NCBI GenBank assembly: GCA_944322935.1
Contig: CALUQO010000012.1
Location: 1 to 60,824, forward strand
Direction: 5' to 3'
DNA: 60,824 nucleotides
Source of the DNA: Candidatus Gastranaerophilales bacterium
Lineage (GTDB): Bacteria; Cyanobacteriota; Vampirovibrionia; Gastranaerophilales; Gastranaerophilaceae
A model generated the notes under the pieces. It was not told the origin of the DNA. It was given only the letters and a program-made list of their open reading frames with translations, and did no database searches. Shown piece after piece: positions 1 through 60,824 of this stretch. A program made the position numbers and the translations under genes. Each line of letters starts with the position of its first letter. Position 1 is the first letter of the stretch.

Positions 1-490
1 TTCAGAATGACAGCGGGATTTTTGCGCATCTGTGGCGCTTGTGTTAACTTTCCGGGTTCGTTAACTATTTACAGATAACAGTTTATTTGGGGAAAAGTAA
101 AGCTTTTTCGTGAAGCCATTTTTCAGGCTTCGCCCCATCTCAGCCGAAAAAGAAGGCAAATCCGCATCTTGGATTATTGGCGTTCACAAGGTTAAGCATT
201 TCGTTTCGAATTTTTAGAATAAAAATTCTTCGTCTTGAAATCGGACACTCCGGCGGAGTAACATCCGCCTACGTATGGGGCGTTCCCGTTGGTCAGCCCC
301 GTCCGATTCCGCTCTTCATTAACCTTGTTCACATGGCTGTTCGCTCGTCTGTTTCACAGACTCGACACCACAGCCGCTCAAAATCCGCTCCCGCCGGAGA
401 GGGTACCGGCAGACTAAAGTCTGCCATACGATTCTCAACATATACGGGGCAAGCCAATACGTTTTATAAATATTCTGTCCCGGGATACTA
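1..490. other. Gene-free stretch with repeat fragments
   Basis: I see no convincing gene here. The window opens inside a copy of a dispersed repeat (the bases TTCAGAATGACAGC), whose complete copies lie at 49698, 50312, 50445 and 57383. Around 122-146 is a minus-strand fragment resembling the GGGGCGAAGCC module found at 50015 and 60739. At 409-426 is a GGCAGACT/AGTCTGCC inverted repeat, also seen near 28898 and 60561. A 104-codon open frame at 177-491 has basic, low-complexity, non-family-like composition and no ribosome binding site, so I treat it as spurious. Confidence 0.6.
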
Positions 491-525
491 AAAAGGCCCT
501 TGCATAGCTGCAAAGGCCTTTTTTT
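491..525 (-). terminator. Terminator after rpoC2
   Basis: The arms AAAAGGCC and GGCCTTTT are joined by a second stem, TTGCA/TGCAA, giving a strong hairpin with a T run on both strands. It starts 20 bases past the rpoC2 stop, so it most likely ends the rpoB-rpoC1-rpoC2 transcript. It may work in both directions. Confidence 0.85.
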
Positions 526-544
526 ACAGTTATTTATTTCAGGT

Positions 545-3500
545 CTATTCTTCGCCCATAGTAAAGTCGGGAGCACCGAACATACCTTCAATTTCTTCCA
601 GAATAGCGGAAGGTTTGCGGGCATTGTTCTTTTGTGCTGCTCTTCTTTGAGCTTCTTTATCTTTTTCTTCGGAAGCGTGTGTTAAGTGGTAGTAACCGGT
701 ACCGGCAGGAATCAATCTACCGATGATTACGTTTTCTTTAAGACCTCTTAACAAGTCTTTTTTACCGTCAACTGCTGCTTCTGTAAGGATTCTTGTAGTT
801 TCCTGGAAGGAAGCTGCAGAGATAAAGCTTTCAGTGTTCAAAGAAGCTTTTGTAATACCGAGCAATACGGGTTCGTATGTAGCCGGCTGTCCGCCTGCTT
901 CTTCAACTGCCTGATTTTCAATTTCAAGTGATTGAATTTCAACCAGTTCGCCCGGAAGAAGTTTTGTGTCGCCCGAATCAACGACTTTAACCTTCTTAGT
1001 CATCTGACGAACGATGATTTCAACGTGTTTATCAGCGATTTCTACACCCTGTGAACGATATACTCTCTGTACTTCGTCTACGAGGTACTGCTGAGCAGCT
1101 TCGATACCGTTTAATCTGATAACATCGTGCGGGTTCAACGGGCCGCTTGTTAAAGGCTGACCAACGTGGATTTGTTGTTTATCTTGAACGATGATATTCG
1201 AATCAATCGGATATTTGATTTCTGTTCTGCCGTTTTCGCTGTTCAAATACAATCTCGGTACATCGTCTTCAATCTCGATTTCGGCAACTGCATCAAACTC
1301 TGCAAGGATAGCTGAATCTTTAGGCTTACGACCTTCAAGAAGTTCTTCTACCCTCGGAAGACCTTGTACAATGTCACCTGTTTTTTGTCTTTCAAATACG
1401 AGGTTGGCTAACATATCGCCTCTCAGTACCAGAGAACCGGAATCAACCTGCAACATTGTACCGGGGCTGATTAAGTACGGACGACCTATACGAACTGTTA
1501 CGGAATCCTTGCCGACAGCAACAACACGACCTGATGTAGGTGTTGTTTCTCCGCTTTCGGAAATTACGCCGTCACGTCTTACAAAGTCGCCTTCTTTAAC
1601 AACCGGTTTTGTTTTGAGTTTAACAACCTGTTCAACATTATCAGAAATAAGAAGCAATCTTCTCAAGTCTTCTCTGTCTGATTTAATGCTTGCAACACCG
1701 TCGTTAACCGCCAGTACCTGAGTTTTTGCAACAGGTTCTTTAGGTGCAATGGTTTGACCGTCTTCAACAAGAAGTTCTGTCTGCAAGGAAGCTTTGTTTG
1801 TACCTTCAACTTCACGTCTTACAATCAATGTTTCAAGTACAACTACCTTCAGGGCATTGTCCTTAGTCATTTCAACCATACCTTTTAAGTGGCTCAAATA
1901 ACCCTGCATTTGAAGAACTAAGCTTGTTCTTGTCAATGTAGAACCGTCAAGGTTTCTTACTCTTGCACCGTCTTTGTATTGCAATTGAGTAACAGGAACG
2001 ATGCTGATAGCTTCGTCCGTGCTTTCAAATTCAATGCTTACTGATTTAGGTTTGATTTCGAACTGTTGAACAGGTCTTACAAGGATTTGGATAGGTTTGT
2101 TAGCGATAGATTCTTCATCGAGTGAAGTAACATCTATTTCTTCATCCAAATCATCAATTTCTAAGCTGTCATCTTCAGATTCAAGGATTGTAACGATAGA
2201 GGTTTGTTTAGCCTTGATTTTACCTGCGATAACAGTACCTGCTTCAACAACTTCGCCTTCTTCAACCTTTAAGTCGCCGATAGAATCGAGTGTATAAATT
2301 TCACCCGGTCTTACAACAACTTCGTGAATTATGTCGTTGAATTCTTTGATTTCAACAATACCGTCGATGTGGGTATAAAGGTCTTTTACAACCTCTGTAC
2401 CTGCTGTAACGAAGGTATTATTTTCAACCATTTTCAAAGTAACGTCTTTGCTTATCTGGTGAACTTCTTCAGGAATGAAGATAACGGAACCCGGTTTTGT
2501 AATAATCTGGTTTTCGTCAACTTCGATACCCTGATATCTGATTTCACCCGAAGAGTTAACAGCATATTCATCATCAAGAAGTTCTGCGATAATCATACCG
2601 TTTTCAACGGAAGTATCAGCAGGAGATTTAACGATGTATTTTTCGCCTGTTGAATCAACCGTCCAGAACTGTTCTTTTTTGGTTGTTTCAAATGTTGCGT
2701 TGGAAGGAGCGATAGAAGCGATTACGATTGTCAATTCTTTACCTTGAACAATCTTTTTAATCTTCTTACCGTCGAATTTAACTTCTTCAACAACAAGGTT
2801 TTCGCCTACTCTGACTTCACCGCCGTGTTCGGATGAAATGTGAGTTTCAGCAAGTTTTTCACCTGTTTTAACTTTTTGACCGTCTTTAACAAGGATTTTA
2901 GAACCGCCCGGAAGGTTATAAACGTCACCGCCCAATACCCAAACAATACCGTTTTTGTTGGCAGTTCTTGATACGTTGCCCTGTCTGTCTTTCTTTTCAT
3001 CGGCAACGAAATCTTCAAAGAATACTTCACCTGACAAATCAGAGTTGATATCCTTTGTAGCTTTTTCCGTTAAACGGCTTCCGTCACCTGATGAAGCGGG
3101 TTCGTACTCGGCAATCATATCGCCTTTTTTGATAGTCATACCGTTAGCAATAAACATTTTTGCGCCTGTCGGTATGTGGTATTTTCTGGACAGTTTTGCG
3201 CCTTTAACTTCCAAGTCGCCTTCTTGAATGTTAACCTGTACGATATCACCGTGACGGGTTCTCATTTCTTTTGTTCTTAACTTAGAAACAACTTCACCGT
3301 CGATTTCGGAGTTAATGTGTTTCATAGCACCAGAACCTTTGAATACACCGCCTGTGTGGAAGGTTCTCATTGTAAGCTGTGTACCGGGTTCACCGATTGA
3401 CTGAGCAGCGATAATACCGATTGCTTCACCAACATCAACCATTTTTTGAGTGGTCATTGCCCATCCGTAGCATTTGCGGCATACACCGTATTCAAGTGCA

Positions 3501-4387
3501 CAGGTTAAAGCAGAACGAACTTTAAGTGCATGAAGTTCAAGAGAGTCAATTTTCTTGATATCTTCTCTGTCCATTGTTGTTCCTGCTTTAACAAGAACGT
3601 TGCCGTCAGCGTCTTTGATATCTTCGGCAATTGTTCTGCCCAAAAGTCTTTCTTTAAGAGGAACAACGATTTTGTCGCCGTCTTTGATATCAGTCATAGT
3701 GATAAATTTTGTTGTATGACAGTCATCTTCTCTGATGATTACGTCTTGAGCAACGTCAACCAGACGTCTTGTCAAGTAACCGGAGTCTGCTGTTTTCAAC
3801 GCTGTGTCTACAAGACCTTTACGTGCACCGTATGAGGAGATGATGTATTCAGTTACTGACAAGCCTTCTTTAAAGTTGGATTTAATCGGCAAGTCGATAA
3901 TTTGTCCCTGTGCGTCTGCCATCAAACCTCTCATACCAACAAGCTGTGATACCTGAGATAAGTTACCTCTCGCACCGGAGAATGCCATCATATAAACCGG
4001 ATTTAATCTGTCAAAGTTTTCAACTACCTGTTCTGTCAACTTTGCAGTTGTTTCTGACCAGGTGTCAATAACCTTTGTATATCTTTCTACCTCGGTGATT
4101 TCACCTTTTAAGTAGCGGTTTGTTGATTTTTCAATTTCTTTTTCAGCTTCTGCAAGCATTTCTTTTTTTACAGGAGGAACGCTCAAGTCGCTGATTGAAA
4201 TTGTTGTACCTGATTTTGTCGCATATTTATAACCGAGGTTTTTCAAGCTGTTAGCAAGGCTGGCAGCTTTAGAACCGCCGTACTCGAGGTAAACCTGAGC
4301 AAGAAGGTTATTCAATGCTTTTTTGTTCATTACCTGATTAATGAACTCCATTGTTTTCTTGTTGTGTTTATGCATTAATGTATCCAT
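545..4387 (-). CDS. rpoC2: RNA polymerase subunit beta-prime (C-terminal part)
   Basis: This is the C-terminal half of the RNA polymerase largest subunit (1280 aa), encoded as its own gene as in Cyanobacteria and their non-photosynthetic relatives. Near residues 220-310 are the cysteines of the beta-prime zinc site (DDCHTTKF, then CALEYGVCRKCYG). The trigger-loop region EPGTQLTMRTFHTGG follows at about 330. A long insertion rich in beta strands fills the middle, as expected for RpoC2, and the conserved LLEGRKPKDSAILAE element lies near the C-terminus. The first ATG has an AAGGGA site 11 nt upstream. Homology to fused beta-prime begins at about residue 13 (MEFINQV), exactly where RpoC1 stops. 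The spacer to rpoC1 is 159 bp, longer than the rpoB-rpoC1 spacer. Confidence 0.97.
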   Translation of the reverse strand: MDTLMHKHNKKTMEFINQVMNKKALNNLLAQVYLEYGGSKAASLANSLKNLGYKYATKSGTTISISDLSVPPVKKEMLAEAEKEIEKSTNRYLKGEITEVERYTKVIDTWSETTAKLTEQVVENFDRLNPVYMMAFSGARGNLSQVSQLVGMRGLMADAQGQIIDLPIKSNFKEGLSVTEYIISSYGARKGLVDTALKTADSGYLTRRLVDVAQDVIIREDDCHTTKFITMTDIKDGDKIVVPLKERLLGRTIAEDIKDADGNVLVKAGTTMDREDIKKIDSLELHALKVRSALTCALEYGVCRKCYGWAMTTQKMVDVGEAIGIIAAQSIGEPGTQLTMRTFHTGGVFKGSGAMKHINSEIDGEVVSKLRTKEMRTRHGDIVQVNIQEGDLEVKGAKLSRKYHIPTGAKMFIANGMTIKKGDMIAEYEPASSGDGSRLTEKATKDINSDLSGEVFFEDFVADEKKDRQGNVSRTANKNGIVWVLGGDVYNLPGGSKILVKDGQKVKTGEKLAETHISSEHGGEVRVGENLVVEEVKFDGKKIKKIVQGKELTIVIASIAPSNATFETTKKEQFWTVDSTGEKYIVKSPADTSVENGMIIAELLDDEYAVNSSGEIRYQGIEVDENQIITKPGSVIFIPEEVHQISKDVTLKMVENNTFVTAGTEVVKDLYTHIDGIVEIKEFNDIIHEVVVRPGEIYTLDSIGDLKVEEGEVVEAGTVIAGKIKAKQTSIVTILESEDDSLEIDDLDEEIDVTSLDEESIANKPIQILVRPVQQFEIKPKSVSIEFESTDEAISIVPVTQLQYKDGARVRNLDGSTLTRTSLVLQMQGYLSHLKGMVEMTKDNALKVVVLETLIVRREVEGTNKASLQTELLVEDGQTIAPKEPVAKTQVLAVNDGVASIKSDREDLRRLLLISDNVEQVVKLKTKPVVKEGDFVRRDGVISESGETTPTSGRVVAVGKDSVTVRIGRPYLISPGTMLQVDSGSLVLRGDMLANLVFERQKTGDIVQGLPRVEELLEGRKPKDSAILAEFDAVAEIEIEDDVPRLYLNSENGRTEIKYPIDSNIIVQDKQQIHVGQPLTSGPLNPHDVIRLNGIEAAQQYLVDEVQRVYRSQGVEIADKHVEIIVRQMTKKVKVVDSGDTKLLPGELVEIQSLEIENQAVEEAGGQPATYEPVLLGITKASLNTESFISAASFQETTRILTEAAVDGKKDLLRGLKENVIIGRLIPAGTGYYHLTHASEEKDKEAQRRAAQKNNARKPSAILEEIEGMFGAPDFTMGEE

Positions 4388-4546
4388 TTTTATTTTCTTC
4401 CCTTAGTTTGTTTTGTACTTCTGAGGAGTTTGTTTTTTGTCTTGAAATACTGACGAAATCCGCATCTTGTCTGCTCGCCTAATTTTTATAATTGGGGCGT
4501 TGTGCCTTCCGCCTGTGCGTAAGGCTTCAGCCTCAGCTCGCAGCCG

Positions 4547-6265
4547 CTATGACGAAAGTGAATTTCTAACTGTTTCGTTAAAGATAATTCTTCCGACAGT
4601 AGTTTCGATTCTTTCGCCTTTTTCATCTCTTACAACGATTTTATCGTGAAGGTCGATGATTTTAGCTTCCAGAGCGGAAATTGCATCGTCAAAGCTGTAG
4701 AAGTAGCCTTTGATGTCGTCTTTTCCGTCGTGGTTTTTCAAAATAGTCAGATAGTACATACCCAATACCATGTCCTGTGTAGGAGTGATAATAGGTTTAC
4801 CTGTTGCCGGTGCAAGGATGTTATTTGTAGCGAGCATCAACATTCTTGCTTCGGTTTGTGCTTCTATTGACAAAGGAACGTGAACAGCCATCTGGTCACC
4901 GTCGAAGTCGGCGTTGAATGCCGTACATACAAGCGGGTGCAGCTGGATTGCTCTACCTTCAACGAGTTTAGGTTCAAATGCCTGAATACCTAATCTGTGA
5001 AGGGTCGGGGCACGGTTCAACAGTACGGGGTGTCCGTCAATAACTTCTTCCAAGATATCCCATACAACCGGTTCCGAACGTTCGATTTTCTTTTTAGCTG
5101 ATTTGATGTTTTGTACCAAACCGCGTTCGATTAATTTATTAACAACGAAAGGTTTAAACAGTTCGATAGCCATTTCTTTAGGCAAACCGCACTGGTTGAG
5201 GTGCAGGCTCGGGCCTACTACGATAACGGAACGGCCTGAGTAGTCAACACGTTTACCCAACAGGTTCTGTCTGAAACGACCCTGTTTACCTTCGATAATG
5301 TTTGATAATGATTTTAACGGTCTGTTGTTAGGACCAACTACCGTTCTGCCTCTTCTGCCGTTATCAATAAGTGCGTCAACGGCTTCCTGAAGCATACGTT
5401 TTTCGTTTCTTACGATGATTTCGGGAGCGCCCATTTCAAGCAATCTTAACAAACGGTTGTTTCTGTTGATAACACGTCTGTAAAGGTCGTTTAAGTCTGA
5501 TGTTGCAAAACGTCCGCCGTCCAATTGAACCATAGGTCTCAAGTCCGGAGGAGTAACAGGCAGAACATCCATAATCATCCAGGTAGGTTCTGTGTTAGAA
5601 GCAATAAGAGATTCGATAAGTCTTAATCTCTTGATTAATTTTGCTCTCTTTTGAACGGAACCGCCTGCTTGAGCAAGCTCGCCTCTGATTTCTTCAACGA
5701 GTTCTGTCATGTTGATTTCGCCAAGAAGTTCTTTGATTGCTTCGGCACCGATACCCACTTTCAAAGCGGATTCTTCGTTTTCCATAATGAAGTCTTCGTA
5801 TTCTTCTTCGGAGAGCAATTGATATTTCTTAAAGCCTGAATCAGCAGGGTCAATAACAACATAGTTGTTAAAATAGATAACCTGTTCAAGATCTTTTAAA
5901 GACATATCTAAAAGCAAGCCCAGATATGAAGGAATACCCTTCAAGAACCAGATGTGAGAAACAGGAGCGGCAAGTTTGATATGCCCCATTCTGTGTCTTC
6001 TTACTTTTGAATCGGTAACTTCAACGCCGCAGCGTTCGCAGATGATACCTTTGTGTCTTACTCTTTTATATTTACCGCAGAAACATTCCCAGTCCTTTGT
6101 AGGTCCAAAGATACGTTCGCAGAACAAACCGTCTCTTTCGGGTTTTAAGGTTCTGTAGTTGATTGTTTCCGGCTTTGTAACTTCGCCGTATGACCATTTC
6201 AGTATACGCTCCGGAGAAGCGATACTGATTCGTATATAGTCAAAATAATCTATACTTGTAGACAA
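4547..6265 (-). CDS. rpoC1: RNA polymerase subunit gamma (beta-prime N-terminal part)
   Basis: This is the N-terminal half of the split beta-prime subunit (572 aa; cyanobacterial gamma subunit). The zinc-binding clamp element has the CFC...CERC arrangement at about residues 60-80. The catalytic magnesium site [12 protein letters not shown] lies near residue 450, and the [16 protein letters not shown] segment precedes it. The protein ends just after the [10 protein letters not shown] element that in fused RpoC leads straight into the segment starting RpoC2, so the split point is clear. The start codon is TTG, supported by an AAAGGAG site 8 nt upstream. The gene lies 38 bp after rpoB in the same transcription unit. 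Confidence 0.97.
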
Positions 6266-6303
6266 TTTATTATCTCCTTTAATTATTAATTCTTAAGGTA
6301 GTT

Positions 6304-9300
6304 TTACTCTTTAAATGATGTAGGTGTTTCAAAGAAGTTGATATTCAACAGCTCTGAATCGATATCCGACAGAGTTCTTTTTGCGGAGGATTTTCTCAAA
6401 TCATCCGTGTCGGACATAAGGTCAACTTCTTCACCGCCTTTTTTAGCAACAGTGATATCCAAACCGATAGATTGAAGTTCTCTAACGAGTACTTTAAACG
6501 ACTCGGGGATACCCGGTCTCGGAATGTTGTCGCCTTTAACGATTGCTTCGTATGCTCTGGAACGTCCGTTAACATCGTCTGATTTGATAGTCAACATTTC
6601 TTGCAGAGTATAAGCAGCACCGTAAGCTTCCAACGCCCAAACCTCCATCTCACCGAATCTCTGGCCGCCGAATTGAGCTTTACCGCCTAACGGCTGTTGT
6701 GTTACGAGTGAGTATGGACCTGTGCTTCTTGCGTGAATTTTGTCATCTACAAGGTGAACAAGTTTCAATATGTATGTCAAACCAACTGCAACAGGTCTGT
6801 CGAACGGTTCGCCGGTTCTGCCGTCGATAAGTCTTACCTTACCGTCTTCGCCGACCCAGTCAACGCCTGTAGCTTTGATACCTTTAAGAAGTTCTTCTTT
6901 GGTAACTTTTTCTGACATACCGTCACCGTACATTTCATCGAATGACGGTGCTTCGTAATGTTGTTTGTTCAAGTATGCGGCCATACCTAACAAGTTTTCA
7001 TAAGTCTGGCCAACGTTCATACGGGAAGGTACACCAAGAGGGTTCAACACAACATCAACCGGTGTTCCGTCAGGTAAGAACGGCATATCTTCCTTAGGAA
7101 GAATTCTTGAAACAATACCTTTGTTTCCGTGGCGGCCTGAAAGTTTGTCACCTACAGAAACCTTACGTTTTTGAGCAATGTAAACTCTGATAACGGTGTT
7201 AGCTCCAGGTGGCAGTTCATCGCCTTTTTCACGGTCGAATACTTTAACGTCGACTACACGACCGCCTTCACCGTGAGGAACTCTCAGTGAGTTATCTTTT
7301 ACATCTCTTGCTTTTTCAGCAAAGATTGCTCTTAACAGTTTTTCTTCCGGCGGGTGTTCGGATTCGCCTTTCGGTGTAACTTTACCTACCAGAATATCGT
7401 CAGCGTAAACTCTTGCACCGATTCTTACGATACCTCTTTCGTCCAGGTGACGTAAAGATTCTTCGGAAACGTTCGGAACTTCTCTTGTGATTTCTTCAGG
7501 TCCGAGTTTAGTTTGACGAGCGTCTATTTCTAATTTTTCAATGTGTACTGAAGTGAAGATATCGTCGTAAACGCATCTTTCGGAAAGCAGGATAGCATCT
7601 TCGTAGTTATAGCCTTCCCAGGGCATATAAGCAAGAAGTACGTTTTTACCGAGTGAAAGTTCGCCCATATTTGTAGACGCACCGTCGGCAATTACATCAC
7701 CCGCTTTAACTTCGTCACCGTCACGTACGATAGGTTTCTGGTTAATGCAGGTATCCTGGTTGCTTCTTACATATTTCATCAACTGATATCTGTGGAGTTT
7801 GTTAGCTTTATCTCTGATGTAGATTTCTTCGCCCACAACCTTTTCAACAGTACCGTCAACATCGGATACAACAACCATACCGGAGTCTTTAGCGGCTCTC
7901 TTTTCAAGACCGGTACCTACAACAGGACGGTCAGTGATAAGAAGAGGTACTGACTGACGCTGCATGTTAGAACCCATCAATGCACGGTTAGCATCGTCGT
8001 GCTCGATGAACGGAATCAACGATGTAGCAACGGAGAAGATTTGAATCGGAGAAACACCGATGTAGTCAACTCTGTTTGCTTCAGACATTGCGAATTCGGA
8101 TCTGTAACGTACAGGTACGTACGGATATTTGATGCTCTTGTCAGGGTTCAACTCAAGGTCAGCCGGAGCAATACGAAGGTTATCTTCTTCGTCCGCTGTC
8201 AGGTAGTGAACCTCGTCTGTTACAACGCCGTCTTTAACAGCGAAGAACGGAGATTCGATAAAGCCGTAATCATTAACTTTTGCGTGAGTAGCCAAAGAAC
8301 CGATAAGACCTGCGTTCGGACCTTCAGGAGTTTCAACCGGACAAATACGTCCGTAGTGTGAAGGGTGGATGTCACGAACAGCAAACCCTGCTCTTTCTCT
8401 AACAAGACCGCCGGGCCCTAAAGCTGAAATACGTCTTTTGTGAGTCAATTCAGCCAGCGGGTTAATCTGGTCCATGAACTGTGACAACTGAGATGAACCG
8501 AAGAACTCTTTCAATGAAGCAACTAACGGCTTAGTATTCAAAAGGTTCAACGGAGTCAAGGTGTCAGAGTCTTGAAGAGTCATTCTTTCTTTAACGATTC
8601 TTTCGATTCTTGAAAGACCTACTCTGAACTGGTTTTGAAGCAATTCACCAACGGAGCGGATTCTTCTGTTTCCGAGGTGGTCAATATCATCAACGGAACC
8701 TTCGTCATAAGTTAAGTTGATTAAGTATTCGATTGATGCGACCAAATCCTGAATAGTGATTGTTCTTTGAGTTTCAGGCAGGTTCAAGCCCAGTTTTTTG
8801 TTCAATTTATAACGACCTACACGACCGATATCGTATTTCTTTTCGTCGAAGAAACGTGCTTCGAGAATAGAACGTCCGCCTGCAGCAGAAGCGGGGTCGC
8901 CGGGTCTTAATTTTTTATAGATTTCGATTAAAGCATCATCTGTTGTTTCCGTTGTATCTTTATCAAGAGTCTTTTTCAAGAATTCTGCGTGAGTAAAGAG
9001 GTTTTCCATTTCAGAAACAGTGATACCCAATGCTTTAAGCAATGTAGTAGCCAAGATTTTTCTGTTTTTATCAATCTTAACGTAGATTACATCGTTAGCA
9101 TCGGTTTCAATTTTTAACCATGCACCTCTGTTAGGAATAAGAGTTGCGTTATATAAACGTTTACCTGTCGGAGAAATCTCGCGTTTGAAGTAAACACCGG
9201 GGGAGCGGACAATCTGTGATACGATTACACGTTCCGCACCGTTTACAATGAATGTACCTTTATCGGTCATTGTCGGAATATCACCGATGTAAACTTCCTG

Positions 9301-9618
9301 TTCCTTGATTTCACCTGTGTCACGGTTGACAAGTCTGACCATAACACGGAGTTGTTTTGCATAAGTAGCATCGTGAATACGAGCTTCTTCAACAGTGTAT
9401 TTCGGATTATCGAAGGTGTAGTTAGGAAGGAAGTGTAATTCCAAACGACCTGTATAGTCTTTAATAGGAGAGAATGAAAGCAATTCTTCCTTTAAGCCTT
9501 CTTTGAGAAACCATTCAAAAGAATTCTTTTGAACTTCAATTAAGTCAGGTAAATCATCCAATCTGGTATTTGGGATACCCATTGGTGTTACTCTGGTTGC
9601 TAGTTGTTTTGTCGACAT
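6304..9618 (-). CDS. rpoB: RNA polymerase subunit beta
   Basis: This is the beta subunit of RNA polymerase (1104 aa), slightly short of cyanobacterial RpoB and without large lineage inserts that I can recognise. The rifampicin-pocket region near residue 375 reads SQFMDQ then [14 protein letters not shown], so the residues equivalent to E. coli D516, H526 and S531 are the sensitive-type ones. Other hallmarks are [13 protein letters not shown] near the active site and the C-terminal [15 protein letters not shown] segment that contacts beta-prime. The ATG start has a GAGG site about 8 nt upstream. It is the first gene of the rpoB-rpoC1-rpoC2 unit. The usual upstream rplJ-rplL genes are not adjacent; instead there is a spacer of about 0.5 kb and a divergent gene. 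Confidence 0.98.
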
Positions 9619-10128
9619 TTATTTACCTCGCTAAATGTGGCTTACTACATTAAATTTTGTAAACTGTTATTAAATTTTCGGGCATAGACTCCGTACGCAT
9701 ACTGCTCCCCGGACTCTAATGATATGTGAATTTGTAATTACAAGTTATAGTTATACTCATATCTAACCATTATATAATCTTATTTGCTAAAACATGCCCG
9801 TCAAGAAAAACACCGAGTTTTAACCAATTTTGTGAAACATTTTTTAATATTATTTAACAAAATTGTTACATTTGGTTTCAAATCCTTGCTATGACCGGAA
9901 AAACCTGTCAAGTGGTATGGCAAAAAGCACACGTACATTATATCGCATTATGTTTGATTTTTCTGCCGGATTATTGAGTTTTAAAATATTTCAAATTTAA
10001 AACAAGTTTTTAATTGCACAAGGAACGCTCTGACGATTTTTTTGTAAATTTTTGTTATTTGTCTGCCGGTATAATTAAAGTTTTTGCTTAATCTGCCGTT
10101 AATAAAAATAGAAAGCAACAGGTGTGAA
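9619..10128. other. Divergent intergenic region rpoB / 10129
   Basis: This spacer of about 510 bp must hold promoters for rpoB (minus) and for the gene at 10129 (plus). A TATAAT on the minus strand lies at 9774-9769 within a symmetric ATTATATAAT, but its -35 match is poor. On the plus strand a TATAAT lies at 10070-10075, again with a weak -35. The rpoB leader would be about 145 nt long and could fold, but I recognise no ribosomal-protein-type leader. No gene is seen. Confidence 0.5.
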
Positions 10129-11883
10129 ATGACTGATAAAAAGATTCAAATAAAAATAGATAACCAAACATATGAGCTATCTTCGCAAAACGACATAAAT
10201 CTTTTGAATGCAAAACCGGATAATATTTTTCTTAAAGTTTTTAAAGAAATTTATGATACATCGGGCGACGGTGTTATTAACAGGGGAAAAGAAGCCGGTG
10301 TTTTTATGTATGACATGGCTAATATCCTCGGTGCGGACGATACTTTTGTGCCCGAGCATCTTGAAAAGTATCTGGAAAATATGACAGACTCCGATGACAT
10401 AAGTCTTAAGCAAGCGTTTAGTGAATTTTTGAAATCCGTACTTCCTCAAAAAAATAATAAAGAAAACCTGTCAGATAAATGGATTGTGCAAAATAACCAG
10501 TCCATGGACAGTATTTCAAAAATGGTATTGAAGCAGACAAAACCTGATTTTAAATACGAAGATGTTCTTAAAATGAACGAACAGCTTAAATCTTTAAATA
10601 AGGATAAATTGGACGGAACTAAAAACGGGTTTTTGGTTGGCAGCGAGATTACCCTGCCCGAGGCTGTTGACACAAGCAAAGAAAAGGTTTCTGAAAATCC
10701 TGTTTATGACTATGTTTGGTGGACTCAAACCAAAAGGGTTAAAGATGAGGTGCAAAAATATAATTTGATTGATACTCCTGTTGATTCCGAACTGTTTAAT
10801 GATGCAAAAGGTATTGTCCGGGATTTTTTGAAGGAATACGGTGTTTTAAAATCATCATCGATGGAATATTTGCTTCTTGCTCCGCATTTTGACAGCAGTG
10901 AGGAGACAAATAATAATATAGGGGCGATACGGGAAAATTATCTCGATAATTCCAAAAAGGTTTCAATTGATAAGATATCTTCGCTTGTCAAACTGTATAA
11001 AACCGCAAATTGCGGGGAATGCGCAGAGCTTGTGTCCAAAATGATTTTTGATAAATACAAGGATAAGTACGAGTTTAGTGACATAACTTTTGCGTCGGAA
11101 CCGTATGACGATTTAAAAACGCATGTTGCTGTGCTTATGAAATCCAAAGAAACCGGTGAAGAATATGTTGTTGATACCTGGATAGACCCCAAAAAAGGTG
11201 CAATTTTTAAAAAAGATGACTGGGAAAAAATGCTTCAAAAAGTTTATGACGTCGAAAAAAGTGAAGTAGACACGGATTCTTCCACTTATGATTTGCTTGA
11301 TAAGGAATCTGAATTTTGGCAGTCTGCGTCTGTAATGTCTAAAAAATATGCTGATATTGATTTTAACAGTCCCGATGATTTTTGTGTTTCCGTGTATTAC
11401 GGATTAGTCGACGGAAAAACTTACAGCGAAGATGTTATGAAGCTTTTTAGAAAATACGGTGAAGCATATGATTCTCTTTATAATGAAAACAAGGGGTTTT
11501 ATGATAAAAGAGAAGTGGTTAAAGAGCAGATATCCCCTGATGCAGCCAGAGATGTGCAGCAATTTGGTCAAATGGTTTATGCCGGAATAGTAATAGAACA
11601 TAAACAGTATTCCGATGAAATACGGGAATTGTTTAAAACATATTGTTCCAATGAATACCAAAGGAGTGTAAAAGCTAAAGAAATTCAATCATTAAAAGAT
11701 TTTATCGTAAAAGAATTTAAAAAAGACGATGTTGAAGAGGCTTTAATCTGGCCGGAATATTTTCTTGATTGCATTTATGTCGGCTTGCGTTATGGGAAAA
11801 CATATTCGCCTGAGCTTATGCAAATATTTAATAAATACGGCGACTACAGGGTGGATATATTAGAAAATCTTAAAGACAAATAA
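10129..11883 (+). CDS. Large protein with LysM-like and transglutaminase-like segments
   Basis: I do not recognise this 584-aa protein as a named family. The ATG at 10129 (MTDKK) is preferred over an in-frame TTG at 10084 because it follows AGGTG. In order it shows an EF-hand- or dockerin-like loop, DTSGDGVINR, near residue 45; a LysM-like stretch (WIVQNNQSMDSIS to NGFLVGSEITLP) at about 120-185; and a segment with NCGEC (C295/C298), THVAV (H332) and VVDTW (D349). That Cys-His-Asp order and spacing resemble transglutaminase- or papain-fold enzymes. The C-terminal 200 residues hold three copies of a motif like GKTYSxxxMxxFxKYG. No signal peptide is visible. It may be a cytoplasmic or non-classically exported peptidase or transferase; the catalytic reading is inference. 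Confidence 0.7.
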   Translation: MTDKKIQIKIDNQTYELSSQNDINLLNAKPDNIFLKVFKEIYDTSGDGVINRGKEAGVFMYDMANILGADDTFVPEHLEKYLENMTDSDDISLKQAFSEFLKSVLPQKNNKENLSDKWIVQNNQSMDSISKMVLKQTKPDFKYEDVLKMNEQLKSLNKDKLDGTKNGFLVGSEITLPEAVDTSKEKVSENPVYDYVWWTQTKRVKDEVQKYNLIDTPVDSELFNDAKGIVRDFLKEYGVLKSSSMEYLLLAPHFDSSEETNNNIGAIRENYLDNSKKVSIDKISSLVKLYKTANCGECAELVSKMIFDKYKDKYEFSDITFASEPYDDLKTHVAVLMKSKETGEEYVVDTWIDPKKGAIFKKDDWEKMLQKVYDVEKSEVDTDSSTYDLLDKESEFWQSASVMSKKYADIDFNSPDDFCVSVYYGLVDGKTYSEDVMKLFRKYGEAYDSLYNENKGFYDKREVVKEQISPDAARDVQQFGQMVYAGIVIEHKQYSDEIRELFKTYCSNEYQRSVKAKEIQSLKDFIVKEFKKDDVEEALIWPEYFLDCIYVGLRYGKTYSPELMQIFNKYGDYRVDILENLKDK

Positions 11884-11953
11884 ATTTTCTCACATATTTT
11901 ATTAATAATGTGTTATGATTTTTATATGAATTAAGAAACAAGGGGAGTTTTTC

Positions 11954-13189
11954 ATGCCTGTTGATGATACATTGGTTATGATACTTGCGGGAGGCGAGGG
12001 CAAAAGGCTTTATCCTCTTACACGCGACCGTGCAAAACCGGCTGTGCCGTTTGGCGGAAGATATCGTATCATCGATTTTGTTATAAATAATTTTATTAAT
12101 TCCGGCTTTTATAAATTAAAGATTCTGACTCAGTATAAGTCGGACTCTCTCAACAAACATATTTTAAAAACATGGCCCCTGTCGCCCATCATTAACCAGT
12201 ATGTGGATTTGGTTCCAGCGCAAATGCGTATCGACAGCCACTGGTATAAAGGCACGGCAGATGCGGTATTTCAAAATATCCACCATATTCTTGCCGAGGA
12301 CAGCAAATTTGTTGCGGTGTTCGGCGGCGACCATATTTATAAAATGAATGTTGCGCAAATGCTTGATTTTCATAAAAAGAATAACGCGGATTTAACAATT
12401 TCTGCTATACCTATCCCTATTGAGCAGGCGGGGGAATACGGTATTATGGAGGTCGATGAAAACTGGCGTTTGATTAATTTTATTGAAAAACCTAAAACAA
12501 AGCCAAAACACATTCCCGGGGATGAAACAAAATGCCTTGCTTCAATGGGTAATTACTTTTTTAACAGGGAAAAACTTATTGATGAGCTGCAGGCAGACGC
12601 ATTGATTGAAGACTCAAACCATGATTTCGGCAAAAATGTTATCCCCAAAATGCTTGAACAGGGGGATAGAATTTTTGTGTATGACTTTGCTCAAAATACA
12701 TTTCCCGGCATGGAAGAGTCTGAGCGCGGCTACTGGCGTGATGTGGGAACAATGGATGCGTACTGGCAGGCTAATATGGATTTGCTTGCTTATGACCCTG
12801 AATTTAATTTATATACAAAAGAGTGGCCGGTAAGAACATACAATTATAATTTTCCGCCTGCTAAATTTATCTGGGAAGAACTTGAAAGACGCGGCATGGC
12901 AACAAACTCGCTTGTTTCCGAGGGGTGTATTATATCCGGCGGTACTCTCTCAAGATGTATTTTATCGCCAAAGGTCAGAATCAACAGTTTTTCAAGCGTT
13001 GAAGATTCTATAATTATGGAGAATGTAAATATCGGAAGACATTCTCATATTAAAAAAGCTATAATAGATAAGAATGTAGATATTCCGCCTTATACAAATA
13101 TCGGCTTTGACCGTGAACAAGATGAATCACGCGGGTTTTATGTTTCCGAGGGCGGAGTGACAGTAGTACCAAAAGGAGCACAAATTTGA
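11954..13189 (+). CDS. glgC: Glucose-1-phosphate adenylyltransferase
   Basis: The enzyme makes ADP-glucose from glucose-1-phosphate and ATP, the committed step of glycogen synthesis. The 411-aa length is normal for GlgC. The nucleotide-binding start MILAGGEGKRLYPLT with KPAVPFGG, the YKGTADAVFQN segment, the GGDHIYKM metal site and the FIEKP substrate element are all present. A left-handed beta-helix domain with bacterial hexapeptide features (INSFSSVEDSIIMENVNIG) forms the C-terminus. AGGGGAG precedes the ATG. No other glycogen gene lies nearby. Its stop codon overlaps the TTG start of the next gene, so the two are probably translated together. Confidence 0.95.
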   Translation: MPVDDTLVMILAGGEGKRLYPLTRDRAKPAVPFGGRYRIIDFVINNFINSGFYKLKILTQYKSDSLNKHILKTWPLSPIINQYVDLVPAQMRIDSHWYKGTADAVFQNIHHILAEDSKFVAVFGGDHIYKMNVAQMLDFHKKNNADLTISAIPIPIEQAGEYGIMEVDENWRLINFIEKPKTKPKHIPGDETKCLASMGNYFFNREKLIDELQADALIEDSNHDFGKNVIPKMLEQGDRIFVYDFAQNTFPGMEESERGYWRDVGTMDAYWQANMDLLAYDPEFNLYTKEWPVRTYNYNFPPAKFIWEELERRGMATNSLVSEGCIISGGTLSRCILSPKVRINSFSSVEDSIIMENVNIGRHSHIKKAIIDKNVDIPPYTNIGFDREQDESRGFYVSEGGVTVVPKGAQI

Positions 13190-13662
13190 ACAAGAAGTTA
13201 AGAATTTCATTAATTGCAGTTGCAATACTTTTACTCATCGGCATATCCGTTACGAGCTGTATGGCTATTTTGCCAAAAGCAAATATGAAACCTTCTGATT
13301 ATGACCTGGGAATGACGCTTGAGCAGGCATCTAAAGAGGATAAACCGGTATTGACCGTGTTTTATGTGGACTGGTGTACATATTGTAAAAGATTTATGCC
13401 CAAGCTGGATAAAATCAGAAATGCACGCAAAAATGATTTGAATGTAGTTTTGCTTAATGTAGAAGACCCTGCTAACGAAAAAATTGCACATGAGTATAAA
13501 ATATCCGGTTTTCCGACGGTTTATATCATAGATAAGAAGTATGACAACCGTGTACATATAGACGGCGGTTATCTGGAAACTGTGGACACTTTGAATACTG
13601 AAATCCAAAGATATTTAAACATCAGAAAACTTGCTGAACAAGCATTATCCTGCAAAAAATAG
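13186..13662 (+). CDS. Thioredoxin-like lipoprotein
   Basis: The protein has 158 residues. It opens with a basic tip and a hydrophobic helix ending in VTSC, a plausible lipobox with Cys25 as the lipidated residue; if it is not cleaved, the helix is a membrane anchor. The thioredoxin fold follows, with the redox motif WCTYCK (C64/C67) and a cis-proline element GFPTVYII. It would act outside the cytoplasmic membrane on protein disulfides. The TTG start overlaps the glgC stop (TTGA) and has AAAAGGAG upstream, indicating translational coupling. A pilin-like gene follows 11 bp later, so one role could be disulfide handling of exported pilins; that link is inference. Confidence 0.85.
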   Translation: MNKKLRISLIAVAILLLIGISVTSCMAILPKANMKPSDYDLGMTLEQASKEDKPVLTVFYVDWCTYCKRFMPKLDKIRNARKNDLNVVLLNVEDPANEKIAHEYKISGFPTVYIIDKKYDNRVHIDGGYLETVDTLNTEIQRYLNIRKLAEQALSCKK

Positions 13663-13673
13663 AAAGGTTTTTT

Positions 13674-14234
13674 ATGGCTGTATTTGAAAAATCAAAAGGA
13701 TTTACGTTTGCGGAACTTGCGCTGGTTTTGCTTATAATCGGTGTAATAGCGGCAATAACCGTTCCTACTTTAAGAAAAAGAATTTACAGAAGCCAATACG
13801 AAAGAGGAGCACAAAAAGCATATCTTACTTTGAATGAGGCGTTTGATGAGGCTATTGTTTTGTACGGGTCTCCTCATAAATGGAAAAACAACAAAGATGG
13901 AAAAACCCCTGCTGATATGATTACCGAACAATTAAAACTTCGTTCAAATAATCTGACTGCGGACGGTATGGAAATTACTACCACGTGTACTAATGACGGA
14001 TGTGATTTTACCGTAGATATAAACGGGCCTAAAAAAGAACCAAATGAAAAGGGCAGAGATATTTTTGACTTTGAGTTGATTTTTGCTAAAGTAAATGCGG
14101 AAGAAAATCCGACGGATGATGCCGGTATGGATAAAACAGACAAGGTGCGTCCTCTTGATACGGCGGAAAAACTCATGCAAAATAATTGGAAATATACTGA
14201 TGAGCTGTGGGATAATCCGACCCCCGGTTCATAA
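13674..14234 (+). CDS. Type IV pilin-like / pseudopilin protein
   Basis: The 186-aa product begins with a type III (prepilin) signal: KSKGFTFAELALVLLIIG, with predicted cleavage between G and F and the conserved Glu at +5. A hydrophobic helix follows, then a soluble domain with a cysteine pair (TTCTNDGCDF) and a DINGPKKEPNEKGRDIFDF segment. A similar D-[IV]-NG...P-N-x-x-G-x-DIF motif occurs in the pilin-like protein at 55215, so the two belong to one family. It would be processed by prepilin peptidase and assembled by a type IV pilus or type II secretion machine. Part of the assembly apparatus (a GspF/PilC protein) is at 36275. Confidence 0.85.
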   Translation: MAVFEKSKGFTFAELALVLLIIGVIAAITVPTLRKRIYRSQYERGAQKAYLTLNEAFDEAIVLYGSPHKWKNNKDGKTPADMITEQLKLRSNNLTADGMEITTTCTNDGCDFTVDINGPKKEPNEKGRDIFDFELIFAKVNAEENPTDDAGMDKTDKVRPLDTAEKLMQNNWKYTDELWDNPTPGS

Positions 14235-14405
14235 TATAAAAATATAATGTTTAAACACCGCCTTTTGGGTACTGCTGATATTGTGAATTCAAACGATTGA
14301 TGTGTGCTTCAAAAGTCCGGCACGTCGCAATGACAATGAGGTTTTGCAGGCAAGCGGCTGTTTTGCCAGCAGAGTGAAGCCGATAATATGATGAAACATT
14401 TTTGC

Positions 14406-14430
14406 TGCACTAAATCCGTGATTTAGTGCA
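14406..14430. repeat. Small palindrome TGCACTAAATC / GATTTAGTGCA
   Basis: This is an 11-bp perfect stem with the loop CGT, in the 217-bp spacer between two convergent genes. Related TAAATC-CGT-GATTTA elements occur at 29113-29130 (other orientation), 31668-31696 and 52815-52831, so it is one of a dispersed family. It lacks a T run and may serve as a transcription barrier or be a REP-type repeat. Just upstream (about 14300-14340) is a degenerate piece of the GCTTCAGAATGACA repeat. Confidence 0.6.
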
Positions 14431-14451
14431 TACTATCCGGCTAAAGCGTTT

Positions 14452-15084
14452 TTATTTCTTTGCATAAGCTTTCGGGTTTTGCATAATAGGAACAAGCTCT
14501 TTTAAAACATTTATATTTTTAGCAGCAGCCTGTGTTTTTGCACTGACCTTGCCCGCGCAATAAACGCCCTGCAGTTTGCCGTCTGCGCTGTACCAGTATG
14601 CGGATTTGTTTTTGTCCTTGTAAAAAATCATCATATTTTCAAGCGGGCCTTCAAAGTTTTTGTAATCATACTGGTATATTACAATATTGGGTACAATATT
14701 GGGCTCCGGCTCATCTGTTTCCTGAATCACTACAAAACCGACCATATCTTTATTCTTGTTGTATTGTGCGCCGTAGTGTACATCAGGAAAGTTTCCCATG
14801 CCTGTATTCCACACAATATAGCTGCCATCCAGCCAAGGAAGGACGAGCCTGCCTTTAAAAAGTTCTTCGCTTGGAACATCTGAACTTCCGACAATACCGT
14901 CCCATTCGGAGGCAAGTGTCGAGGTCATTTCCATCCTTACCATGCTGTGAGGGATAAAGTTAAGAGTTTCGATATTGTTTTTTAATTGAGCGGAATCGGA
15001 CTCCGCGGCAATAGCCGAAACGCTTGCCATTACAGTGAAACACATCAGCAAAAATAAAATCGTTGCAAATTTTTTCATAAACAT
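14452..15084 (-). CDS. Secreted protein of unknown function
   Basis: I do not recognise the family. The protein (210 aa) starts with a clear signal peptide: KK, a hydrophobic core, then a likely cleavage site after SAIAA. The first of two ATGs is chosen because AGGAG lies 6 nt upstream. The mature part is rich in aromatic residues (WLDGSYIVWNTGMGNF, YYSADGK-type segments) and lacks conserved cysteine pairs, consistent with a small periplasmic beta-sheet protein. It is the last gene after plsC on the minus strand, 25 bp downstream, and may be cotranscribed with the phospholipid genes. Confidence 0.75.
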   Translation of the reverse strand: MFMKKFATILFLLMCFTVMASVSAIAAESDSAQLKNNIETLNFIPHSMVRMEMTSTLASEWDGIVGSSDVPSEELFKGRLVLPWLDGSYIVWNTGMGNFPDVHYGAQYNKNKDMVGFVVIQETDEPEPNIVPNIVIYQYDYKNFEGPLENMMIFYKDKNKSAYWYSADGKLQGVYCAGKVSAKTQAAAKNINVLKELVPIMQNPKAYAKK

Positions 15085-15109
15085 AACAAACTCCTATGCG
15101 TTTTGTTTT

Positions 15110-15766
15110 TTACAATTCCTCTCTTCTTTTGTGTTCTTCCTTCAGCTTTTCAACCTCGGAGCGGATTCTTTCAGTAAATTCTTTTGTTGAAGTGTTGTCG
15201 TAATATACGGGTTCCGATATATAGACATCAGCAATAAAAGGCACAAACAAAAAGCTGCCTTTGGGTAATATTCTGTCGGGCCCGTTAATATAGCAGGGTA
15301 CAACAGGGATGTCGGGGTTCATCTTTGCTATATGAGCAACGCCCGATTTAAACTCTGCAAGAGTATTGTCGTTACCTCTTGTCCCTTCGGGATAAATAAT
15401 TATGGTTTCTCCCGCTCTCAAAGGCTCATTTATATCTTTAAACAGTTCTTCTTTGCTTGCTTTTTTGACCTTGCGAGAAATCGGAATAACACCGAGAAGT
15501 TTTGTAAACACAAAGGTTTTAAACTTTGTATCGCAAAAATAATCAGCAGCCGCAACTGGATGGATTTTTAATATCTGAGAGCCCGAAAACAAACTCATCA
15601 AAATCAAAGTGTCAAAGTGGCTGTTGTGGTTTGCCACTATTATGGAAGCTTCCCTGCTCACTTTAGGCAAATTGTCCGCTCCTGATACATTCACACCAAA
15701 AACAAGGTAAATAAAAGGTTTTATAAAAAAAGTAAAAGTTATATATTTCAAAAATCTGTAAAACAT
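15110..15766 (-). CDS. plsC: 1-acyl-sn-glycerol-3-phosphate acyltransferase
   Basis: This membrane acyltransferase makes phosphatidic acid. The catalytic HX4D motif is NHNSHFD (H47, D52), followed by an EGTRG phosphate-binding motif and a VPCYINGP segment. The length of 218 aa is normal. The ATG (MFYRF) is chosen over an in-frame TTG 18 nt upstream because AGAGGA lies 7 nt before it. That AGAGGA falls at the very end of cdsA, leaving only 4 nt between the genes, so they are coupled. PlsC feeds phosphatidate to CdsA, encoded just upstream. A second PlsC-type domain sits in the fusion protein at 17280. Confidence 0.93.
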   Translation of the reverse strand: MFYRFLKYITFTFFIKPFIYLVFGVNVSGADNLPKVSREASIIVANHNSHFDTLILMSLFSGSQILKIHPVAAADYFCDTKFKTFVFTKLLGVIPISRKVKKASKEELFKDINEPLRAGETIIIYPEGTRGNDNTLAEFKSGVAHIAKMNPDIPVVPCYINGPDRILPKGSFLFVPFIADVYISEPVYYDNTSTKEFTERIRSEVEKLKEEHKRREEL

Positions 15767-15770
15767 AAAG

Positions 15771-16727
15771 TTATCCTCTTGCAAAAACTATTGAGTTAAG
15801 GTACGCAAAATAATGGAAGAATAAAGGAGCCGTAAACAATAAGCTGTCCAGCCTGTCTAATATTCCGCCATGTCCGGGGATGAGGGTACTTGTATCTTTT
15901 ACGCCCAAATCTCTTTTGATTGCAGACATTGTAACATCACCGAAGAAGCCGAATATTGCAAGCACCGCACCGCCGAATACGGATTGCAAAAGCGTGAACG
16001 GTGTTAAGAAGTAAGCCATCACAACGGATAATATGGTTGTACCTATTACCCCGCCGATAAAGCCTTCCCAGGTTTTGTTCGGGCTGACTTTGGGGATAAT
16101 TTTATGTTTGCCCAGTGCTTTTCCGCAGAACATCTGTATAAAATCGTTTGCAACAGTAAGAACAAGTATATAAAACAGCAGCCCCAGACATCCGCCCTTA
16201 GGGTTGTACTGCATGGGAACAACGGCAATCATCCCCAGATACCCAAGAGCGTAAACCGTAGTCATCAAGCCGTACTGTATAACTGCAAGGTTCTTTAAAA
16301 AGCCCTCTGTATTGCTTGACATAACCATACGAACGGAAATAAGAATAAACATATACAAAGGAATAAACAGATAAAACAAGGTTGCCCACTGTATATAAAC
16401 AATATAATAAGACGCAGGAATGGACAAATAAGCCCACCACAAAACTTTTCTGTCGGTTTTCCGAGTCGGAATAAGAGAGAAAAATTCCTTCAAAGAAAGG
16501 TAGCTTATGAGCATCAAAAATAAAAATGCCACTATCTTGTTAAAACAAAACGCAGCCGTAAAAAACAAACAAATAAAAAAGAAGGATTTAACTCTTATCC
16601 AAATATTATCCAAATCTTTTTTGGTCGCAATCTGTGCAATTTTAACTATACCAAAAAGCAAGAACACAAACGCATACAAAAGTACAATTGCAACTTTTAC
16701 GTTGTGTGTAAATACAAAATGTTCCAC
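15771..16727 (-). CDS. cdsA: Phosphatidate cytidylyltransferase
   Basis: The enzyme converts phosphatidate and CTP into CDP-diacylglycerol. The protein has 318 residues, many hydrophobic helices and the C-terminal signature SAIKRDLGVKDTSTLIPGHG followed by GILDRLDS, which holds the catalytic aspartates. The start is a GTG with AGGAG 5 nt upstream. It lies in a lipid-synthesis unit between a CDP-alcohol phosphatidyltransferase, which uses its product, and plsC, which makes its substrate. Confidence 0.95.
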   Translation of the reverse strand: MEHFVFTHNVKVAIVLLYAFVFLLFGIVKIAQIATKKDLDNIWIRVKSFFFICLFFTAAFCFNKIVAFLFLMLISYLSLKEFFSLIPTRKTDRKVLWWAYLSIPASYYIVYIQWATLFYLFIPLYMFILISVRMVMSSNTEGFLKNLAVIQYGLMTTVYALGYLGMIAVVPMQYNPKGGCLGLLFYILVLTVANDFIQMFCGKALGKHKIIPKVSPNKTWEGFIGGVIGTTILSVVMAYFLTPFTLLQSVFGGAVLAIFGFFGDVTMSAIKRDLGVKDTSTLIPGHGGILDRLDSLLFTAPLFFHYFAYLNSIVFARG

Positions 16728-16739
16728 CTTTTCTCCTAT

Positions 16740-17260
16740 CTATTTGTTTGAATTTTCTTCAACCGATTTTGCTTCCTTATATATGCCGCCTACTCTGCGA
16801 AGCACCGTAATCTGCCCGAGCACAAAGAAAAGGAGCATACATATTTCCAAATAAGAAAAATGATACCCGCAGACCTTAAGATTACAAGAAACATTGTTGC
16901 AAGCCCCAGCAATCCGATAACATCATTACAAATAAGACTAAGCAAAATACCGCCTACAATAAATATATCTCCGTATCTGTCCGGCAGAGCATTAATAATT
17001 TCGCCGTGGATTTTGCTGTCATCGCCCTTTTGTATTGCAACAACGCCGTCCAGCGTGTTAAGTGTCATTCTTAAAAAGATTAAAAGTATTATCCATAAAA
17101 ACAGTTTTGGGTTTTCATTGCCCGCATAAAAGCAGTATCCGGTTACAAAAGCTACAACAAAAGCCATCCAGCTGAAAACATCGGGATTAATAAAAGAGAT
17201 TTTTTTCGCTAACGGTAATATGAACTTTCTGTATGGATATTTTAACTGATGTAATGCCAT
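16740..17260 (-). CDS. CDP-alcohol phosphatidyltransferase, frameshifted in this sequence
   Basis: This membrane enzyme would exchange CMP of CDP-diacylglycerol for an alcohol head group. The signature reads LNTLDGVVAIQ...HGEIINALPD. The first and third aspartates are Asn, as in a known subfamily, and the usual Arg after Ala is Ile. The uninterrupted frame from the ATG at 17260 stops at 16790 with an odd tail (CSFSLCSGRLRCFAE). Shifting frame by one base at the T5 run near 16855-16860 restores a credible hydrophobic and charged C-terminus (LEICMLLFFVLGQ, then KEAKSVEENSNK) that ends at 16740, 12 bp before cdsA. The break is therefore a one-base deletion, either real or a homopolymer sequencing error. 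Confidence 0.8.
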
Positions 17261-17279
17261 AATTTCAGCCTTTCAATAT

Positions 17280-20200
17280 TTACGCATTGGTTAAAGTGCT
17301 GTTTTCATACCACGCAAGCAGGTCTTTTCTTTTAACCTTCTGGGTTGAAGTTTTGGGCAAATCTTCTCTTCTGAACACCACGACAGTAGGTGTTTTGTAA
17401 GCTGCAAGGTTTGCTGACGAAAGTTTTTTAACCTCTGCTTCAAGTTCCTTTTGTATTTCTTCATCCGATTTTTGCGCAAGCTCGTCCGAGGGAACAATAA
17501 TTACGCCCACTTCTTCCGTACCTGCTTTGTTACCGGATTTTATCTTCAAAGAAAGAACACAAAGTTCTTTTATCAAAGGCGATTGTTCAAGGACAGCTTC
17601 TACCTCTTCGGGGAAGATTTTTTTGCCGCCGCCTAAAACAATCATGTTTTTAATTCTTCCCGTGATTTTTATAAATCCGTCCTTGTCGATTTCCGCTATA
17701 TCACCCGTATGGAACCAGCCGTCCTCGTCAATAACTTCGGCTGTCATTTCGGGCTTATTATAGTATCCCTGCATAACGTTTGGCCCTGAGGCAAGGAGTT
17801 CTCCCTGCTCCGATAGTTTGACAGAAACAGAAGGCAGCGGTTTGCCGACAGTGCCTATTTTGTGTGCTTCATAGCGGTTTGTGGAAATTACCGGGCTGGT
17901 TTCGGTAAGTCCGTAGCCTTCAAAGGCGGGAACGCCGATTCTTTCAAAAAATTCAGCAATTTCTGCGTCCAGCGGAGCACCGCCCGAGATAAAGCATTCA
18001 AATTTTCCGCCAAAGCCGTCTATAATCGACTTAAACATAATTCTTCTTGCAAATCTCGGCATATATTTTGCAGCCGCATACATTATTTTGAAAATCTTTT
18101 GTACGTGCTGCGGTTTCTTTTTAAGCTGCTTATCAACGCTGTTTTTAAGCATTTTAGCAACAAGAGGAACAACTATCATATTTGTAATTTGTTTTTCCTT
18201 CATTGCCGCTGCAAGCTCTTTGGGGTTCAGTGTTTTTATATAAACAATTTTTGCACCCATAAAAAGCATTCCAAAGAATCCTACGTTAAGTTCAAGAAGG
18301 TGGTTCAAAGGCAGAATGGACAGCAGCGTGTTGTCTTTTGAAAGTTTAAATATTTTTTCAAAATCCTTCATCTGCGAATATATGTTGCCAAAACTAATCA
18401 TTACCCCCTTGGGGTTGCCGGTTGTACCAGAGGTATAAACGATTAATGCAGTTTCGTCCATTGAACGGGGACGTCCTATGCTCTTTTCAATATCCGCCTC
18501 GAGTTTTGAAACCGAAAGTATCTCGGGATGCTGTCTTTCTTCATCATCAAGAACATAAATATGCTGAATGGAAGGAACATTGTTTTTCAATTCGATTGCG
18601 TGGTCAAGGTAGTGGCTTGAGCACATCAAAATTTTCGGCGTACAATCCGAAAGTATATGGGTATGTTCGGGCACTGTCAATTTTACATCCAGAGGCACCG
18701 TTATTGCTCCTGTTTGAATTGATGCAAAAATACCTACCGCAAACTCGGGACGTGATTCACAAAGGATAGCTATTCTGTCCTTTCTTTGAATATCCGTATT
18801 TTCAATTAAATAATTGGCAAACTTTTTAGCCCTTCTGCTCAAATCGACATAACTTATCTCTTCATACCCGTCTTTTACCTTAAGCGACACGGCTTTTGTC
18901 TGCCCGTAAGTATCGCTGTACTGTTTCATTATATCGAGGAAGTTTGTGTACTGTGTATCTTTAATTTTATAAAAAGCTCTGCTGTCAAGCGACCTTTTCA
19001 TAAATCTGACACGCTGTTCAAGTTCTTTTGTAATTTGTTTTTCATCTGCGGACAAATCCGTTATGGGCTGACCGAATTGTATAATTATTGTTGTAAATAA
19101 TTTAGGATTTTTTCTGAATTTTCCCCACGCTTCAAAACCTCCCCTGATAGCAAACGGGATAATCGGGCAATCCGCTTCTTTGGCCATAATTGCCACTCCT
19201 CTGTGGAATCTTCCGGGGTTTCCGTCGGAAGTGAATTTTCCTTCGGGGAAAATTATCACGGGTTCACCTTGTTTAAGCTTGGTAACGCCTGATTCTATAG
19301 CTTCCAACCCCACACCAAAATTCAGAGGCAACACATTAAACCACTTGAGCATATGTCTTATCACCGGAACTTTAAAAGCAGCAGGGCCTGTCACAAACCA
19401 CAGGTTACGTTTTGTTGCCAGTTGCAAAATAAACGGATCCAGATGTCCAGTATGGTTGCCTGCAAGAATAGCTTTCCCTTTTTTGGGGATATTATCCACA
19501 CCTTCAAATTTATAAACAAACAAACATTTGAAAATCTGCCCGAGTGTAATTCGGAGCACAAAGTATCTGAAATCTTTGTTCAAAGCAAGAATCAAAACGA
19601 CCATTACTGCCGACAATACGGCTATGCCGTGAAATATAGCAAGCGGATGTATAATATCAGCGCATACCGATACAAAACCTATGCCGACAAGCGAAACAAA
19701 AGTTTCCAACATAGAGGCAAATGCAAATATTTTACCTCTGATAAAGTTAGGTGATACCTTTTGCAAAATTGTATCCACGGTAATTTTTAAAACCGAAGCA
19801 CAAAGCCCTATAACCCCGAGCCACAATCTTGCTTTAAAAAACGTTGTGCAAAAAGCAGCCGTGATTAAAAACACAAATAACCCTAAAAATGCCGTTACCA
19901 GTGTTTTTGTCGTTTTAAGACGCCCGCCGAACAGAACCATTACACACGCGCCGTAGAAAGTACCGCAGCCGAGCATCCATTTTAGTTTTGCCAGCCCCTG
20001 TACACTAACCTGATAAACATCGGTGGCAAGTGCGTTCATTGCATTGTAAAAAGTTGCGGAAATCAAAGAGATAACAACAGCAAGCAATATCATATTAAGA
20101 GCTTTTCTATGCTTTTCAAGGAATGATGCTGTTTGTTTTATATCTTTTATTATATCGAAATTCGAGATCGCCCTGTCTTCATCGTGATGTAAATTTACAA

Positions 20201-20786
20201 AGAACAAAAACACCGGCGCCACAAAATACATTGCACATGTAAGATAAAACATATTTAATATACCGGCATGCATAAGCACCGTGCTTGCAACAAGCGCTCC
20301 GAAGGTCAAAGCCCATGTGCCTGAGCCAGAGATAAGCGCGTTGGCTGGTTTTAACCCCTGAACATTAACAACATTAGGAACGGATGCCATTTTTGCTGGG
20401 TACAAAAATGCAGTACCTATACCGATTAAAAGACTCAGAACAACGCCGTATATCTTTATCATCGGTACAAAAGACGACTCGTTTGCCAGTAAAAAGTAAA
20501 AAGCCAATGAAAGTGCAAGAATTACACCTCTGTATAAAGAGCTGATTATCATTACTTTTTTACGAGAAAAACGGTCGACTATACTACCGGCAAAAACACT
20601 GACTATCAACGACGGGAACACGAAACAAAACAGCATAAGCGCTATTGACCCGCCGGGTTTATCAACACTGTTTACAAGTATTGCCATCAATATTATCTGT
20701 ATTGTTGCGTCACCGAGATGCGTCAATAATTGACCAAAAAATAAATTTATAAAATTCTTATTAACCAATGCTTTTACAGATTCCAT
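17280..20786 (-). CDS. MFS - PlsC - acyl-ACP ligase fusion (Aas/LplT-like)
   Basis: This is a three-part protein of 1168 aa. Residues 1 to about 400 are a twelve-helix MFS carrier resembling LplT, a lysophospholipid flippase. About 430-610 is a PlsC-type acyltransferase with NHTGHLDPF near 443 and FPEGKFTSDG near 508. About 640-1165 is an AMP-forming acyl ligase with YTSGTTGNPKG near 782, GYGLTETSP and GWFHTGD. Together these can flip lysophospholipid inward, activate a fatty acid and re-acylate the lipid. The ATG (MESVK) at 20786 is chosen over a longer frame because homology starts there and a GGCGGT lies upstream. It opens the minus-strand lipid unit, facing the fatty-acid unit across about 170 bp. 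Confidence 0.92.
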   Translation of the reverse strand: MESVKALVNKNFINLFFGQLLTHLGDATIQIILMAILVNSVDKPGGSIALMLFCFVFPSLIVSVFAGSIVDRFSRKKVMIISSLYRGVILALSLAFYFLLANESSFVPMIKIYGVVLSLLIGIGTAFLYPAKMASVPNVVNVQGLKPANALISGSGTWALTFGALVASTVLMHAGILNMFYLTCAMYFVAPVFLFFVNLHHDEDRAISNFDIIKDIKQTASFLEKHRKALNMILLAVVISLISATFYNAMNALATDVYQVSVQGLAKLKWMLGCGTFYGACVMVLFGGRLKTTKTLVTAFLGLFVFLITAAFCTTFFKARLWLGVIGLCASVLKITVDTILQKVSPNFIRGKIFAFASMLETFVSLVGIGFVSVCADIIHPLAIFHGIAVLSAVMVVLILALNKDFRYFVLRITLGQIFKCLFVYKFEGVDNIPKKGKAILAGNHTGHLDPFILQLATKRNLWFVTGPAAFKVPVIRHMLKWFNVLPLNFGVGLEAIESGVTKLKQGEPVIIFPEGKFTSDGNPGRFHRGVAIMAKEADCPIIPFAIRGGFEAWGKFRKNPKLFTTIIIQFGQPITDLSADEKQITKELEQRVRFMKRSLDSRAFYKIKDTQYTNFLDIMKQYSDTYGQTKAVSLKVKDGYEEISYVDLSRRAKKFANYLIENTDIQRKDRIAILCESRPEFAVGIFASIQTGAITVPLDVKLTVPEHTHILSDCTPKILMCSSHYLDHAIELKNNVPSIQHIYVLDDEERQHPEILSVSKLEADIEKSIGRPRSMDETALIVYTSGTTGNPKGVMISFGNIYSQMKDFEKIFKLSKDNTLLSILPLNHLLELNVGFFGMLFMGAKIVYIKTLNPKELAAAMKEKQITNMIVVPLVAKMLKNSVDKQLKKKPQHVQKIFKIMYAAAKYMPRFARRIMFKSIIDGFGGKFECFISGGAPLDAEIAEFFERIGVPAFEGYGLTETSPVISTNRYEAHKIGTVGKPLPSVSVKLSEQGELLASGPNVMQGYYNKPEMTAEVIDEDGWFHTGDIAEIDKDGFIKITGRIKNMIVLGGGKKIFPEEVEAVLEQSPLIKELCVLSLKIKSGNKAGTEEVGVIIVPSDELAQKSDEEIQKELEAEVKKLSSANLAAYKTPTVVVFRREDLPKTSTQKVKRKDLLAWYENSTLTNA

Positions 20787-20918
20787 AAAAATACCGCCAG
20801 TTCTATAATTCAGTAATTCTATTGTCAAAAAGTTACGGTTTTGCTTAATGTAAAACTTAATATATCTTAACATGCGTGGGCGGCGATTTTAAATACGATG
20901 TTTGATTGAAATAATATT

Positions 20919-20947
20919 TTGACAATGGTTTTTGTCTAAAATACAAT
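20919..20947 (+). promoter_or_regulatory. Sigma-70-type promoter giving a near-leaderless mRNA
   Basis: TTGACA at 20919-20924 and TACAAT at 20942-20947 are separated by exactly 17 bp. Transcription should start at about 20954, only about 3 nt before the ATG of the DUF177 gene at 20957, and no ribosome binding site fits in between. Confidence 0.8.
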
Positions 20948-20956
20948 AAGAAAACT

Positions 20957-21466
20957 ATGAATATTTCCATCGATGACATAAAAAATTCTAAAGACCATTC
21001 ACTGAAAATTAACTTTGAAAACACTGTAAAAGACCTTGCTACAGACGGTCAGGTTGTTGCAGAATTGATTTTCAGCGCATTTGGTTCGTATATTCAAGTA
21101 ACAGGAAAAATTGTTGCAAATGTTAAGCTTGTTTGCGACAGATGTTTAAAAGATTTTATAAAAAAAATAGAAGTTGATGTGGACGAAACTTATATACTCG
21201 GAAGCGTAAAATCCGCCAAAGAAGCGCATTCCGGGCAAGAAATTGAACTCAAGGACGGCGATTTTATCACTGAACTTCAAGGTCAGGATTACATAGATGT
21301 TGATGATTTAATTTATCAATCTGTAACATTAAACCTTCCAAATCCTTCTGTTTGTGATATAAATTGTAATGGAAGCCCTGAAATGGAAAAATATTTAAAA
21401 AAGGAAATTTCAGATCCCCGTTTGGAAGTATTTAAAAATTTAAAGATAAAAAAAGAAGGAAAATAA
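20957..21466 (+). CDS. DUF177 (YceD) family protein
   Basis: The 169-aa protein belongs to the YceD/DUF177 family, which is almost always encoded just before rpmF and has been linked to 23S rRNA accumulation. Characteristic features are the central CDRCL motif (VCDRCLKDF) near residue 60 and the C-terminal INLNLPxxxVC-type segment (LPNPSVCDINCNG), with paired cysteines that may bind a metal. It is followed after 2 bp by rpmF, the standard arrangement. The start is set by the strong promoter 10 nt upstream, which leaves no room for a leader. Confidence 0.9.
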   Translation: MNISIDDIKNSKDHSLKINFENTVKDLATDGQVVAELIFSAFGSYIQVTGKIVANVKLVCDRCLKDFIKKIEVDVDETYILGSVKSAKEAHSGQEIELKDGDFITELQGQDYIDVDDLIYQSVTLNLPNPSVCDINCNGSPEMEKYLKKEISDPRLEVFKNLKIKKEGK

Positions 21467-21468
21467 AA

Positions 21469-21879
21469 ATGGCAGTACCAAAGAAAAGAACAGGTGCTTC
21501 GGCACAGGGACACAGAAGATCAAACTGGAAAGCAACAGTACCCGAAACTACTACCTGCCCTAACTGCGGCGAATTAGTTTTGACTCACACTGTTTGCACA
21601 GCTTGCGGACAATATAAAGGCAAAGTTGTTTCAAGAAAAGCAGAAGGCTTTGTAGAAGATGCAGCAGTTGCTGCTCCTAAAAAGGCAACAAAAACAACTA
21701 AAAAAGCTCCTGCTAAGAAAACTAAAAAAGCAGAGGCTGCGCAAGAAGTTAAAGCAGAAGAAACTAAAGTTGAAGAAGTAAAGGCTGAAGAAACAACTTC
21801 TACAGAATCTGAAGCTCAAGCTCCTCAAGAAGAAGCTAAAGCTGAAGAAAAATCAGAAGAAAAACCTTCTGAAGAATAG
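21469..21879 (+). CDS. rpmF: Ribosomal protein L32 with long charged tail
   Basis: Residues 1-60 are a standard bacterial L32: MAVPKKRTGASAQGHRRS, then the zinc ribbon CPNCG...CTACG. After about residue 62 comes a tail of about 75 residues that bacterial L32 (usually 56-60 aa) lacks. The tail is first Ala/Lys-rich (KKATKTTKKAPAKKTKKA) and then Glu-rich, ending EEKPSEE. There is no stop or frameshift between the parts, and the codon use runs on smoothly. The tail could reach away from the large subunit surface as a flexible arm; its function is unknown. Confidence 0.92.
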   Translation: MAVPKKRTGASAQGHRRSNWKATVPETTTCPNCGELVLTHTVCTACGQYKGKVVSRKAEGFVEDAAVAAPKKATKTTKKAPAKKTKKAEAAQEVKAEETKVEEVKAEETTSTESEAQAPQEEAKAEEKSEEKPSEE

Positions 21880-21887
21880 TTATTGAA

Positions 21888-21927
21888 CCTTAACCGCTGT
21901 ATAACGGAATTTATGCGGCGGTTAAGG
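21888..21927 (+). terminator. Hairpin between rpmF and plsX
   Basis: The perfect 10-bp arms CCTTAACCGC and GCGGTTAAGG lie 9 nt after the rpmF stop. No T run follows, so this is more likely an attenuator or mRNA-processing hairpin, separating ribosomal from lipid gene expression, than a full terminator. Confidence 0.55.
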
Positions 21928-21970
21928 TATTAATAAAAATGTCGGAAGTTTGTAGGGAGAAGAGTTTTAT

Positions 21971-23023
21971 ATGACAAGAATAGCTATTGATGCAATGGGC
22001 GGAGATAATGCACCTGATGAAATAGTTAAGGGTGCTTTGTGGGCAGCCTCCGATTATAATGTCGCAATTGAGCTTGTCGGCAAAGAAGACGAGATTCAAA
22101 GAGTTATCAATGATGTAAAACAAAACGGCATCAAAACCAATAATATTAATGCTCCCAAACAAAAGATTGTAGTAGATGTTGACAAGCTGGATATAAAAAT
22201 AACTCCCGCTTCTGAAGTTATTGAAATGGGAGAAGCTCCCGGTCAGGCTATAAGAAAGAAAAAAGATTCTTCAATTGTTCTTGCCGTAAAAGCTGTAGCC
22301 ACAGGCAGTTCACAGGCTGTTGTTGCAGCAGGCTCAACAGGTGCGGCAATGGCGTCCAGTTTATTCGGCTTAGGCCGTTTACCCGGGATTGAAAGACCGG
22401 CTATTGCTACAACTTTACCGACGATGAAAAAGCCTGTTGTACTTATTGACTCAGGTGCTAACAGCAATTGTACACCTGAGATGCTTTATCAGTTTGCTAT
22501 TATGGGCTCTGCTTTTTCTAAAAATGTTCTCGGCAGCGAAAATCCCAGAATAGGTGTTTTGAATATCGGTGAAGAAGCAGGCAAGGGGAATGAACTTGCT
22601 CAGGCTGCTTACAAACTGCTTGAAGAAAACAAAGACGGATTGAATTTTATAGGCAATGTTGAGGGCAAAGAAATTTTCTTGGGCGATTGCGATGTTGTTG
22701 TTTGCGACGGTTTTGTAGGAAACGTTGCGTTAAAGAGCATCGAGGGTGCGTCTTCAATGCTGTTTAAAATGATAATGCAGGAATTTAAACGTGATCCGAT
22801 ATCAATGGTTATCGGGCTTCTTGCAAAATCGGCAATGAAAAGAATTTTTAAAAGAGTTAATTACGAAGAATTCGGCGGTGCTTTGCTTTTAGGCGTTAAG
22901 GGAATAACCGTTATATCTCACGGAAGAAGCATGGCTTATGCGATAAAAAATGCGGTAAGAGTAGCAAAAGAAGCCGTTGAATCGGAAGTAAACAAAAAAA
23001 TATCAGAATTTTACGAGGGATAG
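21971..23023 (+). CDS. plsX: Phosphate acyltransferase PlsX
   Basis: PlsX makes acyl-phosphate from acyl-ACP for phosphatidic acid synthesis. The 350-aa protein opens with the family start (IAIDAMGGDNAPDEIVKGA) and contains the STGAAMASSLFGLGRLPGI and VLIDSGANSNCTPEMLYQF segments. AGGGAG lies 14 nt upstream of the ATG. It heads the plsX-fabH-fabD-fabG run, the classic bacterial order. Confidence 0.96.
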   Translation: MTRIAIDAMGGDNAPDEIVKGALWAASDYNVAIELVGKEDEIQRVINDVKQNGIKTNNINAPKQKIVVDVDKLDIKITPASEVIEMGEAPGQAIRKKKDSSIVLAVKAVATGSSQAVVAAGSTGAAMASSLFGLGRLPGIERPAIATTLPTMKKPVVLIDSGANSNCTPEMLYQFAIMGSAFSKNVLGSENPRIGVLNIGEEAGKGNELAQAAYKLLEENKDGLNFIGNVEGKEIFLGDCDVVVCDGFVGNVALKSIEGASSMLFKMIMQEFKRDPISMVIGLLAKSAMKRIFKRVNYEEFGGALLLGVKGITVISHGRSMAYAIKNAVRVAKEAVESEVNKKISEFYEG

Positions 23024-23028
23024 TTTTT

Positions 23029-24036
23029 ATGTCATTAAATTTAATTCCTGTAATGATTGCAGGCGTAGGTTACGGTGTACCGGATACAGTAATAACAAAC
23101 GACGACTTAACAAAACTTGTTGATACAAGCGATGAGTGGATTACAACAAGAACTGGCATCAAAGAACGTCGTGTAGTTTCGGGGGAAGAAAATGCTGTGA
23201 CCCTCGGCATAAAGGCTGCAAAAAATGCATTGGAAAAGGCTAAAATGGACCCGATGGATATCGACATGATTATTGCGGCAGCTTCAGTTCCCGCTCATCC
23301 TTATCCTTCTACGGCATGTGAAATTCAGGCTGCAATAGGCGCAGACAAAGCAGCAGCTTATGATATTACTGCTGCTTGCACAGGCATGATTTATGCAATG
23401 AATATTGCAAAAGCCTTTATTTCCTCAGGAATTTACAAGAATGTACTGCTTGTTGCAACTGATGCAAACTCTAAGTTTATTGACTGGTATGACAGAACAA
23501 GCTGCGTACTTTTCGGTGACGGAGCCGGCGCACTTGTTATGAAAGAATCCGTTGACGGCGTGGATGACATCATTGCAATGGATATGCATTCAAACGGAAA
23601 AGACGGTGACTTTATCAAAATGCCAATGAATGGTGAAAATTGTCCTTTGGTTGAGCCGTGTGCACCTCAAAAACAAAAAATTGTTATGCAGGGCAGAGAG
23701 GTCTACAAGTTTGTTGTTACAACCATGCCGGAATCTATCAGCAATTGTTTGGAAAAAGCAGGCTTGACTCCTGATGATGTTGATTACTTGATTCCGCATC
23801 AGGCAAACTACAGAATTATTGAGGCAATGGCATCAAGATTAAACTACAGCGATGACAAAATTATCGTTAACCTTCAAAAATACGGCAACACCTCTGCTGC
23901 TTCCATTCCTATTGCTATGGCAGAGGGAATCGAAGAAGGAAAAATTAAGCTTCCGTGCAAAGCTATCTTGAGCGGTTTCGGTGCAGGTTTGACCTGGGGA
24001 ACAGTAATTGTAAGACTCAGAGAAGGCATTGCTTAA
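23029..24036 (+). CDS. fabH: Beta-ketoacyl-ACP synthase III
   Basis: FabH starts fatty-acid chains by condensing acetyl-CoA with malonyl-ACP. The 335-aa protein has the active-site cysteine in AAYDITAACTGMIYAM, the histidine in LIPHQANYRI and the asparagine in KYGNTSAASIP, completing the Cys-His-Asn triad. The GAGGGA at the end of plsX serves as the ribosome binding site, with only 5 bp between the genes. Confidence 0.97.
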   Translation: MSLNLIPVMIAGVGYGVPDTVITNDDLTKLVDTSDEWITTRTGIKERRVVSGEENAVTLGIKAAKNALEKAKMDPMDIDMIIAAASVPAHPYPSTACEIQAAIGADKAAAYDITAACTGMIYAMNIAKAFISSGIYKNVLLVATDANSKFIDWYDRTSCVLFGDGAGALVMKESVDGVDDIIAMDMHSNGKDGDFIKMPMNGENCPLVEPCAPQKQKIVMQGREVYKFVVTTMPESISNCLEKAGLTPDDVDYLIPHQANYRIIEAMASRLNYSDDKIIVNLQKYGNTSAASIPIAMAEGIEEGKIKLPCKAILSGFGAGLTWGTVIVRLREGIA

Positions 24037-24080
24037 ATAACATAATTTTAAAATCGTTATTTTATTAAGGAGAAATAAAG

Positions 24081-25025
24081 ATGGGAAAAGTTGCATTCGT
24101 ATTCCCCGGTCAGGGCTCACAGTCTGTAGGCATGGGAAAATCCTTGTATGATTGCAGTGCTGCTGCAAAAGAAATTTTTGAAAAAGCAGATGAGGTGCTT
24201 GGCAGAAACATTTCTAAAATGTGTTTTGAAGGGCCGGAAGAGGATTTAAAACAAACAATTAACACCCAGCCGGCAATCCTTGTAACATCAATTGCCGCAT
24301 TGGAAGCTTTAAGAGAAAAAACAGATATAAAACCTGATTATGTTGCAGGTCATTCATTGGGTGAATATGGCGCATACTACGCAGCAGGTGTGGTTGATTT
24401 TGCTACGGCAATGAAATTAATTGACAAACGTGCAACTGAAATGAATAATGCGGCTGAAGCAACCAAAGGTGCAATGACTGCCGTAATCGGTATGGATAAA
24501 GAAAAAATCGTTGATATTATAAGCAGAATCGACGGCATTGTGTCTGTTGCAAACTACAACTCTCCCGCGCAAATCGTTATTACCGGTGAAGCACAGGCAG
24601 TAGAAAAAGCCAATGAAGCTTTAAAAGAAGCCGGTGCAAAAAGAGTTATTCCTCTGCCTGTTTCGGGCGGTTTCCATTCCGCTTTAATGAATACTGCAAG
24701 CGTTAAGTTTTCTGAAATATTGGATGATTGTGATATCAAAGATGCTAAAATCCCTGTATTTACAAATGTTGACGCTGAACCGACAACAAGCGCAATAAGA
24801 TTCAAATCAAAAATGACTGCTCAGATTTATTCTTCCGTAATGTGGACACAGACAGTTGAAAAAATGGTTCAAGACGGCGTGGATACTATTGTTGAAATCG
24901 GCCCCGGCAAGGTGCTTGCAGGCTTGTGCAAAAAAATTAATCCGTCCTTGACTGTTCTTAACGTATATGATGAAGAATCTATGAACGCGGCAGCACAGGC
25001 ATTAAGCACGGTTGCAAGCGTTTAA
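24081..25025 (+). CDS. fabD: Malonyl-CoA:ACP transacylase
   Basis: FabD loads malonyl groups onto acyl carrier protein. The 314-aa protein has the N-terminal VFPGQGSQSVGMG motif, the nucleophile serine in VAGHSLGEYGA and the catalytic histidine region GGFHSALM. AAGGAG is 8 nt before the ATG. It lies 44 bp after fabH in the same unit. Confidence 0.97.
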   Translation: MGKVAFVFPGQGSQSVGMGKSLYDCSAAAKEIFEKADEVLGRNISKMCFEGPEEDLKQTINTQPAILVTSIAALEALREKTDIKPDYVAGHSLGEYGAYYAAGVVDFATAMKLIDKRATEMNNAAEATKGAMTAVIGMDKEKIVDIISRIDGIVSVANYNSPAQIVITGEAQAVEKANEALKEAGAKRVIPLPVSGGFHSALMNTASVKFSEILDDCDIKDAKIPVFTNVDAEPTTSAIRFKSKMTAQIYSSVMWTQTVEKMVQDGVDTIVEIGPGKVLAGLCKKINPSLTVLNVYDEESMNAAAQALSTVASV

Positions 25026-25044
25026 GCAACAAGGGAGAACTGCT

Positions 25045-25512
25045 TTGAACACTTATTCAATTAACTGGTTCGCAAAAATAATGACATTTTTTGTTTTTAT
25101 TGCCTTTTTGATTATTCCTGCGGGATTGCTCTTTCAGACAATAAACGAACAAAACTGGATATTGCTGGTTTTGGATTTTATTCTCTTGGCTTTTCTTATA
25201 TATTTGATAAGAACTTTTATTGTGCTTTGGCGTGAAAAATTTAAACGAATAACAGTGGATCATGACAATAAATGCTTTTATCTTGTTGATAAGAAAAACA
25301 TGATGCTTGAAATTCCTTTCGGTGCTGTATCCTGCGTGGAAGTGATAAGAGGAGAAATAATCAGAGGGATAGTTCTCGGACAGATTAGCCTTCATACTGA
25401 TAACGGAACTGTTTACAGATTATCTGTTTCCGGTATTGATACCTTTGTTCACTCGATATCAAAGGATTTGACGCTTGATTTTAAGGAAAATATATTTTTC
25501 TTGCCAAAATAG
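25045..25512 (+). CDS. Small membrane protein with PH-like domain
   Basis: The family is not known to me. The TTG start at 25045 is preferred because AAGGGA lies about 8 nt upstream; a longer frame from 25012 would overlap fabD. The 155-aa product has two hydrophobic helices (about residues 10-32 and 38-60) followed by about 90 residues of beta strands and a last helix. That layout resembles bacterial PH-domain membrane proteins (YdbS/YcxB-like topology). It is inserted between fabD and fabG, so it may sense or organise membrane lipid synthesis; that is inference from position alone. Confidence 0.75.
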   Translation: MNTYSINWFAKIMTFFVFIAFLIIPAGLLFQTINEQNWILLVLDFILLAFLIYLIRTFIVLWREKFKRITVDHDNKCFYLVDKKNMMLEIPFGAVSCVEVIRGEIIRGIVLGQISLHTDNGTVYRLSVSGIDTFVHSISKDLTLDFKENIFFLPK

Positions 25513-25535
25513 TATGTAATAAAATAGGAGAAAAT

Positions 25536-26264
25536 ATGATGGAAAAAAAAGTTGCACTAGTTACAGGCGCCTCAAGAGGTATCGGCAAAGCCTGCGCTAT
25601 AGAACTTGCTAAAGCCGGTTATGACGTTGCCGTAAGCTACGCTGGCAACGAAGAAGCAGCTAACAAAACCGTTGCGGAGTTAAAAGACCTCGGCGTAAAC
25701 GCTAAAGCTTACAAGTTTGATGTTTCGGACAAAGAAGCCTGCGCAAAGGCAGTTGAAGAAGTTCTTGCGGATTTCGGCAAACTCGATGTACTTGTTAACA
25801 ACGCAGGCATCACGCGCGACGGTCTGTTTATGCGAATGAGTGCCGAAAACTGGGAAGCAGTAATCAACACAAACCTTAGCAGTGCTTTTTATATGACAAG
25901 TCCCGCAATCAAAACAATGATTAAACAAAGAAGCGGCTGTATCATTAATATGTCAAGCATAGTAGGTGTTATGGGCAATGCAGGTCAGGCAAACTATTCC
26001 GCTGCAAAAGCCGGTCTTATCGGCTTTACAAAATCGCTTGCCAAAGAGCTGGGCTCACGCAACATCAGGGTTAACGCAATAGCTCCCGGCTTTATTCAAA
26101 CAGATATGACAAAGGATTTGGATACGGAAAAAATTGCTGAACACATTCCTTTAAAACGTCTCGGTCAGCCGGAAGATATCGCAAAGGCAGTAAGATTTCT
26201 TGCTGAAGATGCACCTTACATCACAGGTCAGGTTATAGGCGTTGACGGCGGTCTGGTTGTATAG
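25536..26264 (+). CDS. fabG: 3-oxoacyl-ACP reductase
   Basis: FabG reduces 3-ketoacyl-ACP with NADPH. It is a 242-aa short-chain dehydrogenase with the cofactor motif TGASRGIGKA, NNAG (VNNAGITRDGL), the catalytic Ser in IINMSSIVG, YSAAK (Tyr-Lys) and the PGFIQTDMT segment. AGGAG precedes two adjacent ATGs; the first is 5 nt away and is used here. The expected acpP and fabF do not follow, so the elongation genes must be elsewhere. Confidence 0.95.
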   Translation: MMEKKVALVTGASRGIGKACAIELAKAGYDVAVSYAGNEEAANKTVAELKDLGVNAKAYKFDVSDKEACAKAVEEVLADFGKLDVLVNNAGITRDGLFMRMSAENWEAVINTNLSSAFYMTSPAIKTMIKQRSGCIINMSSIVGVMGNAGQANYSAAKAGLIGFTKSLAKELGSRNIRVNAIAPGFIQTDMTKDLDTEKIAEHIPLKRLGQPEDIAKAVRFLAEDAPYITGQVIGVDGGLVV

Positions 26265-26567
26265 TTTAAAACAATTATTCATATTCAAAATATAAAAAAT
26301 AAAAGAGGCTTCGCTAATTTGTAAATACGTAAGTTTGTAAATACAGGCGGGGTCTTTTTTTGTGCGGAGTTTTTTCGCTTTTACTCCGGCATGTTTTGCC
26401 CGATTGTAATAATTACAATTGCCTTTTTGTCTTATTTTAAGTTTATTACCGGCTGTATAAGTGTAATACATCGGGCGATAAAAAATCCTAATTTTGCGTT
26501 TATCCTTTTAACAAAGCCCTATACAGGCTTTTGCAGAACTTATGAAAAAGATAAGAAAGGTAAAAAA
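26265..26567 (+). other. Spacer after fabG, leader of the next gene
   Basis: This 303-bp spacer contains two direct copies of TTTGTAAATAC (about 26319-26345) and a G-rich block followed by a T run (GGCGGGGTCTTTTTTT) that may terminate the fabG transcript. The frame of the downstream gene is open back to 26391, but that part (MFCPIVIITIAFL) has no ribosome binding site and I do not count it as coding. Confidence 0.45.
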
Positions 26568-27875
26568 ATGACTTTTAATCCCCTACAAGAAAAAGGAATC
26601 CCAATTGAAAAACAAATAAGAAGCTGGCATGAAATAACCAAAAAGCCCTTCAATAAAACAGATGTAGACTGTTATACACGTACACGCCAGATATTGATGA
26701 ACGGTATCGAGGTTGAGGCGTGGAACTTTAAACACAATTTTGCAAGAAATTGTGCTGAGACGGAAATAAATAATTTTACCGCTTTGACAAGCCGTATAGA
26801 AGATATGCAGCAAACAACGGTTAACTGGCTTACTCCGTCCGACCAATCCGTTTTGGAAACAACACTCGGCTATGAGCAGGTGGCTGTTGATTTAACGGCG
26901 TGGATGGCGCAAAACGAGCCCGACCCTTATGTAAAAGAGACCTTTGACTTCGGGCTGTTGGAAGACTTTGACCACCTTTACAGATACAGCCAGTGGGCTT
27001 ATCTTGAACACGGCATAAGCCCCAACGATATTGTACAGGGCCAAACAGACATTATACTCGGTCGTCCGACCCAAAACCACCATAACGACAACACTTTAAG
27101 ACTCAGAAAACATTACGATAAAACAACTGCCGCACCTCAAACAAAGGTAAATATTTATACACTTGTCTCGGGCGAGCAGCAAACCCACAACTATTACGCC
27201 GAACACGGTATGGAATACGGAAACCAGTGTATTCGCGAAACATATGCGGAAATTAAAGACATTGAAGAAGAACACGTTACAATGTACGAATCCCTGATAG
27301 ACCCGGCTGAGACCCCGCTTGAAAAACTGCTTTTACACGAGTTTACGGAAGTGTGCAACTACTATACCTGTGTGGAAGATGAAACGGATGAACGTATCAA
27401 AAAAATATGGGAAATGTTTTTGGAATACGAAATAGCCCAACTCAAAACGGCGGCGGAGTTATTTAAAAAATACGAAAAACGCGACCCCGAAGAGGTTATA
27501 GGCAGCAAAGTTGTTATACCTAACAGATTCAAATCACAAAAAGAATATGTGACAAAAGTTTTGGAAACCCAAATCCAAAAACGCCTGTCTAACGAAGGTA
27601 TGGACTATACGGAAATTAACAAACTGCCCGATGACTGGAAAAGCTACAAAGTCCAGCAAAAAGCCGGAGAAGACGGCGCCCCGACAGAAAACGTTATTCA
27701 GGTAATGGCCGCAGCAAAAGGCAAAGACATTGTTATTGCCGATAAAAAACTCAAAGACAAACAGGCCGACCTGCTGGAAAAAGGTCTGGAACCAAAAGCA
27801 CAGGCACCCGATACCGTCAGCGTTGAACAAATGCGAGAAATGATGAAACAAGAAGAAATAGAACACGAATGTTGA
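26568..27875 (+). CDS. Ferritin-like candidate, function unknown
   Basis: The family is not named with confidence. The start ATG (MTFNP) follows GAAAGG at a good distance. The 435-aa protein is largely helical. Several helices carry acidic residues and histidines in patterns seen in ferritin-like di-metal proteins: FARNCAETEINN, LEDFDHLYRYSQW, IEEEHVTMYESL, LHEFTEVCNYYTC and FLEYEIAQLKTAAELF. The last 100 residues are charged, with a Q/K/E-rich tail and no membrane segment. No signal peptide is seen. It stands alone between fabG and a terminator, and a metal-binding role is only inferred. Confidence 0.65.
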   Translation: MTFNPLQEKGIPIEKQIRSWHEITKKPFNKTDVDCYTRTRQILMNGIEVEAWNFKHNFARNCAETEINNFTALTSRIEDMQQTTVNWLTPSDQSVLETTLGYEQVAVDLTAWMAQNEPDPYVKETFDFGLLEDFDHLYRYSQWAYLEHGISPNDIVQGQTDIILGRPTQNHHNDNTLRLRKHYDKTTAAPQTKVNIYTLVSGEQQTHNYYAEHGMEYGNQCIRETYAEIKDIEEEHVTMYESLIDPAETPLEKLLLHEFTEVCNYYTCVEDETDERIKKIWEMFLEYEIAQLKTAAELFKKYEKRDPEEVIGSKVVIPNRFKSQKEYVTKVLETQIQKRLSNEGMDYTEINKLPDDWKSYKVQQKAGEDGAPTENVIQVMAAAKGKDIVIADKKLKDKQADLLEKGLEPKAQAPDTVSVEQMREMMKQEEIEHEC

Positions 27876-27902
27876 TTTTGATTTTTTAAAAAGACCTCAC
27901 CT

Positions 27903-27935
27903 GCCCTGTTATTATTTACAACAGGGCGGGTTTTT
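27903..27935 (+). terminator. Intrinsic terminator
   Basis: The arms GCCCTGTT and AACAGGGC are followed by GGG and TTTTT, 28 nt after the stop of the ferritin-like gene. The cupin gene converges from the other side. Confidence 0.85.
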
Positions 27936-27946
27936 AATTTTTAAAA

Positions 27947-28258
27947 TTAATGAGTATGCTTCGGGCGCAAAAGCAGCATCTTTGTGTCTTCCACCGCCCT
28001 CAGGCCGTGAGGAATTCTTGCCGGCATAACAATCATTTCGCCTGCTTTTAGCCTGTATACTTTATCGCCTATTGTTACATCCGCAAGCCCCTCTATTATT
28101 TGTGTGACCTCGTCTTTTTCGTCACAATGCAGCTCTCTTTTGGTTCCCGCTTTAAAAGCAAATAAAGTAAGCGAGCTTTGTTCATTATCAAAAACAATTT
28201 TCCGATTTGTTGTATCTGTTGTATATTCAATATTTTTCAAGTTAATTATTTTGCTCAT
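27947..28258 (-). CDS. Single-domain cupin protein
   Basis: This is a 103-aa cupin. Motif 1 is represented by HCDEKDEVTQIIEG (His, two Glu) and motif 2 by AGEMIVMPARIPHGLRA with its histidine, which together form the usual metal site. Such stand-alone cupins bind small ligands or metals; the substrate cannot be told. The protein ends RPKHTH, adding two more histidines. The ATG has no strong ribosome binding site. Confidence 0.85.
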   Translation of the reverse strand: MSKIINLKNIEYTTDTTNRKIVFDNEQSSLTLFAFKAGTKRELHCDEKDEVTQIIEGLADVTIGDKVYRLKAGEMIVMPARIPHGLRAVEDTKMLLLRPKHTH

Positions 28259-28403
28259 AAATCTTGTCTTGAAATTCTAAAAATTTATTACATATATACA
28301 TTAAGTTTAGTAAAAAATTTGTGTAAATACTAACAAAAATTTTTATTTATGCTATTTTGAATACACATAGCAATAGTGGTCAAATGTTTAAGGAGTGAAG
28401 TAT

Positions 28404-28889
28404 ATGCAAATACAACCGGCAAGCGCAGTTTCCGCACAATCTCAACAATCAGCGGCAGCTTCTAAAAAAACTAAAAAAGAATTTCCTGCAGGAACTTTTA
28501 TGTACGATATCGCCGCTTTAAAGGATAAAAAACCTGCGCATCAGGCAGCTATAGGAATCTTGACTCTGGGCTCGGCCATAGCAGGTTTTCGCAGCACTAA
28601 AGGCGTTGTGTTAAAAACAATCAGCACAATGGTAATGGGGCTTGTGGGTTTTGCGGCAGGACTGGGCATAAGTGATGCAGTTGATAAATATTTAAAAAAT
28701 AAACCCGAAAAATCAGCAGATGACAAAAACAAAAATGCTGCACCCGCAAAAGAAAACATAAAACCGGAGGCCGAAACAACTGCTAAGACTGAGGCAAAAG
28801 TTGAAGACAAGCCTGTAGACAAGGCGGAAGATAAAACAAAAGCAAAGCCTGAAAAAAAAGAAAAAGACGACGATAAAGACGATGATTAG
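28404..28889 (+). CDS. Membrane protein with charged low-complexity tail
   Basis: The family is not recognised. ATG at 28404 (MQIQP) is chosen over a GTG nine bases earlier because AAGGAG is then correctly spaced. The 161-aa product starts with an Ala/Gln/Ser-rich stretch, has two hydrophobic helices between about residues 45 and 90 (AIGILTLGSAIAGF and MVMGLVGFAAGLGI), and ends in about 70 residues of Lys/Glu/Asp/Ala with DDDKDDD at the C-terminus. The tail resembles that of the L32 protein at 21469 in composition. It stands alone, flanked by spacers. Confidence 0.7.
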   Translation: MQIQPASAVSAQSQQSAAASKKTKKEFPAGTFMYDIAALKDKKPAHQAAIGILTLGSAIAGFRSTKGVVLKTISTMVMGLVGFAAGLGISDAVDKYLKNKPEKSADDKNKNAAPAKENIKPEAETTAKTEAKVEDKPVDKAEDKTKAKPEKKEKDDDKDDD

Positions 28890-29211
28890 ATTAGCATGGC
28901 AGACTAAACTCTGTCCGTTACGGATGCTTTAGTCTGCCGGCATTAAACCGGCTGTTATTTTGGCATAAGTTGCAATATTTTTCACAGAATAAATAACATA
29001 TACAATGCTGTTGCATCAAACTTTAGAGCTTTTTGCCAATCGTTTGTGTTGGAATCCTTTCCTGTGTTCTTGGCTGTCTTTGTTTATTTGTTTGAATAAT
29101 ATTGTTGATAAGCTAAATCACGGATTTTAGTGCAGCCTGCAAGATTGAACGATTATATTTTTGTGCAGATTATACACTGCCGGCATCTAACTTATTACCG
29201 TAGATTTTTGA
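28890..29211. other. Gene-free spacer with hairpins
   Basis: Nine nt after the preceding stop, arms GGCAGACTAAA (28898-28908) and TTTAGTCTGCC (28928-28938) form a hairpin whose inner part also pairs (TCCG/CGGA). The same GGCAGACT element occurs at 409 and 60561. At 29113-29130 is a reversed copy of the TAAATC palindrome family. No coding capacity is seen. Confidence 0.6.
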
Positions 29212-30186
29212 CTATGCCGGTATATATATTTTTTTTAGCGGCAATAACATTTTCCCGTCTACAGAAAATTTATCATAGCATCTTGTTATAGTTTCGGCTA
29301 AAAGATTGATGTCAACCAATGTTAGCGCAATATTAGCTCTTTCAGCTTCATAAAGAGCTTCCTTTGAAAAACCGCCGGTGCTGATGTACAGGCATTTGTC
29401 TCCCTGTTTTCGCCCTCCGAGAAATTGTCTTATAGCAGGAGCTCCGATTTGTCCGCTGCGGTGTTTGACTTCTACAAATATTCTCGGTTCTTCAAGCCCG
29501 AGTCCATCTGTTGAGGCAAACACATCAATTCCCCTATCGGCACCCTTTTTAGAACGTTTTGCCACATACCCCATTGCATTTAATACTTCTTTTATGAGTT
29601 CTTCCATTTCATCAGGGTTTAAACTGTTAATTGAATCTTTTAAACTTTCTTTTGCATTATCAAATAACGTTTCAGAGAATTCTTTATTATTTTCTATAAT
29701 AGTATCGTCTTTAACGGACGTTTGTTTTTTGTTTAAAATATGCAATAATTCATCTTTCTGTTCTGTTGAAAGCCTGAATATTGTTTGAGGCGAACCCAGG
29801 GAGTTTTTAGTGGTATTTGAAATTAAGTCTCTTGAAATTGTTTTATCAAACCAATTTACTGACCGAGTATGAGAATCTTGTAATTTGGGATTGTATTTAT
29901 AATCGCTCGTAATAATACCCAGATGATAAACCCGCTGTGCGGAATCATATGTTAAAACATAATCATTTATTTGCATTTTATTTACAAAATTGTCACAAAA
30001 GCCGACCCAGGCCGGTATTGATTTTAAACTGGACGGATACTCTTGTTGCAAGGCCTTTTTAAAATCCTCTTTTTTAAATCCGGTAAAATTAATATCTGAA
30101 CACCAACAAATAGAAACAATTTTATTTTCTAAAAATGTCGGCAGTAATTCACCGCCTTGGGCTCTGACCATCCATAATTGCGCCAT
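29212..30186 (-). CDS. EVE-like / Mrr-type restriction endonuclease
   Basis: This is a 324-aa two-part protein. The N-terminal 130 residues (MAQLWMVRAQGG, KIVSICW, NDYVLTYDSAQRVYHLG) match the modified-base-sensing N-terminal domain common in type IV restriction enzymes. The C-terminal half is an Mrr-like nuclease: GADRGIDVFA supplies the Asp, FVEVKHR the E-x-K, and RQFLGG with LYISTGGFSKEA complete the fold. It would cut DNA carrying foreign modified bases. The ATG at 30186 follows GGAGGT by 7 nt. No methyltransferase is adjacent, as expected for type IV. It lies 600 bp from the tRNA-linked island. Confidence 0.88.
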   Translation of the reverse strand: MAQLWMVRAQGGELLPTFLENKIVSICWCSDINFTGFKKEDFKKALQQEYPSSLKSIPAWVGFCDNFVNKMQINDYVLTYDSAQRVYHLGIITSDYKYNPKLQDSHTRSVNWFDKTISRDLISNTTKNSLGSPQTIFRLSTEQKDELLHILNKKQTSVKDDTIIENNKEFSETLFDNAKESLKDSINSLNPDEMEELIKEVLNAMGYVAKRSKKGADRGIDVFASTDGLGLEEPRIFVEVKHRSGQIGAPAIRQFLGGRKQGDKCLYISTGGFSKEALYEAERANIALTLVDINLLAETITRCYDKFSVDGKMLLPLKKIYIPA

Positions 30187-30488
30187 AATCAATACCTCCG
30201 AATCAATTCTATTATAATATCACACAATTAGTTATTTATAAATATTATTACCTCACCGCCAATAAACATTTCATCATCAACCGGAGAATGCTCTCATTTT
30301 TTTTAATTACCGCCGGCGGTTTTATAAAGTTTTGGTACGAACTTACAGGCGGCGCAGCCGTTACAAGTATACTTACAATAATTGATGGAACGTCTGTTTT
30401 TTATAAAGAATTGCGGGACTTGATTTTTGTTTTTTAGCGTTTAATAATGTACTTGTCGAGGGCATTTCTCGGTTTGACAAATAAATAT
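30187..30488. other. Spacer before the tandem repeats
   Basis: This 302-bp spacer has no clear gene. A 49-codon frame at 30288-30437 (MLSFFLITAGGF...) might be a decayed gene, but its ribosome binding site is too close and it matches nothing I know. A TTGACA lies at 30474-30479, just before the first 100-bp repeat, and may start a transcript running through the repeats into the tRNA. Confidence 0.4.
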
Positions 30489-30788
30489 CGCGGGATACTC
30501 TGCCGAGGTCGAAATGACTAAATGTCATTTCGAGCGAGAGGTAAGTCTGGTACAGACTGCGGCAAGTATTAAGATGAAAATTTAATATCGCGGGATACTC
30601 TGCCGAGGTCGAAATGACTAAATGTCATTTCGAGCGAGAGGTAAGTCTGGTACAGACTGCGGCAAGTATTAAGATGAAAATTTAATATCGCGGGATACTC
30701 TGCCGAGGTCGAAATGACTAAATGTCATTTCGAGCGAGAGGTAAGTCTGGTACAGACTGCGGCAAGTATTAAGATGAAAATTTAATAT
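30489..30788 (+). repeat. Three exact 100-bp tandem repeats ending at a tRNA
   Basis: Units begin at 30489, 30589 and 30689 and appear identical. Each unit starts with CGCGGGAT, the first eight bases of the tRNA that follows at 30789, and contains AGTCTGGTA, which also occurs in the tRNA D arm. Each holds two hairpins: TCGAAATGAC/GTCATTTCGA with loop TAAAT, and AGTCTG/CAGACT. Units 2 and 3 and the tRNA are all preceded by TTTAATAT. The array looks like copies of a tRNA 5' piece interrupted by a palindromic insertion. Confidence 0.9.
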
Positions 30789-30909
<121 letters not shown>

Positions 30910-30931
30910 ATTCTTTCTCTTTAAAACAGGG

Positions 30932-30960
30932 TTGAAATATTATAACTAATTAGTTATAAT
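30932..30960 (+). promoter_or_regulatory. Toxin-antitoxin promoter with palindromic operator
   Basis: TTGAAA (30932-30937) and TATAAT (30955-30960) are 17 bp apart. Between and over them lies the perfect 18-bp palindrome TATAACTAATTAGTTATA (30941-30958), well placed for autorepression by the HTH antitoxin encoded at 31345. The transcript would start near 30967, about 9 nt before the toxin ATG at 30976. Confidence 0.8.
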
Positions 30961-30975
30961 ATAGATATAGTTAAA

Positions 30976-31343
30976 ATGAGTAAGAAATATAAAATTGTCT
31001 TTTGGCAGGATAAAAACGATATTCAGAAGCTCAAGATTATATTATGGAGCTTAAAAATAAATCCGCAAAGTCAAAAGATGCAAGAATAAAACTTAATAAA
31101 ATTGTGGAATATATGGAAATGCTCGAAGCTTACGGAACTGAACTTGGAGAGCCATATATAAAGCACATTGACTGCGAAATCTTTGAACTGCGTCCTTTAA
31201 GAGATAGATTTTTCTTCTTTTTTAAGCAGGAAAACAGATACGTTATACTTAACCACTTTGTAAAACGTACGCAAAAAACTCCCAGAAGGGAAATTGAAAA
31301 AGCTATACGACTAATGAAAGACTTTAACGAAAGGAACTTATAA
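30976..31343 (+). pseudogene. HigB/RelE-family toxin with N-terminal frameshift
   Basis: The family (HigB, phage Gp49-like) is a ribosome-dependent mRNA interferase. The C-terminal 99 residues from 31044 are well conserved (KHIDCEIFELRPLRDRFFFF, then HFVKRTQKTPRREIEKA). The expected N-terminus, MSKKYKIVFWQDKND, lies in another frame starting at 30976. One base missing near 31033-31036 separates the two: adding a G (AAG GAT TAT ATT ATG) gives a continuous family-like protein of 122 aa. An internal ATG at 31044 has no ribosome binding site. The toxin may be inactive, or the base may be a sequencing error. The antitoxin follows 1 bp later. Confidence 0.75.
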
Positions 31344-31344
31344 A

Positions 31345-31635
31345 ATGGATAATCAAAACAAAAAATATAGTGCTGATTGGGCTGATTTTAAAGATTCCCT
31401 TGAACTTTCAAAAGAAGAACTCGCTGAAATCGACCTCAAAGTTGAACTTATGGGGAAAATTATTGAAATCAGAAAAGAATTAGGCTTAACTCAATCAGAG
31501 TTTGCCAAAAAATGTAATATTAAACAGGAATATTTAGCAAGGCTGGAAAAATCAAAGACAGCTCCTCAAATAGATACATTATTAAAAATTCTTGTACCGC
31601 TTGGATATAAGCTGGACATTGTTCCGCTGCAATAA
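31345..31635 (+). CDS. HigA-type antitoxin (HTH, XRE family)
   Basis: The 96-aa protein has a helix-turn-helix of the Xre/Cro type (GLTQSEFAKKCNIKQEYLARLE) in the middle and ends in a short strand that closes the dimer. It would neutralise the HigB-type toxin and repress the shared promoter through the palindrome at 30941-30958. The order toxin-antitoxin is that of HigBA modules. The toxin stop and this ATG are almost touching, which implies coupled translation. The frame is intact although the toxin is broken. Confidence 0.88.
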   Translation: MDNQNKKYSADWADFKDSLELSKEELAEIDLKVELMGKIIEIRKELGLTQSEFAKKCNIKQEYLARLEKSKTAPQIDTLLKILVPLGYKLDIVPLQ

Positions 31636-31667
31636 TTTTTTTGTGTAATATTTGTGTAGTCTTGTAG

Positions 31668-31696
31668 GATGCGGTAAATCTATGATTTACCGCATC
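31668..31696. repeat. Perfect 13-bp hairpin
   Basis: The arms GATGCGGTAAATC and GATTTACCGCATC with loop TAT lie 32 nt after the antitoxin stop. No T run follows on the plus strand. It belongs to the same TAAATC...GATTTA family as 14406 and 52815 and may limit read-through toward the convergent DUF3800 gene. Confidence 0.6.
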
Positions 31697-31924
31697 AAAA
31701 ACTATAAGGCATAGGGGCAAAAATTTCAATTAATAAGAAAAATCGGAAAACACTTTTTTACATCTGTTCCAGAGGATTACTTGACCTTAAAGGGTGAAGA
31801 GTATTTGGAGAAGATGTTATGAAACGATATATAAAACGTTTTTGTCACTATTAATAGTATTTTTGAATATACTATGCGTTTTCAGAAAAATACGTATGAA
31901 TTTAACCTATGGTCAAGAAGACAT

Positions 31925-32617
31925 TTACAATTCCAGCTCGTTATATGCCTTGCCGTAGTTTTTATTATACTTGCTGCCTGATATAAAAAATTTGTCGATA
32001 GCTTTGATATATTCGTTATTCTGTTTTCTCTGTTTAATAAGTTCAAGCGAGCATACCATATCTGCACATTGCAAAAGCCTGTATTTTCCTTGAAAAACAT
32101 CTTCTTTAAACCTGTAATTATTCAGATTGGAAGAAAACGCATTATGCAGTATTTTTGTTAGGTAATTTTGCCCTGTATCGTAGTATATAACTATCTCATC
32201 AAACTTACTAAAATAATCATGATTATCGGTTACCATTTGTTTTATATAAAGCTCTAACCGCTGTTTTATGGCTTGTTTTGTTGGACAATAGCTTTTATCA
32301 CATACAAAGGTTTTATGCTTTAATTTAAGTTTACGCATAAATTGAAACAGGTGTTTAAAAAGTTTTCTCCTCATATCGCCGTCTAAGTCTGTATAAGGTT
32401 TTTGCTGGCGGATTAAGGGCATAGTGTGTATCGGGAATTGTGCATTGAATCCATTTTGGACTAAGAAATTCTCAAAAGCCTTTATATCATCACTTATTGG
32501 CGTAGATTTGTTATGAAATAGGAACGATACTATATACAAATCTTTCAAATTGTCTTTTTGAGAGCGGTTTGCCTCAAAAATTCCTGATTCATCTATAAAT
32601 ATTCCTAATTCGCTCAT
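31925..32617 (-). CDS. DUF3800 protein
   Basis: The 230-aa protein fits DUF3800, a family with an RNase H-like fold frequent on mobile elements and near defence genes. Visible marks are GIFIDESGIF (Asp-Glu) at residues 5-14, IVIYYDTGQNY in the centre and LLQCADMVCSLE toward the end, which supply the acidic residues of the fold. The substrate is unknown. AGGGGAG precedes the ATG. It is the only other gene inside the att-flanked element, oriented against the toxin-antitoxin pair. Confidence 0.85.
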   Translation of the reverse strand: MSELGIFIDESGIFEANRSQKDNLKDLYIVSFLFHNKSTPISDDIKAFENFLVQNGFNAQFPIHTMPLIRQQKPYTDLDGDMRRKLFKHLFQFMRKLKLKHKTFVCDKSYCPTKQAIKQRLELYIKQMVTDNHDYFSKFDEIVIYYDTGQNYLTKILHNAFSSNLNNYRFKEDVFQGKYRLLQCADMVCSLELIKQRKQNNEYIKAIDKFFISGSKYNKNYGKAYNELEL

Positions 32618-32925
32618 TTCTCCCCTATATTAAAAATGGCGAGGAATTCCCCGCCTGTGACAGACCTAGCATTATTAAAATACATCAGTCTATAAATATT
32701 ATAAGGCATTGAGTCAAAAATTTCAAGTGACAGGAAGAAATAAAAAGAACTCAGAAGGATTTAAAAGCATAAAGAAACTGTAAAAAATAATTCAACAAAA
32801 ATTCAACTTTTTTATTAAAATTCAACAAAAATGACTAAAAACTACAAAAGATAAAATCGGCTAAATGCTTACTATATTTGAGATTATAGGAAGTTACAAA
32901 AATCTGCAAAAAATGATTTTCTCAA
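32618..32925. other. Right part of the element, gene-free
   Basis: This spacer of about 300 bp is AT-rich. It has a repeated AAAATTCAACAAAAA-like block at about 32790-32832 (TTCAACAAAAATTCAAC...TTCAACAAAAATGAC), which could be recombinase arm sites, and a purine-rich stretch to 32920. No integrase or fragment of one can be read here. Confidence 0.45.
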
Positions 32926-33014
32926 CTCATAACCCGAAGGTCGTTGGTTCAAATCCAGCTCCCGCAACCATTTGATTTAAGAGGGTTTCAAAGTTTTTGA
33001 AAGCCTCTTTTTTA
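32926..33014 (+). other. Attachment site, distal (attR), tRNA 3' copy
   Basis: This is an exact 89-bp copy of 30821-30909: anticodon loop, T arm, acceptor 3' strand, CCA and terminator of the initiator tRNA. There is no 5' half, so it is not a functional tRNA. The distance between copies is 2,105 bp, the size of the circle that excision would release. Confidence 0.88.
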
Positions 33015-33415
33015 TATTAAAATATGGGTATTGTCACTAAATTGTCACCATAAGGTTTAGTTTGTAGGTTGGGGTTTCTACCCCAACAAAAAGTGTCCCA
33101 AAATAATCAAACCATCTATAACAAGAAATCAAACCTTGTGTTCCTTTACAAACAAGAAATCAAACCTTGTGTTCCTTTACAAACAAGAAATCAAACCATG
33201 TGTTCTTTTACATTGTATATAAAATAAATTGTCGGTTTGGCAACTTGAAGTATATCCAACCTACGTGTCTTTATTTGCCGCGGCTGAAATTTACTTGGCA
33301 AAGATAATACAAAATTGTCAGCAGACGTTATCAGTGGCTGCGGGAACATACATTATTTTTGGCTGCAAATGTTTTCCTTCTTGCCGGCACTATAAATACA
33401 ATAAGCCCTCCGACG
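33015..33415. other. Gene-free flank with short repeats
   Basis: Next to attR is a direct repeat, TTGTCACTAAATTGTCACC, of the kind often seen beside phage and element attachment sites. TTGGGG/CCCCAA forms a hairpin at about 33069-33086. Three 31-bp direct repeats follow (separate entry). A short open frame at 33229-33453 has no ribosome binding site or family features, so I do not call it. Confidence 0.5.
33121..33213 (+). repeat. Three 31-bp direct repeats
   Basis: Copies start at 33121, 33152 and 33183. The unit begins ACAAGAAATCAAACCTTGTG and continues TTCCTTTACAA; the third copy differs at a few bases. The unit contains ACAAG/CTTGT arms. There are no spacers between the units, so it is not a CRISPR array. 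Confidence 0.85.
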
Positions 33416-33721
33416 TTATTCTAATATTGGCGGAACCGGTTTTGGAGTTTTAGGCAGTTGGGGGGTGTCTTCGTACACTTTAACCGTATAAACTTCACTT
33501 GCGGCGGCTCTGTTATAGGTTTTTAGCAAATTTTGCAATGAGGTGTTAAAGACAACATAAGTTTTATCGGTAAGCTGGACTGATGTTCGTTTTTGGCCGT
33601 TTATATCACTGTCAAGTTCTTTCATAGACGTAATATATTTTGCATTGACCGCGATATTGTCTTTGTCTGAATAAATTAATCCCTTGAAAGACGGGGTAAA
33701 ATTAAGCGGACTGATACCCAT
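33416..33721 (-). CDS. Small unknown protein with N-terminal FKG motif
   Basis: The 101-aa protein belongs to no family I know. ATG at 33721 (MGISPLNF) is chosen because AAAGGA lies 8 nt upstream; the longer frame lacks one. Residues 12-14 are FKG, in the context PSFKGLIYS, a motif shared at a similar position with the proteins at 39660, 45216, 45696 and 47616. The middle is rich in alternating polar and hydrophobic residues (SVQLTDKTYVVFNTSLQNLL), suggesting a small alpha/beta domain. The C-terminus is Pro-rich (TPQLPKTPKPVPPILE). No signal peptide is visible. Confidence 0.7.
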   Translation of the reverse strand: MGISPLNFTPSFKGLIYSDKDNIAVNAKYITSMKELDSDINGQKRTSVQLTDKTYVVFNTSLQNLLKTYNRAAASEVYTVKVYEDTPQLPKTPKPVPPILE

Positions 33722-33800
33722 GTGATGATTCCTTTCTTGTGTTGAATGTTTAGAATCCAATCATAATAAAAATATTGTTAAATAGCTATCTATATTAAAA

Positions 33801-34301
33801 TTATTTAAACTTTTTTTGCAAATTAGACATGGCTTCTTGCCTTTTTTCAGCTGTTGCTCCTTCGCAGCTTACACTTACAAGAGTCTTGCTGTTCCATACA
33901 TACAGAACATTGCATTCCATATCGTCAGTCACATAGCTTTCCTTGCCAAGAACTTTGCATTCATTGTTATGATACTTAGCTTTGGTTGTGTTATTGTATA
34001 TGTTTTTACATTTTTCATATTTATCAGGTGTTAATTTTCCGAAGAAATCACGTCTTTTGTAAGAACATATATCGTTAACATCGGAATTTTTGTCGTATAT
34101 ATATTCCCGTGGGTATAATTCTTTGGTGGTGTATACAGTGTCATTGTAAAAATAAGCAGCCGGAACAGAAGATACACACAGATATTTATCCAGTTTTATC
34201 CCGCCGTGTGCCGTTGTCAAAACTGTTGTTAGCCCGCAAACTGCAAAGATAACAAATGCTGATATAACGATTATCAGCGGTAATTTTTCACTGTAGAACA
34301 T
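33801..34301 (-). CDS. Single-pass membrane protein, function unknown
   Basis: The 166-aa product has one N-terminal hydrophobic helix (about residues 8-30) and then a hydrophilic domain with several cysteines (YLCVSS, DICSYK, EKCKNIY, NECKVL, MECNVLY, VSCEGA), which suggests disulfides outside the membrane. AAGGAG is well placed before the ATG. It stands alone between the small FKG protein and the divergent glycosyltransferase gene. The family is unknown. Confidence 0.72.
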   Translation of the reverse strand: MFYSEKLPLIIVISAFVIFAVCGLTTVLTTAHGGIKLDKYLCVSSVPAAYFYNDTVYTTKELYPREYIYDKNSDVNDICSYKRRDFFGKLTPDKYEKCKNIYNNTTKAKYHNNECKVLGKESYVTDDMECNVLYVWNSKTLVSVSCEGATAEKRQEAMSNLQKKFK

Positions 34302-34517
34302 GTAAGTACTCCTTCCACTTAATTATAACAGAAGATTGCATATTTATATAACATAATTTTAAACCTTCGCATTCTTTAATTTTGTTTGACAAAGTGACAC
34401 CTGAACATGGGATTTAAAAAGAGTGCATCTTTGCTTGGTTGTAAAGTGATAAAAGGGTCTCCCAAACAAATTATGCAAAAATAAAATTGCAAATTGACTA
34501 TATGAAAATTTTGAACT

Positions 34518-34546
34518 TTGCAACATTTTTAGGGTGCTGTTAAAAT
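34518..34546 (+). promoter_or_regulatory. Promoter giving a leaderless mRNA
   Basis: TTGCAA (34518-34523), a 17-bp spacer and TAAAAT (34541-34546) predict transcription starting at about 34553-34554, at the ATG of the glycosyltransferase gene. No ribosome binding site precedes that ATG. Confidence 0.7.
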
Positions 34547-34553
34547 TAATGCT

Positions 34554-36230
34554 ATGGAAAAAATAAAATCATACGGGCCTTTTCTTATAATCGCATTGTT
34601 GTTTTTGATAAACATATATATTTTTAACGGCAAAATGATTAATATCCATACGGATTTTGGCAGAGAGCTTTTGTTTTCCAAAATGGTGTCGCAAGGCGCT
34701 GTTTTGTACAGGGATATTTTTAACACTTTTGTATGCCCGTTTTCGTACTTGTTTAACGGACTTGTGTTAAAATTTGCGCCGGTTAACACGGGTACTTTTT
34801 ATGTGCTTGGTGCATTTAACAGTGCTGTTATTTTGGGCTGTATTTATTTTATAAGCAGAAAATTTTTAACCACTTTTTCTTCAACTGTAATAACGGTTTT
34901 TGTTATGTATTACTGCTGTTTTTATGCGGGGCTTATGAATTTTTTAACCCCGTATTCTTATGCGGTCGTGTACGGGCTGAGCGCTTGTTTGTTATCGATT
35001 TTACTGTATATTAATTTTTTGCAAACGGATAAGAAAATATTTTTGTATACCTCGTTTTTATTCGGAGGGCTCTGTGCCGCTTGCAAATACGAATTTTGTT
35101 TGTACGGTTTATTTTTATTTCTCTTTTTCTTTGTAAAAAAATGTGATTTAAAAACGGGTTTGTATTGTGCGGTATCTTTTCTGCTTGTGCCTGTTATATG
35201 CGCGGCGGCTTTGTTTTTGCAGGGATTAAATTTTCAGGAAATATCAGCATATATCGAACTATTGAAAAACTTTGTACACCAGCCGTACTTAAAAAAGGTT
35301 TATGCCATAACCTGCTATTTGAATAAAGAATCCTTAATTTCGGCTTTTAAAACGTTTCTAGCCGCGGGAATTTTATTTGCCGTTATGTACAAGCTTTATG
35401 ACACAAACTCAACGGCTGTTAAATTTTTACGGCGCGGGGTGTGGGGTGCTTTAATTATTGCGGTATTTGTTTATTTCCCTTTAACGGAATATTTTTCATA
35501 TGGTTTTTGGGGCTTTTTGACTTATGCTGTTTTGCTTTTGTCCCTGTTTAAGATAAAAGCACTAAAAGATAACAAAGAGGTGCTGTTTTTAACCGTTGCA
35601 TCACTTGTGATAAGTTTAAAATCTTTTTGGTTTTTGTCCGCTAATTTTTACGGCCGATACTTTTTGCCGCTGCTGGTTGTATCATTGTTTGCGGTTTTAA
35701 ATAACTTTTATTTTGTTTCGCAAAAGGAATCCGAAGTATTGCAAAAGACATTCTGTGCATTGCTTTTGTTTTTAAGCTTTGCTGCTTTTAGGCTTAACCT
35801 TGTTGCGCTGGTATTAAAAAATAACACGCTGCAAACTTCTTACGGAAAAATATGTGTAACAAAAGAAGAAGCTGCTGTTTTAAAACCGCTTATAAAGTAT
35901 GTTGAAAATAATACCAATCAAGAGCAAAAACTTGTTGTTCTCGGTCAGGCTCCGCTTTTAAATTTTTTAACAGGCAGAAATTCCCTACCTTTATACAGCC
36001 ACTATGACGAAGCAATTGCAGGTGCATACGGCACGGAAAGAATAATTAACGCTTATGCGCAATACAAACCTGATTACATTGTTGTGTTTGACGGAGCGGG
36101 AAAAAATTCTTACTGCAAAACATACGGAAAAGACGTGTGCAGCTGGGTGTTTAAAAACTACACATCTAAAACGGAAACAGAAACAAGCAGCGAAAAAGTG
36201 TATGTTTTGGCCTTAAAAAAATCCGGTTAA
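34554..36230 (+). CDS. Membrane glycosyltransferase (family 39/PMT-like)
   Basis: The 558-aa protein has ten or more hydrophobic helices. It carries the hallmark acidic first loop NIHTDFGRELLFSKMVSQG followed by LYRDIFNTF, typical of lipid-phosphate-sugar transferases of the GT39/GT83 type. A soluble C-terminal domain of about 130 residues follows the helices. Such enzymes move sugars from polyprenyl-phosphate donors to proteins or lipids on the outer face of the membrane; the acceptor is unknown. It is the first gene after a strong promoter, and a GspF-type gene follows 44 bp later. Confidence 0.82.
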   Translation: MEKIKSYGPFLIIALLFLINIYIFNGKMINIHTDFGRELLFSKMVSQGAVLYRDIFNTFVCPFSYLFNGLVLKFAPVNTGTFYVLGAFNSAVILGCIYFISRKFLTTFSSTVITVFVMYYCCFYAGLMNFLTPYSYAVVYGLSACLLSILLYINFLQTDKKIFLYTSFLFGGLCAACKYEFCLYGLFLFLFFFVKKCDLKTGLYCAVSFLLVPVICAAALFLQGLNFQEISAYIELLKNFVHQPYLKKVYAITCYLNKESLISAFKTFLAAGILFAVMYKLYDTNSTAVKFLRRGVWGALIIAVFVYFPLTEYFSYGFWGFLTYAVLLLSLFKIKALKDNKEVLFLTVASLVISLKSFWFLSANFYGRYFLPLLVVSLFAVLNNFYFVSQKESEVLQKTFCALLLFLSFAAFRLNLVALVLKNNTLQTSYGKICVTKEEAAVLKPLIKYVENNTNQEQKLVVLGQAPLLNFLTGRNSLPLYSHYDEAIAGAYGTERIINAYAQYKPDYIVVFDGAGKNSYCKTYGKDVCSWVFKNYTSKTETETSSEKVYVLALKKSG

Positions 36231-36274
36231 AACTGTGTGCTTTTAATGTAAAAAAATGTATAATAAAAAACATC

Positions 36275-37291
36275 ATGAATGAATTAAAACTATCGGAGAA
36301 AAAACAGTTTTTTAACTCAATAGAAAGTCTGTACAGTGCCGGCTTTTCATATACTGACATATTTCAAACAATAGAATCATCATCCGTAAACATAAATATT
36401 AAACATCTGGCACGGATTTTCAGAAGCGGAATTGAAGACGGCCTGCCTGTTACCGATATCATGATGAGATATAAAGATATAGTGGGCCCGCAGTATGCAA
36501 TGCTTTTTTGTGCGGGAGATAAAAGCGGAAAGCTGGAAGACGCAGTAAACAGGATAAGAGAAGAGATAAAAAGAACGGAAAATTTAAAAAGTTCTTTAAT
36601 CGCTGCACTTACCTATCCGACTATTATGCTGCTTGGCTGCATCGGGGTTTTTATATTCTGCCAGTCGTTTTTCTTTAAGGTTTTTGATGTAATGTACACT
36701 GTGGGCATGTGCCCGACATCAAAAACAATACTGTTTATTACAACCCTGATTAAAGTAATAATTGTGTATGGAATAATCTTTTGCTCCGTGTATTATGTTG
36801 CAAACAACAAACAGGTGTACAGAAAAATTATTGATTTTATAGTGGAAAAAACGCCGCTTGCACCGTTTGTCAACAATATTTATTTTATAAACTTTTTTTA
36901 TGTACTCTCTGCGTCGTATGATGCGGGAATACCGATTATGCATTCGGTGGAGCTTGCTTCCACTCTGTTTAAAACAAAGCAATCAACTCTCGGTATGATA
37001 AGAGTTAACAATGTTTTAAAAAACGGAGGAGATGTCGCATCAGCCTTTATATCGGCACAGCTTTTCAGCCCGTTTGCGTTATCTCAAATTGCAACGGGCG
37101 AAAAAACGGGAAGATTGGGGCAGGCTTTTAAAGATGTGGCACAGGACTACGAACATCAGCTGCAAAACCTTTTGAATGCTTTTGTTGCCTGGCTGCAGCC
37201 CTTGACTATTGTTGTTATCGGAATATTTGTTGCATACCTTGCCATAACATTCTATAACAGGTTATACGGCGGTCTGTTTAATGCTTTATAA
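36275..37291 (+). CDS. GspF/PilC-family inner-membrane protein
   Basis: This is the platform protein of type IV pilus or type II secretion systems (338 aa). The two homologous GspF repeats are visible: the first has GDKSGKLEDAVNRI near residue 85, the second GEKTGRLGQAFKDVA near 275, each followed by membrane helices. The C-terminal helix ends ITFYNRLYGGLF. A TATAAT at 36259-36264 lies 10 nt before the ATG with no ribosome binding site, so this gene may also be read from a very short leader. The matching ATPase is not in the window. It would help assemble pilin-like proteins such as those at 13674 and 55215. Confidence 0.9.
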   Translation: MNELKLSEKKQFFNSIESLYSAGFSYTDIFQTIESSSVNINIKHLARIFRSGIEDGLPVTDIMMRYKDIVGPQYAMLFCAGDKSGKLEDAVNRIREEIKRTENLKSSLIAALTYPTIMLLGCIGVFIFCQSFFFKVFDVMYTVGMCPTSKTILFITTLIKVIIVYGIIFCSVYYVANNKQVYRKIIDFIVEKTPLAPFVNNIYFINFFYVLSASYDAGIPIMHSVELASTLFKTKQSTLGMIRVNNVLKNGGDVASAFISAQLFSPFALSQIATGEKTGRLGQAFKDVAQDYEHQLQNLLNAFVAWLQPLTIVVIGIFVAYLAITFYNRLYGGLFNAL

Positions 37292-37669
37292 TATATTTTT
37301 TTATAGCCAATGTTGAACTTGTTTTTTATTCTGCAGATTTTCTAAAAAACATTTTGAATTATTCCGTAAGCATCCAAAAGGGTAATATAAAAAAATCTAT
37401 TTATTGCTAAAAATTATATTTGTTGCATACGGGTTAACACAAAACAGGGAGGAAAAAATGTCATACATAAAAAATAATGTCAGACTTATATACAGTCTTG
37501 CTTATATTTCATTCATTTATATGTTTATTATTTTCTGTATTGCGTTATTATTATAATATATATAATTATTACAATTTGTTTACAAAATAGCAAAAAATTA
37601 AATTTTTCAATTTAATATAAATAGGTCTTTTGTGTGATTTTACAAAAATAAATAGAGAAGGGGTAAACT
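37292..37669. other. AT-rich spacer containing one small gene
   Basis: This 378-bp spacer is very AT-rich. Apart from the small gene at 37458-37556 (separate entry) I see no other feature. The last 40 bases hold the leader of the next gene (AGAAGGGG before the ATG at 37670). Confidence 0.5.
37458..37556 (+). CDS. Small membrane protein of 32 residues
   Basis: This short frame has a nearly ideal ribosome binding site (GGGAGG, 6 nt before ATG), stronger than most genes in the window. The product starts MSYIKNNVRLIYSL and continues as one hydrophobic helix ending IFCIALLL. It is a plausible single-helix membrane microprotein. No family is recognised. The start has high support because of the ribosome binding site in a spacer otherwise lacking purine-rich signals; expression is not proven. 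Confidence 0.6.
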   Translation: MSYIKNNVRLIYSLAYISFIYMFIIFCIALLL

Positions 37670-38347
37670 ATGGCAGTAGAAGGTATTAATGCATTCAAAA
37701 ATTTTTCAACCACAGTTAATTTTCATCAATCTGCAAATCAACGGACTAACACTACCGCTAATACCGGACAGGGGGGACACAAACCGTTACCGCCAAAGAA
37801 AAACAAAAATTATACAACGCCGATTGTGGTAGGTGCAGTTGCTCTGGCTGCCTTAGGAACAGGAATTTATGCACACAAGACCGGAAAATTGGGAGAAGTT
37901 TTTTCGTCAAAAGCACAAAGATTGAACAAAAAAATAAATGACGTAATACATAAAAGCATGAGTAAGGCCAATGAAGTTATTGCGGAAAATACAGCCCCGA
38001 ACGGTATGGTTGATCTTCCCGCAATTGATGCGGCAGCAGGATTGCGCTCGATTGATATTACTAAAGCGGAAAGGTTGCATCAGGCGGCAACATGGCTGGA
38101 GGAAGCTTACAAAAATGCTTATTCCAGAGCTCAGCTTTCCGACGGAAAAAATATGTTCAACTATATACACGAATACATTAAGTCCGGAAGAACCACTCTG
38201 CCTGAAATATATACCAAAATGCCGGCAGAAGAAGCTAATATCAGAATTCAAAAATTTGCTGATGATATTAAAAAAATGGATGGTCACAACGGCATGACAT
38301 CAGAAAGTTTTATTAAAGATTTGAAAGAAGTCTTTATGAAAAAGTAA
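37670..38347 (+). CDS. Single-pass protein with helical domain, function unknown
   Basis: The 225-aa protein starts with about 45 polar residues (Asn/Thr/Gln, then PLPPKKNKNY). One hydrophobic helix follows (IVVGAVALAALGTGIYA, about residues 51-67), then about 150 residues of amphipathic helices (VFSSKAQRLNKKINDVIHK and similar). AAGGGG stands before the ATG. The polar head and helix order resembles other unknown proteins of this genome (28404, 47616), but I see no clear homology. It shares a terminator with the convergent ribF. Confidence 0.72.
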   Translation: MAVEGINAFKNFSTTVNFHQSANQRTNTTANTGQGGHKPLPPKKNKNYTTPIVVGAVALAALGTGIYAHKTGKLGEVFSSKAQRLNKKINDVIHKSMSKANEVIAENTAPNGMVDLPAIDAAAGLRSIDITKAERLHQAATWLEEAYKNAYSRAQLSDGKNMFNYIHEYIKSGRTTLPEIYTKMPAEEANIRIQKFADDIKKMDGHNGMTSESFIKDLKEVFMKK

Positions 38348-38370
38348 ACTGCTGTAAACTATATAAAAAT

Positions 38371-38420
38371 AAAACGGCTTGCTGTATTACCGTTACAACG
38401 GAATCAAGCCGTTTTATTTT
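38371..38420. terminator. Bidirectional terminator
   Basis: The arms AAAACGGCTTG (38371-38381) and CAAGCCGTTTT (38405-38415) are followed by ATTTTT on the plus strand and by T-rich sequence on the minus strand. The right arm overlaps the last codons of ribF. Confidence 0.85.
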
Positions 38421-39333
38421 TGCCGAAAAACTCTCTTACCTCATTTTCGTCTTTTACAAGCTGAGATTTTAAATCCGGTAATGATGCAAATTTTTGTTCG
38501 TTTCTGATTTTTTTTACAAAAGAAACCTTTATGTCCTTGTCGTAAATATTGCCGTCAAAATCCAGCAAATGAGCTTCTAACAAAAGATTGTGAGAGGCAC
38601 CTTGTATAGTCGGACGTTTTCCGAGATTAACCATTGCCGGATATTTTTGTTTATCAAATTCAACAATTGCAACATAAACACCGCGTGCAGCTTTTATAAT
38701 ATTTTGCGGATATTCTATATTTGCGGTCGGAAAAGAAATCGTACGGCCTATTCTGTTGCCCGTGACTACCCTCCCCTTTATATAAAAATAAGAGCCGAGA
38801 AGGTTTTTTATATTTTCCGCAAAACCCTCCGCAACCAACTGCCTTATTTTGGTACTGCTTATTAAAGTGTTGTCATAGGTTATCGGCGGAATTTCAAAAT
38901 ACTTGTATCCGTATTCCTTTTGATACGCCCTAAGCATTGATGCATCACCTTTTTTCCCCGCACCGAAAAAATGATTGAATCCCGTTGTTATGAATTTAGG
39001 TTTGAAATATTTGATAAGGACTTCTTTAAGATAGTCAACAGCTATCAAATCCGCTATATGTTCATCAAAATCCAGCAAATAAATGTAATCTATCCCCTGT
39101 GCGGCAATAAGCTCAATTCTGTCTTGCGGAGGGATAATATAGTGCGGGGTTCTGTTTTGCAGATAGCACAAAGGGTGCTCTTTAAACGTAATAACAGCGG
39201 ATTTCAGCCCGCTTTGGCGTGCAAGGTTAACAGTGTTTTTTAACACAACCTTGTGACCCTGGTGAACACCGTCAAAAAAACCAAGGCAAATTGATAAATT
39301 CGGATTGTAATCTAATTTTTCAAAAATTTGCAT
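38404..39333 (-). CDS. ribF: Bifunctional riboflavin kinase / FAD synthetase
   Basis: RibF makes FMN and FAD from riboflavin. The 309-aa protein has the adenylyltransferase motif GFFDGVHQGH near residue 20 and FITTGFNHFFGAGKKGD, and in the C-terminal flavokinase domain GRTISFPTANIEYP. The ATG sits 6 nt after a good -10 box with no ribosome binding site, so the mRNA is probably leaderless. It ends in the shared terminator at 38371-38420. Confidence 0.95.
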   Translation of the reverse strand: MQIFEKLDYNPNLSICLGFFDGVHQGHKVVLKNTVNLARQSGLKSAVITFKEHPLCYLQNRTPHYIIPPQDRIELIAAQGIDYIYLLDFDEHIADLIAVDYLKEVLIKYFKPKFITTGFNHFFGAGKKGDASMLRAYQKEYGYKYFEIPPITYDNTLISSTKIRQLVAEGFAENIKNLLGSYFYIKGRVVTGNRIGRTISFPTANIEYPQNIIKAARGVYVAIVEFDKQKYPAMVNLGKRPTIQGASHNLLLEAHLLDFDGNIYDKDIKVSFVKKIRNEQKFASLPDLKSQLVKDENEVREFFGKNKTA

Positions 39334-39339
39334 GACATT

Positions 39340-39368
39340 ATATTATGTAATACCTGTATGATTTTCAA
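39340..39368 (-). promoter_or_regulatory. ribF promoter, leaderless type
   Basis: On the minus strand TTGAAA (39368-39363) and TAATAT (39345-39340) are 17 bp apart. The -10 box ends 6 nt before the ribF ATG, placing the transcript start at or within a base of the A of ATG. Confidence 0.7.
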
Positions 39369-39501
39369 CTGTTTTGTTATTGACAAGTTTACATAAGTAT
39401 TTTGATGTATTAAAGTCTGCAATTTTATATAAAACATTTATAAAAATATATAAAAAATATTACTAAAAACGTAATATTAATTAACAAATGAAACCATGTA
39501 T

Positions 39502-39530
39502 TTGCAAAGTTATGTAATCAGTGTTATAAT
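39502..39530 (+). promoter_or_regulatory. Promoter of a candidate small RNA
   Basis: TTGCAA (39502-39507), a 17-bp spacer and a consensus TATAAT (39525-39530) are followed about 100 nt later by an intrinsic terminator, with no start codon for a sensible protein in between. The strand is opposite to both neighbouring genes. Confidence 0.8.
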
Positions 39531-39536
39531 AATAAT

Positions 39537-39637
39537 GTTATTAATGTTTCGGCTAGTGTAAAAACCTTACGAGGGTCGGGATGTAAGATTTTGGTATCGA
39601 AAGGTATCGGGAATTACAAAACCCCTCGTTTTTTTTT
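39537..39637 (+). ncRNA. Candidate stand-alone small RNA, about 100 nt
   Basis: The predicted transcript runs from about 39537 to the T run at 39629-39637. Outer pairing is ACGAGGG (39569-39575) with CCCTCGT (39623-39629); inside it TGTAA pairs with TTACA. The loop part contains GGTATC twice with GAAA between. The 5' 30 nt (GTTTCGGCTAGTGTAAAAACC) look unpaired and could be a targeting or ligand region. The sequence lacks the SRP RNA loop (AGGTCCGGAAGGAAGC) and any 6S or tmRNA feature, and I cannot match it to a riboswitch class I know. The next plus-strand gene is nearly 900 bp away, so a cis-regulatory role is unlikely. Confidence 0.65.
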
Positions 39638-39659
39638 GCCAGTTTTATAAGAAAGTTTT

Positions 39660-40364
39660 TTATTTTTTAGGTGTTTCCCGCGCTACAAATTTAATATTCA
39701 AAATTTTGGAAAGATTAACACGCAGTGGATTTTGTACTTCCTGAATTTTTATAAAGCTGTCCATATTACGGGCTGTTTCCAGCATTTTTGCTCTACTGAT
39801 ATACATATCGGTAATAAATTGTTCTGTATTGCTGTTGTCGACAAAACCGAGACCACTGTAGTATTTTTTTAAATCTATACGGCTGTTTTTTAACACATCA
39901 AGCCCTATTTTTCTTGTGTTATTCTTTTCGCAGTTGTAAAAAAGCAGCTTGAACAAGCTTGTTCCGGCAAGTTTTACATAATTGTTTTGGGAAACGGGCC
40001 ATGATGCTATATTATCAAGATAACAATCCGGCATGTTTTTATAGCTTATTATTGCACAAGGGTTTTTATCTTTTACAAGCAAAAATGAGTTTTGCGGTTC
40101 GTCAAAACCTGCCATCAATACAGCATTATTTATTATTTTTTTCCACGAGCGCAGCATCCTGTCGGGATAATTTTGCCCTTCAGTTAATTTTTTCAGTTTG
40201 ATTCCGGCGGACATTGCGTCAAGAAAATTTCTGTCGGAATATTCCAGCTTGTATGCATTTAATGTTTGACTGCAGTTTTGTAAAGTTGTTTTTATAACGG
40301 CATATTCGCGAGCTTTAAAAGCTATTGGAATCTTTTTATTTTCAATAATTTTGTTAATCTTCAT
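39660..40364 (-). CDS. GNAT-like unknown protein with FKA motif
   Basis: The 234-aa protein has an N-terminal IAFKA (residues 14-18, in PIAFKARE) like the FKG motif of four other proteins in the window. The central part resembles a GNAT acetyltransferase fold: strands around NSFLLVKDKNPCAIISYK, a motif-A-like helix KLAGTSLFKLLFYNCEKN, GLDVLKNSRIDLKKYY and the GLGF end of motif B. The acceptor is unknown and key residues cannot be checked. The start has no strong ribosome binding site. It is a single gene whose stop faces the small-RNA terminator. Confidence 0.68.
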   Translation of the reverse strand: MKINKIIENKKIPIAFKAREYAVIKTTLQNCSQTLNAYKLEYSDRNFLDAMSAGIKLKKLTEGQNYPDRMLRSWKKIINNAVLMAGFDEPQNSFLLVKDKNPCAIISYKNMPDCYLDNIASWPVSQNNYVKLAGTSLFKLLFYNCEKNNTRKIGLDVLKNSRIDLKKYYSGLGFVDNSNTEQFITDMYISRAKMLETARNMDSFIKIQEVQNPLRVNLSKILNIKFVARETPKK

Positions 40365-40519
40365 AAATGCCTCGGCTATATAAGTGTAAATTAAGCTAAA
40401 GAAAATAGCAAATATTATTGCTAAATTGAAAAATTGTTTTTATAATAATAAGGAAAGGTTATTAATTTAGGTATCTCGATTATAAAGTGAGATACTTTTT
40501 TTATGAAACAAAGGTTGCT

Positions 40520-41257
40520 ATGCCCCGACACGTAAAATATATTTTAACTATATTGGCTGTTTTTCTTTCACCGCTTTGTGCCGCGGCGCAGCAGACAATT
40601 ATCAACGTACCTTCTTCAGATGTTCTTCCGTACGGAGAAATAATTCTCAAACAGTCCAACAAATTTCGGCCGTTTGGTGAAGGGAAATATGTATCATTAA
40701 CACCTCAATTAATAATGGGTACCGGCAAAGATACGGAAATATCGGTAGAAGCCGGCACAAATATTGAAGATACAACCTCTGTCAAACTGAACCTCACCGC
40801 AAAAAAGGTCTTTCGTATAAAAAAAGCGGCAAGGTTTACCGTCGGAGCCACACTGTCTCCTTCTTTAACAGAAGGTCAAAAGCCTGACAGTATGATTTAT
40901 GCACACGGTTCTTATCTTTGCAAAAAGACAAGAACAACATTTACAGCCGGCGGTTTTGTCGGAGGTCAAAGAGAGATGCCTTCCTTAACGGGTGTTATGC
41001 TTGGTGTTGACCAGACCATTATCCCTAACAAACTAAGGGTCGCTGTTGATTGGACTTCGCGGGATGAATCCTGGGGGGTATTTGGTGCGGGGTTAAAAAT
41101 ACGTCCAGAGCCTACAACCTCTATAACCACGGCAATATTAATTCCTAATTCATCACAGGACAGGGTTGCTTTTTCCATTTCTATATCAAAATATGTGGGT
41201 AAAGTATTGCCTGAGTTTGCCAAAAAAGAGGAACAAGAACAAGGAGAAAATTTATGA
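40520..41257 (+). CDS. Exported beta-rich (outer-membrane-like) protein
   Basis: The ATG at 40520 (MPRHVKY) follows AAAGG and begins a clean signal peptide (YILTILAVFLSPLCAAAQQ). The mature part (about 220 aa) is made of alternating strands with Gly and aromatic residues (EIILKQSNKFRPFGEGKYV, FTAGGFVGGQREMPSL, WGVFGAGLKIRP), consistent with a small outer-membrane barrel. It ends in a charged tail, EEQEQGENL, rather than an aromatic residue, which is unusual for a barrel. A longer frame starting at a GTG at 40487 is less likely. Its stop overlaps the next start. Confidence 0.75.
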   Translation: MPRHVKYILTILAVFLSPLCAAAQQTIINVPSSDVLPYGEIILKQSNKFRPFGEGKYVSLTPQLIMGTGKDTEISVEAGTNIEDTTSVKLNLTAKKVFRIKKAARFTVGATLSPSLTEGQKPDSMIYAHGSYLCKKTRTTFTAGGFVGGQREMPSLTGVMLGVDQTIIPNKLRVAVDWTSRDESWGVFGAGLKIRPEPTTSITTAILIPNSSQDRVAFSISISKYVGKVLPEFAKKEEQEQGENL

Positions 41258-41658
41258 AGAAAAAGATTTTTGTTTATCTGATGATGTGCAGCATGGTATT
41301 TGCCGGTATAAATTATGCATTTGCTGACGGAAAGGACTATAAAGACGCAGATTGCGAAGGGCGTAATTTTTCGGGGATGAATCTTGAGTGCGCCAATTTT
41401 GAAAATGCGGAACTTGATAAGGCAAATTTTAAAAATGCAAACCTTAAAAATGCAAACTTCAAAGGTGCAGATATTGAGCAGGCGACTTTTGAGGGCGCAA
41501 ACCTTGAGGGTGCCAATTTTGAAGATGCCGATTTGGAAGAATCAAATCTTATGAATGCAAAAATAAAAGGAGCAAACTTTAAAAATACGGAGCTTGAATA
41601 CGCAATCTGGACAAACGGAAAGCTGTGCGGAGCCGGTTCTGTCGGCTCGTGCTGGTAG
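41254..41658 (+). CDS. Exported pentapeptide-repeat protein
   Basis: The 134-aa protein has a signal peptide (KKKIFVYLMMCSMVFAGINYAFA) and then about 17 A-[DN]-[LF]-x-x repeats (ANFENAELDKANFKNANLKN and so on), which fold as a right-handed square helix. The C-terminus has two cysteines in LCGAGSVGSCW. ATG overlaps the previous stop (ATGA), so the two exported proteins are coupled. Its function is unknown; such helices often act in protein contacts. Confidence 0.88.
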   Translation: MKKKIFVYLMMCSMVFAGINYAFADGKDYKDADCEGRNFSGMNLECANFENAELDKANFKNANLKNANFKGADIEQATFEGANLEGANFEDADLEESNLMNAKIKGANFKNTELEYAIWTNGKLCGAGSVGSCW

Positions 41659-41685
41659 CATATAAATATAAATTAAAATTAAAAG

Positions 41686-41707
41686 ACCGGCTTTATAATA
41701 AGCCGGT
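41686..41707. terminator. Hairpin between convergent genes
   Basis: The arms ACCGGCTT and AAGCCGGT with loop TATAAT lie 27 nt after the pentapeptide gene stop and 36 nt before the end of the convergent gene. The T run is poor, so it is probably a weak bidirectional terminator. Confidence 0.6.
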
Positions 41708-41743
41708 TCACAGTTTAGACGAGATAATTAAGATTAATTTTTT

Positions 41744-42124
41744 TTAAGCCGTAAATACTCTTGTCGGTTGAGAACCTGACTGTACTTCGGGCTGGGCGCC
41801 GTCAACATTTGCGTCGTTGGACGGTTCGTTTTTCTCGGGATTATCAGGGCTGTTAGGATTATTTTTCGGAGCTTGCATAAACGGCAAATTGCTGCCGAAT
41901 ATTGCTATAACTTCATCCTGAAACATTGCGAACAAACCTGCAATCTGGTCTTCAGTAATTGTTAAGTCATCAACATTTAATGTTGAAAAATCCAGTTCTT
42001 CACCGTCTTCTTTGGAGACACCGTATTTTTCTTCGTCAAAAAGTGTTTCGCTTCTGGCTGTGTTAAAATTTGTAGCTGATTTTAAAGCTTCTTGTAATCC
42101 CAAACTTAATCTGTTTACCTGCAT
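41744..42124 (-). CDS. Small acidic protein, function unknown
   Basis: The 126-aa protein is acidic, with a helical first half (LSLGLQEALKSATNF, TEDQIAGLFAMFQDEVIAIFG) and a disordered Asn/Pro/Glu-rich second half. There is no signal peptide or membrane helix, and no family is recognised. An AAAGGAG site lies before the ATG. It is a single gene, convergent with the pentapeptide gene and 146 bp downstream of ispE on the same strand. Confidence 0.68.
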   Translation of the reverse strand: MQVNRLSLGLQEALKSATNFNTARSETLFDEEKYGVSKEDGEELDFSTLNVDDLTITEDQIAGLFAMFQDEVIAIFGSNLPFMQAPKNNPNSPDNPEKNEPSNDANVDGAQPEVQSGSQPTRVFTA

Positions 42125-42270
42125 GAAAAATCTCCTTTGGTTTTGTTGACGACTTTTCTTTTTTTATAAATAATCAGTCCCTGTAATTTCTTTTGGAAAT
42201 ATTTTGACTTCCAAAATAGTTATCGACATTTTTCAGCTAAACTTTATAGTTGGGTAATTAATTCTTTACA

Positions 42271-43116
42271 TTAGTTAATAATTTTTATTCCGTCCGGTAT
42301 AAAATGCAAGTCTTCGATTACAAGGAACCTGTCCTCATCAAACTCAACGGGGCAATATCGTTCGGTAATAAAACATGTCGGGCCGGAACCGCTCATCAAA
42401 GCGTCGGGGAGTTTGTCTTTTATTTCTGCCAGTTCCGCGTAATCATTGAGCAAAGCCAGTTCAAGGCTGTTATACAAAAATTTTACATTAAAACTTTCAG
42501 CCATTTTTTCCGTATAATTGGTCTTTTCCTCTTTATGAACATCAGCAAACTTTGAGTAGGCTTCTTTAGCGGAAATACCAAACCCGAGGGGTTTTATTAA
42601 CGTAACATAGCTGCTCGGGGTGGTCAGGTGCTGAACTTTTTCGCCTCTGCCGGTGCAAAGCGCAGTTCCGCCAAACAGGCAAAAGTTCAAGTCCGAGCCT
42701 ATTGACGCACATAGCTCATCCAGCTGTGATTGAGCCAGCGGTTCATTAAAAATTTTGTTTAACCCGAAGAAAGCTGCGGCAGCATCGGTGCTCCCTCCGG
42801 CCAAGCCGGCTTCTACCGGAATATTTTTTTCTATATGGAATTTGATTTTTTGACCGGTTATCTGCGCTTTTTGCAAAAACAGTTCCGCAGCTCTATAAAC
42901 AAGATTTTTGTCATCGTAAGGTATTTTGGCGCTGTTTCCCTCAAGCTTTATTTCGTTTTGTTCTGCATCTTCAACTGTTATAGTGAGGTAGTCATACAGG
43001 TTTATTGCCTGCATAATGCTTTTTATGTTGTGATAGCCGTCTTGTCTTTTATCAAGCACCTCAAGTGTCAGGTTTATCTTTGCGGGTGCAGCAAGTTTAA
43101 TTGTATTCATATTCAT
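42271..43116 (-). CDS. ispE: 4-diphosphocytidyl-2-C-methylerythritol kinase
   Basis: IspE is the fourth enzyme of the non-mevalonate isoprenoid pathway. The 281-aa GHMP kinase has APAKINLTLEV at the start, DGYHNI and the ATP-binding VEAGLAGGSTDAAAAF. The ending ALMSGSGPTCF is typical. The start ATG directly follows the rsmA stop (no spacing), a common pairing in bacteria. Confidence 0.96.
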   Translation of the reverse strand: MNMNTIKLAAPAKINLTLEVLDKRQDGYHNIKSIMQAINLYDYLTITVEDAEQNEIKLEGNSAKIPYDDKNLVYRAAELFLQKAQITGQKIKFHIEKNIPVEAGLAGGSTDAAAAFFGLNKIFNEPLAQSQLDELCASIGSDLNFCLFGGTALCTGRGEKVQHLTTPSSYVTLIKPLGFGISAKEAYSKFADVHKEEKTNYTEKMAESFNVKFLYNSLELALLNDYAELAEIKDKLPDALMSGSGPTCFITERYCPVEFDEDRFLVIEDLHFIPDGIKIIN

Positions 43117-43953
43117 CTATCCGTTACTCTTTAATTGTTCAGAAAGTTTTGCAAATTCCACTATAGAAAGTGTTTCGCCTCTTGTGTTTTCAGCGATATT
43201 CAAAACATCCAGTGCATTTTGGACGGAAGTTTTGTCAAAACCGCCGTTTATGAGGGAATTTTTTATATTTTTTCTGCGTGTGGCAAAACAAGCCTTTATA
43301 ACACGTTTTAAGAATGTGTAATCGTTTACTTTTACCCGGGGCAGGGGGTTGATTTTTATACGAACAAGTGCGGAATCAACCTTAGGCGCGGGATAAAAAC
43401 AGCGGCGGGGCACCTTTTGTATCAGCTCCACATCGGCGTTAAACTGTGTTAATACAGACAACAGACCATACTGTTTAGACGGAGAGTTCTCATCGGCAAC
43501 CAGCCTTTGAGCCACCTCCCACTGCACCATAAGAATTATTTCCGAGATTCTTTTTCTGTTTTCATTGTCAAGGTCATCAATTTCACCCAGCAAATGCGCT
43601 AATATCGGGCTTGTTATGTAATAAGGTATATTGGCCACCACTTTAAAAGTAGTATCTTCCAAATCTTTAAGGTTTGTTTTTAATATGTCGTTATGTATAA
43701 GATGAAATTTGTTTGTTCTTATGTGTGAAAGCGCTTCTATTGCGTCTTCATCAATTTCCACCGCGTAAACTCTTTTTGCTTTATTAACGATGTTTTCCGT
43801 AACAAAACCAGCTCCCGGCCCTATTTCAAGTACTGTATCATCGGGTGTAACCTCATCAACTATTCTGTTTATAACAGCATCGTCCACAAGAAAATTCTGC
43901 CCGAGACGTTTTTTTGTTTTAAACAGTTTTGCTCTTAAAAAATAATCACTCAT
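43117..43953 (-). CDS. rsmA: 16S rRNA dimethyladenosine transferase
   Basis: RsmA (KsgA) dimethylates A1518 and A1519 in 16S rRNA. Seen are RLGQNFLVDD near residue 16, the SAM site VLEIGPGAGFVTE and the catalytic VANIPYYITSPI. The product is 278 aa from the ATG (MSDYFL) at 43953; an extension of 10 residues is possible but lies outside the homology. The gene diverges from the spermidine-synthase-like gene, with only 38 bp between the starts, so their promoters overlap. Confidence 0.95.
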   Translation of the reverse strand: MSDYFLRAKLFKTKKRLGQNFLVDDAVINRIVDEVTPDDTVLEIGPGAGFVTENIVNKAKRVYAVEIDEDAIEALSHIRTNKFHLIHNDILKTNLKDLEDTTFKVVANIPYYITSPILAHLLGEIDDLDNENRKRISEIILMVQWEVAQRLVADENSPSKQYGLLSVLTQFNADVELIQKVPRRCFYPAPKVDSALVRIKINPLPRVKVNDYTFLKRVIKACFATRRKNIKNSLINGGFDKTSVQNALDVLNIAENTRGETLSIVEFAKLSEQLKSNG

Positions 43954-43991
43954 ATAACATTCTTTCTTCAACCTATGATACAATAAAAACT

Positions 43992-44915
43992 ATGATAATT
44001 ATACCTGAATATCTTACCATACACGAACCTGATGAAAAATTACTTGATATAATAAACGCTAAAGTTTTTAACGACAGGCTGCTATATTATAAGCGGTCTG
44101 ATTTTCACACAATAAGTGTTGTGGAAAATGAAATAGGACGTTTTTTGCATTACAAAGATACATATCAGGCCGGTTTTATTGATACTCCTGTTTATAAGGG
44201 TAATTTGCCTTACATAAACTATTTTACCCTGCCTTATCTGATAAATCCCAAGGTGAAAAATATTCTGCTTATCGGCTTTGGAACAGGCAAAATTGTCAAT
44301 GACTGGGAAAAACTGTTTGAAAATCTTAAAAGTGTTGATGTTGTTGATATTGAAGAAAATATCCTTGAAATTGCACAGAGTTATTTCGGTTTTAAAAAAA
44401 CGGACAAGGTCAATTTTATTTTGCAAGACGGTATTGTGTACCTTAGAAAAAACAAAAAGAAATACGACCTGATTGTTGTAGATGTTGCCTCTGATGACGG
44501 GATAGACGAAAGATTTTTGAGCGAAGAATATTTAAACCTGATAAAAAAATCCTTAACCAAAAAGGGAATTTTTGTTTCAAACCTGTGTTCCAGCGCTGAT
44601 TTTGAACATGAGGATAATACGTTTTTCCGCTCCGTTATGGATTTATACAAATCCTGTTTTAAAGATGTTTGTGTTTTTAAGGGAAATGAGTCTGACAGAG
44701 TTTATTACAAGGCCTTTTTTGGTATTGATAAAAGAGTTATAGATATAACAAACGTTATAATATTTTCTTCTGATGCGGAAATGCGTTTTAACACGGATTA
44801 CGCAAAGTATGATGAAATCGGGATAGAGGTTAAAGCATACTTAAATGATATGCAGCAGCGTGATTCGACAGCAAAAATAATTTTTTTAAACCCAAAAAGA
44901 GTTTCGCCGGACTAA
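43992..44915 (+). CDS. Spermidine synthase-like methyltransferase-fold protein
   Basis: The protein has 307 residues from the ATG at 43992. It has the Rossmann fold of polyamine aminopropyltransferases: ILLIGFGTGKIVNDW (GxG-type site), VVDIEENILEIAQSYF and the catalytic-region DLIVVDVASDDGI. The usual LDG...Q start and catalytic Asp context are only partly kept, so the exact substrate is uncertain. TACAAT at 43979-43984 ends 7 nt before ATG and there is no ribosome binding site, predicting a leaderless transcript. Confidence 0.82.
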   Translation: MIIIPEYLTIHEPDEKLLDIINAKVFNDRLLYYKRSDFHTISVVENEIGRFLHYKDTYQAGFIDTPVYKGNLPYINYFTLPYLINPKVKNILLIGFGTGKIVNDWEKLFENLKSVDVVDIEENILEIAQSYFGFKKTDKVNFILQDGIVYLRKNKKKYDLIVVDVASDDGIDERFLSEEYLNLIKKSLTKKGIFVSNLCSSADFEHEDNTFFRSVMDLYKSCFKDVCVFKGNESDRVYYKAFFGIDKRVIDITNVIIFSSDAEMRFNTDYAKYDEIGIEVKAYLNDMQQRDSTAKIIFLNPKRVSPD

Positions 44916-45215
44916 AGCCTGCCGGTCAGCCGAAACATTTTTGATGCGCTGTAGCATATCTCTGTAACACCGGCGGAAGTCACTAGTGTCCGAGATAATT
45001 TTAGAAAAAAAGAGCATAGTGAGCAAAATTTTGCGTTGGGCAGGTATGTCCAACCGACTTCAGCTTTATATATAAAATTATAAAATTTTTCAAATGATTT
45101 TTGGGTTCTTTGTCTTATTTATCATATTCTTTGGGTTTTTGTCATCGTATTTTTTTAGTAATTTTTTATGTAAAGCATTTTGGCGGTTGGGTTTGACTGC
45201 ATTTCTGCACGGCTT
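44916..45215. repeat. Spacer with GTTGGGC hairpin repeat
   Basis: This 300-bp spacer is not coding. GTTGGGC (45035-45041) and GTCCAAC (45048-45054) form a stem with one G-U pair. The perfect version GTTGGGC/GCCCAAC occurs at 57412-57432 in the same TTTTGCG...CAGG context, so these are copies of one repeat. Confidence 0.55.
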
Positions 45216-45683
45216 TTAAGAAAAATGCCATTGATTTTTTGTGAAAAAATTTTTTATTTTGTCAAAAATGTTATTTTGGGATTTTTTAGATTTAGGTATT
45301 ACTTTATGTTGCGCATCGTGGTGTTGAGTCAGGTCTATTTCCCGTTTCCAATCCTTTATTGCGGGCAAGTTTTCTCGTATGTAGCCGATTCCCTTTTTCA
45401 AACTGTCTCCTACATATGTTATCTCATGGCTGTGTATATCCGTACCGCCGATTTTGTAGGGATGTTTGTATTGAGTGTTCAGCCTAAAAACAACAAATTT
45501 GTTTTTGTTGTAAAAATTAAGGGATATAAAATGCTCCAGCGCATTGTTTGAGGTGTGGTGCTTTAGCGTATGGATGATATTTCTGTATTCTTTTGCATAT
45601 TTGCGCGCTGTTTTGTTTGCATAATACACTTTGCCCTTAAAGTGAATCGGGCAAGTGTTTTTTTGCGAAGGTTGTATTTCCAT
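45216..45683 (-). CDS. Unknown protein with N-terminal FKG motif
   Basis: The 155-aa protein carries HFKG at residues 14-17 (CPIHFKGKVYYANKTARK). The centre alternates polar and hydrophobic residues (KFVVFRLNTQY, IHSHEITYVGDSLKKGIGYI), suggesting an alpha/beta fold. The C-terminal third is basic and poor in order (PKSKKSQNNIFDKIKNFF). There is no signal peptide or membrane helix. It lies 12 bp after the larger FKG protein at 45696 on the same strand and is likely cotranscribed with it. Confidence 0.7.
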   Translation of the reverse strand: MEIQPSQKNTCPIHFKGKVYYANKTARKYAKEYRNIIHTLKHHTSNNALEHFISLNFYNKNKFVVFRLNTQYKHPYKIGGTDIHSHEITYVGDSLKKGIGYIRENLPAIKDWKREIDLTQHHDAQHKVIPKSKKSQNNIFDKIKNFFTKNQWHFS

Positions 45684-45695
45684 AACTAAATTTTA

Positions 45696-47435
45696 TTACA
45701 AATTATTGTAAAATGCGCCGAAGGTGTTTGTGTTTGCATTTTTTTGTATAAACTCGCTGTTAAGCTTCATTTTGTCGGCTGCTGTGTTAGGATTTTGTTT
45801 TGCAGCTTTTTTGTTTTCTGCGTATTTTGTGATTGCTATGTTAAGCTTTGGAATGCCGACACCGAGTACAACGCCTGAATATAAGTAGCCCAGCAGTTGA
45901 GCGGCGTTTTTGTATTTGAGTTTGGAAAGCGTTTCTTTGACGATTTTTTGTGTTTCTGCAGATGCGCCTTCTTTTGCCGCAACGGCTTTTAGCTCGGACA
46001 TAAGTTTTCTGAACGGAACAGCTTTGCCGTTTTTGTCTACGGTTTGTATGCCGAATTTCTTAAGTGCAGGGAACAGGATTTCTTCGTGAGTTTTTTCAAC
46101 AGAATGCTGAATAAACTTCCAGATACCTTTTCCGTGTTTTGCTTCGTCGTAGTTGATAATACCCTTGTTAAATGCTTTAGCTGCAAGTTTGGAAACAAAT
46201 CCGCCCAAAATCAGCCAGTTTGCAAAACCGAGCGAATCTTTAATTGCGGATTCTCTTGCTTCGTTCTTGTCACGGGCAGCAAGAATACGGCTCATAATCG
46301 TCATACCGTAGATAAACTTAAACTGGTTGATAGTAGGAACCATTCCCTTGTATTGAAGGTTTGAAAGAAGCTCTTTAGCAGCTTTTGGCAGGTTTGTGTA
46401 AAGCTCGGAGGGCTTTTTAAGGATAGTCGAAATCATGGCAGAACCCATACCCACGCCGAGAATAAGTTTTGCAATTTTAAAGCCGGTTGAATGGTCAGGC
46501 TCTCTGCCTTCAACACCGACAAAACCGTCAGAACCGGTACGTTTTTTAGTAAGATATCTGTTGATAGGCTGAGCAGACATCCCGACTGCAACAGGGAATG
46601 CAAGGCCGGCAGCAACGGTTGCCGCCTTTTTGTTTTTAATACCTTTCAGAAATTTTTCCAAGTCTTCGACAATGGCGGTTTTGTCATGTTTTGCTTTGTC
46701 AGTAACAGCCTTAAGCATAGAGTTTGCGTTGCTTGTGAGGTCTTTTATCGGAGCTTCTATTGCGTCTGGATTGTTTTTGACGGAAACACGGAAAGTAGCG
46801 CCTGCGCCTGTTTCGCCGGTAATAAGTTCCGATACCTGCGCAAGAATGGAGTCTGATACTTTATATTTTTTAGCGCCCTCTTTTGCCATTAAGTCTGATG
46901 CTTTTTGTATTGTGTCTTCGGAAAGCTTTTTCCAGCTGTTTGCACCGTCTGTTGTGTTAAAGCCCTCTACGCTTCTAAAGAAAGTTTCCCAGTACTTTTT
47001 GGCATCATAGCCTTTTGTTTTGTCGGCGCTGTCATTAACAAACTCTTTAAACGTGTCTATTGCATTGGCATCCATAAACATAAGATGAGCCTTGACACCG
47101 TTTGCTTTGTTGAATGCCGCAGAAACCGCATACCCGGCACCCAGCCCGACAATACCTGCAAGGGCATGGTTTACTGTACCGGATGATTCTCTGAAACCTG
47201 TTTCAAAACCGGCATCTTTTGAACGACCGAAGTCTACAATGGTTCTTGGCATAACCATTGAGAAAAAGTCTATAAAACACGCGCCGATAGCCGGACTTGT
47301 GTTCAGCCAATTGAGTGTTTGTGTGCCTAATGCTCCGAGCCCCTTAAAGTTGGGATTGTTTTTTCTGTCATTTTTTAGGGGAGTTGAGTACTTTAATGTT
47401 TTCGGTTGTTGAGTTTGTGTAATTTGCGATAGCAT
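45696..47435 (-). CDS. FKG-motif membrane protein, paralog A
   Basis: The 579-aa protein is of no family I can name. FKG is at residues 30-32 (NNPNFKGLGALG). A block around residues 60-85 reads MVMPRTIVDF...TGFRESSGT, followed by a Gly-rich hydrophobic helix (ALAGIVGLGAGYAVSAAF). Further hydrophobic stretches surround GMSAQPINRYLTKKRTG (about 285-300) and SRILAARDKNEAR (about 385). The neighbour at 47616 shares all of these blocks, so the two are ancient duplicates. The polar N-terminus is not a signal peptide. Several membrane segments are likely. Confidence 0.82.
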   Translation of the reverse strand: MLSQITQTQQPKTLKYSTPLKNDRKNNPNFKGLGALGTQTLNWLNTSPAIGACFIDFFSMVMPRTIVDFGRSKDAGFETGFRESSGTVNHALAGIVGLGAGYAVSAAFNKANGVKAHLMFMDANAIDTFKEFVNDSADKTKGYDAKKYWETFFRSVEGFNTTDGANSWKKLSEDTIQKASDLMAKEGAKKYKVSDSILAQVSELITGETGAGATFRVSVKNNPDAIEAPIKDLTSNANSMLKAVTDKAKHDKTAIVEDLEKFLKGIKNKKAATVAAGLAFPVAVGMSAQPINRYLTKKRTGSDGFVGVEGREPDHSTGFKIAKLILGVGMGSAMISTILKKPSELYTNLPKAAKELLSNLQYKGMVPTINQFKFIYGMTIMSRILAARDKNEARESAIKDSLGFANWLILGGFVSKLAAKAFNKGIINYDEAKHGKGIWKFIQHSVEKTHEEILFPALKKFGIQTVDKNGKAVPFRKLMSELKAVAAKEGASAETQKIVKETLSKLKYKNAAQLLGYLYSGVVLGVGIPKLNIAITKYAENKKAAKQNPNTAADKMKLNSEFIQKNANTNTFGAFYNNL

Positions 47436-47615
47436 ATATTGTCCTGTTTTTTTAATTTGTTTTATCTAATCTAGTGTCGCAGTTGCTGCCGGCTGACCGC
47501 AGCCAGCACCTGCTCACCTTTTCAATGTGTCACTCGCCTACACTTAACTTTGTTAAGTTCCGGTGACAGGCTCACAAGTATCGCTTACGCTCTACTGTTC
47601 GCTTTGTCAAAAAAT

Positions 47616-49247
47616 TTATTTTGCTTTGTTCATCATCATACCAAACGCCTGAAAAGTTTTTTTGTTGCTAGTTAAATTTAAAGACGGGTAGGTGTGGAAA
47701 CTGTTATATTTTTCTGCCATTTCTTTTTGGACTTTTCTTTCTGTCTGCTTTCTCACATACCAGGGTACAAGCATACCGAGAATAAGCATTGAAAATCCGA
47801 GAGATGCACCTTCGCAGAGATATCTTAGGTTTTTGGCATGTTTGGATACTTTTGCGGCTTCGCCGAAGGTTTTTAGTTCCGTGCCGCTTGCCCAGTGAGC
47901 AACATTTTTACCGAAGTCAACGATGGCATTGTTTGTCTTTTTCGGTGCATTTTTAGTATAGTTCAAAAGCGGAATTTTTGTAAACTTTTGCAGAACATAT
48001 CCCACACCTTTTGCAACATAATCACCTAAGAAGTACAAGCTGCAGAAGGTTGCAATGTCTCTCCAGGTAACTTCATGAAGCTCGTTTTTGTCTTCGGAAG
48101 CTAACATACGGCTTGCAAAAGTAGATGTGGCAATCCATCTGCATTGGTCCATTGTAGGCATATTTTTTGTAAACTGCAGACCTTTTAAAATATTAGACAG
48201 GCTGGATTTGTCTTTTAAAGAAGCATAAGCAACTCCCACCATCAAAGCTGCGGCACCCAGTTTTTGCAGCAGGAAAGAAGATTTTTCTTTCGGGCTCATT
48301 TCTCTTTTCTTTCTCTGCGTGCCGAAATCTTTGTAAATCGGTGCGCCTTCCTGACCGGAGGTTTTTCTTGTAATCCATCTGTTTATGGATTGCATTGAAG
48401 CTGCAAGAGGAATAACAATGGCAAGACCCAAAAAGCTCTTTTTGTTGATAAAGCGTTTTGATTCTTTAAAGTAGTTGTTAAGTTCTTTTCCGACTGCTTT
48501 GGCAACTGCTTCTGAACGAGAACCGGTGAGTTTGCCTGATTTAAAGTCTTTTGCAACTTCGCGTACTGCTGTTCTTTTATGTTCCAAAAAGTCCTGACCC
48601 ACATCCATTGCGTCTCTGAGCAGTGTATGTAAATCTGCGTGGTAGGTTTTGCCTGCTATTTTAATATGCTTTGAAGCACCTGTCGTTTCCAGAACTTTTT
48701 TCTCTAAGTTAGAAACGGCTGCTGCTTTTTCCTTTTTGGTTGCAAGCTTGTTTGCCATTGTTTTGGCAAATTCCATACGCTCATTTTCAAGATTTATGCC
48801 CTTTAGCGGTTTCCATTCGTGTCCGTTCAGCACGCTGATGTCATCGAGCAATTTATTTGTAAAGCTTCTTGATCCGCCTTTTGCCTCGAGAAAATGTTTG
48901 TTTAAAGTTGTGATAGCGTCCTGGTTTGCCCATTTTGAAGCCATTCCCTTATCTTTCGGATTAAGAAATTCCAGAGCTTTGGCCACTCCGTAAACAATAA
49001 AACCGGGGATAAGACAGTTTACGATAAGACCTGATGACTCACGTCTAAAGGTTTCCGCAGCTGCAAAGCCGTTTGTTTTGGCGTCAACATATGTTCTTGG
49101 CAAAATTGCTGTTGCAAGGTCAATTATGGAAACGTTTATAATTTCAGGCGGTATTCCCTTAAAAGACTGTCTGTCTTGGCTTTTAGAAACGGCCGGTTGT
49201 ATATTTGATTTTTTGTAAACTTCTGTCTTGTTAATTTGTGTAATCAT
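47616..49247 (-). CDS. FKG-motif membrane protein, paralog B
   Basis: The 543-aa protein is a divergent paralog of the one at 45696. FKG is at residues 29-31 (RQSFKGIPPEI). The shared blocks are ILPRTYVDA, ETFRRESSG, MQSINRWITRKTSG and SRMLASEDKNEL, in the same order and at similar distances. Hydrophobic segments occur at IPGFIVYGVAKAL, FLGLAIVIPLAA, LGAAALMVGVAYA and SLGFSMLILGMLVPWYV, so it is probably a membrane protein. The middle is Lys/Glu-rich. It lies 180 bp upstream of paralog A, with its own leader. No function is known. Confidence 0.82.
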   Translation of the reverse strand: MITQINKTEVYKKSNIQPAVSKSQDRQSFKGIPPEIINVSIIDLATAILPRTYVDAKTNGFAAAETFRRESSGLIVNCLIPGFIVYGVAKALEFLNPKDKGMASKWANQDAITTLNKHFLEAKGGSRSFTNKLLDDISVLNGHEWKPLKGINLENERMEFAKTMANKLATKKEKAAAVSNLEKKVLETTGASKHIKIAGKTYHADLHTLLRDAMDVGQDFLEHKRTAVREVAKDFKSGKLTGSRSEAVAKAVGKELNNYFKESKRFINKKSFLGLAIVIPLAASMQSINRWITRKTSGQEGAPIYKDFGTQRKKREMSPKEKSSFLLQKLGAAALMVGVAYASLKDKSSLSNILKGLQFTKNMPTMDQCRWIATSTFASRMLASEDKNELHEVTWRDIATFCSLYFLGDYVAKGVGYVLQKFTKIPLLNYTKNAPKKTNNAIVDFGKNVAHWASGTELKTFGEAAKVSKHAKNLRYLCEGASLGFSMLILGMLVPWYVRKQTERKVQKEMAEKYNSFHTYPSLNLTSNKKTFQAFGMMMNKAK

Positions 49248-49848
49248 AACTGTTAGTCTAACTAGTGTCTTTTATATCGAAAATTTAAAATTTTAGGTGA
49301 GATGTACATCTATATGATATGAAAGACCTGATATAAATACAAATCACGTAAAAAAATAATTTGCTATTTGAAAATGTAAAAATTGTTGAACCTCTTTTTA
49401 AAAAAGTGATTTTTTATTTAATGATAAATAAGTTTTTTAAGTAAAATACTTTTTTATATAAATTTGCTTTTTTAATTTTTTAAAAATTTTTTTAAATTCA
49501 AATTTACAAAACTTAACAAATCTGCTCGGGCGGCTGTATGTATCATAAAATCATTGTCGGATTGGCGGGAGGTGTGATCTGTCCCCCAAAAAACGTAATC
49601 AATCAGTTGGACGTATTTAAAATAAAAAGTATCAAAGAAAGCTCAAAACGCCGGAAAGATTCTGAACACAAACGGCTGATAAAGACTCCAAAAGCTTGAT
49701 GCTTCAGAATGACAGCAGAATTTTGTGTTGGGCAGGTATGAAGTGTACCCTTAAAAACGTAATCGATGAGTAGGAGAATTAATTAATTTATAAAAATGTC
49801 AGATAAACAAATAAAGATTTATGCATTATTTGCACCCCATTCTTTGAA

Positions 49849-49897
49849 AAGAACTCTGTGTAAAACGTGCCACAGGCACCTTTTACACAGAGTTCTT
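49849..49897. repeat. Long near-perfect hairpin
   Basis: The 17-bp perfect arms AAGAACTCTGTGTAAAA and TTTTACACAGAGTTCTT enclose GTGCC/GGCAC after one C-C mismatch, giving 22 pairs with the loop ACA. The run ACAAAGGTCGTTTTTTT follows, so it could terminate transcription. ACAAAGGTCG recurs at 52658 and, reversed, near 60518. Confidence 0.85.
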
Positions 49898-49986
49898 ACA
49901 AAGGTCGTTTTTTTATCAACATTCTTTACCGCGTAAGCGGTGATGATTGTTATTTATTTCCATTTTCAAATGCGACAATAACAATA

Positions 49987-50034
49987 ACGGCTCACTTTGT
50001 GAGCCGTAGGGGGTTCGGGGCGAAGCCCTGATGG
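49987..50034 (+). repeat. Double-hairpin repeat, copy 1
   Basis: ACGGCTCAC-TTT-GTGAGCCGT is followed by AGGGGGTTCGGGGCGAAGCCC and TGATGG. A second copy lies at 60712-60759 with ACGGCTTAC-AAA-GTAAGCCGT: one C-G pair becomes T-A, a compensatory change. The second hairpin is GGGC-GAA-GCCC here and GGGC-GTA-GCCC there. Confidence 0.85.
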
Positions 50035-50166
50035 AATACGATTAGAGATTTTTAACGAAGGAATGAAAATTTACCGTACCGATTTTGACATTTTTGGAGT
50101 GGACGGAAATTTTCGTTTCTGAGTCTTAAAATCTCTTTTGAATAGCGCCGGTGTTCTTTCTTTTGC

Positions 50167-50213
50167 GATACTTTTCTTTCTTTGCCTGCGCAATACAAAG
50201 AAAGAAAAGTATC
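50167..50213. repeat. 18-bp perfect hairpin
   Basis: The arms GATACTTTTCTTTCTTTG and CAAAGAAAGAAAAGTATC are separated by 11 nt. Part of the right arm (AAAGTATCAAAGAAA) recurs just after it and at about 49627, showing it is repeat-derived. Confidence 0.85.
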
Positions 50214-50675
50214 AAAGAAAAGAAAAACGTATTTTACGCAACAAACAAAATATAGATTCCACCATTGGTCAGATTCTGAACACAAACGATTGGTGAGTGT
50301 TTCAAAAGCCTGATGCTTCAGAATGACAGCGAGATTTTGCGTTGGGCAGGTATCTGTCCCCCAAAAAACGTAATTTATGTGCAGGGGGATGAATTCTATT
50401 GCGCATATTCCAAGCACAAACAATTGAAGTGTGCTTTAAAAATTGATGCTTCAGAATGACAGCGAGATTCTTGCAGGCATGTGACGCCATTGTCAGCGGT
50501 GTGCAGGAGTATGACATTAATCTACATGTTAATATTTTTACTAAACGTGTGACAAAAGAGAAAATCTTTCTTTTTAATTATTGAGAGAATCAGATAAGAA
50601 TTAGGGAGAATCAGGTCTTTTAATTTTCATAAAATTTTTAATAATGGTATTAGATACATCATAAAAGGACGCAAA

Positions 50676-51308
50676 ATGAAGGTATTATTAATAAACGGTT
50701 CTCCAAACGAAAAGGGCTGTACTTACACTGCATTGAGTGAGATAGCCCTTACCCTTAATAAAGAAGGAATAGAAACCGAAATCTATTACATCGGCAAAGA
50801 ACCGGTTGCTCCTTGCCGTGCCTGCCGTGCTTGCGGCAAAATAGGACGCTGCGTAATCAACGACAAGGTTAACGACTTTGTTGAACACGCACGGGAGTTT
50901 GACGGTTACATAATCGGTTCACCGGTGCATTACGCCTCTGCCTCGGGCGTGGTTGTTCCGTTTTTGGACAGAGCTTTCTTTGTTGATTACATGTCAGGTC
51001 ACGACTCTTTTAAACATAAACCCGGCAGTGCGGTTGTTTCTGCCAGACGTGCCGGTACTACTGCAACTTTGGACCAGCTTAACAAGTATTTTCAAATCAA
51101 TCAGATGCCTGTAATATCAGGCAGATACTGGAATATGGTTCACGGTCAAAGCCCGTTTGAAGTGAAAGAGGACAAAGAAGGTATGCAGAATATGCGAATT
51201 CTTGCAAAGAATTTTGCATATCACCTGAAATGCAGGGAAGCAGCACAAAAAGCAGGGGTTAATCCGCCCGAGGGCGAAGAAGTAGAATATACAAATTTTA
51301 TTCACTAA
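50676..51308 (+). CDS. Flavodoxin-fold NAD(P)H-dependent FMN reductase
   Basis: The 210-aa protein has the FMN phosphate loop LLINGSPNEKGCTYTAL and the flavin segment GSPVHYASASG. A CRACRACGKIGRC motif in between is typical of iron-sulfur flavoproteins of the NAD(P)H-dependent oxidoreductase family, with closely spaced cysteines. The last 40 residues (GVNPPEGEE, YTNFIH) also match that family. It reduces flavins or small redox partners in the cytoplasm. AAAGGA lies before ATG. The next gene is a broken aldo/keto reductase, and the pair often travels together in gut anaerobes. Confidence 0.9.
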   Translation: MKVLLINGSPNEKGCTYTALSEIALTLNKEGIETEIYYIGKEPVAPCRACRACGKIGRCVINDKVNDFVEHAREFDGYIIGSPVHYASASGVVVPFLDRAFFVDYMSGHDSFKHKPGSAVVSARRAGTTATLDQLNKYFQINQMPVISGRYWNMVHGQSPFEVKEDKEGMQNMRILAKNFAYHLKCREAAQKAGVNPPEGEEVEYTNFIH

Positions 51309-51323
51309 AAAATTAATAATACT

Positions 51324-51375
51324 ACAACAACATATAGGCCGCCGATGAGAACAATTACAGCGGCGTAGTTGTTGT
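51324..51375. repeat. Imperfect hairpin downstream of FMN reductase
   Basis: ACAACAAC (51324-51331) pairs with GTTGTTGT (51368-51375), and inside it GCCGC (51338-51342) pairs with GCGGC (51360-51364). It lies in the spacer between the FMN reductase and the chimeric pseudogene. Confidence 0.55.
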
Positions 51376-51401
51376 CCAATTTTGCAGCTAATAACGAATA
51401 A

Positions 51402-51675
<274 letters not shown>

Positions 51676-51850
51676 AGTAAAACCTGAGCTGCTGTTAAAA
51701 CAGGGAAAACAACAGTGGTTATTTTTAGATGTGATAGTTAACGGAGCAAAATGATATTGTATTTATAATTTTGATGGACTGAACTATTAACGTGCACTCC
51801 GTATATATGCGCAGTGCAAGGTGTGAGCTTATTTTACAGGGATTTTACAA

Positions 51851-52450
51851 ATGTTGGAAAACTATATAAACTATTTAAACTTTTTAAATGACAAACTGAC
51901 AACTTTTTTTCATAAGCAAAAACCTTATATACGCTGCAAAGAGGGTTGCGCAAAATGCTGCCAAAATGCAGAGTTTCCGTTTTCTCAAATTGAGGTTTCT
52001 TATTTGATGATGGGTATAAGCAAACTGGATATGGAAACCAAAAATATCATTGCGGATAACGTAAAGAGGATAAAAGAAGAAAAGAGAAATTTTAAGGGTG
52101 AGGGTACATTTCTTTACGATTGTCCGTTTTTAATAAACGACAAATGCTCTGTCTACGAGCACAGGGGGATAATATGTCGAATTTTCGGGCTTTTGTATAT
52201 AGGTTCCAACGGCAGAACACAGGTTCCTTTTTGCTGTTTTCAGGGGCTGAACTATGCCAACGTACTTGCCGACGACCAGAGTACAATTTCTGCGGAAAAA
52301 TTTAAAGCCTCGGGCATTGAAGAAGAGCCGGTTGCTTTTAATATCAGATACAGCTTTTTGACAGGCCCTGACTTTGAGCAAAAATTCAACTTTGCTTTTG
52401 GTGAAAAAAAACCGCTTATTGATTGGTTTGTTGAAATAGATGAAGCTTAA
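51851..52450 (+). CDS. YkgJ-family cysteine-cluster protein
   Basis: The 199-aa protein has the cysteine pattern CKEGCAKCC near residue 29, then CPFL and KCSVYEHRGIICRIFG around 90-115, and FCCFQG. This matches the UPF0153/YkgJ family, which is thought to bind zinc or an iron-sulfur cluster; its function is not settled. AGGGA is upstream of ATG. It stands alone after the chimeric pseudogene, with a spacer of about 175 bp. Confidence 0.88.
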   Translation: MLENYINYLNFLNDKLTTFFHKQKPYIRCKEGCAKCCQNAEFPFSQIEVSYLMMGISKLDMETKNIIADNVKRIKEEKRNFKGEGTFLYDCPFLINDKCSVYEHRGIICRIFGLLYIGSNGRTQVPFCCFQGLNYANVLADDQSTISAEKFKASGIEEEPVAFNIRYSFLTGPDFEQKFNFAFGEKKPLIDWFVEIDEA

Positions 52451-52874
52451 CAAATTTTTTATATTGCCAGAACTTACTAAAGATAATGGCCGTATTGCGT
52501 GCAGTATCTGCCCGATAACTTAAAATGCCGTTATTTTATATATTTTACGTAATTTGATGACGGATTTTTTTGTTTTTTGTTTAAAAATGCAGGTAATTAT
52601 GCAGATTCGTAGGTCAGGCAATGCCTGACCTATTCAATTTTGATTGCGGAGCCCTTACAAAGGTCGGCTATAAGGCTACATACATAAATAATAATGTTTT
52701 TATTTAAAAAATGTCCTACTGATTGATTACGTTTTTTGAGGGGACAGAACAATTAAGGCCGGCAGTTAAGACTGTTTTGGTAATCAGATATTACCAAAAC
52801 ATTTTTTTGCGGCGCTAAATCCGTGATTTACCAATTACGTTTTTAAAGGCACAGTGTTCACGGGAAAATACCGA
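52451..52874. other. Spacer with repeats between convergent genes
   Basis: This 424-bp spacer holds the hairpin AGGTCAGGC-AAT-GCCTGACCT (52612-52632), a CTTACAAAGGTCGG repeat piece at about 52654, the reversed 71-bp repeat at 52677-52747 and a TAAATC-CGT-GATTTA palindrome at about 52815-52831 followed by a minus-strand ACGTAATTGG piece. No coding sequence is seen. Confidence 0.6.
52677..52747 (-). repeat. 71-bp dispersed repeat, reversed copy
   Basis: Read on the minus strand it begins CTGTCCCCTCAAAAAACGTA and ends TTATTTATGTATGTA. It matches 57304-57372 over nearly its full length with few differences. Shorter relatives lie at 49579 and 50354. Confidence 0.85.
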
Positions 52875-53792
52875 TTATGAAATATAACTGCTTAAAAGTT
52901 CATTTGCCTGAGACAGTTCTCTTAATTTTTTAAGAGCTCTGTTTTCGGTCTGTCTGATACATTCTTTTGTTACTCCGTATATTTTGCCTATTTCTTCAAG
53001 AGTCTTGCGGCTGAACTCATTCAAGCCGAATCTCATTCTTACAACGGCCTGTTCTCTTTCTTTTAATTGAGAAACAACTGTTTCTATATCTTTTTTTAAA
53101 TTTTCGTATTCTACACTGCTGTATGCGCTGGCTTTGGGGTCTTCCAGTATATCGGCCAGTGTTACTTCACTGCCGGAGTTAAGTTCGTAGGCTGAATCCA
53201 TGGAAATTGATTTTGTGTACGCACTTAAAAATGTATCAATCTTTTCTGCGGAAATATTCATTTGTTTTGCGACATCCTCATTTTTAACCTGAGTATTGTA
53301 TTTTTGCTCAAGCTCTGCTTTTACTTTTGAAAATTTTGAAAGGGTTTCCTGGATGTAAACGGGAATTTTTACACAGTGCGACTGTTCTGATATAGCCTTG
53401 AATATGGCTTGTTTAATCCACCATGCGGCATAAGTGGAAAATCTGTAACCGAGTTTGTAATCAAATTTTTCCACGGCGACCATAAGCCCGAGATTACCCT
53501 CCTGTATAAGGTCAATCATCGGCAGGTGCGATACCTGCACGGTTTTTCGTGCAATGTTTACAACAAGTTTTAAATTGGCCTGTACAAGTTTTTGTTTTGC
53601 TCTAAATGAATCAGTTTCATTTCCTTCTTTTGCAATTTTTGCGGTTGCTCTTTCGTCTTCGGGTGTTAAGACTTTTATCTTTGCAATTTTTCTGATGTAA
53701 AGATTTAAAGACTCATCACCGGATATGGGTATGAGGTTGTTGGAATGGGGTTTGGTTGAGGCTGCATTTGACGAGACATAATTTTTAGACAT
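52875..53792 (-). CDS. RNA polymerase sigma factor (sigma-70, group 2 type)
   Basis: The 305-aa factor has region 1.2 (DESLNLYIRKIAKI), regions 2.1-2.4 (LKLVVNIARK, DLIQEGNLGLMVAVEKF, YRFSTYAAWWIKQAI) and region 4.2 (LEEIGKIYGVTKECIRQTE). The usual -35-reading GVTRERIRQIE is altered to GVTKECIRQTE. It lacks the long region 1.1 of a primary sigma, which points to an alternative group 2 factor, though it could be the main one in a reduced genome. The promoters in this window fit a standard TTGACA/TATAAT specificity. Confidence 0.93.
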   Translation of the reverse strand: MSKNYVSSNAASTKPHSNNLIPISGDESLNLYIRKIAKIKVLTPEDERATAKIAKEGNETDSFRAKQKLVQANLKLVVNIARKTVQVSHLPMIDLIQEGNLGLMVAVEKFDYKLGYRFSTYAAWWIKQAIFKAISEQSHCVKIPVYIQETLSKFSKVKAELEQKYNTQVKNEDVAKQMNISAEKIDTFLSAYTKSISMDSAYELNSGSEVTLADILEDPKASAYSSVEYENLKKDIETVVSQLKEREQAVVRMRFGLNEFSRKTLEEIGKIYGVTKECIRQTENRALKKLRELSQANELLSSYIS

Positions 53793-54038
53793 ACACTTAC
53801 TCCTAATTTATTCAATAGCATTAAATATCCTAAATTTTTGCACTAAAACTACACAGCATAGAAAGACTCTATCTGCCGCTTGTTTGCTGAGATACAGGGT
53901 GACTAACTAAACATCATCAATGTATATACTTAATATATCACTTAGTATATACGAATTCAAGTGTTTTATTACGAAATATTACAAAATCGTTAAAAAAAAA
54001 TGAAATTTTGTAATATTTTGTAATATTATATTATAGTT

Positions 54039-54473
54039 ATGGATATAAAATATATGCAAAAAGCGCTGGAAATAGCGCAGCTTTCGGGAGAAGACATACC
54101 GGTAGGAGCAGTGCTTGTTAAAGATGACAAGATACTTGCGTGCTATCATAATGAAAAAGAGCAGCACAATGATGTGACGGCTCATGCGGAGATGCTTGCT
54201 TTAAAAGAAGCTTCTAAAAAGCTTAACACGTGGCGTTTAAACGGTTGTGACCTGTATGTTACACTGGAGCCCTGTCCGATGTGTGCCTGGGCTATTCTTA
54301 ATGCAAGAATAGATAATTTATACTTTGGCTCCTATGACTCTTTGTACGGTGCTTTTACAACAATGCCGGAGCTTATAAAAAAATGTAATGCCTCTTTAAA
54401 TTTCAAGGGCGGGATAATGGAAAAAGAGTGCGATGCGCTCCTTTCACAATACTTTAAAAAAATGAGAGATTAA
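54039..54473 (+). CDS. tadA: tRNA-specific adenosine deaminase
   Basis: TadA changes A34 of tRNA-Arg(ACG) to inosine. The 144-aa protein has the zinc ligands His49 in AHAEMLAL with catalytic Glu51, and Cys79/Cys82 in EPCPMC. Upstream are three TTTTGTAATA-like repeats, two direct and one inverted (53975-54030), which overlap the promoter region and could be an operator. A TATTAT box lies 4-10 nt before ATG without a ribosome binding site, so the transcript may be leaderless. A TIGR02757 gene follows by 1 bp. Confidence 0.94.
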   Translation: MDIKYMQKALEIAQLSGEDIPVGAVLVKDDKILACYHNEKEQHNDVTAHAEMLALKEASKKLNTWRLNGCDLYVTLEPCPMCAWAILNARIDNLYFGSYDSLYGAFTTMPELIKKCNASLNFKGGIMEKECDALLSQYFKKMRD

Positions 54474-54474
54474 T

Positions 54475-55266
54475 ATGTCTTGTTGTACAAAGGAATATCT
54501 GGATAATCTTGTAAAAAAATACGAAACAAACGATTTTATAAAAGACGATCCAGTGCAGTTTATGCACAGATTTAAAGATAAAAAAGATATAGAAATTGCG
54601 GCTTTTTTGGCTGCAATGTTTGCTTACGGCAAACGTGAGGCTTTTATCGCAAAGTTAAACCTTCTTTTTGAAAGAATGGACAACAAGCCATATGAGTTTG
54701 TGTTAAATTTTAAAGAAGATTCCACTGCCGTAGATGATATAGATTACAGGTTTTCCACAGGCATTGACCTTAAACAGATTTTATTGATATTAAAAGATTT
54801 ATATAAAAGCGGAAGCTCTTTAGAAGAGTTGTTTGCACACGGATGGAACCGCTGCAAAGAAGTAGCGGCAATGCTGCAGGTTGTGGTTGATTACTTTTAT
54901 GCACGTGTTACCTTGCCCGTTACAAAAGGCTTTTATCACCTTTTGCCCAACCCGTCCAAAAAAAGTGCCTGTAAACGATTAAACATGTTTTTAAGGTGGA
55001 TGATAAGAAAAAGCGCAGTTGATTTTGGCATATGGAACTTTATGCCTGCAAGCGAGCTGCTGATTCCGCTTGATGTACATGTTTCCAAAATTTCAAGAAA
55101 GCTCGGTTTGCTGAACAGAAAACAAAACGATTTTGCCGCCGTAAAAGAGCTGACGGCCAAACTCAAAGAATTTGAACCGTCAGACCCTGTAAAATATGAT
55201 TTTGCAATGTTCGGTTACGGAGTTGATGCTGCAGCTTCTTCTTCATCGCTTTCTTCTAGCAATTGA
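54475..55266 (+). CDS. TIGR02757 (DUF2400) family protein
   Basis: The 263-aa protein carries the family segments FLAAMFAYGKREAFI near residue 45 and DFGIWNFMPASELLIPLDVH followed by RKLGLLNRKQNDF, and ends PVKYDFAMFGYGVD. The fold is related to helix-hairpin-helix DNA glycosylases, but the function is unknown. Past GYGVD it has an odd Ala/Ser tail (AAASSSSLSSSN) encoded where the gene overlaps, tail to tail, the convergent pilin-like gene by 52 bp. The start is 1 bp after tadA. Confidence 0.9.
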   Translation: MSCCTKEYLDNLVKKYETNDFIKDDPVQFMHRFKDKKDIEIAAFLAAMFAYGKREAFIAKLNLLFERMDNKPYEFVLNFKEDSTAVDDIDYRFSTGIDLKQILLILKDLYKSGSSLEELFAHGWNRCKEVAAMLQVVVDYFYARVTLPVTKGFYHLLPNPSKKSACKRLNMFLRWMIRKSAVDFGIWNFMPASELLIPLDVHVSKISRKLGLLNRKQNDFAAVKELTAKLKEFEPSDPVKYDFAMFGYGVDAAASSSSLSSSN

Positions 55267-55859
55267 GTACCGGTTTTTCCGCCTTCCATAGCATATTCAC
55301 ATCCGCCCGGTTCGTATTGCTGCATTGTTGTTTTTGTACCGGTCAACTGTAATGAGAATATGTCATATCCCCATTTGTTAGGCCCTCTGAATCCGTTAAC
55401 ATCCACGCCTATAACAGTCGGGTCGTTAGCCGCATAGAGGAAAAAGTTCATGCCGTCTGCAGTCAAAAAGCCCTGTTTTGCAGAAAGGTCGTTCCAACCC
55501 TCACAGGGGGCTTCAGCTGGTACAAACTCTGCAACACATTCGTTGCCGACAGGGTCTTCTTTGCAATATTTTTGTACCTGCATAATATTTTTCATATACT
55601 TAAATAAATCCTCACATTGTGAAGTATCGCTGTCCCCGTCAGGATCTATATAGCATTTCGGATTCGGCTGGAATTTAATTTCCGTCCTTGCCATATCAAC
55701 AGCCTGGTTAAGTGTCATCATAGCTTTCTTTAAACCTGCTGCGGCCTGTTTTTCGTCAGTACTGAACATTACCGCCGGAATTGTCAATGCCGCAATAACA
55801 CCGATAATAGCCAGTGTAATCAATAATTCTGCTAAAGTGAATGCATTTTTCTTTGTCAT
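55215..55859 (-). CDS. Type IV pilin-like protein
   Basis: The 214-aa protein starts with a short prepilin leader (MTKKNA) and the conserved FTLAELLITLAIIGVIAA helix with Glu at +5; residue -1 is Ala rather than Gly, which prepilin peptidases tolerate. The mature domain has at least six cysteines, likely forming disulfides, and the DVNGFRGPNKWGYDIFSL block shared with the pilin-like protein at 13674. The tail is acidic (LLEESDEEEAAASTP), and its last codons overlap the convergent gene. The platform protein at 36275 could assemble it. Confidence 0.86.
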   Translation of the reverse strand: MTKKNAFTLAELLITLAIIGVIAALTIPAVMFSTDEKQAAAGLKKAMMTLNQAVDMARTEIKFQPNPKCYIDPDGDSDTSQCEDLFKYMKNIMQVQKYCKEDPVGNECVAEFVPAEAPCEGWNDLSAKQGFLTADGMNFFLYAANDPTVIGVDVNGFRGPNKWGYDIFSLQLTGTKTTMQQYEPGGCEYAMEGGKTGTQLLEESDEEEAAASTP

Positions 55860-55922
55860 CTTATAACCCTTTTTGTTTATAGTTTATTGTTTATATTATA
55901 ATAATACCCAATTTTTTATTTT

Positions 55923-57176
55923 TTAAACATCTTTTTTCTTTTTCTTTTTTTTCTTTGCTTCTTTTTTGTCTTTTAAATCTCTTTGTGCGTTGTCAATGGA
56001 TATTTTGGCAACCGGCTTTCTTTCCATTCTATCATATATTACAAGCCAATGCTTTCTTTTTACATTATCAACGGAAAATGATATTCTGCCCGAAAGCCTG
56101 TCTCCGGGCTTTATTTTAGAAAACATCAATGTTGTATCTCCGAATACGGACGGGTAAAAAGACGCATTGAGGTCATTAACCATTGATATATCAAAACCGG
56201 TAAAATACTTGTCCGTAAGATTTGTTATAACAAGAGCCACCGTAATAGTGTTCATTTCTCCGAAAGGGTCTTCCCCTATATCAATATTTGTAATTTTTAT
56301 GTTTAAACCGTCGCAAACAAACTCTTCCTGTTTAAGAGCCTCTTTTTTAAACACGGGAAGGTCAACGCCCTGAGTTATTTTAACCCTTATTTCATCCCCC
56401 TGGGAAATCAAAACATCTTTGCCTTTTTTATACAAAGCCATACCCATACCGACTGCACCGCCGACAGCCGCACCGCCTGCAAGTGTATAGCCCTGGCTTA
56501 GTACCGCAGCAGGCAATCCGAAAATATTAAGTGCAAGCAGCCCGCCGACAAGTCCGCCGGCCGCAGTGTATCCTGCGCTTTTTGCTATAACCTTTGATGT
56601 GCCGACTACGGGATTCAGCTTTGTACTCATGTGGCCCTGAATGGGGATTTCGCGTCCGTCAGGCGTAATCAGATAATCAAACGTAACTTCTATCCAGCCG
56701 TCACGGCCAAGACGTTTTGAGGATTCTATTTCTTTAACCGTGCCGTGGGCAATGGTACCTGCAGGAAGAATAATCCCTTTATCACCCTCAACGTCACTTG
56801 TTATTTCGGCAAAAAATTCGTCGCCCTCTTCCGTGTAACCGGTGCTTAGAACCTGTGACACGGTCATTTTTATAACATCTTTAGGGACAAGCTGGTCAAT
56901 TTCGCCGGTAAACAGTTCCTTGTTTTTTTGCTCCAGCCTGTCGTTAACTTCTGCATGTCCGCGAAAAAGCTCGTCATTTGTACCGGATGCAGCCGTATCA
57001 GAGGATTGTGTATTGTTCCCGGCCGCAGAAGCTGCCGGAGATTCTGCCTCTGCAGCGGCAAAAACATCCTCCTGCACCTGCTCTTGATTCAAAGCCTGTG
57101 TCTGTGCAAGAGCGGCAGCACCGGAATGAACTAATATAAAAACCGATAATACAAAATAAGCAACTATCCTTTTCAT
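55923..57176 (-). CDS. Exported protein with Gly-rich helix and Lys-rich tail
   Basis: The 417-aa protein starts with a signal peptide (KRIVAYFVLSVFILVHSGAA, cut near ALAQ). An Ala/Ser/Asn-rich linker (about 35-70) is followed by a beta domain (MTVSQVLSTGYTEEGDEFF, LPAGTIAHGTVKEIESSKR) resembling the barrel of VirB10/TrbI-like and related surface proteins. A Gly-rich hydrophobic stretch lies at about 192-247 (GGLVGGLLALNIFG, GGAAVGGAVGMG). A second beta domain ends in KKEAKKKKKKKKDV. The family is not certain. It is upstream of the pilin-like gene on the same strand, 63 bp away. Confidence 0.75.
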   Translation of the reverse strand: MKRIVAYFVLSVFILVHSGAAALAQTQALNQEQVQEDVFAAAEAESPAASAAGNNTQSSDTAASGTNDELFRGHAEVNDRLEQKNKELFTGEIDQLVPKDVIKMTVSQVLSTGYTEEGDEFFAEITSDVEGDKGIILPAGTIAHGTVKEIESSKRLGRDGWIEVTFDYLITPDGREIPIQGHMSTKLNPVVGTSKVIAKSAGYTAAGGLVGGLLALNIFGLPAAVLSQGYTLAGGAAVGGAVGMGMALYKKGKDVLISQGDEIRVKITQGVDLPVFKKEALKQEEFVCDGLNIKITNIDIGEDPFGEMNTITVALVITNLTDKYFTGFDISMVNDLNASFYPSVFGDTTLMFSKIKPGDRLSGRISFSVDNVKRKHWLVIYDRMERKPVAKISIDNAQRDLKDKKEAKKKKKKKKDV

Positions 57177-57303
57177 ACCAAAATTGTACCCTATGCAAAA
57201 AATAAAATCACGTATGTAACAAAATTATCAAAATACATTTGATTCGTGGGCTCGATTCCATCCGCGGGCATATCACGGATTTTTTTCGTTGGAAGTCTAT
57301 GCT

Positions 57304-57372
57304 CTGTCCCCGAAAAATGTAATCAATCAGCAGGACGTTTTTAAGATAAAAACATTATTATTTATGTATGTA
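57304..57372 (+). repeat. 69-bp dispersed repeat, forward copy
   Basis: It starts CTGTCCCCGAAAAATGTAAT and ends TTATTTATGTATGTA, matching the reversed copy at 52677-52747. It is followed directly by the TGATGCTTCAGAATGACAGC module, so the families combine into larger composites. Confidence 0.85.
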
Positions 57373-57542
57373 TTGAAAGCCTGATGCTTCAGAATGACAG
57401 CAGGATTTTGCGTTGGGCAGGGTACGCCCAACCGACGTTCCATCATTGATTTTGCCGCTCCCCGTCCGGCCCTCCCTAATTAAAAAATTGGGGGGGAGGT
57501 CAGGAGCAGTTGACAATATGAAGTGGTATTTCTGCGAAAATC

Positions 57543-57571
57543 TGGACTATAAAAAGCGGTTTTGATAAAAT
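57543..57571 (+). promoter_or_regulatory. rimI promoter, leaderless type
   Basis: TGGACT (57543-57548), a 17-bp spacer and TAAAAT (57566-57571) place the start of transcription at 57578, the A of the rimI ATG. No ribosome binding site is present. Confidence 0.65.
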
Positions 57572-57577
57572 TTTGCT

Positions 57578-58093
57578 ATGAACATAACAATAAGACGAAT
57601 GCAAAAATCTGATGTGAACGAAGTTGTCAGACTGGAGGCGCTTTCTTACGGCGAGCACCACTGGTCTAAGGAATCATTCTACAATGAGCTTGAAAACAAT
57701 CTGGCTCATTATTATTGTGCATTGAATGACGATGATACTTTAATGGGGTATGCGGGCTGCTGGCATATATTTGAAGAAGCCCATATTACAACGCTTTCCG
57801 TAAATCCGGATTTCAGAAAAATGGGCGTTGCACAAAATTTGCTTTTTGCGATTATTGATGATTGTTATAAAAACAAAATTAAATACATTACTCTTGAGGT
57901 CAGAGAGTCGAACATAGCAGCGATATCTCTGTATGAAAAAAACGGGTTCAAATCCATAGGTACGCGCAAGGGCTACTATCAGGACAATAATGAAAATGCG
58001 CTGATTATGTTTACGGAAAATATATGGTACGAAAAATTCAAAACATTGTATAATAGTTTGAAAGCATCTAAGGAGCCTCTTAAGCAAACATGA
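57578..58093 (+). CDS. rimI: Ribosomal-protein-alanine N-acetyltransferase
   Basis: The 171-aa GNAT enzyme acetylates protein N-termini such as that of S18. Visible are the coenzyme A-binding motif FRKMGVAQNLLF near residue 85, LEVRESNIAAISLYEKNGF (motif B) and GYYQDNNENALIM near the end, the RimI pattern. The start is set by a promoter that ends 6 nt before it. The stop overlaps the bioY-type start (ATGA), so both proteins come from one message. The C-terminus is about 20 aa longer than usual. Confidence 0.92.
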   Translation: MNITIRRMQKSDVNEVVRLEALSYGEHHWSKESFYNELENNLAHYYCALNDDDTLMGYAGCWHIFEEAHITTLSVNPDFRKMGVAQNLLFAIIDDCYKNKIKYITLEVRESNIAAISLYEKNGFKSIGTRKGYYQDNNENALIMFTENIWYEKFKTLYNSLKASKEPLKQT

Positions 58094-58746
58094 ACACAAA
58101 ACGTCTGAAAGAACAACTGGATACGTTTAATGCGGAAAATAAAAAACTGCGCATAACACTTGGTACGCTTGTTGTTATGGGATGGTGTGTATTTTTGATT
58201 ATTATTTCGACCTTTACACAGCTTGATTTTAATCATTACATTTTTGCGTCGTGGAATCCCTCTGACCCCGGCTTTTTAAAGATGAAACACTGCCTTTACA
58301 TACCGCAAATACCGACTATACTGTTTATTGCAGCGTTAATAGGCAGCAGATTCGGCATAACGTCTGTTGTAATATATATTTTACTCGGCTTAACGTGTTT
58401 TCCGGTTTTTGCTCTCGGAGGCGGGATAGGGTACTTGTTCCAATATAATTTCGGTTATATTCTTGCTTATGTTCCGGCTGTGTTTATAGTGTCTTTTATG
58501 CTTAAGGATAAATTTAATTTTATTTCATCGGCAAAAGCGGCTATTCTCGGTGTTTTGACAATACACATAATCGGTGTGTTTTACCTCATACTTATGGCAA
58601 TCATTCATCGCGACCCGTTTTCCGAAGTAACAGGTTGGATTTCCATGCAAAGCAGCACTAAGATGATTTATGATTTTGTGTTCGGCTATCTTGCAATACT
58701 TCTGGCAAAACCCGTAAGGCAGATACTCTGGGTATCTATGGGTTAG
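58090..58746 (+). CDS. bioY: BioY-family biotin transporter subunit
   Basis: The 218-aa protein is the substrate-binding S component of an ECF transporter for biotin. It has six helices and the conserved core ALIGSRFGITSVVIYILLG, then CFPVFALGGG and GYILAYVPAVF. The extra N-terminus (about 25 residues, charged) and a longer first loop are unusual. The ATP-binding parts are not adjacent, as in many BioY genes. ATG overlaps rimI. The stop codon overlaps the stop of the convergent dciA. Confidence 0.85.
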   Translation: MNTKRLKEQLDTFNAENKKLRITLGTLVVMGWCVFLIIISTFTQLDFNHYIFASWNPSDPGFLKMKHCLYIPQIPTILFIAALIGSRFGITSVVIYILLGLTCFPVFALGGGIGYLFQYNFGYILAYVPAVFIVSFMLKDKFNFISSAKAAILGVLTIHIIGVFYLILMAIIHRDPFSEVTGWISMQSSTKMIYDFVFGYLAILLAKPVRQILWVSMG

Positions 58747-59306
58747 ATGTGTTTTTTTGAACAATATTTTTGAATTTTTAAATCAAGAATAATCGCATCG
58801 AACATTTTTTTTCTCTGTTGCTCGGATGCAAATTTGTTGTTTTCAACGCTTTTTTTTATTGCCTCAACATCTTCGGGGTCAAGCTCTGTTTCGTCCGGAT
58901 TAAAGTTTGTTAAATCTTTTTTATAGGGATTTTTAGACTCTTTGTAATCTGTTGTTTCTTCATTTTTTGTTTGTTTCCAGATTTTGTGGGAAAAATTTAT
59001 GTCCGCAATCTCTATGCCCAGCGGGTTTGCATAGGTTTTTATTTTCTTTAAAATATCCTGCTTAAACATTGTTAATTCCGAACTGACAGCAGCATTTGCA
59101 CAAGCTACAACAAGCACGTTTGACGGTGTGATTGATTCGGGTCGTGAGTATTTTTCAAACTTTTTGCCCGCAATTTTGGGCCAGAATTTAAACAACGAGG
59201 CTTTTTTTACTCCGTCTTTTAGTGACGGGCTTTGCATAACAGAATGCATTATGCTGCCAAGACTTGTAAAATCGGAATACAATATTTCTTTATTGTCTTT
59301 GTCCAT
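58743..59306 (-). CDS. dciA: DUF721 / DciA-like helicase-loading protein
   Basis: The 187-aa protein has the DUF721 core of DciA, which helps load the replicative helicase DnaB: LFKFWPKIAGKKFEKYSRPE (W-x-x-I-AG) near residue 40 and VLVVACANAAVSSELTMFK. The C-terminus is a charged extension (about 110-187) that in other DciA proteins is disordered. It starts 3 bp after the CMP-sugar synthetase gene on the same strand, without a strong ribosome binding site. Confidence 0.88.
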   Translation of the reverse strand: MDKDNKEILYSDFTSLGSIMHSVMQSPSLKDGVKKASLFKFWPKIAGKKFEKYSRPESITPSNVLVVACANAAVSSELTMFKQDILKKIKTYANPLGIEIADINFSHKIWKQTKNEETTDYKESKNPYKKDLTNFNPDETELDPEDVEAIKKSVENNKFASEQQRKKMFDAIILDLKIQKYCSKKHI

Positions 59307-59309
59307 GGT

Positions 59310-60023
59310 CTAAGCTCTGCCTGCGCGTCTTTGTTCTATCAATTCGGCAGCCCTGTCAAAATCCTGTAGTGTGTCTATATCAAGACAGGTTCCGTCAAAG
59401 TAGACCCGCGGTTTTTTACCGATAAAGTCTTTGACCTCTTTCATAACCTCGGTTTTTATTATATACGTGGCACCTGTTTCTCTGAGCAGCGGAAAATGCC
59501 TGTCTGTATCCTGACGTCTGGGACGGTGTCTGTAGTCATACATACAGTCGTATTCTTTTGTATCGGGATTTTGGCGCCACAGCGCGTGGGTTGTGCCGAG
59601 CATTTTCCCTGCAAATACCGAGTCACAGCCCTCAGACTCACTTTTAAAAAACAGTTCAAAAGCTTCATCCAGTTCTTTTGCATCTCTTAAAGGACAGGTT
59701 GCCTGCAGTAAAACAACAATATCGGGTTCATAATCCTCGTTCTTTTTCAGATAATCCAGAACCTGAAGCAAAACCGGTGCGGTTTTTGTTTCGTCCTGAG
59801 CCAGTTCCTGTGGTCTGTCTACAACCTCGGCCCCGAGAGATTGCGCAACCTGTTTTATCTCCCTGCTTTCTGTTGAAACAACAGTTCTTGTGACGTATTT
59901 GGAATTTTGGGCCGCATCTATTGAATATGCAACAAGCGGACGATTCGCCAGCAATTTTATGTTTTTGCCCGGAATACCCTTAGAACCGCCTCTTACGGGT
60001 ATTATTGCAAGTATTTCTTTCAT
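59310..60023 (-). CDS. CMP-sugar (acylneuraminate-type) cytidylyltransferase
   Basis: The 237-aa enzyme activates a nonulosonic acid or a related sugar with CTP. It has AIIPVRGGSKGIPGKNIK at the start, LLQATCPLRDAKELDEAF in the centre and FDGTCLDIDTLQDF near the end, the pattern of NeuA/PseF-type enzymes. Whether the sugar is sialic, pseudaminic or legionaminic acid cannot be told, because no synthase is next to it. Such sugars decorate surface glycans or pili. A ribbon-helix-helix gene lies 4 bp upstream. Confidence 0.88.
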   Translation of the reverse strand: MKEILAIIPVRGGSKGIPGKNIKLLANRPLVAYSIDAAQNSKYVTRTVVSTESREIKQVAQSLGAEVVDRPQELAQDETKTAPVLLQVLDYLKKNEDYEPDIVVLLQATCPLRDAKELDEAFELFFKSESEGCDSVFAGKMLGTTHALWRQNPDTKEYDCMYDYRHRPRRQDTDRHFPLLRETGATYIIKTEVMKEVKDFIGKKPRVYFDGTCLDIDTLQDFDRAAELIEQRRAGRA

Positions 60024-60027
60024 TGTT

Positions 60028-60216
60028 TTAGTCTAATATTTCTTCCAGAATTTTTGCGTTACTTAAAGCTTTTTGCGGGCTTGGTAGTTTTGTGCGTTTT
60101 ATATAGCTTCTCAAAGCTTCTCTGACCAGTTCGCTTCTTGTTCTTTGTTCGCTGTCTGCAACCTGGTCAATTTTATTTAAAAATTCGTCGGGCATTGATA
60201 CAAGAATTCTTGCCAT
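60028..60216 (-). CDS. Ribbon-helix-helix (CopG-like) DNA-binding protein
   Basis: The 62-aa protein has the strand ARILVSMPDEFLNKID and the helix pair RTRSELVREALRSYIKR, the CopG/MetJ ribbon-helix-helix fold. Such proteins act as dimeric repressors or as antitoxins; no toxin is adjacent, so an autoregulator is more likely. GGAGAAAT stands before ATG. It is first in a unit with the CMP-sugar synthetase (4 bp) and dciA. Confidence 0.88.
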   Translation of the reverse strand: MARILVSMPDEFLNKIDQVADSEQRTRSELVREALRSYIKRTKLPSPQKALSNAKILEEILD

Positions 60217-60824
60217 AATTTCTCCTTTTGATAATTTCCCTATCTAAGTGTAGCAACATTCACTATAATATTATACATCAAAAGGTTATATTTTCTATAT
60301 CATTTTGTGCAAACTTTATAATAATGTTACATAAATAATTGTCGTTACGTGTAAAAGCAATGACGAATAATTTAACGGGGGACGAAGTGAGAGGGGGGCT
60401 GTATGCGAGCATTCTCCTTGAAGCAAAGGGAGCTTTGCAATACAAGATGTCATCCGTGTATATGTTACGTAATTCGATGACAGAAATAATTTTTTCTTAA
60501 CATAAATAATAAAAATCCGACCTTTGTAAGGACTCCACAAGCACGATTGAGTGTCGTAGGGCAGACTTCAGTCTGCCATTAACATTCTTGATACAGTCAA
60601 AAATCCTACTGTCATTCTTGTATATGTTACGTAATTTGGTGACAAATTTTGTAACAATTATTATGAAAATATAATTATTTTATACAGTTTGATGTTCACT
60701 GTTTATTATACACGGCTTACAAAGTAAGCCGTAGGGGGTTCGGGGCGTAGCCCTGATGGGACTTTGGTTAGAAACAGTTGTGTTTTGAGAAGATTTTGAC
60801 CACAGCTTGTCGTGGCAAAATCTT
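60217..60824. other. Right-end spacer with repeats
   Basis: This spacer of 608 bp runs to the window end. Contents are a TATAATAATG near 60316, GACCTTTGTAAGG (60518) as a reversed ACAAAGGTC repeat, GGCAGACT/AGTCTGCC (60561-60578), the phrase ATATGTTACGTAATT twice (60461 and 60622) and the double-hairpin repeat at 60712. No gene is seen. Confidence 0.6.
60712..60759 (+). repeat. Double-hairpin repeat, copy 2
   Basis: ACGGCTTAC-AAA-GTAAGCCGT is followed by AGGGGGTTCGGGGCGTAGCCC and TGATGG. Compared with 49987-50034 the first stem keeps pairing through a C-G to T-A change and the loop is TTT versus AAA. Confidence 0.85.

Follow-up and report, generated by a model that had tools for sequence, protein, structure and literature searches.

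Background

Membrane-integral pyrophosphatases are polytopic helical proteins with internal repeats, about 700 residues in length, while SemiSWEETs, within the SWEET/PQ-loop group, are separately encoded half-proteins. These are the described systems closest to two proteins, P0001 and P0002, encoded by neighboring genes in a 60,824-nucleotide stretch of DNA from a Candidatus Gastranaerophilales bacterium (NCBI GenBank assembly GCA_944322935.1, contig CALUQO010000012.1, positions 1 to 60,824), called the window in the following. Pyrophosphatases (e.g. 5lzr, 4av3) are the top structural neighbour of the models of both proteins, with Z 6.9 (rmsd 4.0, 141 residues) and 5.7 (rmsd 3.2, 121 residues), values which are below the level that the tool calls meaningful for helical proteins and correspond to 5-8% identity; no Pfam match to the pyrophosphatase domain is listed up to E = 10, and the window proteins are shorter, with 543-579 residues. 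The likeness to SWEET/PQ-loop proteins is limited to the plan, consisting of three hydrophobic or short helices, a linking helix and three more, and to the occurrence of separately encoded halves, found both among SemiSWEETs and in split forms of the superfamily described here. The window proteins differ from SWEET/PQ-loop proteins by large inserts between helices b and c and by other conserved motifs; no SWEET/PQ-loop Pfam match is listed up to E = 10, and the fold match to the PQ-loop protein cystinosin (8dyp) has Z 3.0. In this comparison two homologous halves are supported, and helices a and 4 may or may not cross the membrane.

The first-pass annotation, made from the DNA letters, knew of no family for these proteins, and none was retrieved. 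Both P0001 and P0002 remain below every curated cut-off of Pfam-A and NCBIfam, and scanning 53 and 41 aligned members against Pfam and NCBIfam produced only scattered weak matches; no match to the family was found in PHROGs. Sequence profile searches of the PDB gave designed or chimeric coiled-coil proteins at best (E = 0.026 for A2, 0.063 for A3), and Foldseek comparison of both AlphaFold2 models with the PDB revealed nothing above background, the matches to the folds of membrane pyrophosphatase, glutamate transporter and AmtB being at background level. Assignment to a known family was accordingly discarded, and no report on the family was found in the open-access literature. Among the libraries searched, the superfamily is categorically new as a protein superfamily; no new mechanism is claimed.

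The tandem gene pair

The two open reading frames previously reported between 45696 and 49247 are both present, on the minus strand (Table 1). Pairwise protein comparison of P0001 and P0002 gave 25% identity, with E = 8e-16 and 1e-15, so that their resemblance is not due to chance; the earlier description of the two as adjacent paralogs is borne out, and they are, as judged from this similarity, diverged paralogs lying side by side.

In a 65-sequence tree, P0002 orthologs form one clade (support 100/100) and P0001 orthologs, together with single-copy relatives, form another (100/99). At 59 of the 78 relatives' loci the pair is found in the same order, upstream type first, on one strand. The clade formed by each copy and the preserved order indicate that the pair arose by an ancient tandem duplication and has been retained since. 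The intergenic gap in relatives keeping the pair ranges from -4 to 91 nt; P0001 and P0002 very probably constitute one operon. The gene neighbours vary between groups of loci and, inspected by eye from sequence, are what we take to be ATP synthase-like, ribosomal L35/L20, alanine racemase-like or tRNA nucleotidyltransferase-like genes; no neighbour indicating a substrate was found at the relatives' loci examined.

Table 1. Location of genes, motifs, repeat elements and spacer in the window. Residues are numbered on the respective protein; AF2 indicates the AlphaFold2 model.
Feature	Protein	Residues	Coordinates	Strand	Remarks
Gene, upstream ('up') member of tandem pair	P0002		47616..49247	-	ORF, 543 aa
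Leader motif F29-K-G31	P0002	29-31	49155..49163	-	F29 invariant in 41 orthologs
Repeat 1: helix a, RE-loop, helix b	P0002	34-95	48963..49148	-	AF2 helices 34-56, 60-95
Block PRTYVD	P0002	50-55			
Block FRRESSG	P0002	67-73			
Repeat 1: helix c ending INRWITRKTSG	P0002	264-298	48354..48458	-	AF2 helix 244-297
Block QSINRWITRKTSG	P0002	286-298			
Repeat 2: helix a, RE-loop (SRMLASEDKNEL...RD), helix b	P0002	366-423	47979..48152	-	AF2, segment match
Block SRMLASEDKNEL	P0002	379-390			
Repeat 2: helix c	P0002	477-512	47712..47819	-	AF2, segment match
Spacer between P0002 and P0001			47436..47615	.	180 nt; includes a piece of a dispersed repeat
Gene, downstream ('down') member of tandem pair	P0001		45696..47435	-	ORF, 579 aa
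Leader motif F30-K-G32	P0001	30-32	47340..47348	-	F30 invariant in 53 aligned members
Repeat 1: helix a, RE-loop (PRTIVD...RESSG), helix b	P0001	48-112	47100..47294	-	AF2 helices 48-69, 73-112
Block PRTIVD	P0001	63-68			
Block FRESSG	P0001	81-86			
Repeat 1: helix c ending QPINRYLTKKRTG	P0001	267-301	46533..46637	-	AF2 helix 259-300
Block QPINRYLTKKRTG	P0001	289-301			
Hydrophobic helix 4 between repeats	P0001	321-340	46416..46475	-	Hydropathy, AF2 helix 317-336
Repeat 2: helix a, RE-loop (SRILAARDKNEARES..KD), helix b	P0001	369-422	46170..46331	-	AF2, segment match
Block SRILAARDKNEA	P0001	382-393			
Repeat 2: helix c	P0001	510-545	45801..45908	-	AF2, segment match
Gene with FKG leader	P0003		45216..45683	-	155 aa; 12 nt downstream of P0001

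Members and distribution of the superfamily

A count of the paralogs, proposed in the first-pass annotation as a check, gave nine superfamily genes in the 2.3-Mb genome of the window. These are P0001 and P0002, a gene on contig C7 whose product is fused to TM1506/DUF1893, the two genes of a split pair on contig C22, and one gene on each of contigs C13, C11, C9 and C14. The fused protein (L200:2287-4134) carries before its FKG a TM1506/DUF1893 domain (PF08973, E = 2.5e-22), which is absent from P0001 and P0002, and the same N-terminal sequence occurs in C7 orthologs from seven other genomes of the genus. Its gene overlaps a gene for a 5'-nucleotidase-type metallophosphatase (L200:4131-5573), whose product starts with MKSTVNFKG and has no evident signal peptide. 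The metallophosphatase was rejected as a partner of the C7 paralog, since the overlap is found in only three of the eight loci examined, one other locus being cut by a contig end.

Matches to each of P0001 and P0002 were detected in 37 of 40 close relatives, and the family profile matches 202 of the 289 genomes of the class; 14 of these belong to two families outside the order (E = 1e-22 to 1e-6). These profile matches place distant members of the superfamily in a second lineage of the class. The second-half profile finds matches in 129 of 130 genomes sampled from the family, in most cases 4 to 10 per genome, numbers which over-count genes, as one gene can yield several matches; in the phylum sample it gave only two matches outside the order, at chance level (E about 0.005). 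The superfamily is lineage-restricted and nearly universal in the sampled genomes of the family, in keeping with its earlier description as lineage-specific, with distant members in the second lineage of the class. The named relatives are Candidatus Gastranaerophilales metagenome assemblies, along with some apparently mislabelled records. In three genomes (G011, G205, G027) profile searches detected no copies of P0001 or P0002, which may reflect losses or assembly gaps; G011, from the same genus and with an assembly only 94% complete, retains both C13 and the split pair, and G205 has no match to either profile.

Conserved blocks and internal repeats

Four ordered blocks shared by P0001 and P0002 had been noticed at first reading. 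In an alignment of 24 sequences, taken from the genus and from other families of the order, all four recur in third members, and many invariant columns fall within or beside them. In P0001 numbering these are D56, P63, E78, E83, Q289, N292, T296, G301, R383, N391 and D400. Conservation is concentrated at the ends of helices, within charged loops, and not in the inserts or the leader, and a His/Cys/Ser catalytic signature is absent from the order-wide invariant columns. The RESSG block had been singled out as the best candidate functional site. Its core is indeed conserved across the wider family, reduced to R-E, as distant members read RExxG or R[DE]xxG and the two serines are not universal; it is not a lone site, being one of two copies of a R...E..R[ED] loop, which goes together with an [IL]NxxxT[KR] element that is likewise repeated.

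Both proteins contain the two copies of a - RE-loop - b - insert - c[NxxxT] unit by which the superfamily is recognized. Each unit is composed of a F-x-[GA] leader, a short helix a with Arg at its end, an E..R[ED] loop, and two membrane helices, b and c, separated by a variable insert of about 80-160 residues; helix c ends with [IL]NxxxT[KR]. In some distant relatives the halves are encoded by two adjacent genes, abutting or overlapping by 4 nt, and most of these separately encoded halves bear their own F-x-[GN]-like leader. For this reason profiles of the N-terminal and C-terminal halves, built on 156 sequences each, were compared, by using as controls a reversed profile and 100 column-block shuffles.

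The two profiles match end to end with E = 1.6e-5 and a score of 40.2, against 23.4 for the reversed control and a maximum of 29.8 (median 14.3) for the shuffles. As the full-length score is driven by the helix-c segment, helices a-b and helix c were evaluated separately: the former scored 21.8 against a shuffle maximum of 16.2, the latter 39.2 (E = 2.6e-8) against 31.6, with 100 shuffles in each case, and the two matching segments follow the same order in both halves. The second-half profile, from which C13 is absent, also matches the first half of this paralog (E = 2.1e-8), in addition to its second half (E = 3.7e-5 and 2.7e-5), and matches helix c of the first half of P0001 (E = 0.0054). 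Comparisons of single proteins were not convincing (pairwise Z from -0.4 to 2.4), nor was the low-diversity C13 group alone (score 16.6, shuffle median 15.5). The internal duplication is well supported by sequence comparison; it rests on diverse profiles and is not beyond doubt.

Predicted structure and topology

Structure prediction, also proposed at first reading, gave good AlphaFold2 models with identical helix order for P0001 (pLDDT 84.7, pTM 0.80) and P0002 (pLDDT 81.2, pTM 0.75), the leader of the latter having very low confidence before F29. Averaged over the alignment, hydropathy peaks at 1.2-2.1 in helices b, c and 4, which supports their prediction as membrane helices; the hydropathy of some helices is modest, and helix a is short. 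An envelope location, as suggested in the first-pass annotation, is likely from hydropathy; the 'envelope module' based on FKG, as there stated, is not supported.

Provided that helices b and c cross the membrane, one face would hold the RE-loop, which joins a to b, together with the NxxxT terminus of c, and the inserts would be on the opposite face. Most probably the termini and the conserved motifs would be cytoplasmic and the variable inserts outside, as suggested by the positive stretches following the c helices and by the TM1506 domain, a soluble one, which one paralog carries N-terminally. Helix 4, located between the repeats in the window proteins, is absent from split forms, from at least one fused protein (L209) and, apparently, from paralog C13, and for this reason the relative orientation of the two repeats does not close: either helix 4 or helix a would not fully span the membrane, or orientations would vary between paralogs.

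Leader motif and surrounding DNA

Nearly every member has the FKG start in its leader, conserved in the form F-[KTGSN]-[GSA]. By using a more permissive pattern, F-x-[GNSA], a leader is found before the first repeat in 134 of 135 full-length close members, 60 of them having FKG. It precedes repeat 1 in P0001 and P0002, and repeat 2 in the C13, C11 and C14 paralogs. F-x-[GA] leaders are also found on unrelated proteins, such as the metallophosphatase, a GNAT-like protein and small orphans, and the leader may be a docking motif. At the N-termini of 73 non-family genes FK[GA] is 4.1-fold enriched (7 vs 12 elsewhere, p = 0.006; a small sample) and FG[AGN] is not; in a larger neighbour set most N-terminal FKG derive from ribosomal L20 and other housekeeping proteins. 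A genome-wide FKG tag was discarded, given the few genes involved and the lack of FG[AGN] enrichment.

The FKG start had been proposed to join P0001, P0002 and the small protein P0003 in one module. It is common to the first two and does not define a module with the third, since P0003 rarely adjoins the pair, having a homolog directly downstream of it at two of the 78 relatives' loci only (L066 and L067, close relatives), and since F-x-[GA] occurs on unrelated proteins and before repeat 2 of certain paralogs. In the window, co-transcription of P0003 with P0001 is plausible.

Apparently paralogous GNAT-like proteins with a FKA leader are encoded at 39660-40364 of the window, where the Pfam match is below cut-off (E = 0.011), and at L255:3-707. 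Small orphans with a FKG leader (MGISPLNFTPSFKG... and MNISFKG...), matching no Pfam family above cut-off, are located at 33416-33721 of the window and at L255:704-1252. Two similar cysteine-rich proteins (KPYI.CK.GC..CC) are encoded near superfamily members, at 51851-52450 of the window, 2.6 kb from the pair, and at L256:3407-3988, directly downstream of the C14 paralog; this may be a coincidence.

Upstream of the pair, the region 49250-50670 spans 1.4 kb without a convincing gene and contains several dispersed repeats, two of which (49657-49739 and 50271-50353) are 83% identical, along with a 23-bp inverted repeat at 49849-49897. Further copies of the dispersed repeats are found in the window at 52697-52751, 57300-57421 and 60712-60759, and the part contained in the spacer of the pair resembles a sequence elsewhere in L066 (84% identity over 74 nt). 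No Rfam element was found around the locus.

Functional interpretation

The reading preferred here, with a probability of roughly 0.38, is that P0001 and P0002 are inner-membrane proteins resembling transporters or channels, one face of which carries a conserved polar cluster. In this reading the two repeats would bring their RE-loops and NxxxT ends together at one membrane face, where charged and polar residues would build a pseudo-symmetric network. The conduit would work as an oligomer, in which P0001 and P0002 would pair as unlike subunits, as the separately encoded halves of other paralogs would do; this idea derives from the halves being encoded in neighbouring genes, with no gap between them or with an overlap of 4 nt. 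A conduit is favoured by the pseudo-symmetric repeats, the charged network at one face, the possible unlike subunits and the lack of a catalytic signature; against it, no transport or channel family was matched by sequence or fold. The leading alternative, nearly as probable, assigns the proteins a structural or assembly role in the envelope, within a hetero-oligomeric membrane complex that transports nothing, where variable inserts and F-x-[GA] leaders would dock other proteins. The nine paralogous genes in a 2.3-Mb genome, the separately encoded halves, the variability of the inserts, the leaders on unrelated proteins and the lack of substrate-linked gene neighbours would all suit such a role; the formation of a complex, however, is putative, and the conserved residues lie in charged loops at helix ends, as expected of a functional polar site within the membrane region.

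The same invariant charged residues at helix ends could be read as the active site, formed by R, E, D, N and T, of an enzyme bound to the membrane, whose substrate would be lipid-linked or a nucleotide, a reading to which the TM1506/DUF1893 fusion and the overlap with the metallophosphatase/5'-nucleotidase gene (three of eight loci) also point. It is nevertheless improbable, as the fusion is confined to one paralog, most loci of that paralog lack the metallophosphatase gene as a neighbour and no enzyme family was matched in Pfam, NCBIfam or PDB. Many copies per genome and dispersed DNA repeats around the locus might finally suggest selfish genes, or genes borne by mobile elements and spread by transfer, but this is very improbable in view of the order-wide pattern, the conserved gene order, the single clade formed by each copy and the lack of transposase or integrase domains in the members scanned; a phage or plasmid origin was discarded, as no relative was found in viral contigs or in phage and plasmid records.

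It is a rather unlikely, wider extension of these readings that a membrane architecture not seen before was invented once in the non-photosynthetic branch of the cyanobacteria, its unit having been fused, split and multiplied to about nine genes per genome to make a lineage-defining machine, with the F-x-[GA] leader as a common docking or sorting tag of its partners, soluble proteins among them. In any case, a nearly universal, multi-copy superfamily of an order common in the animal gut has no name, domain model or structural relative in the libraries searched. The repeat unit described here allows a domain model to be written, by which members in hundreds of genomes, now reported as hypothetical proteins, could be annotated.
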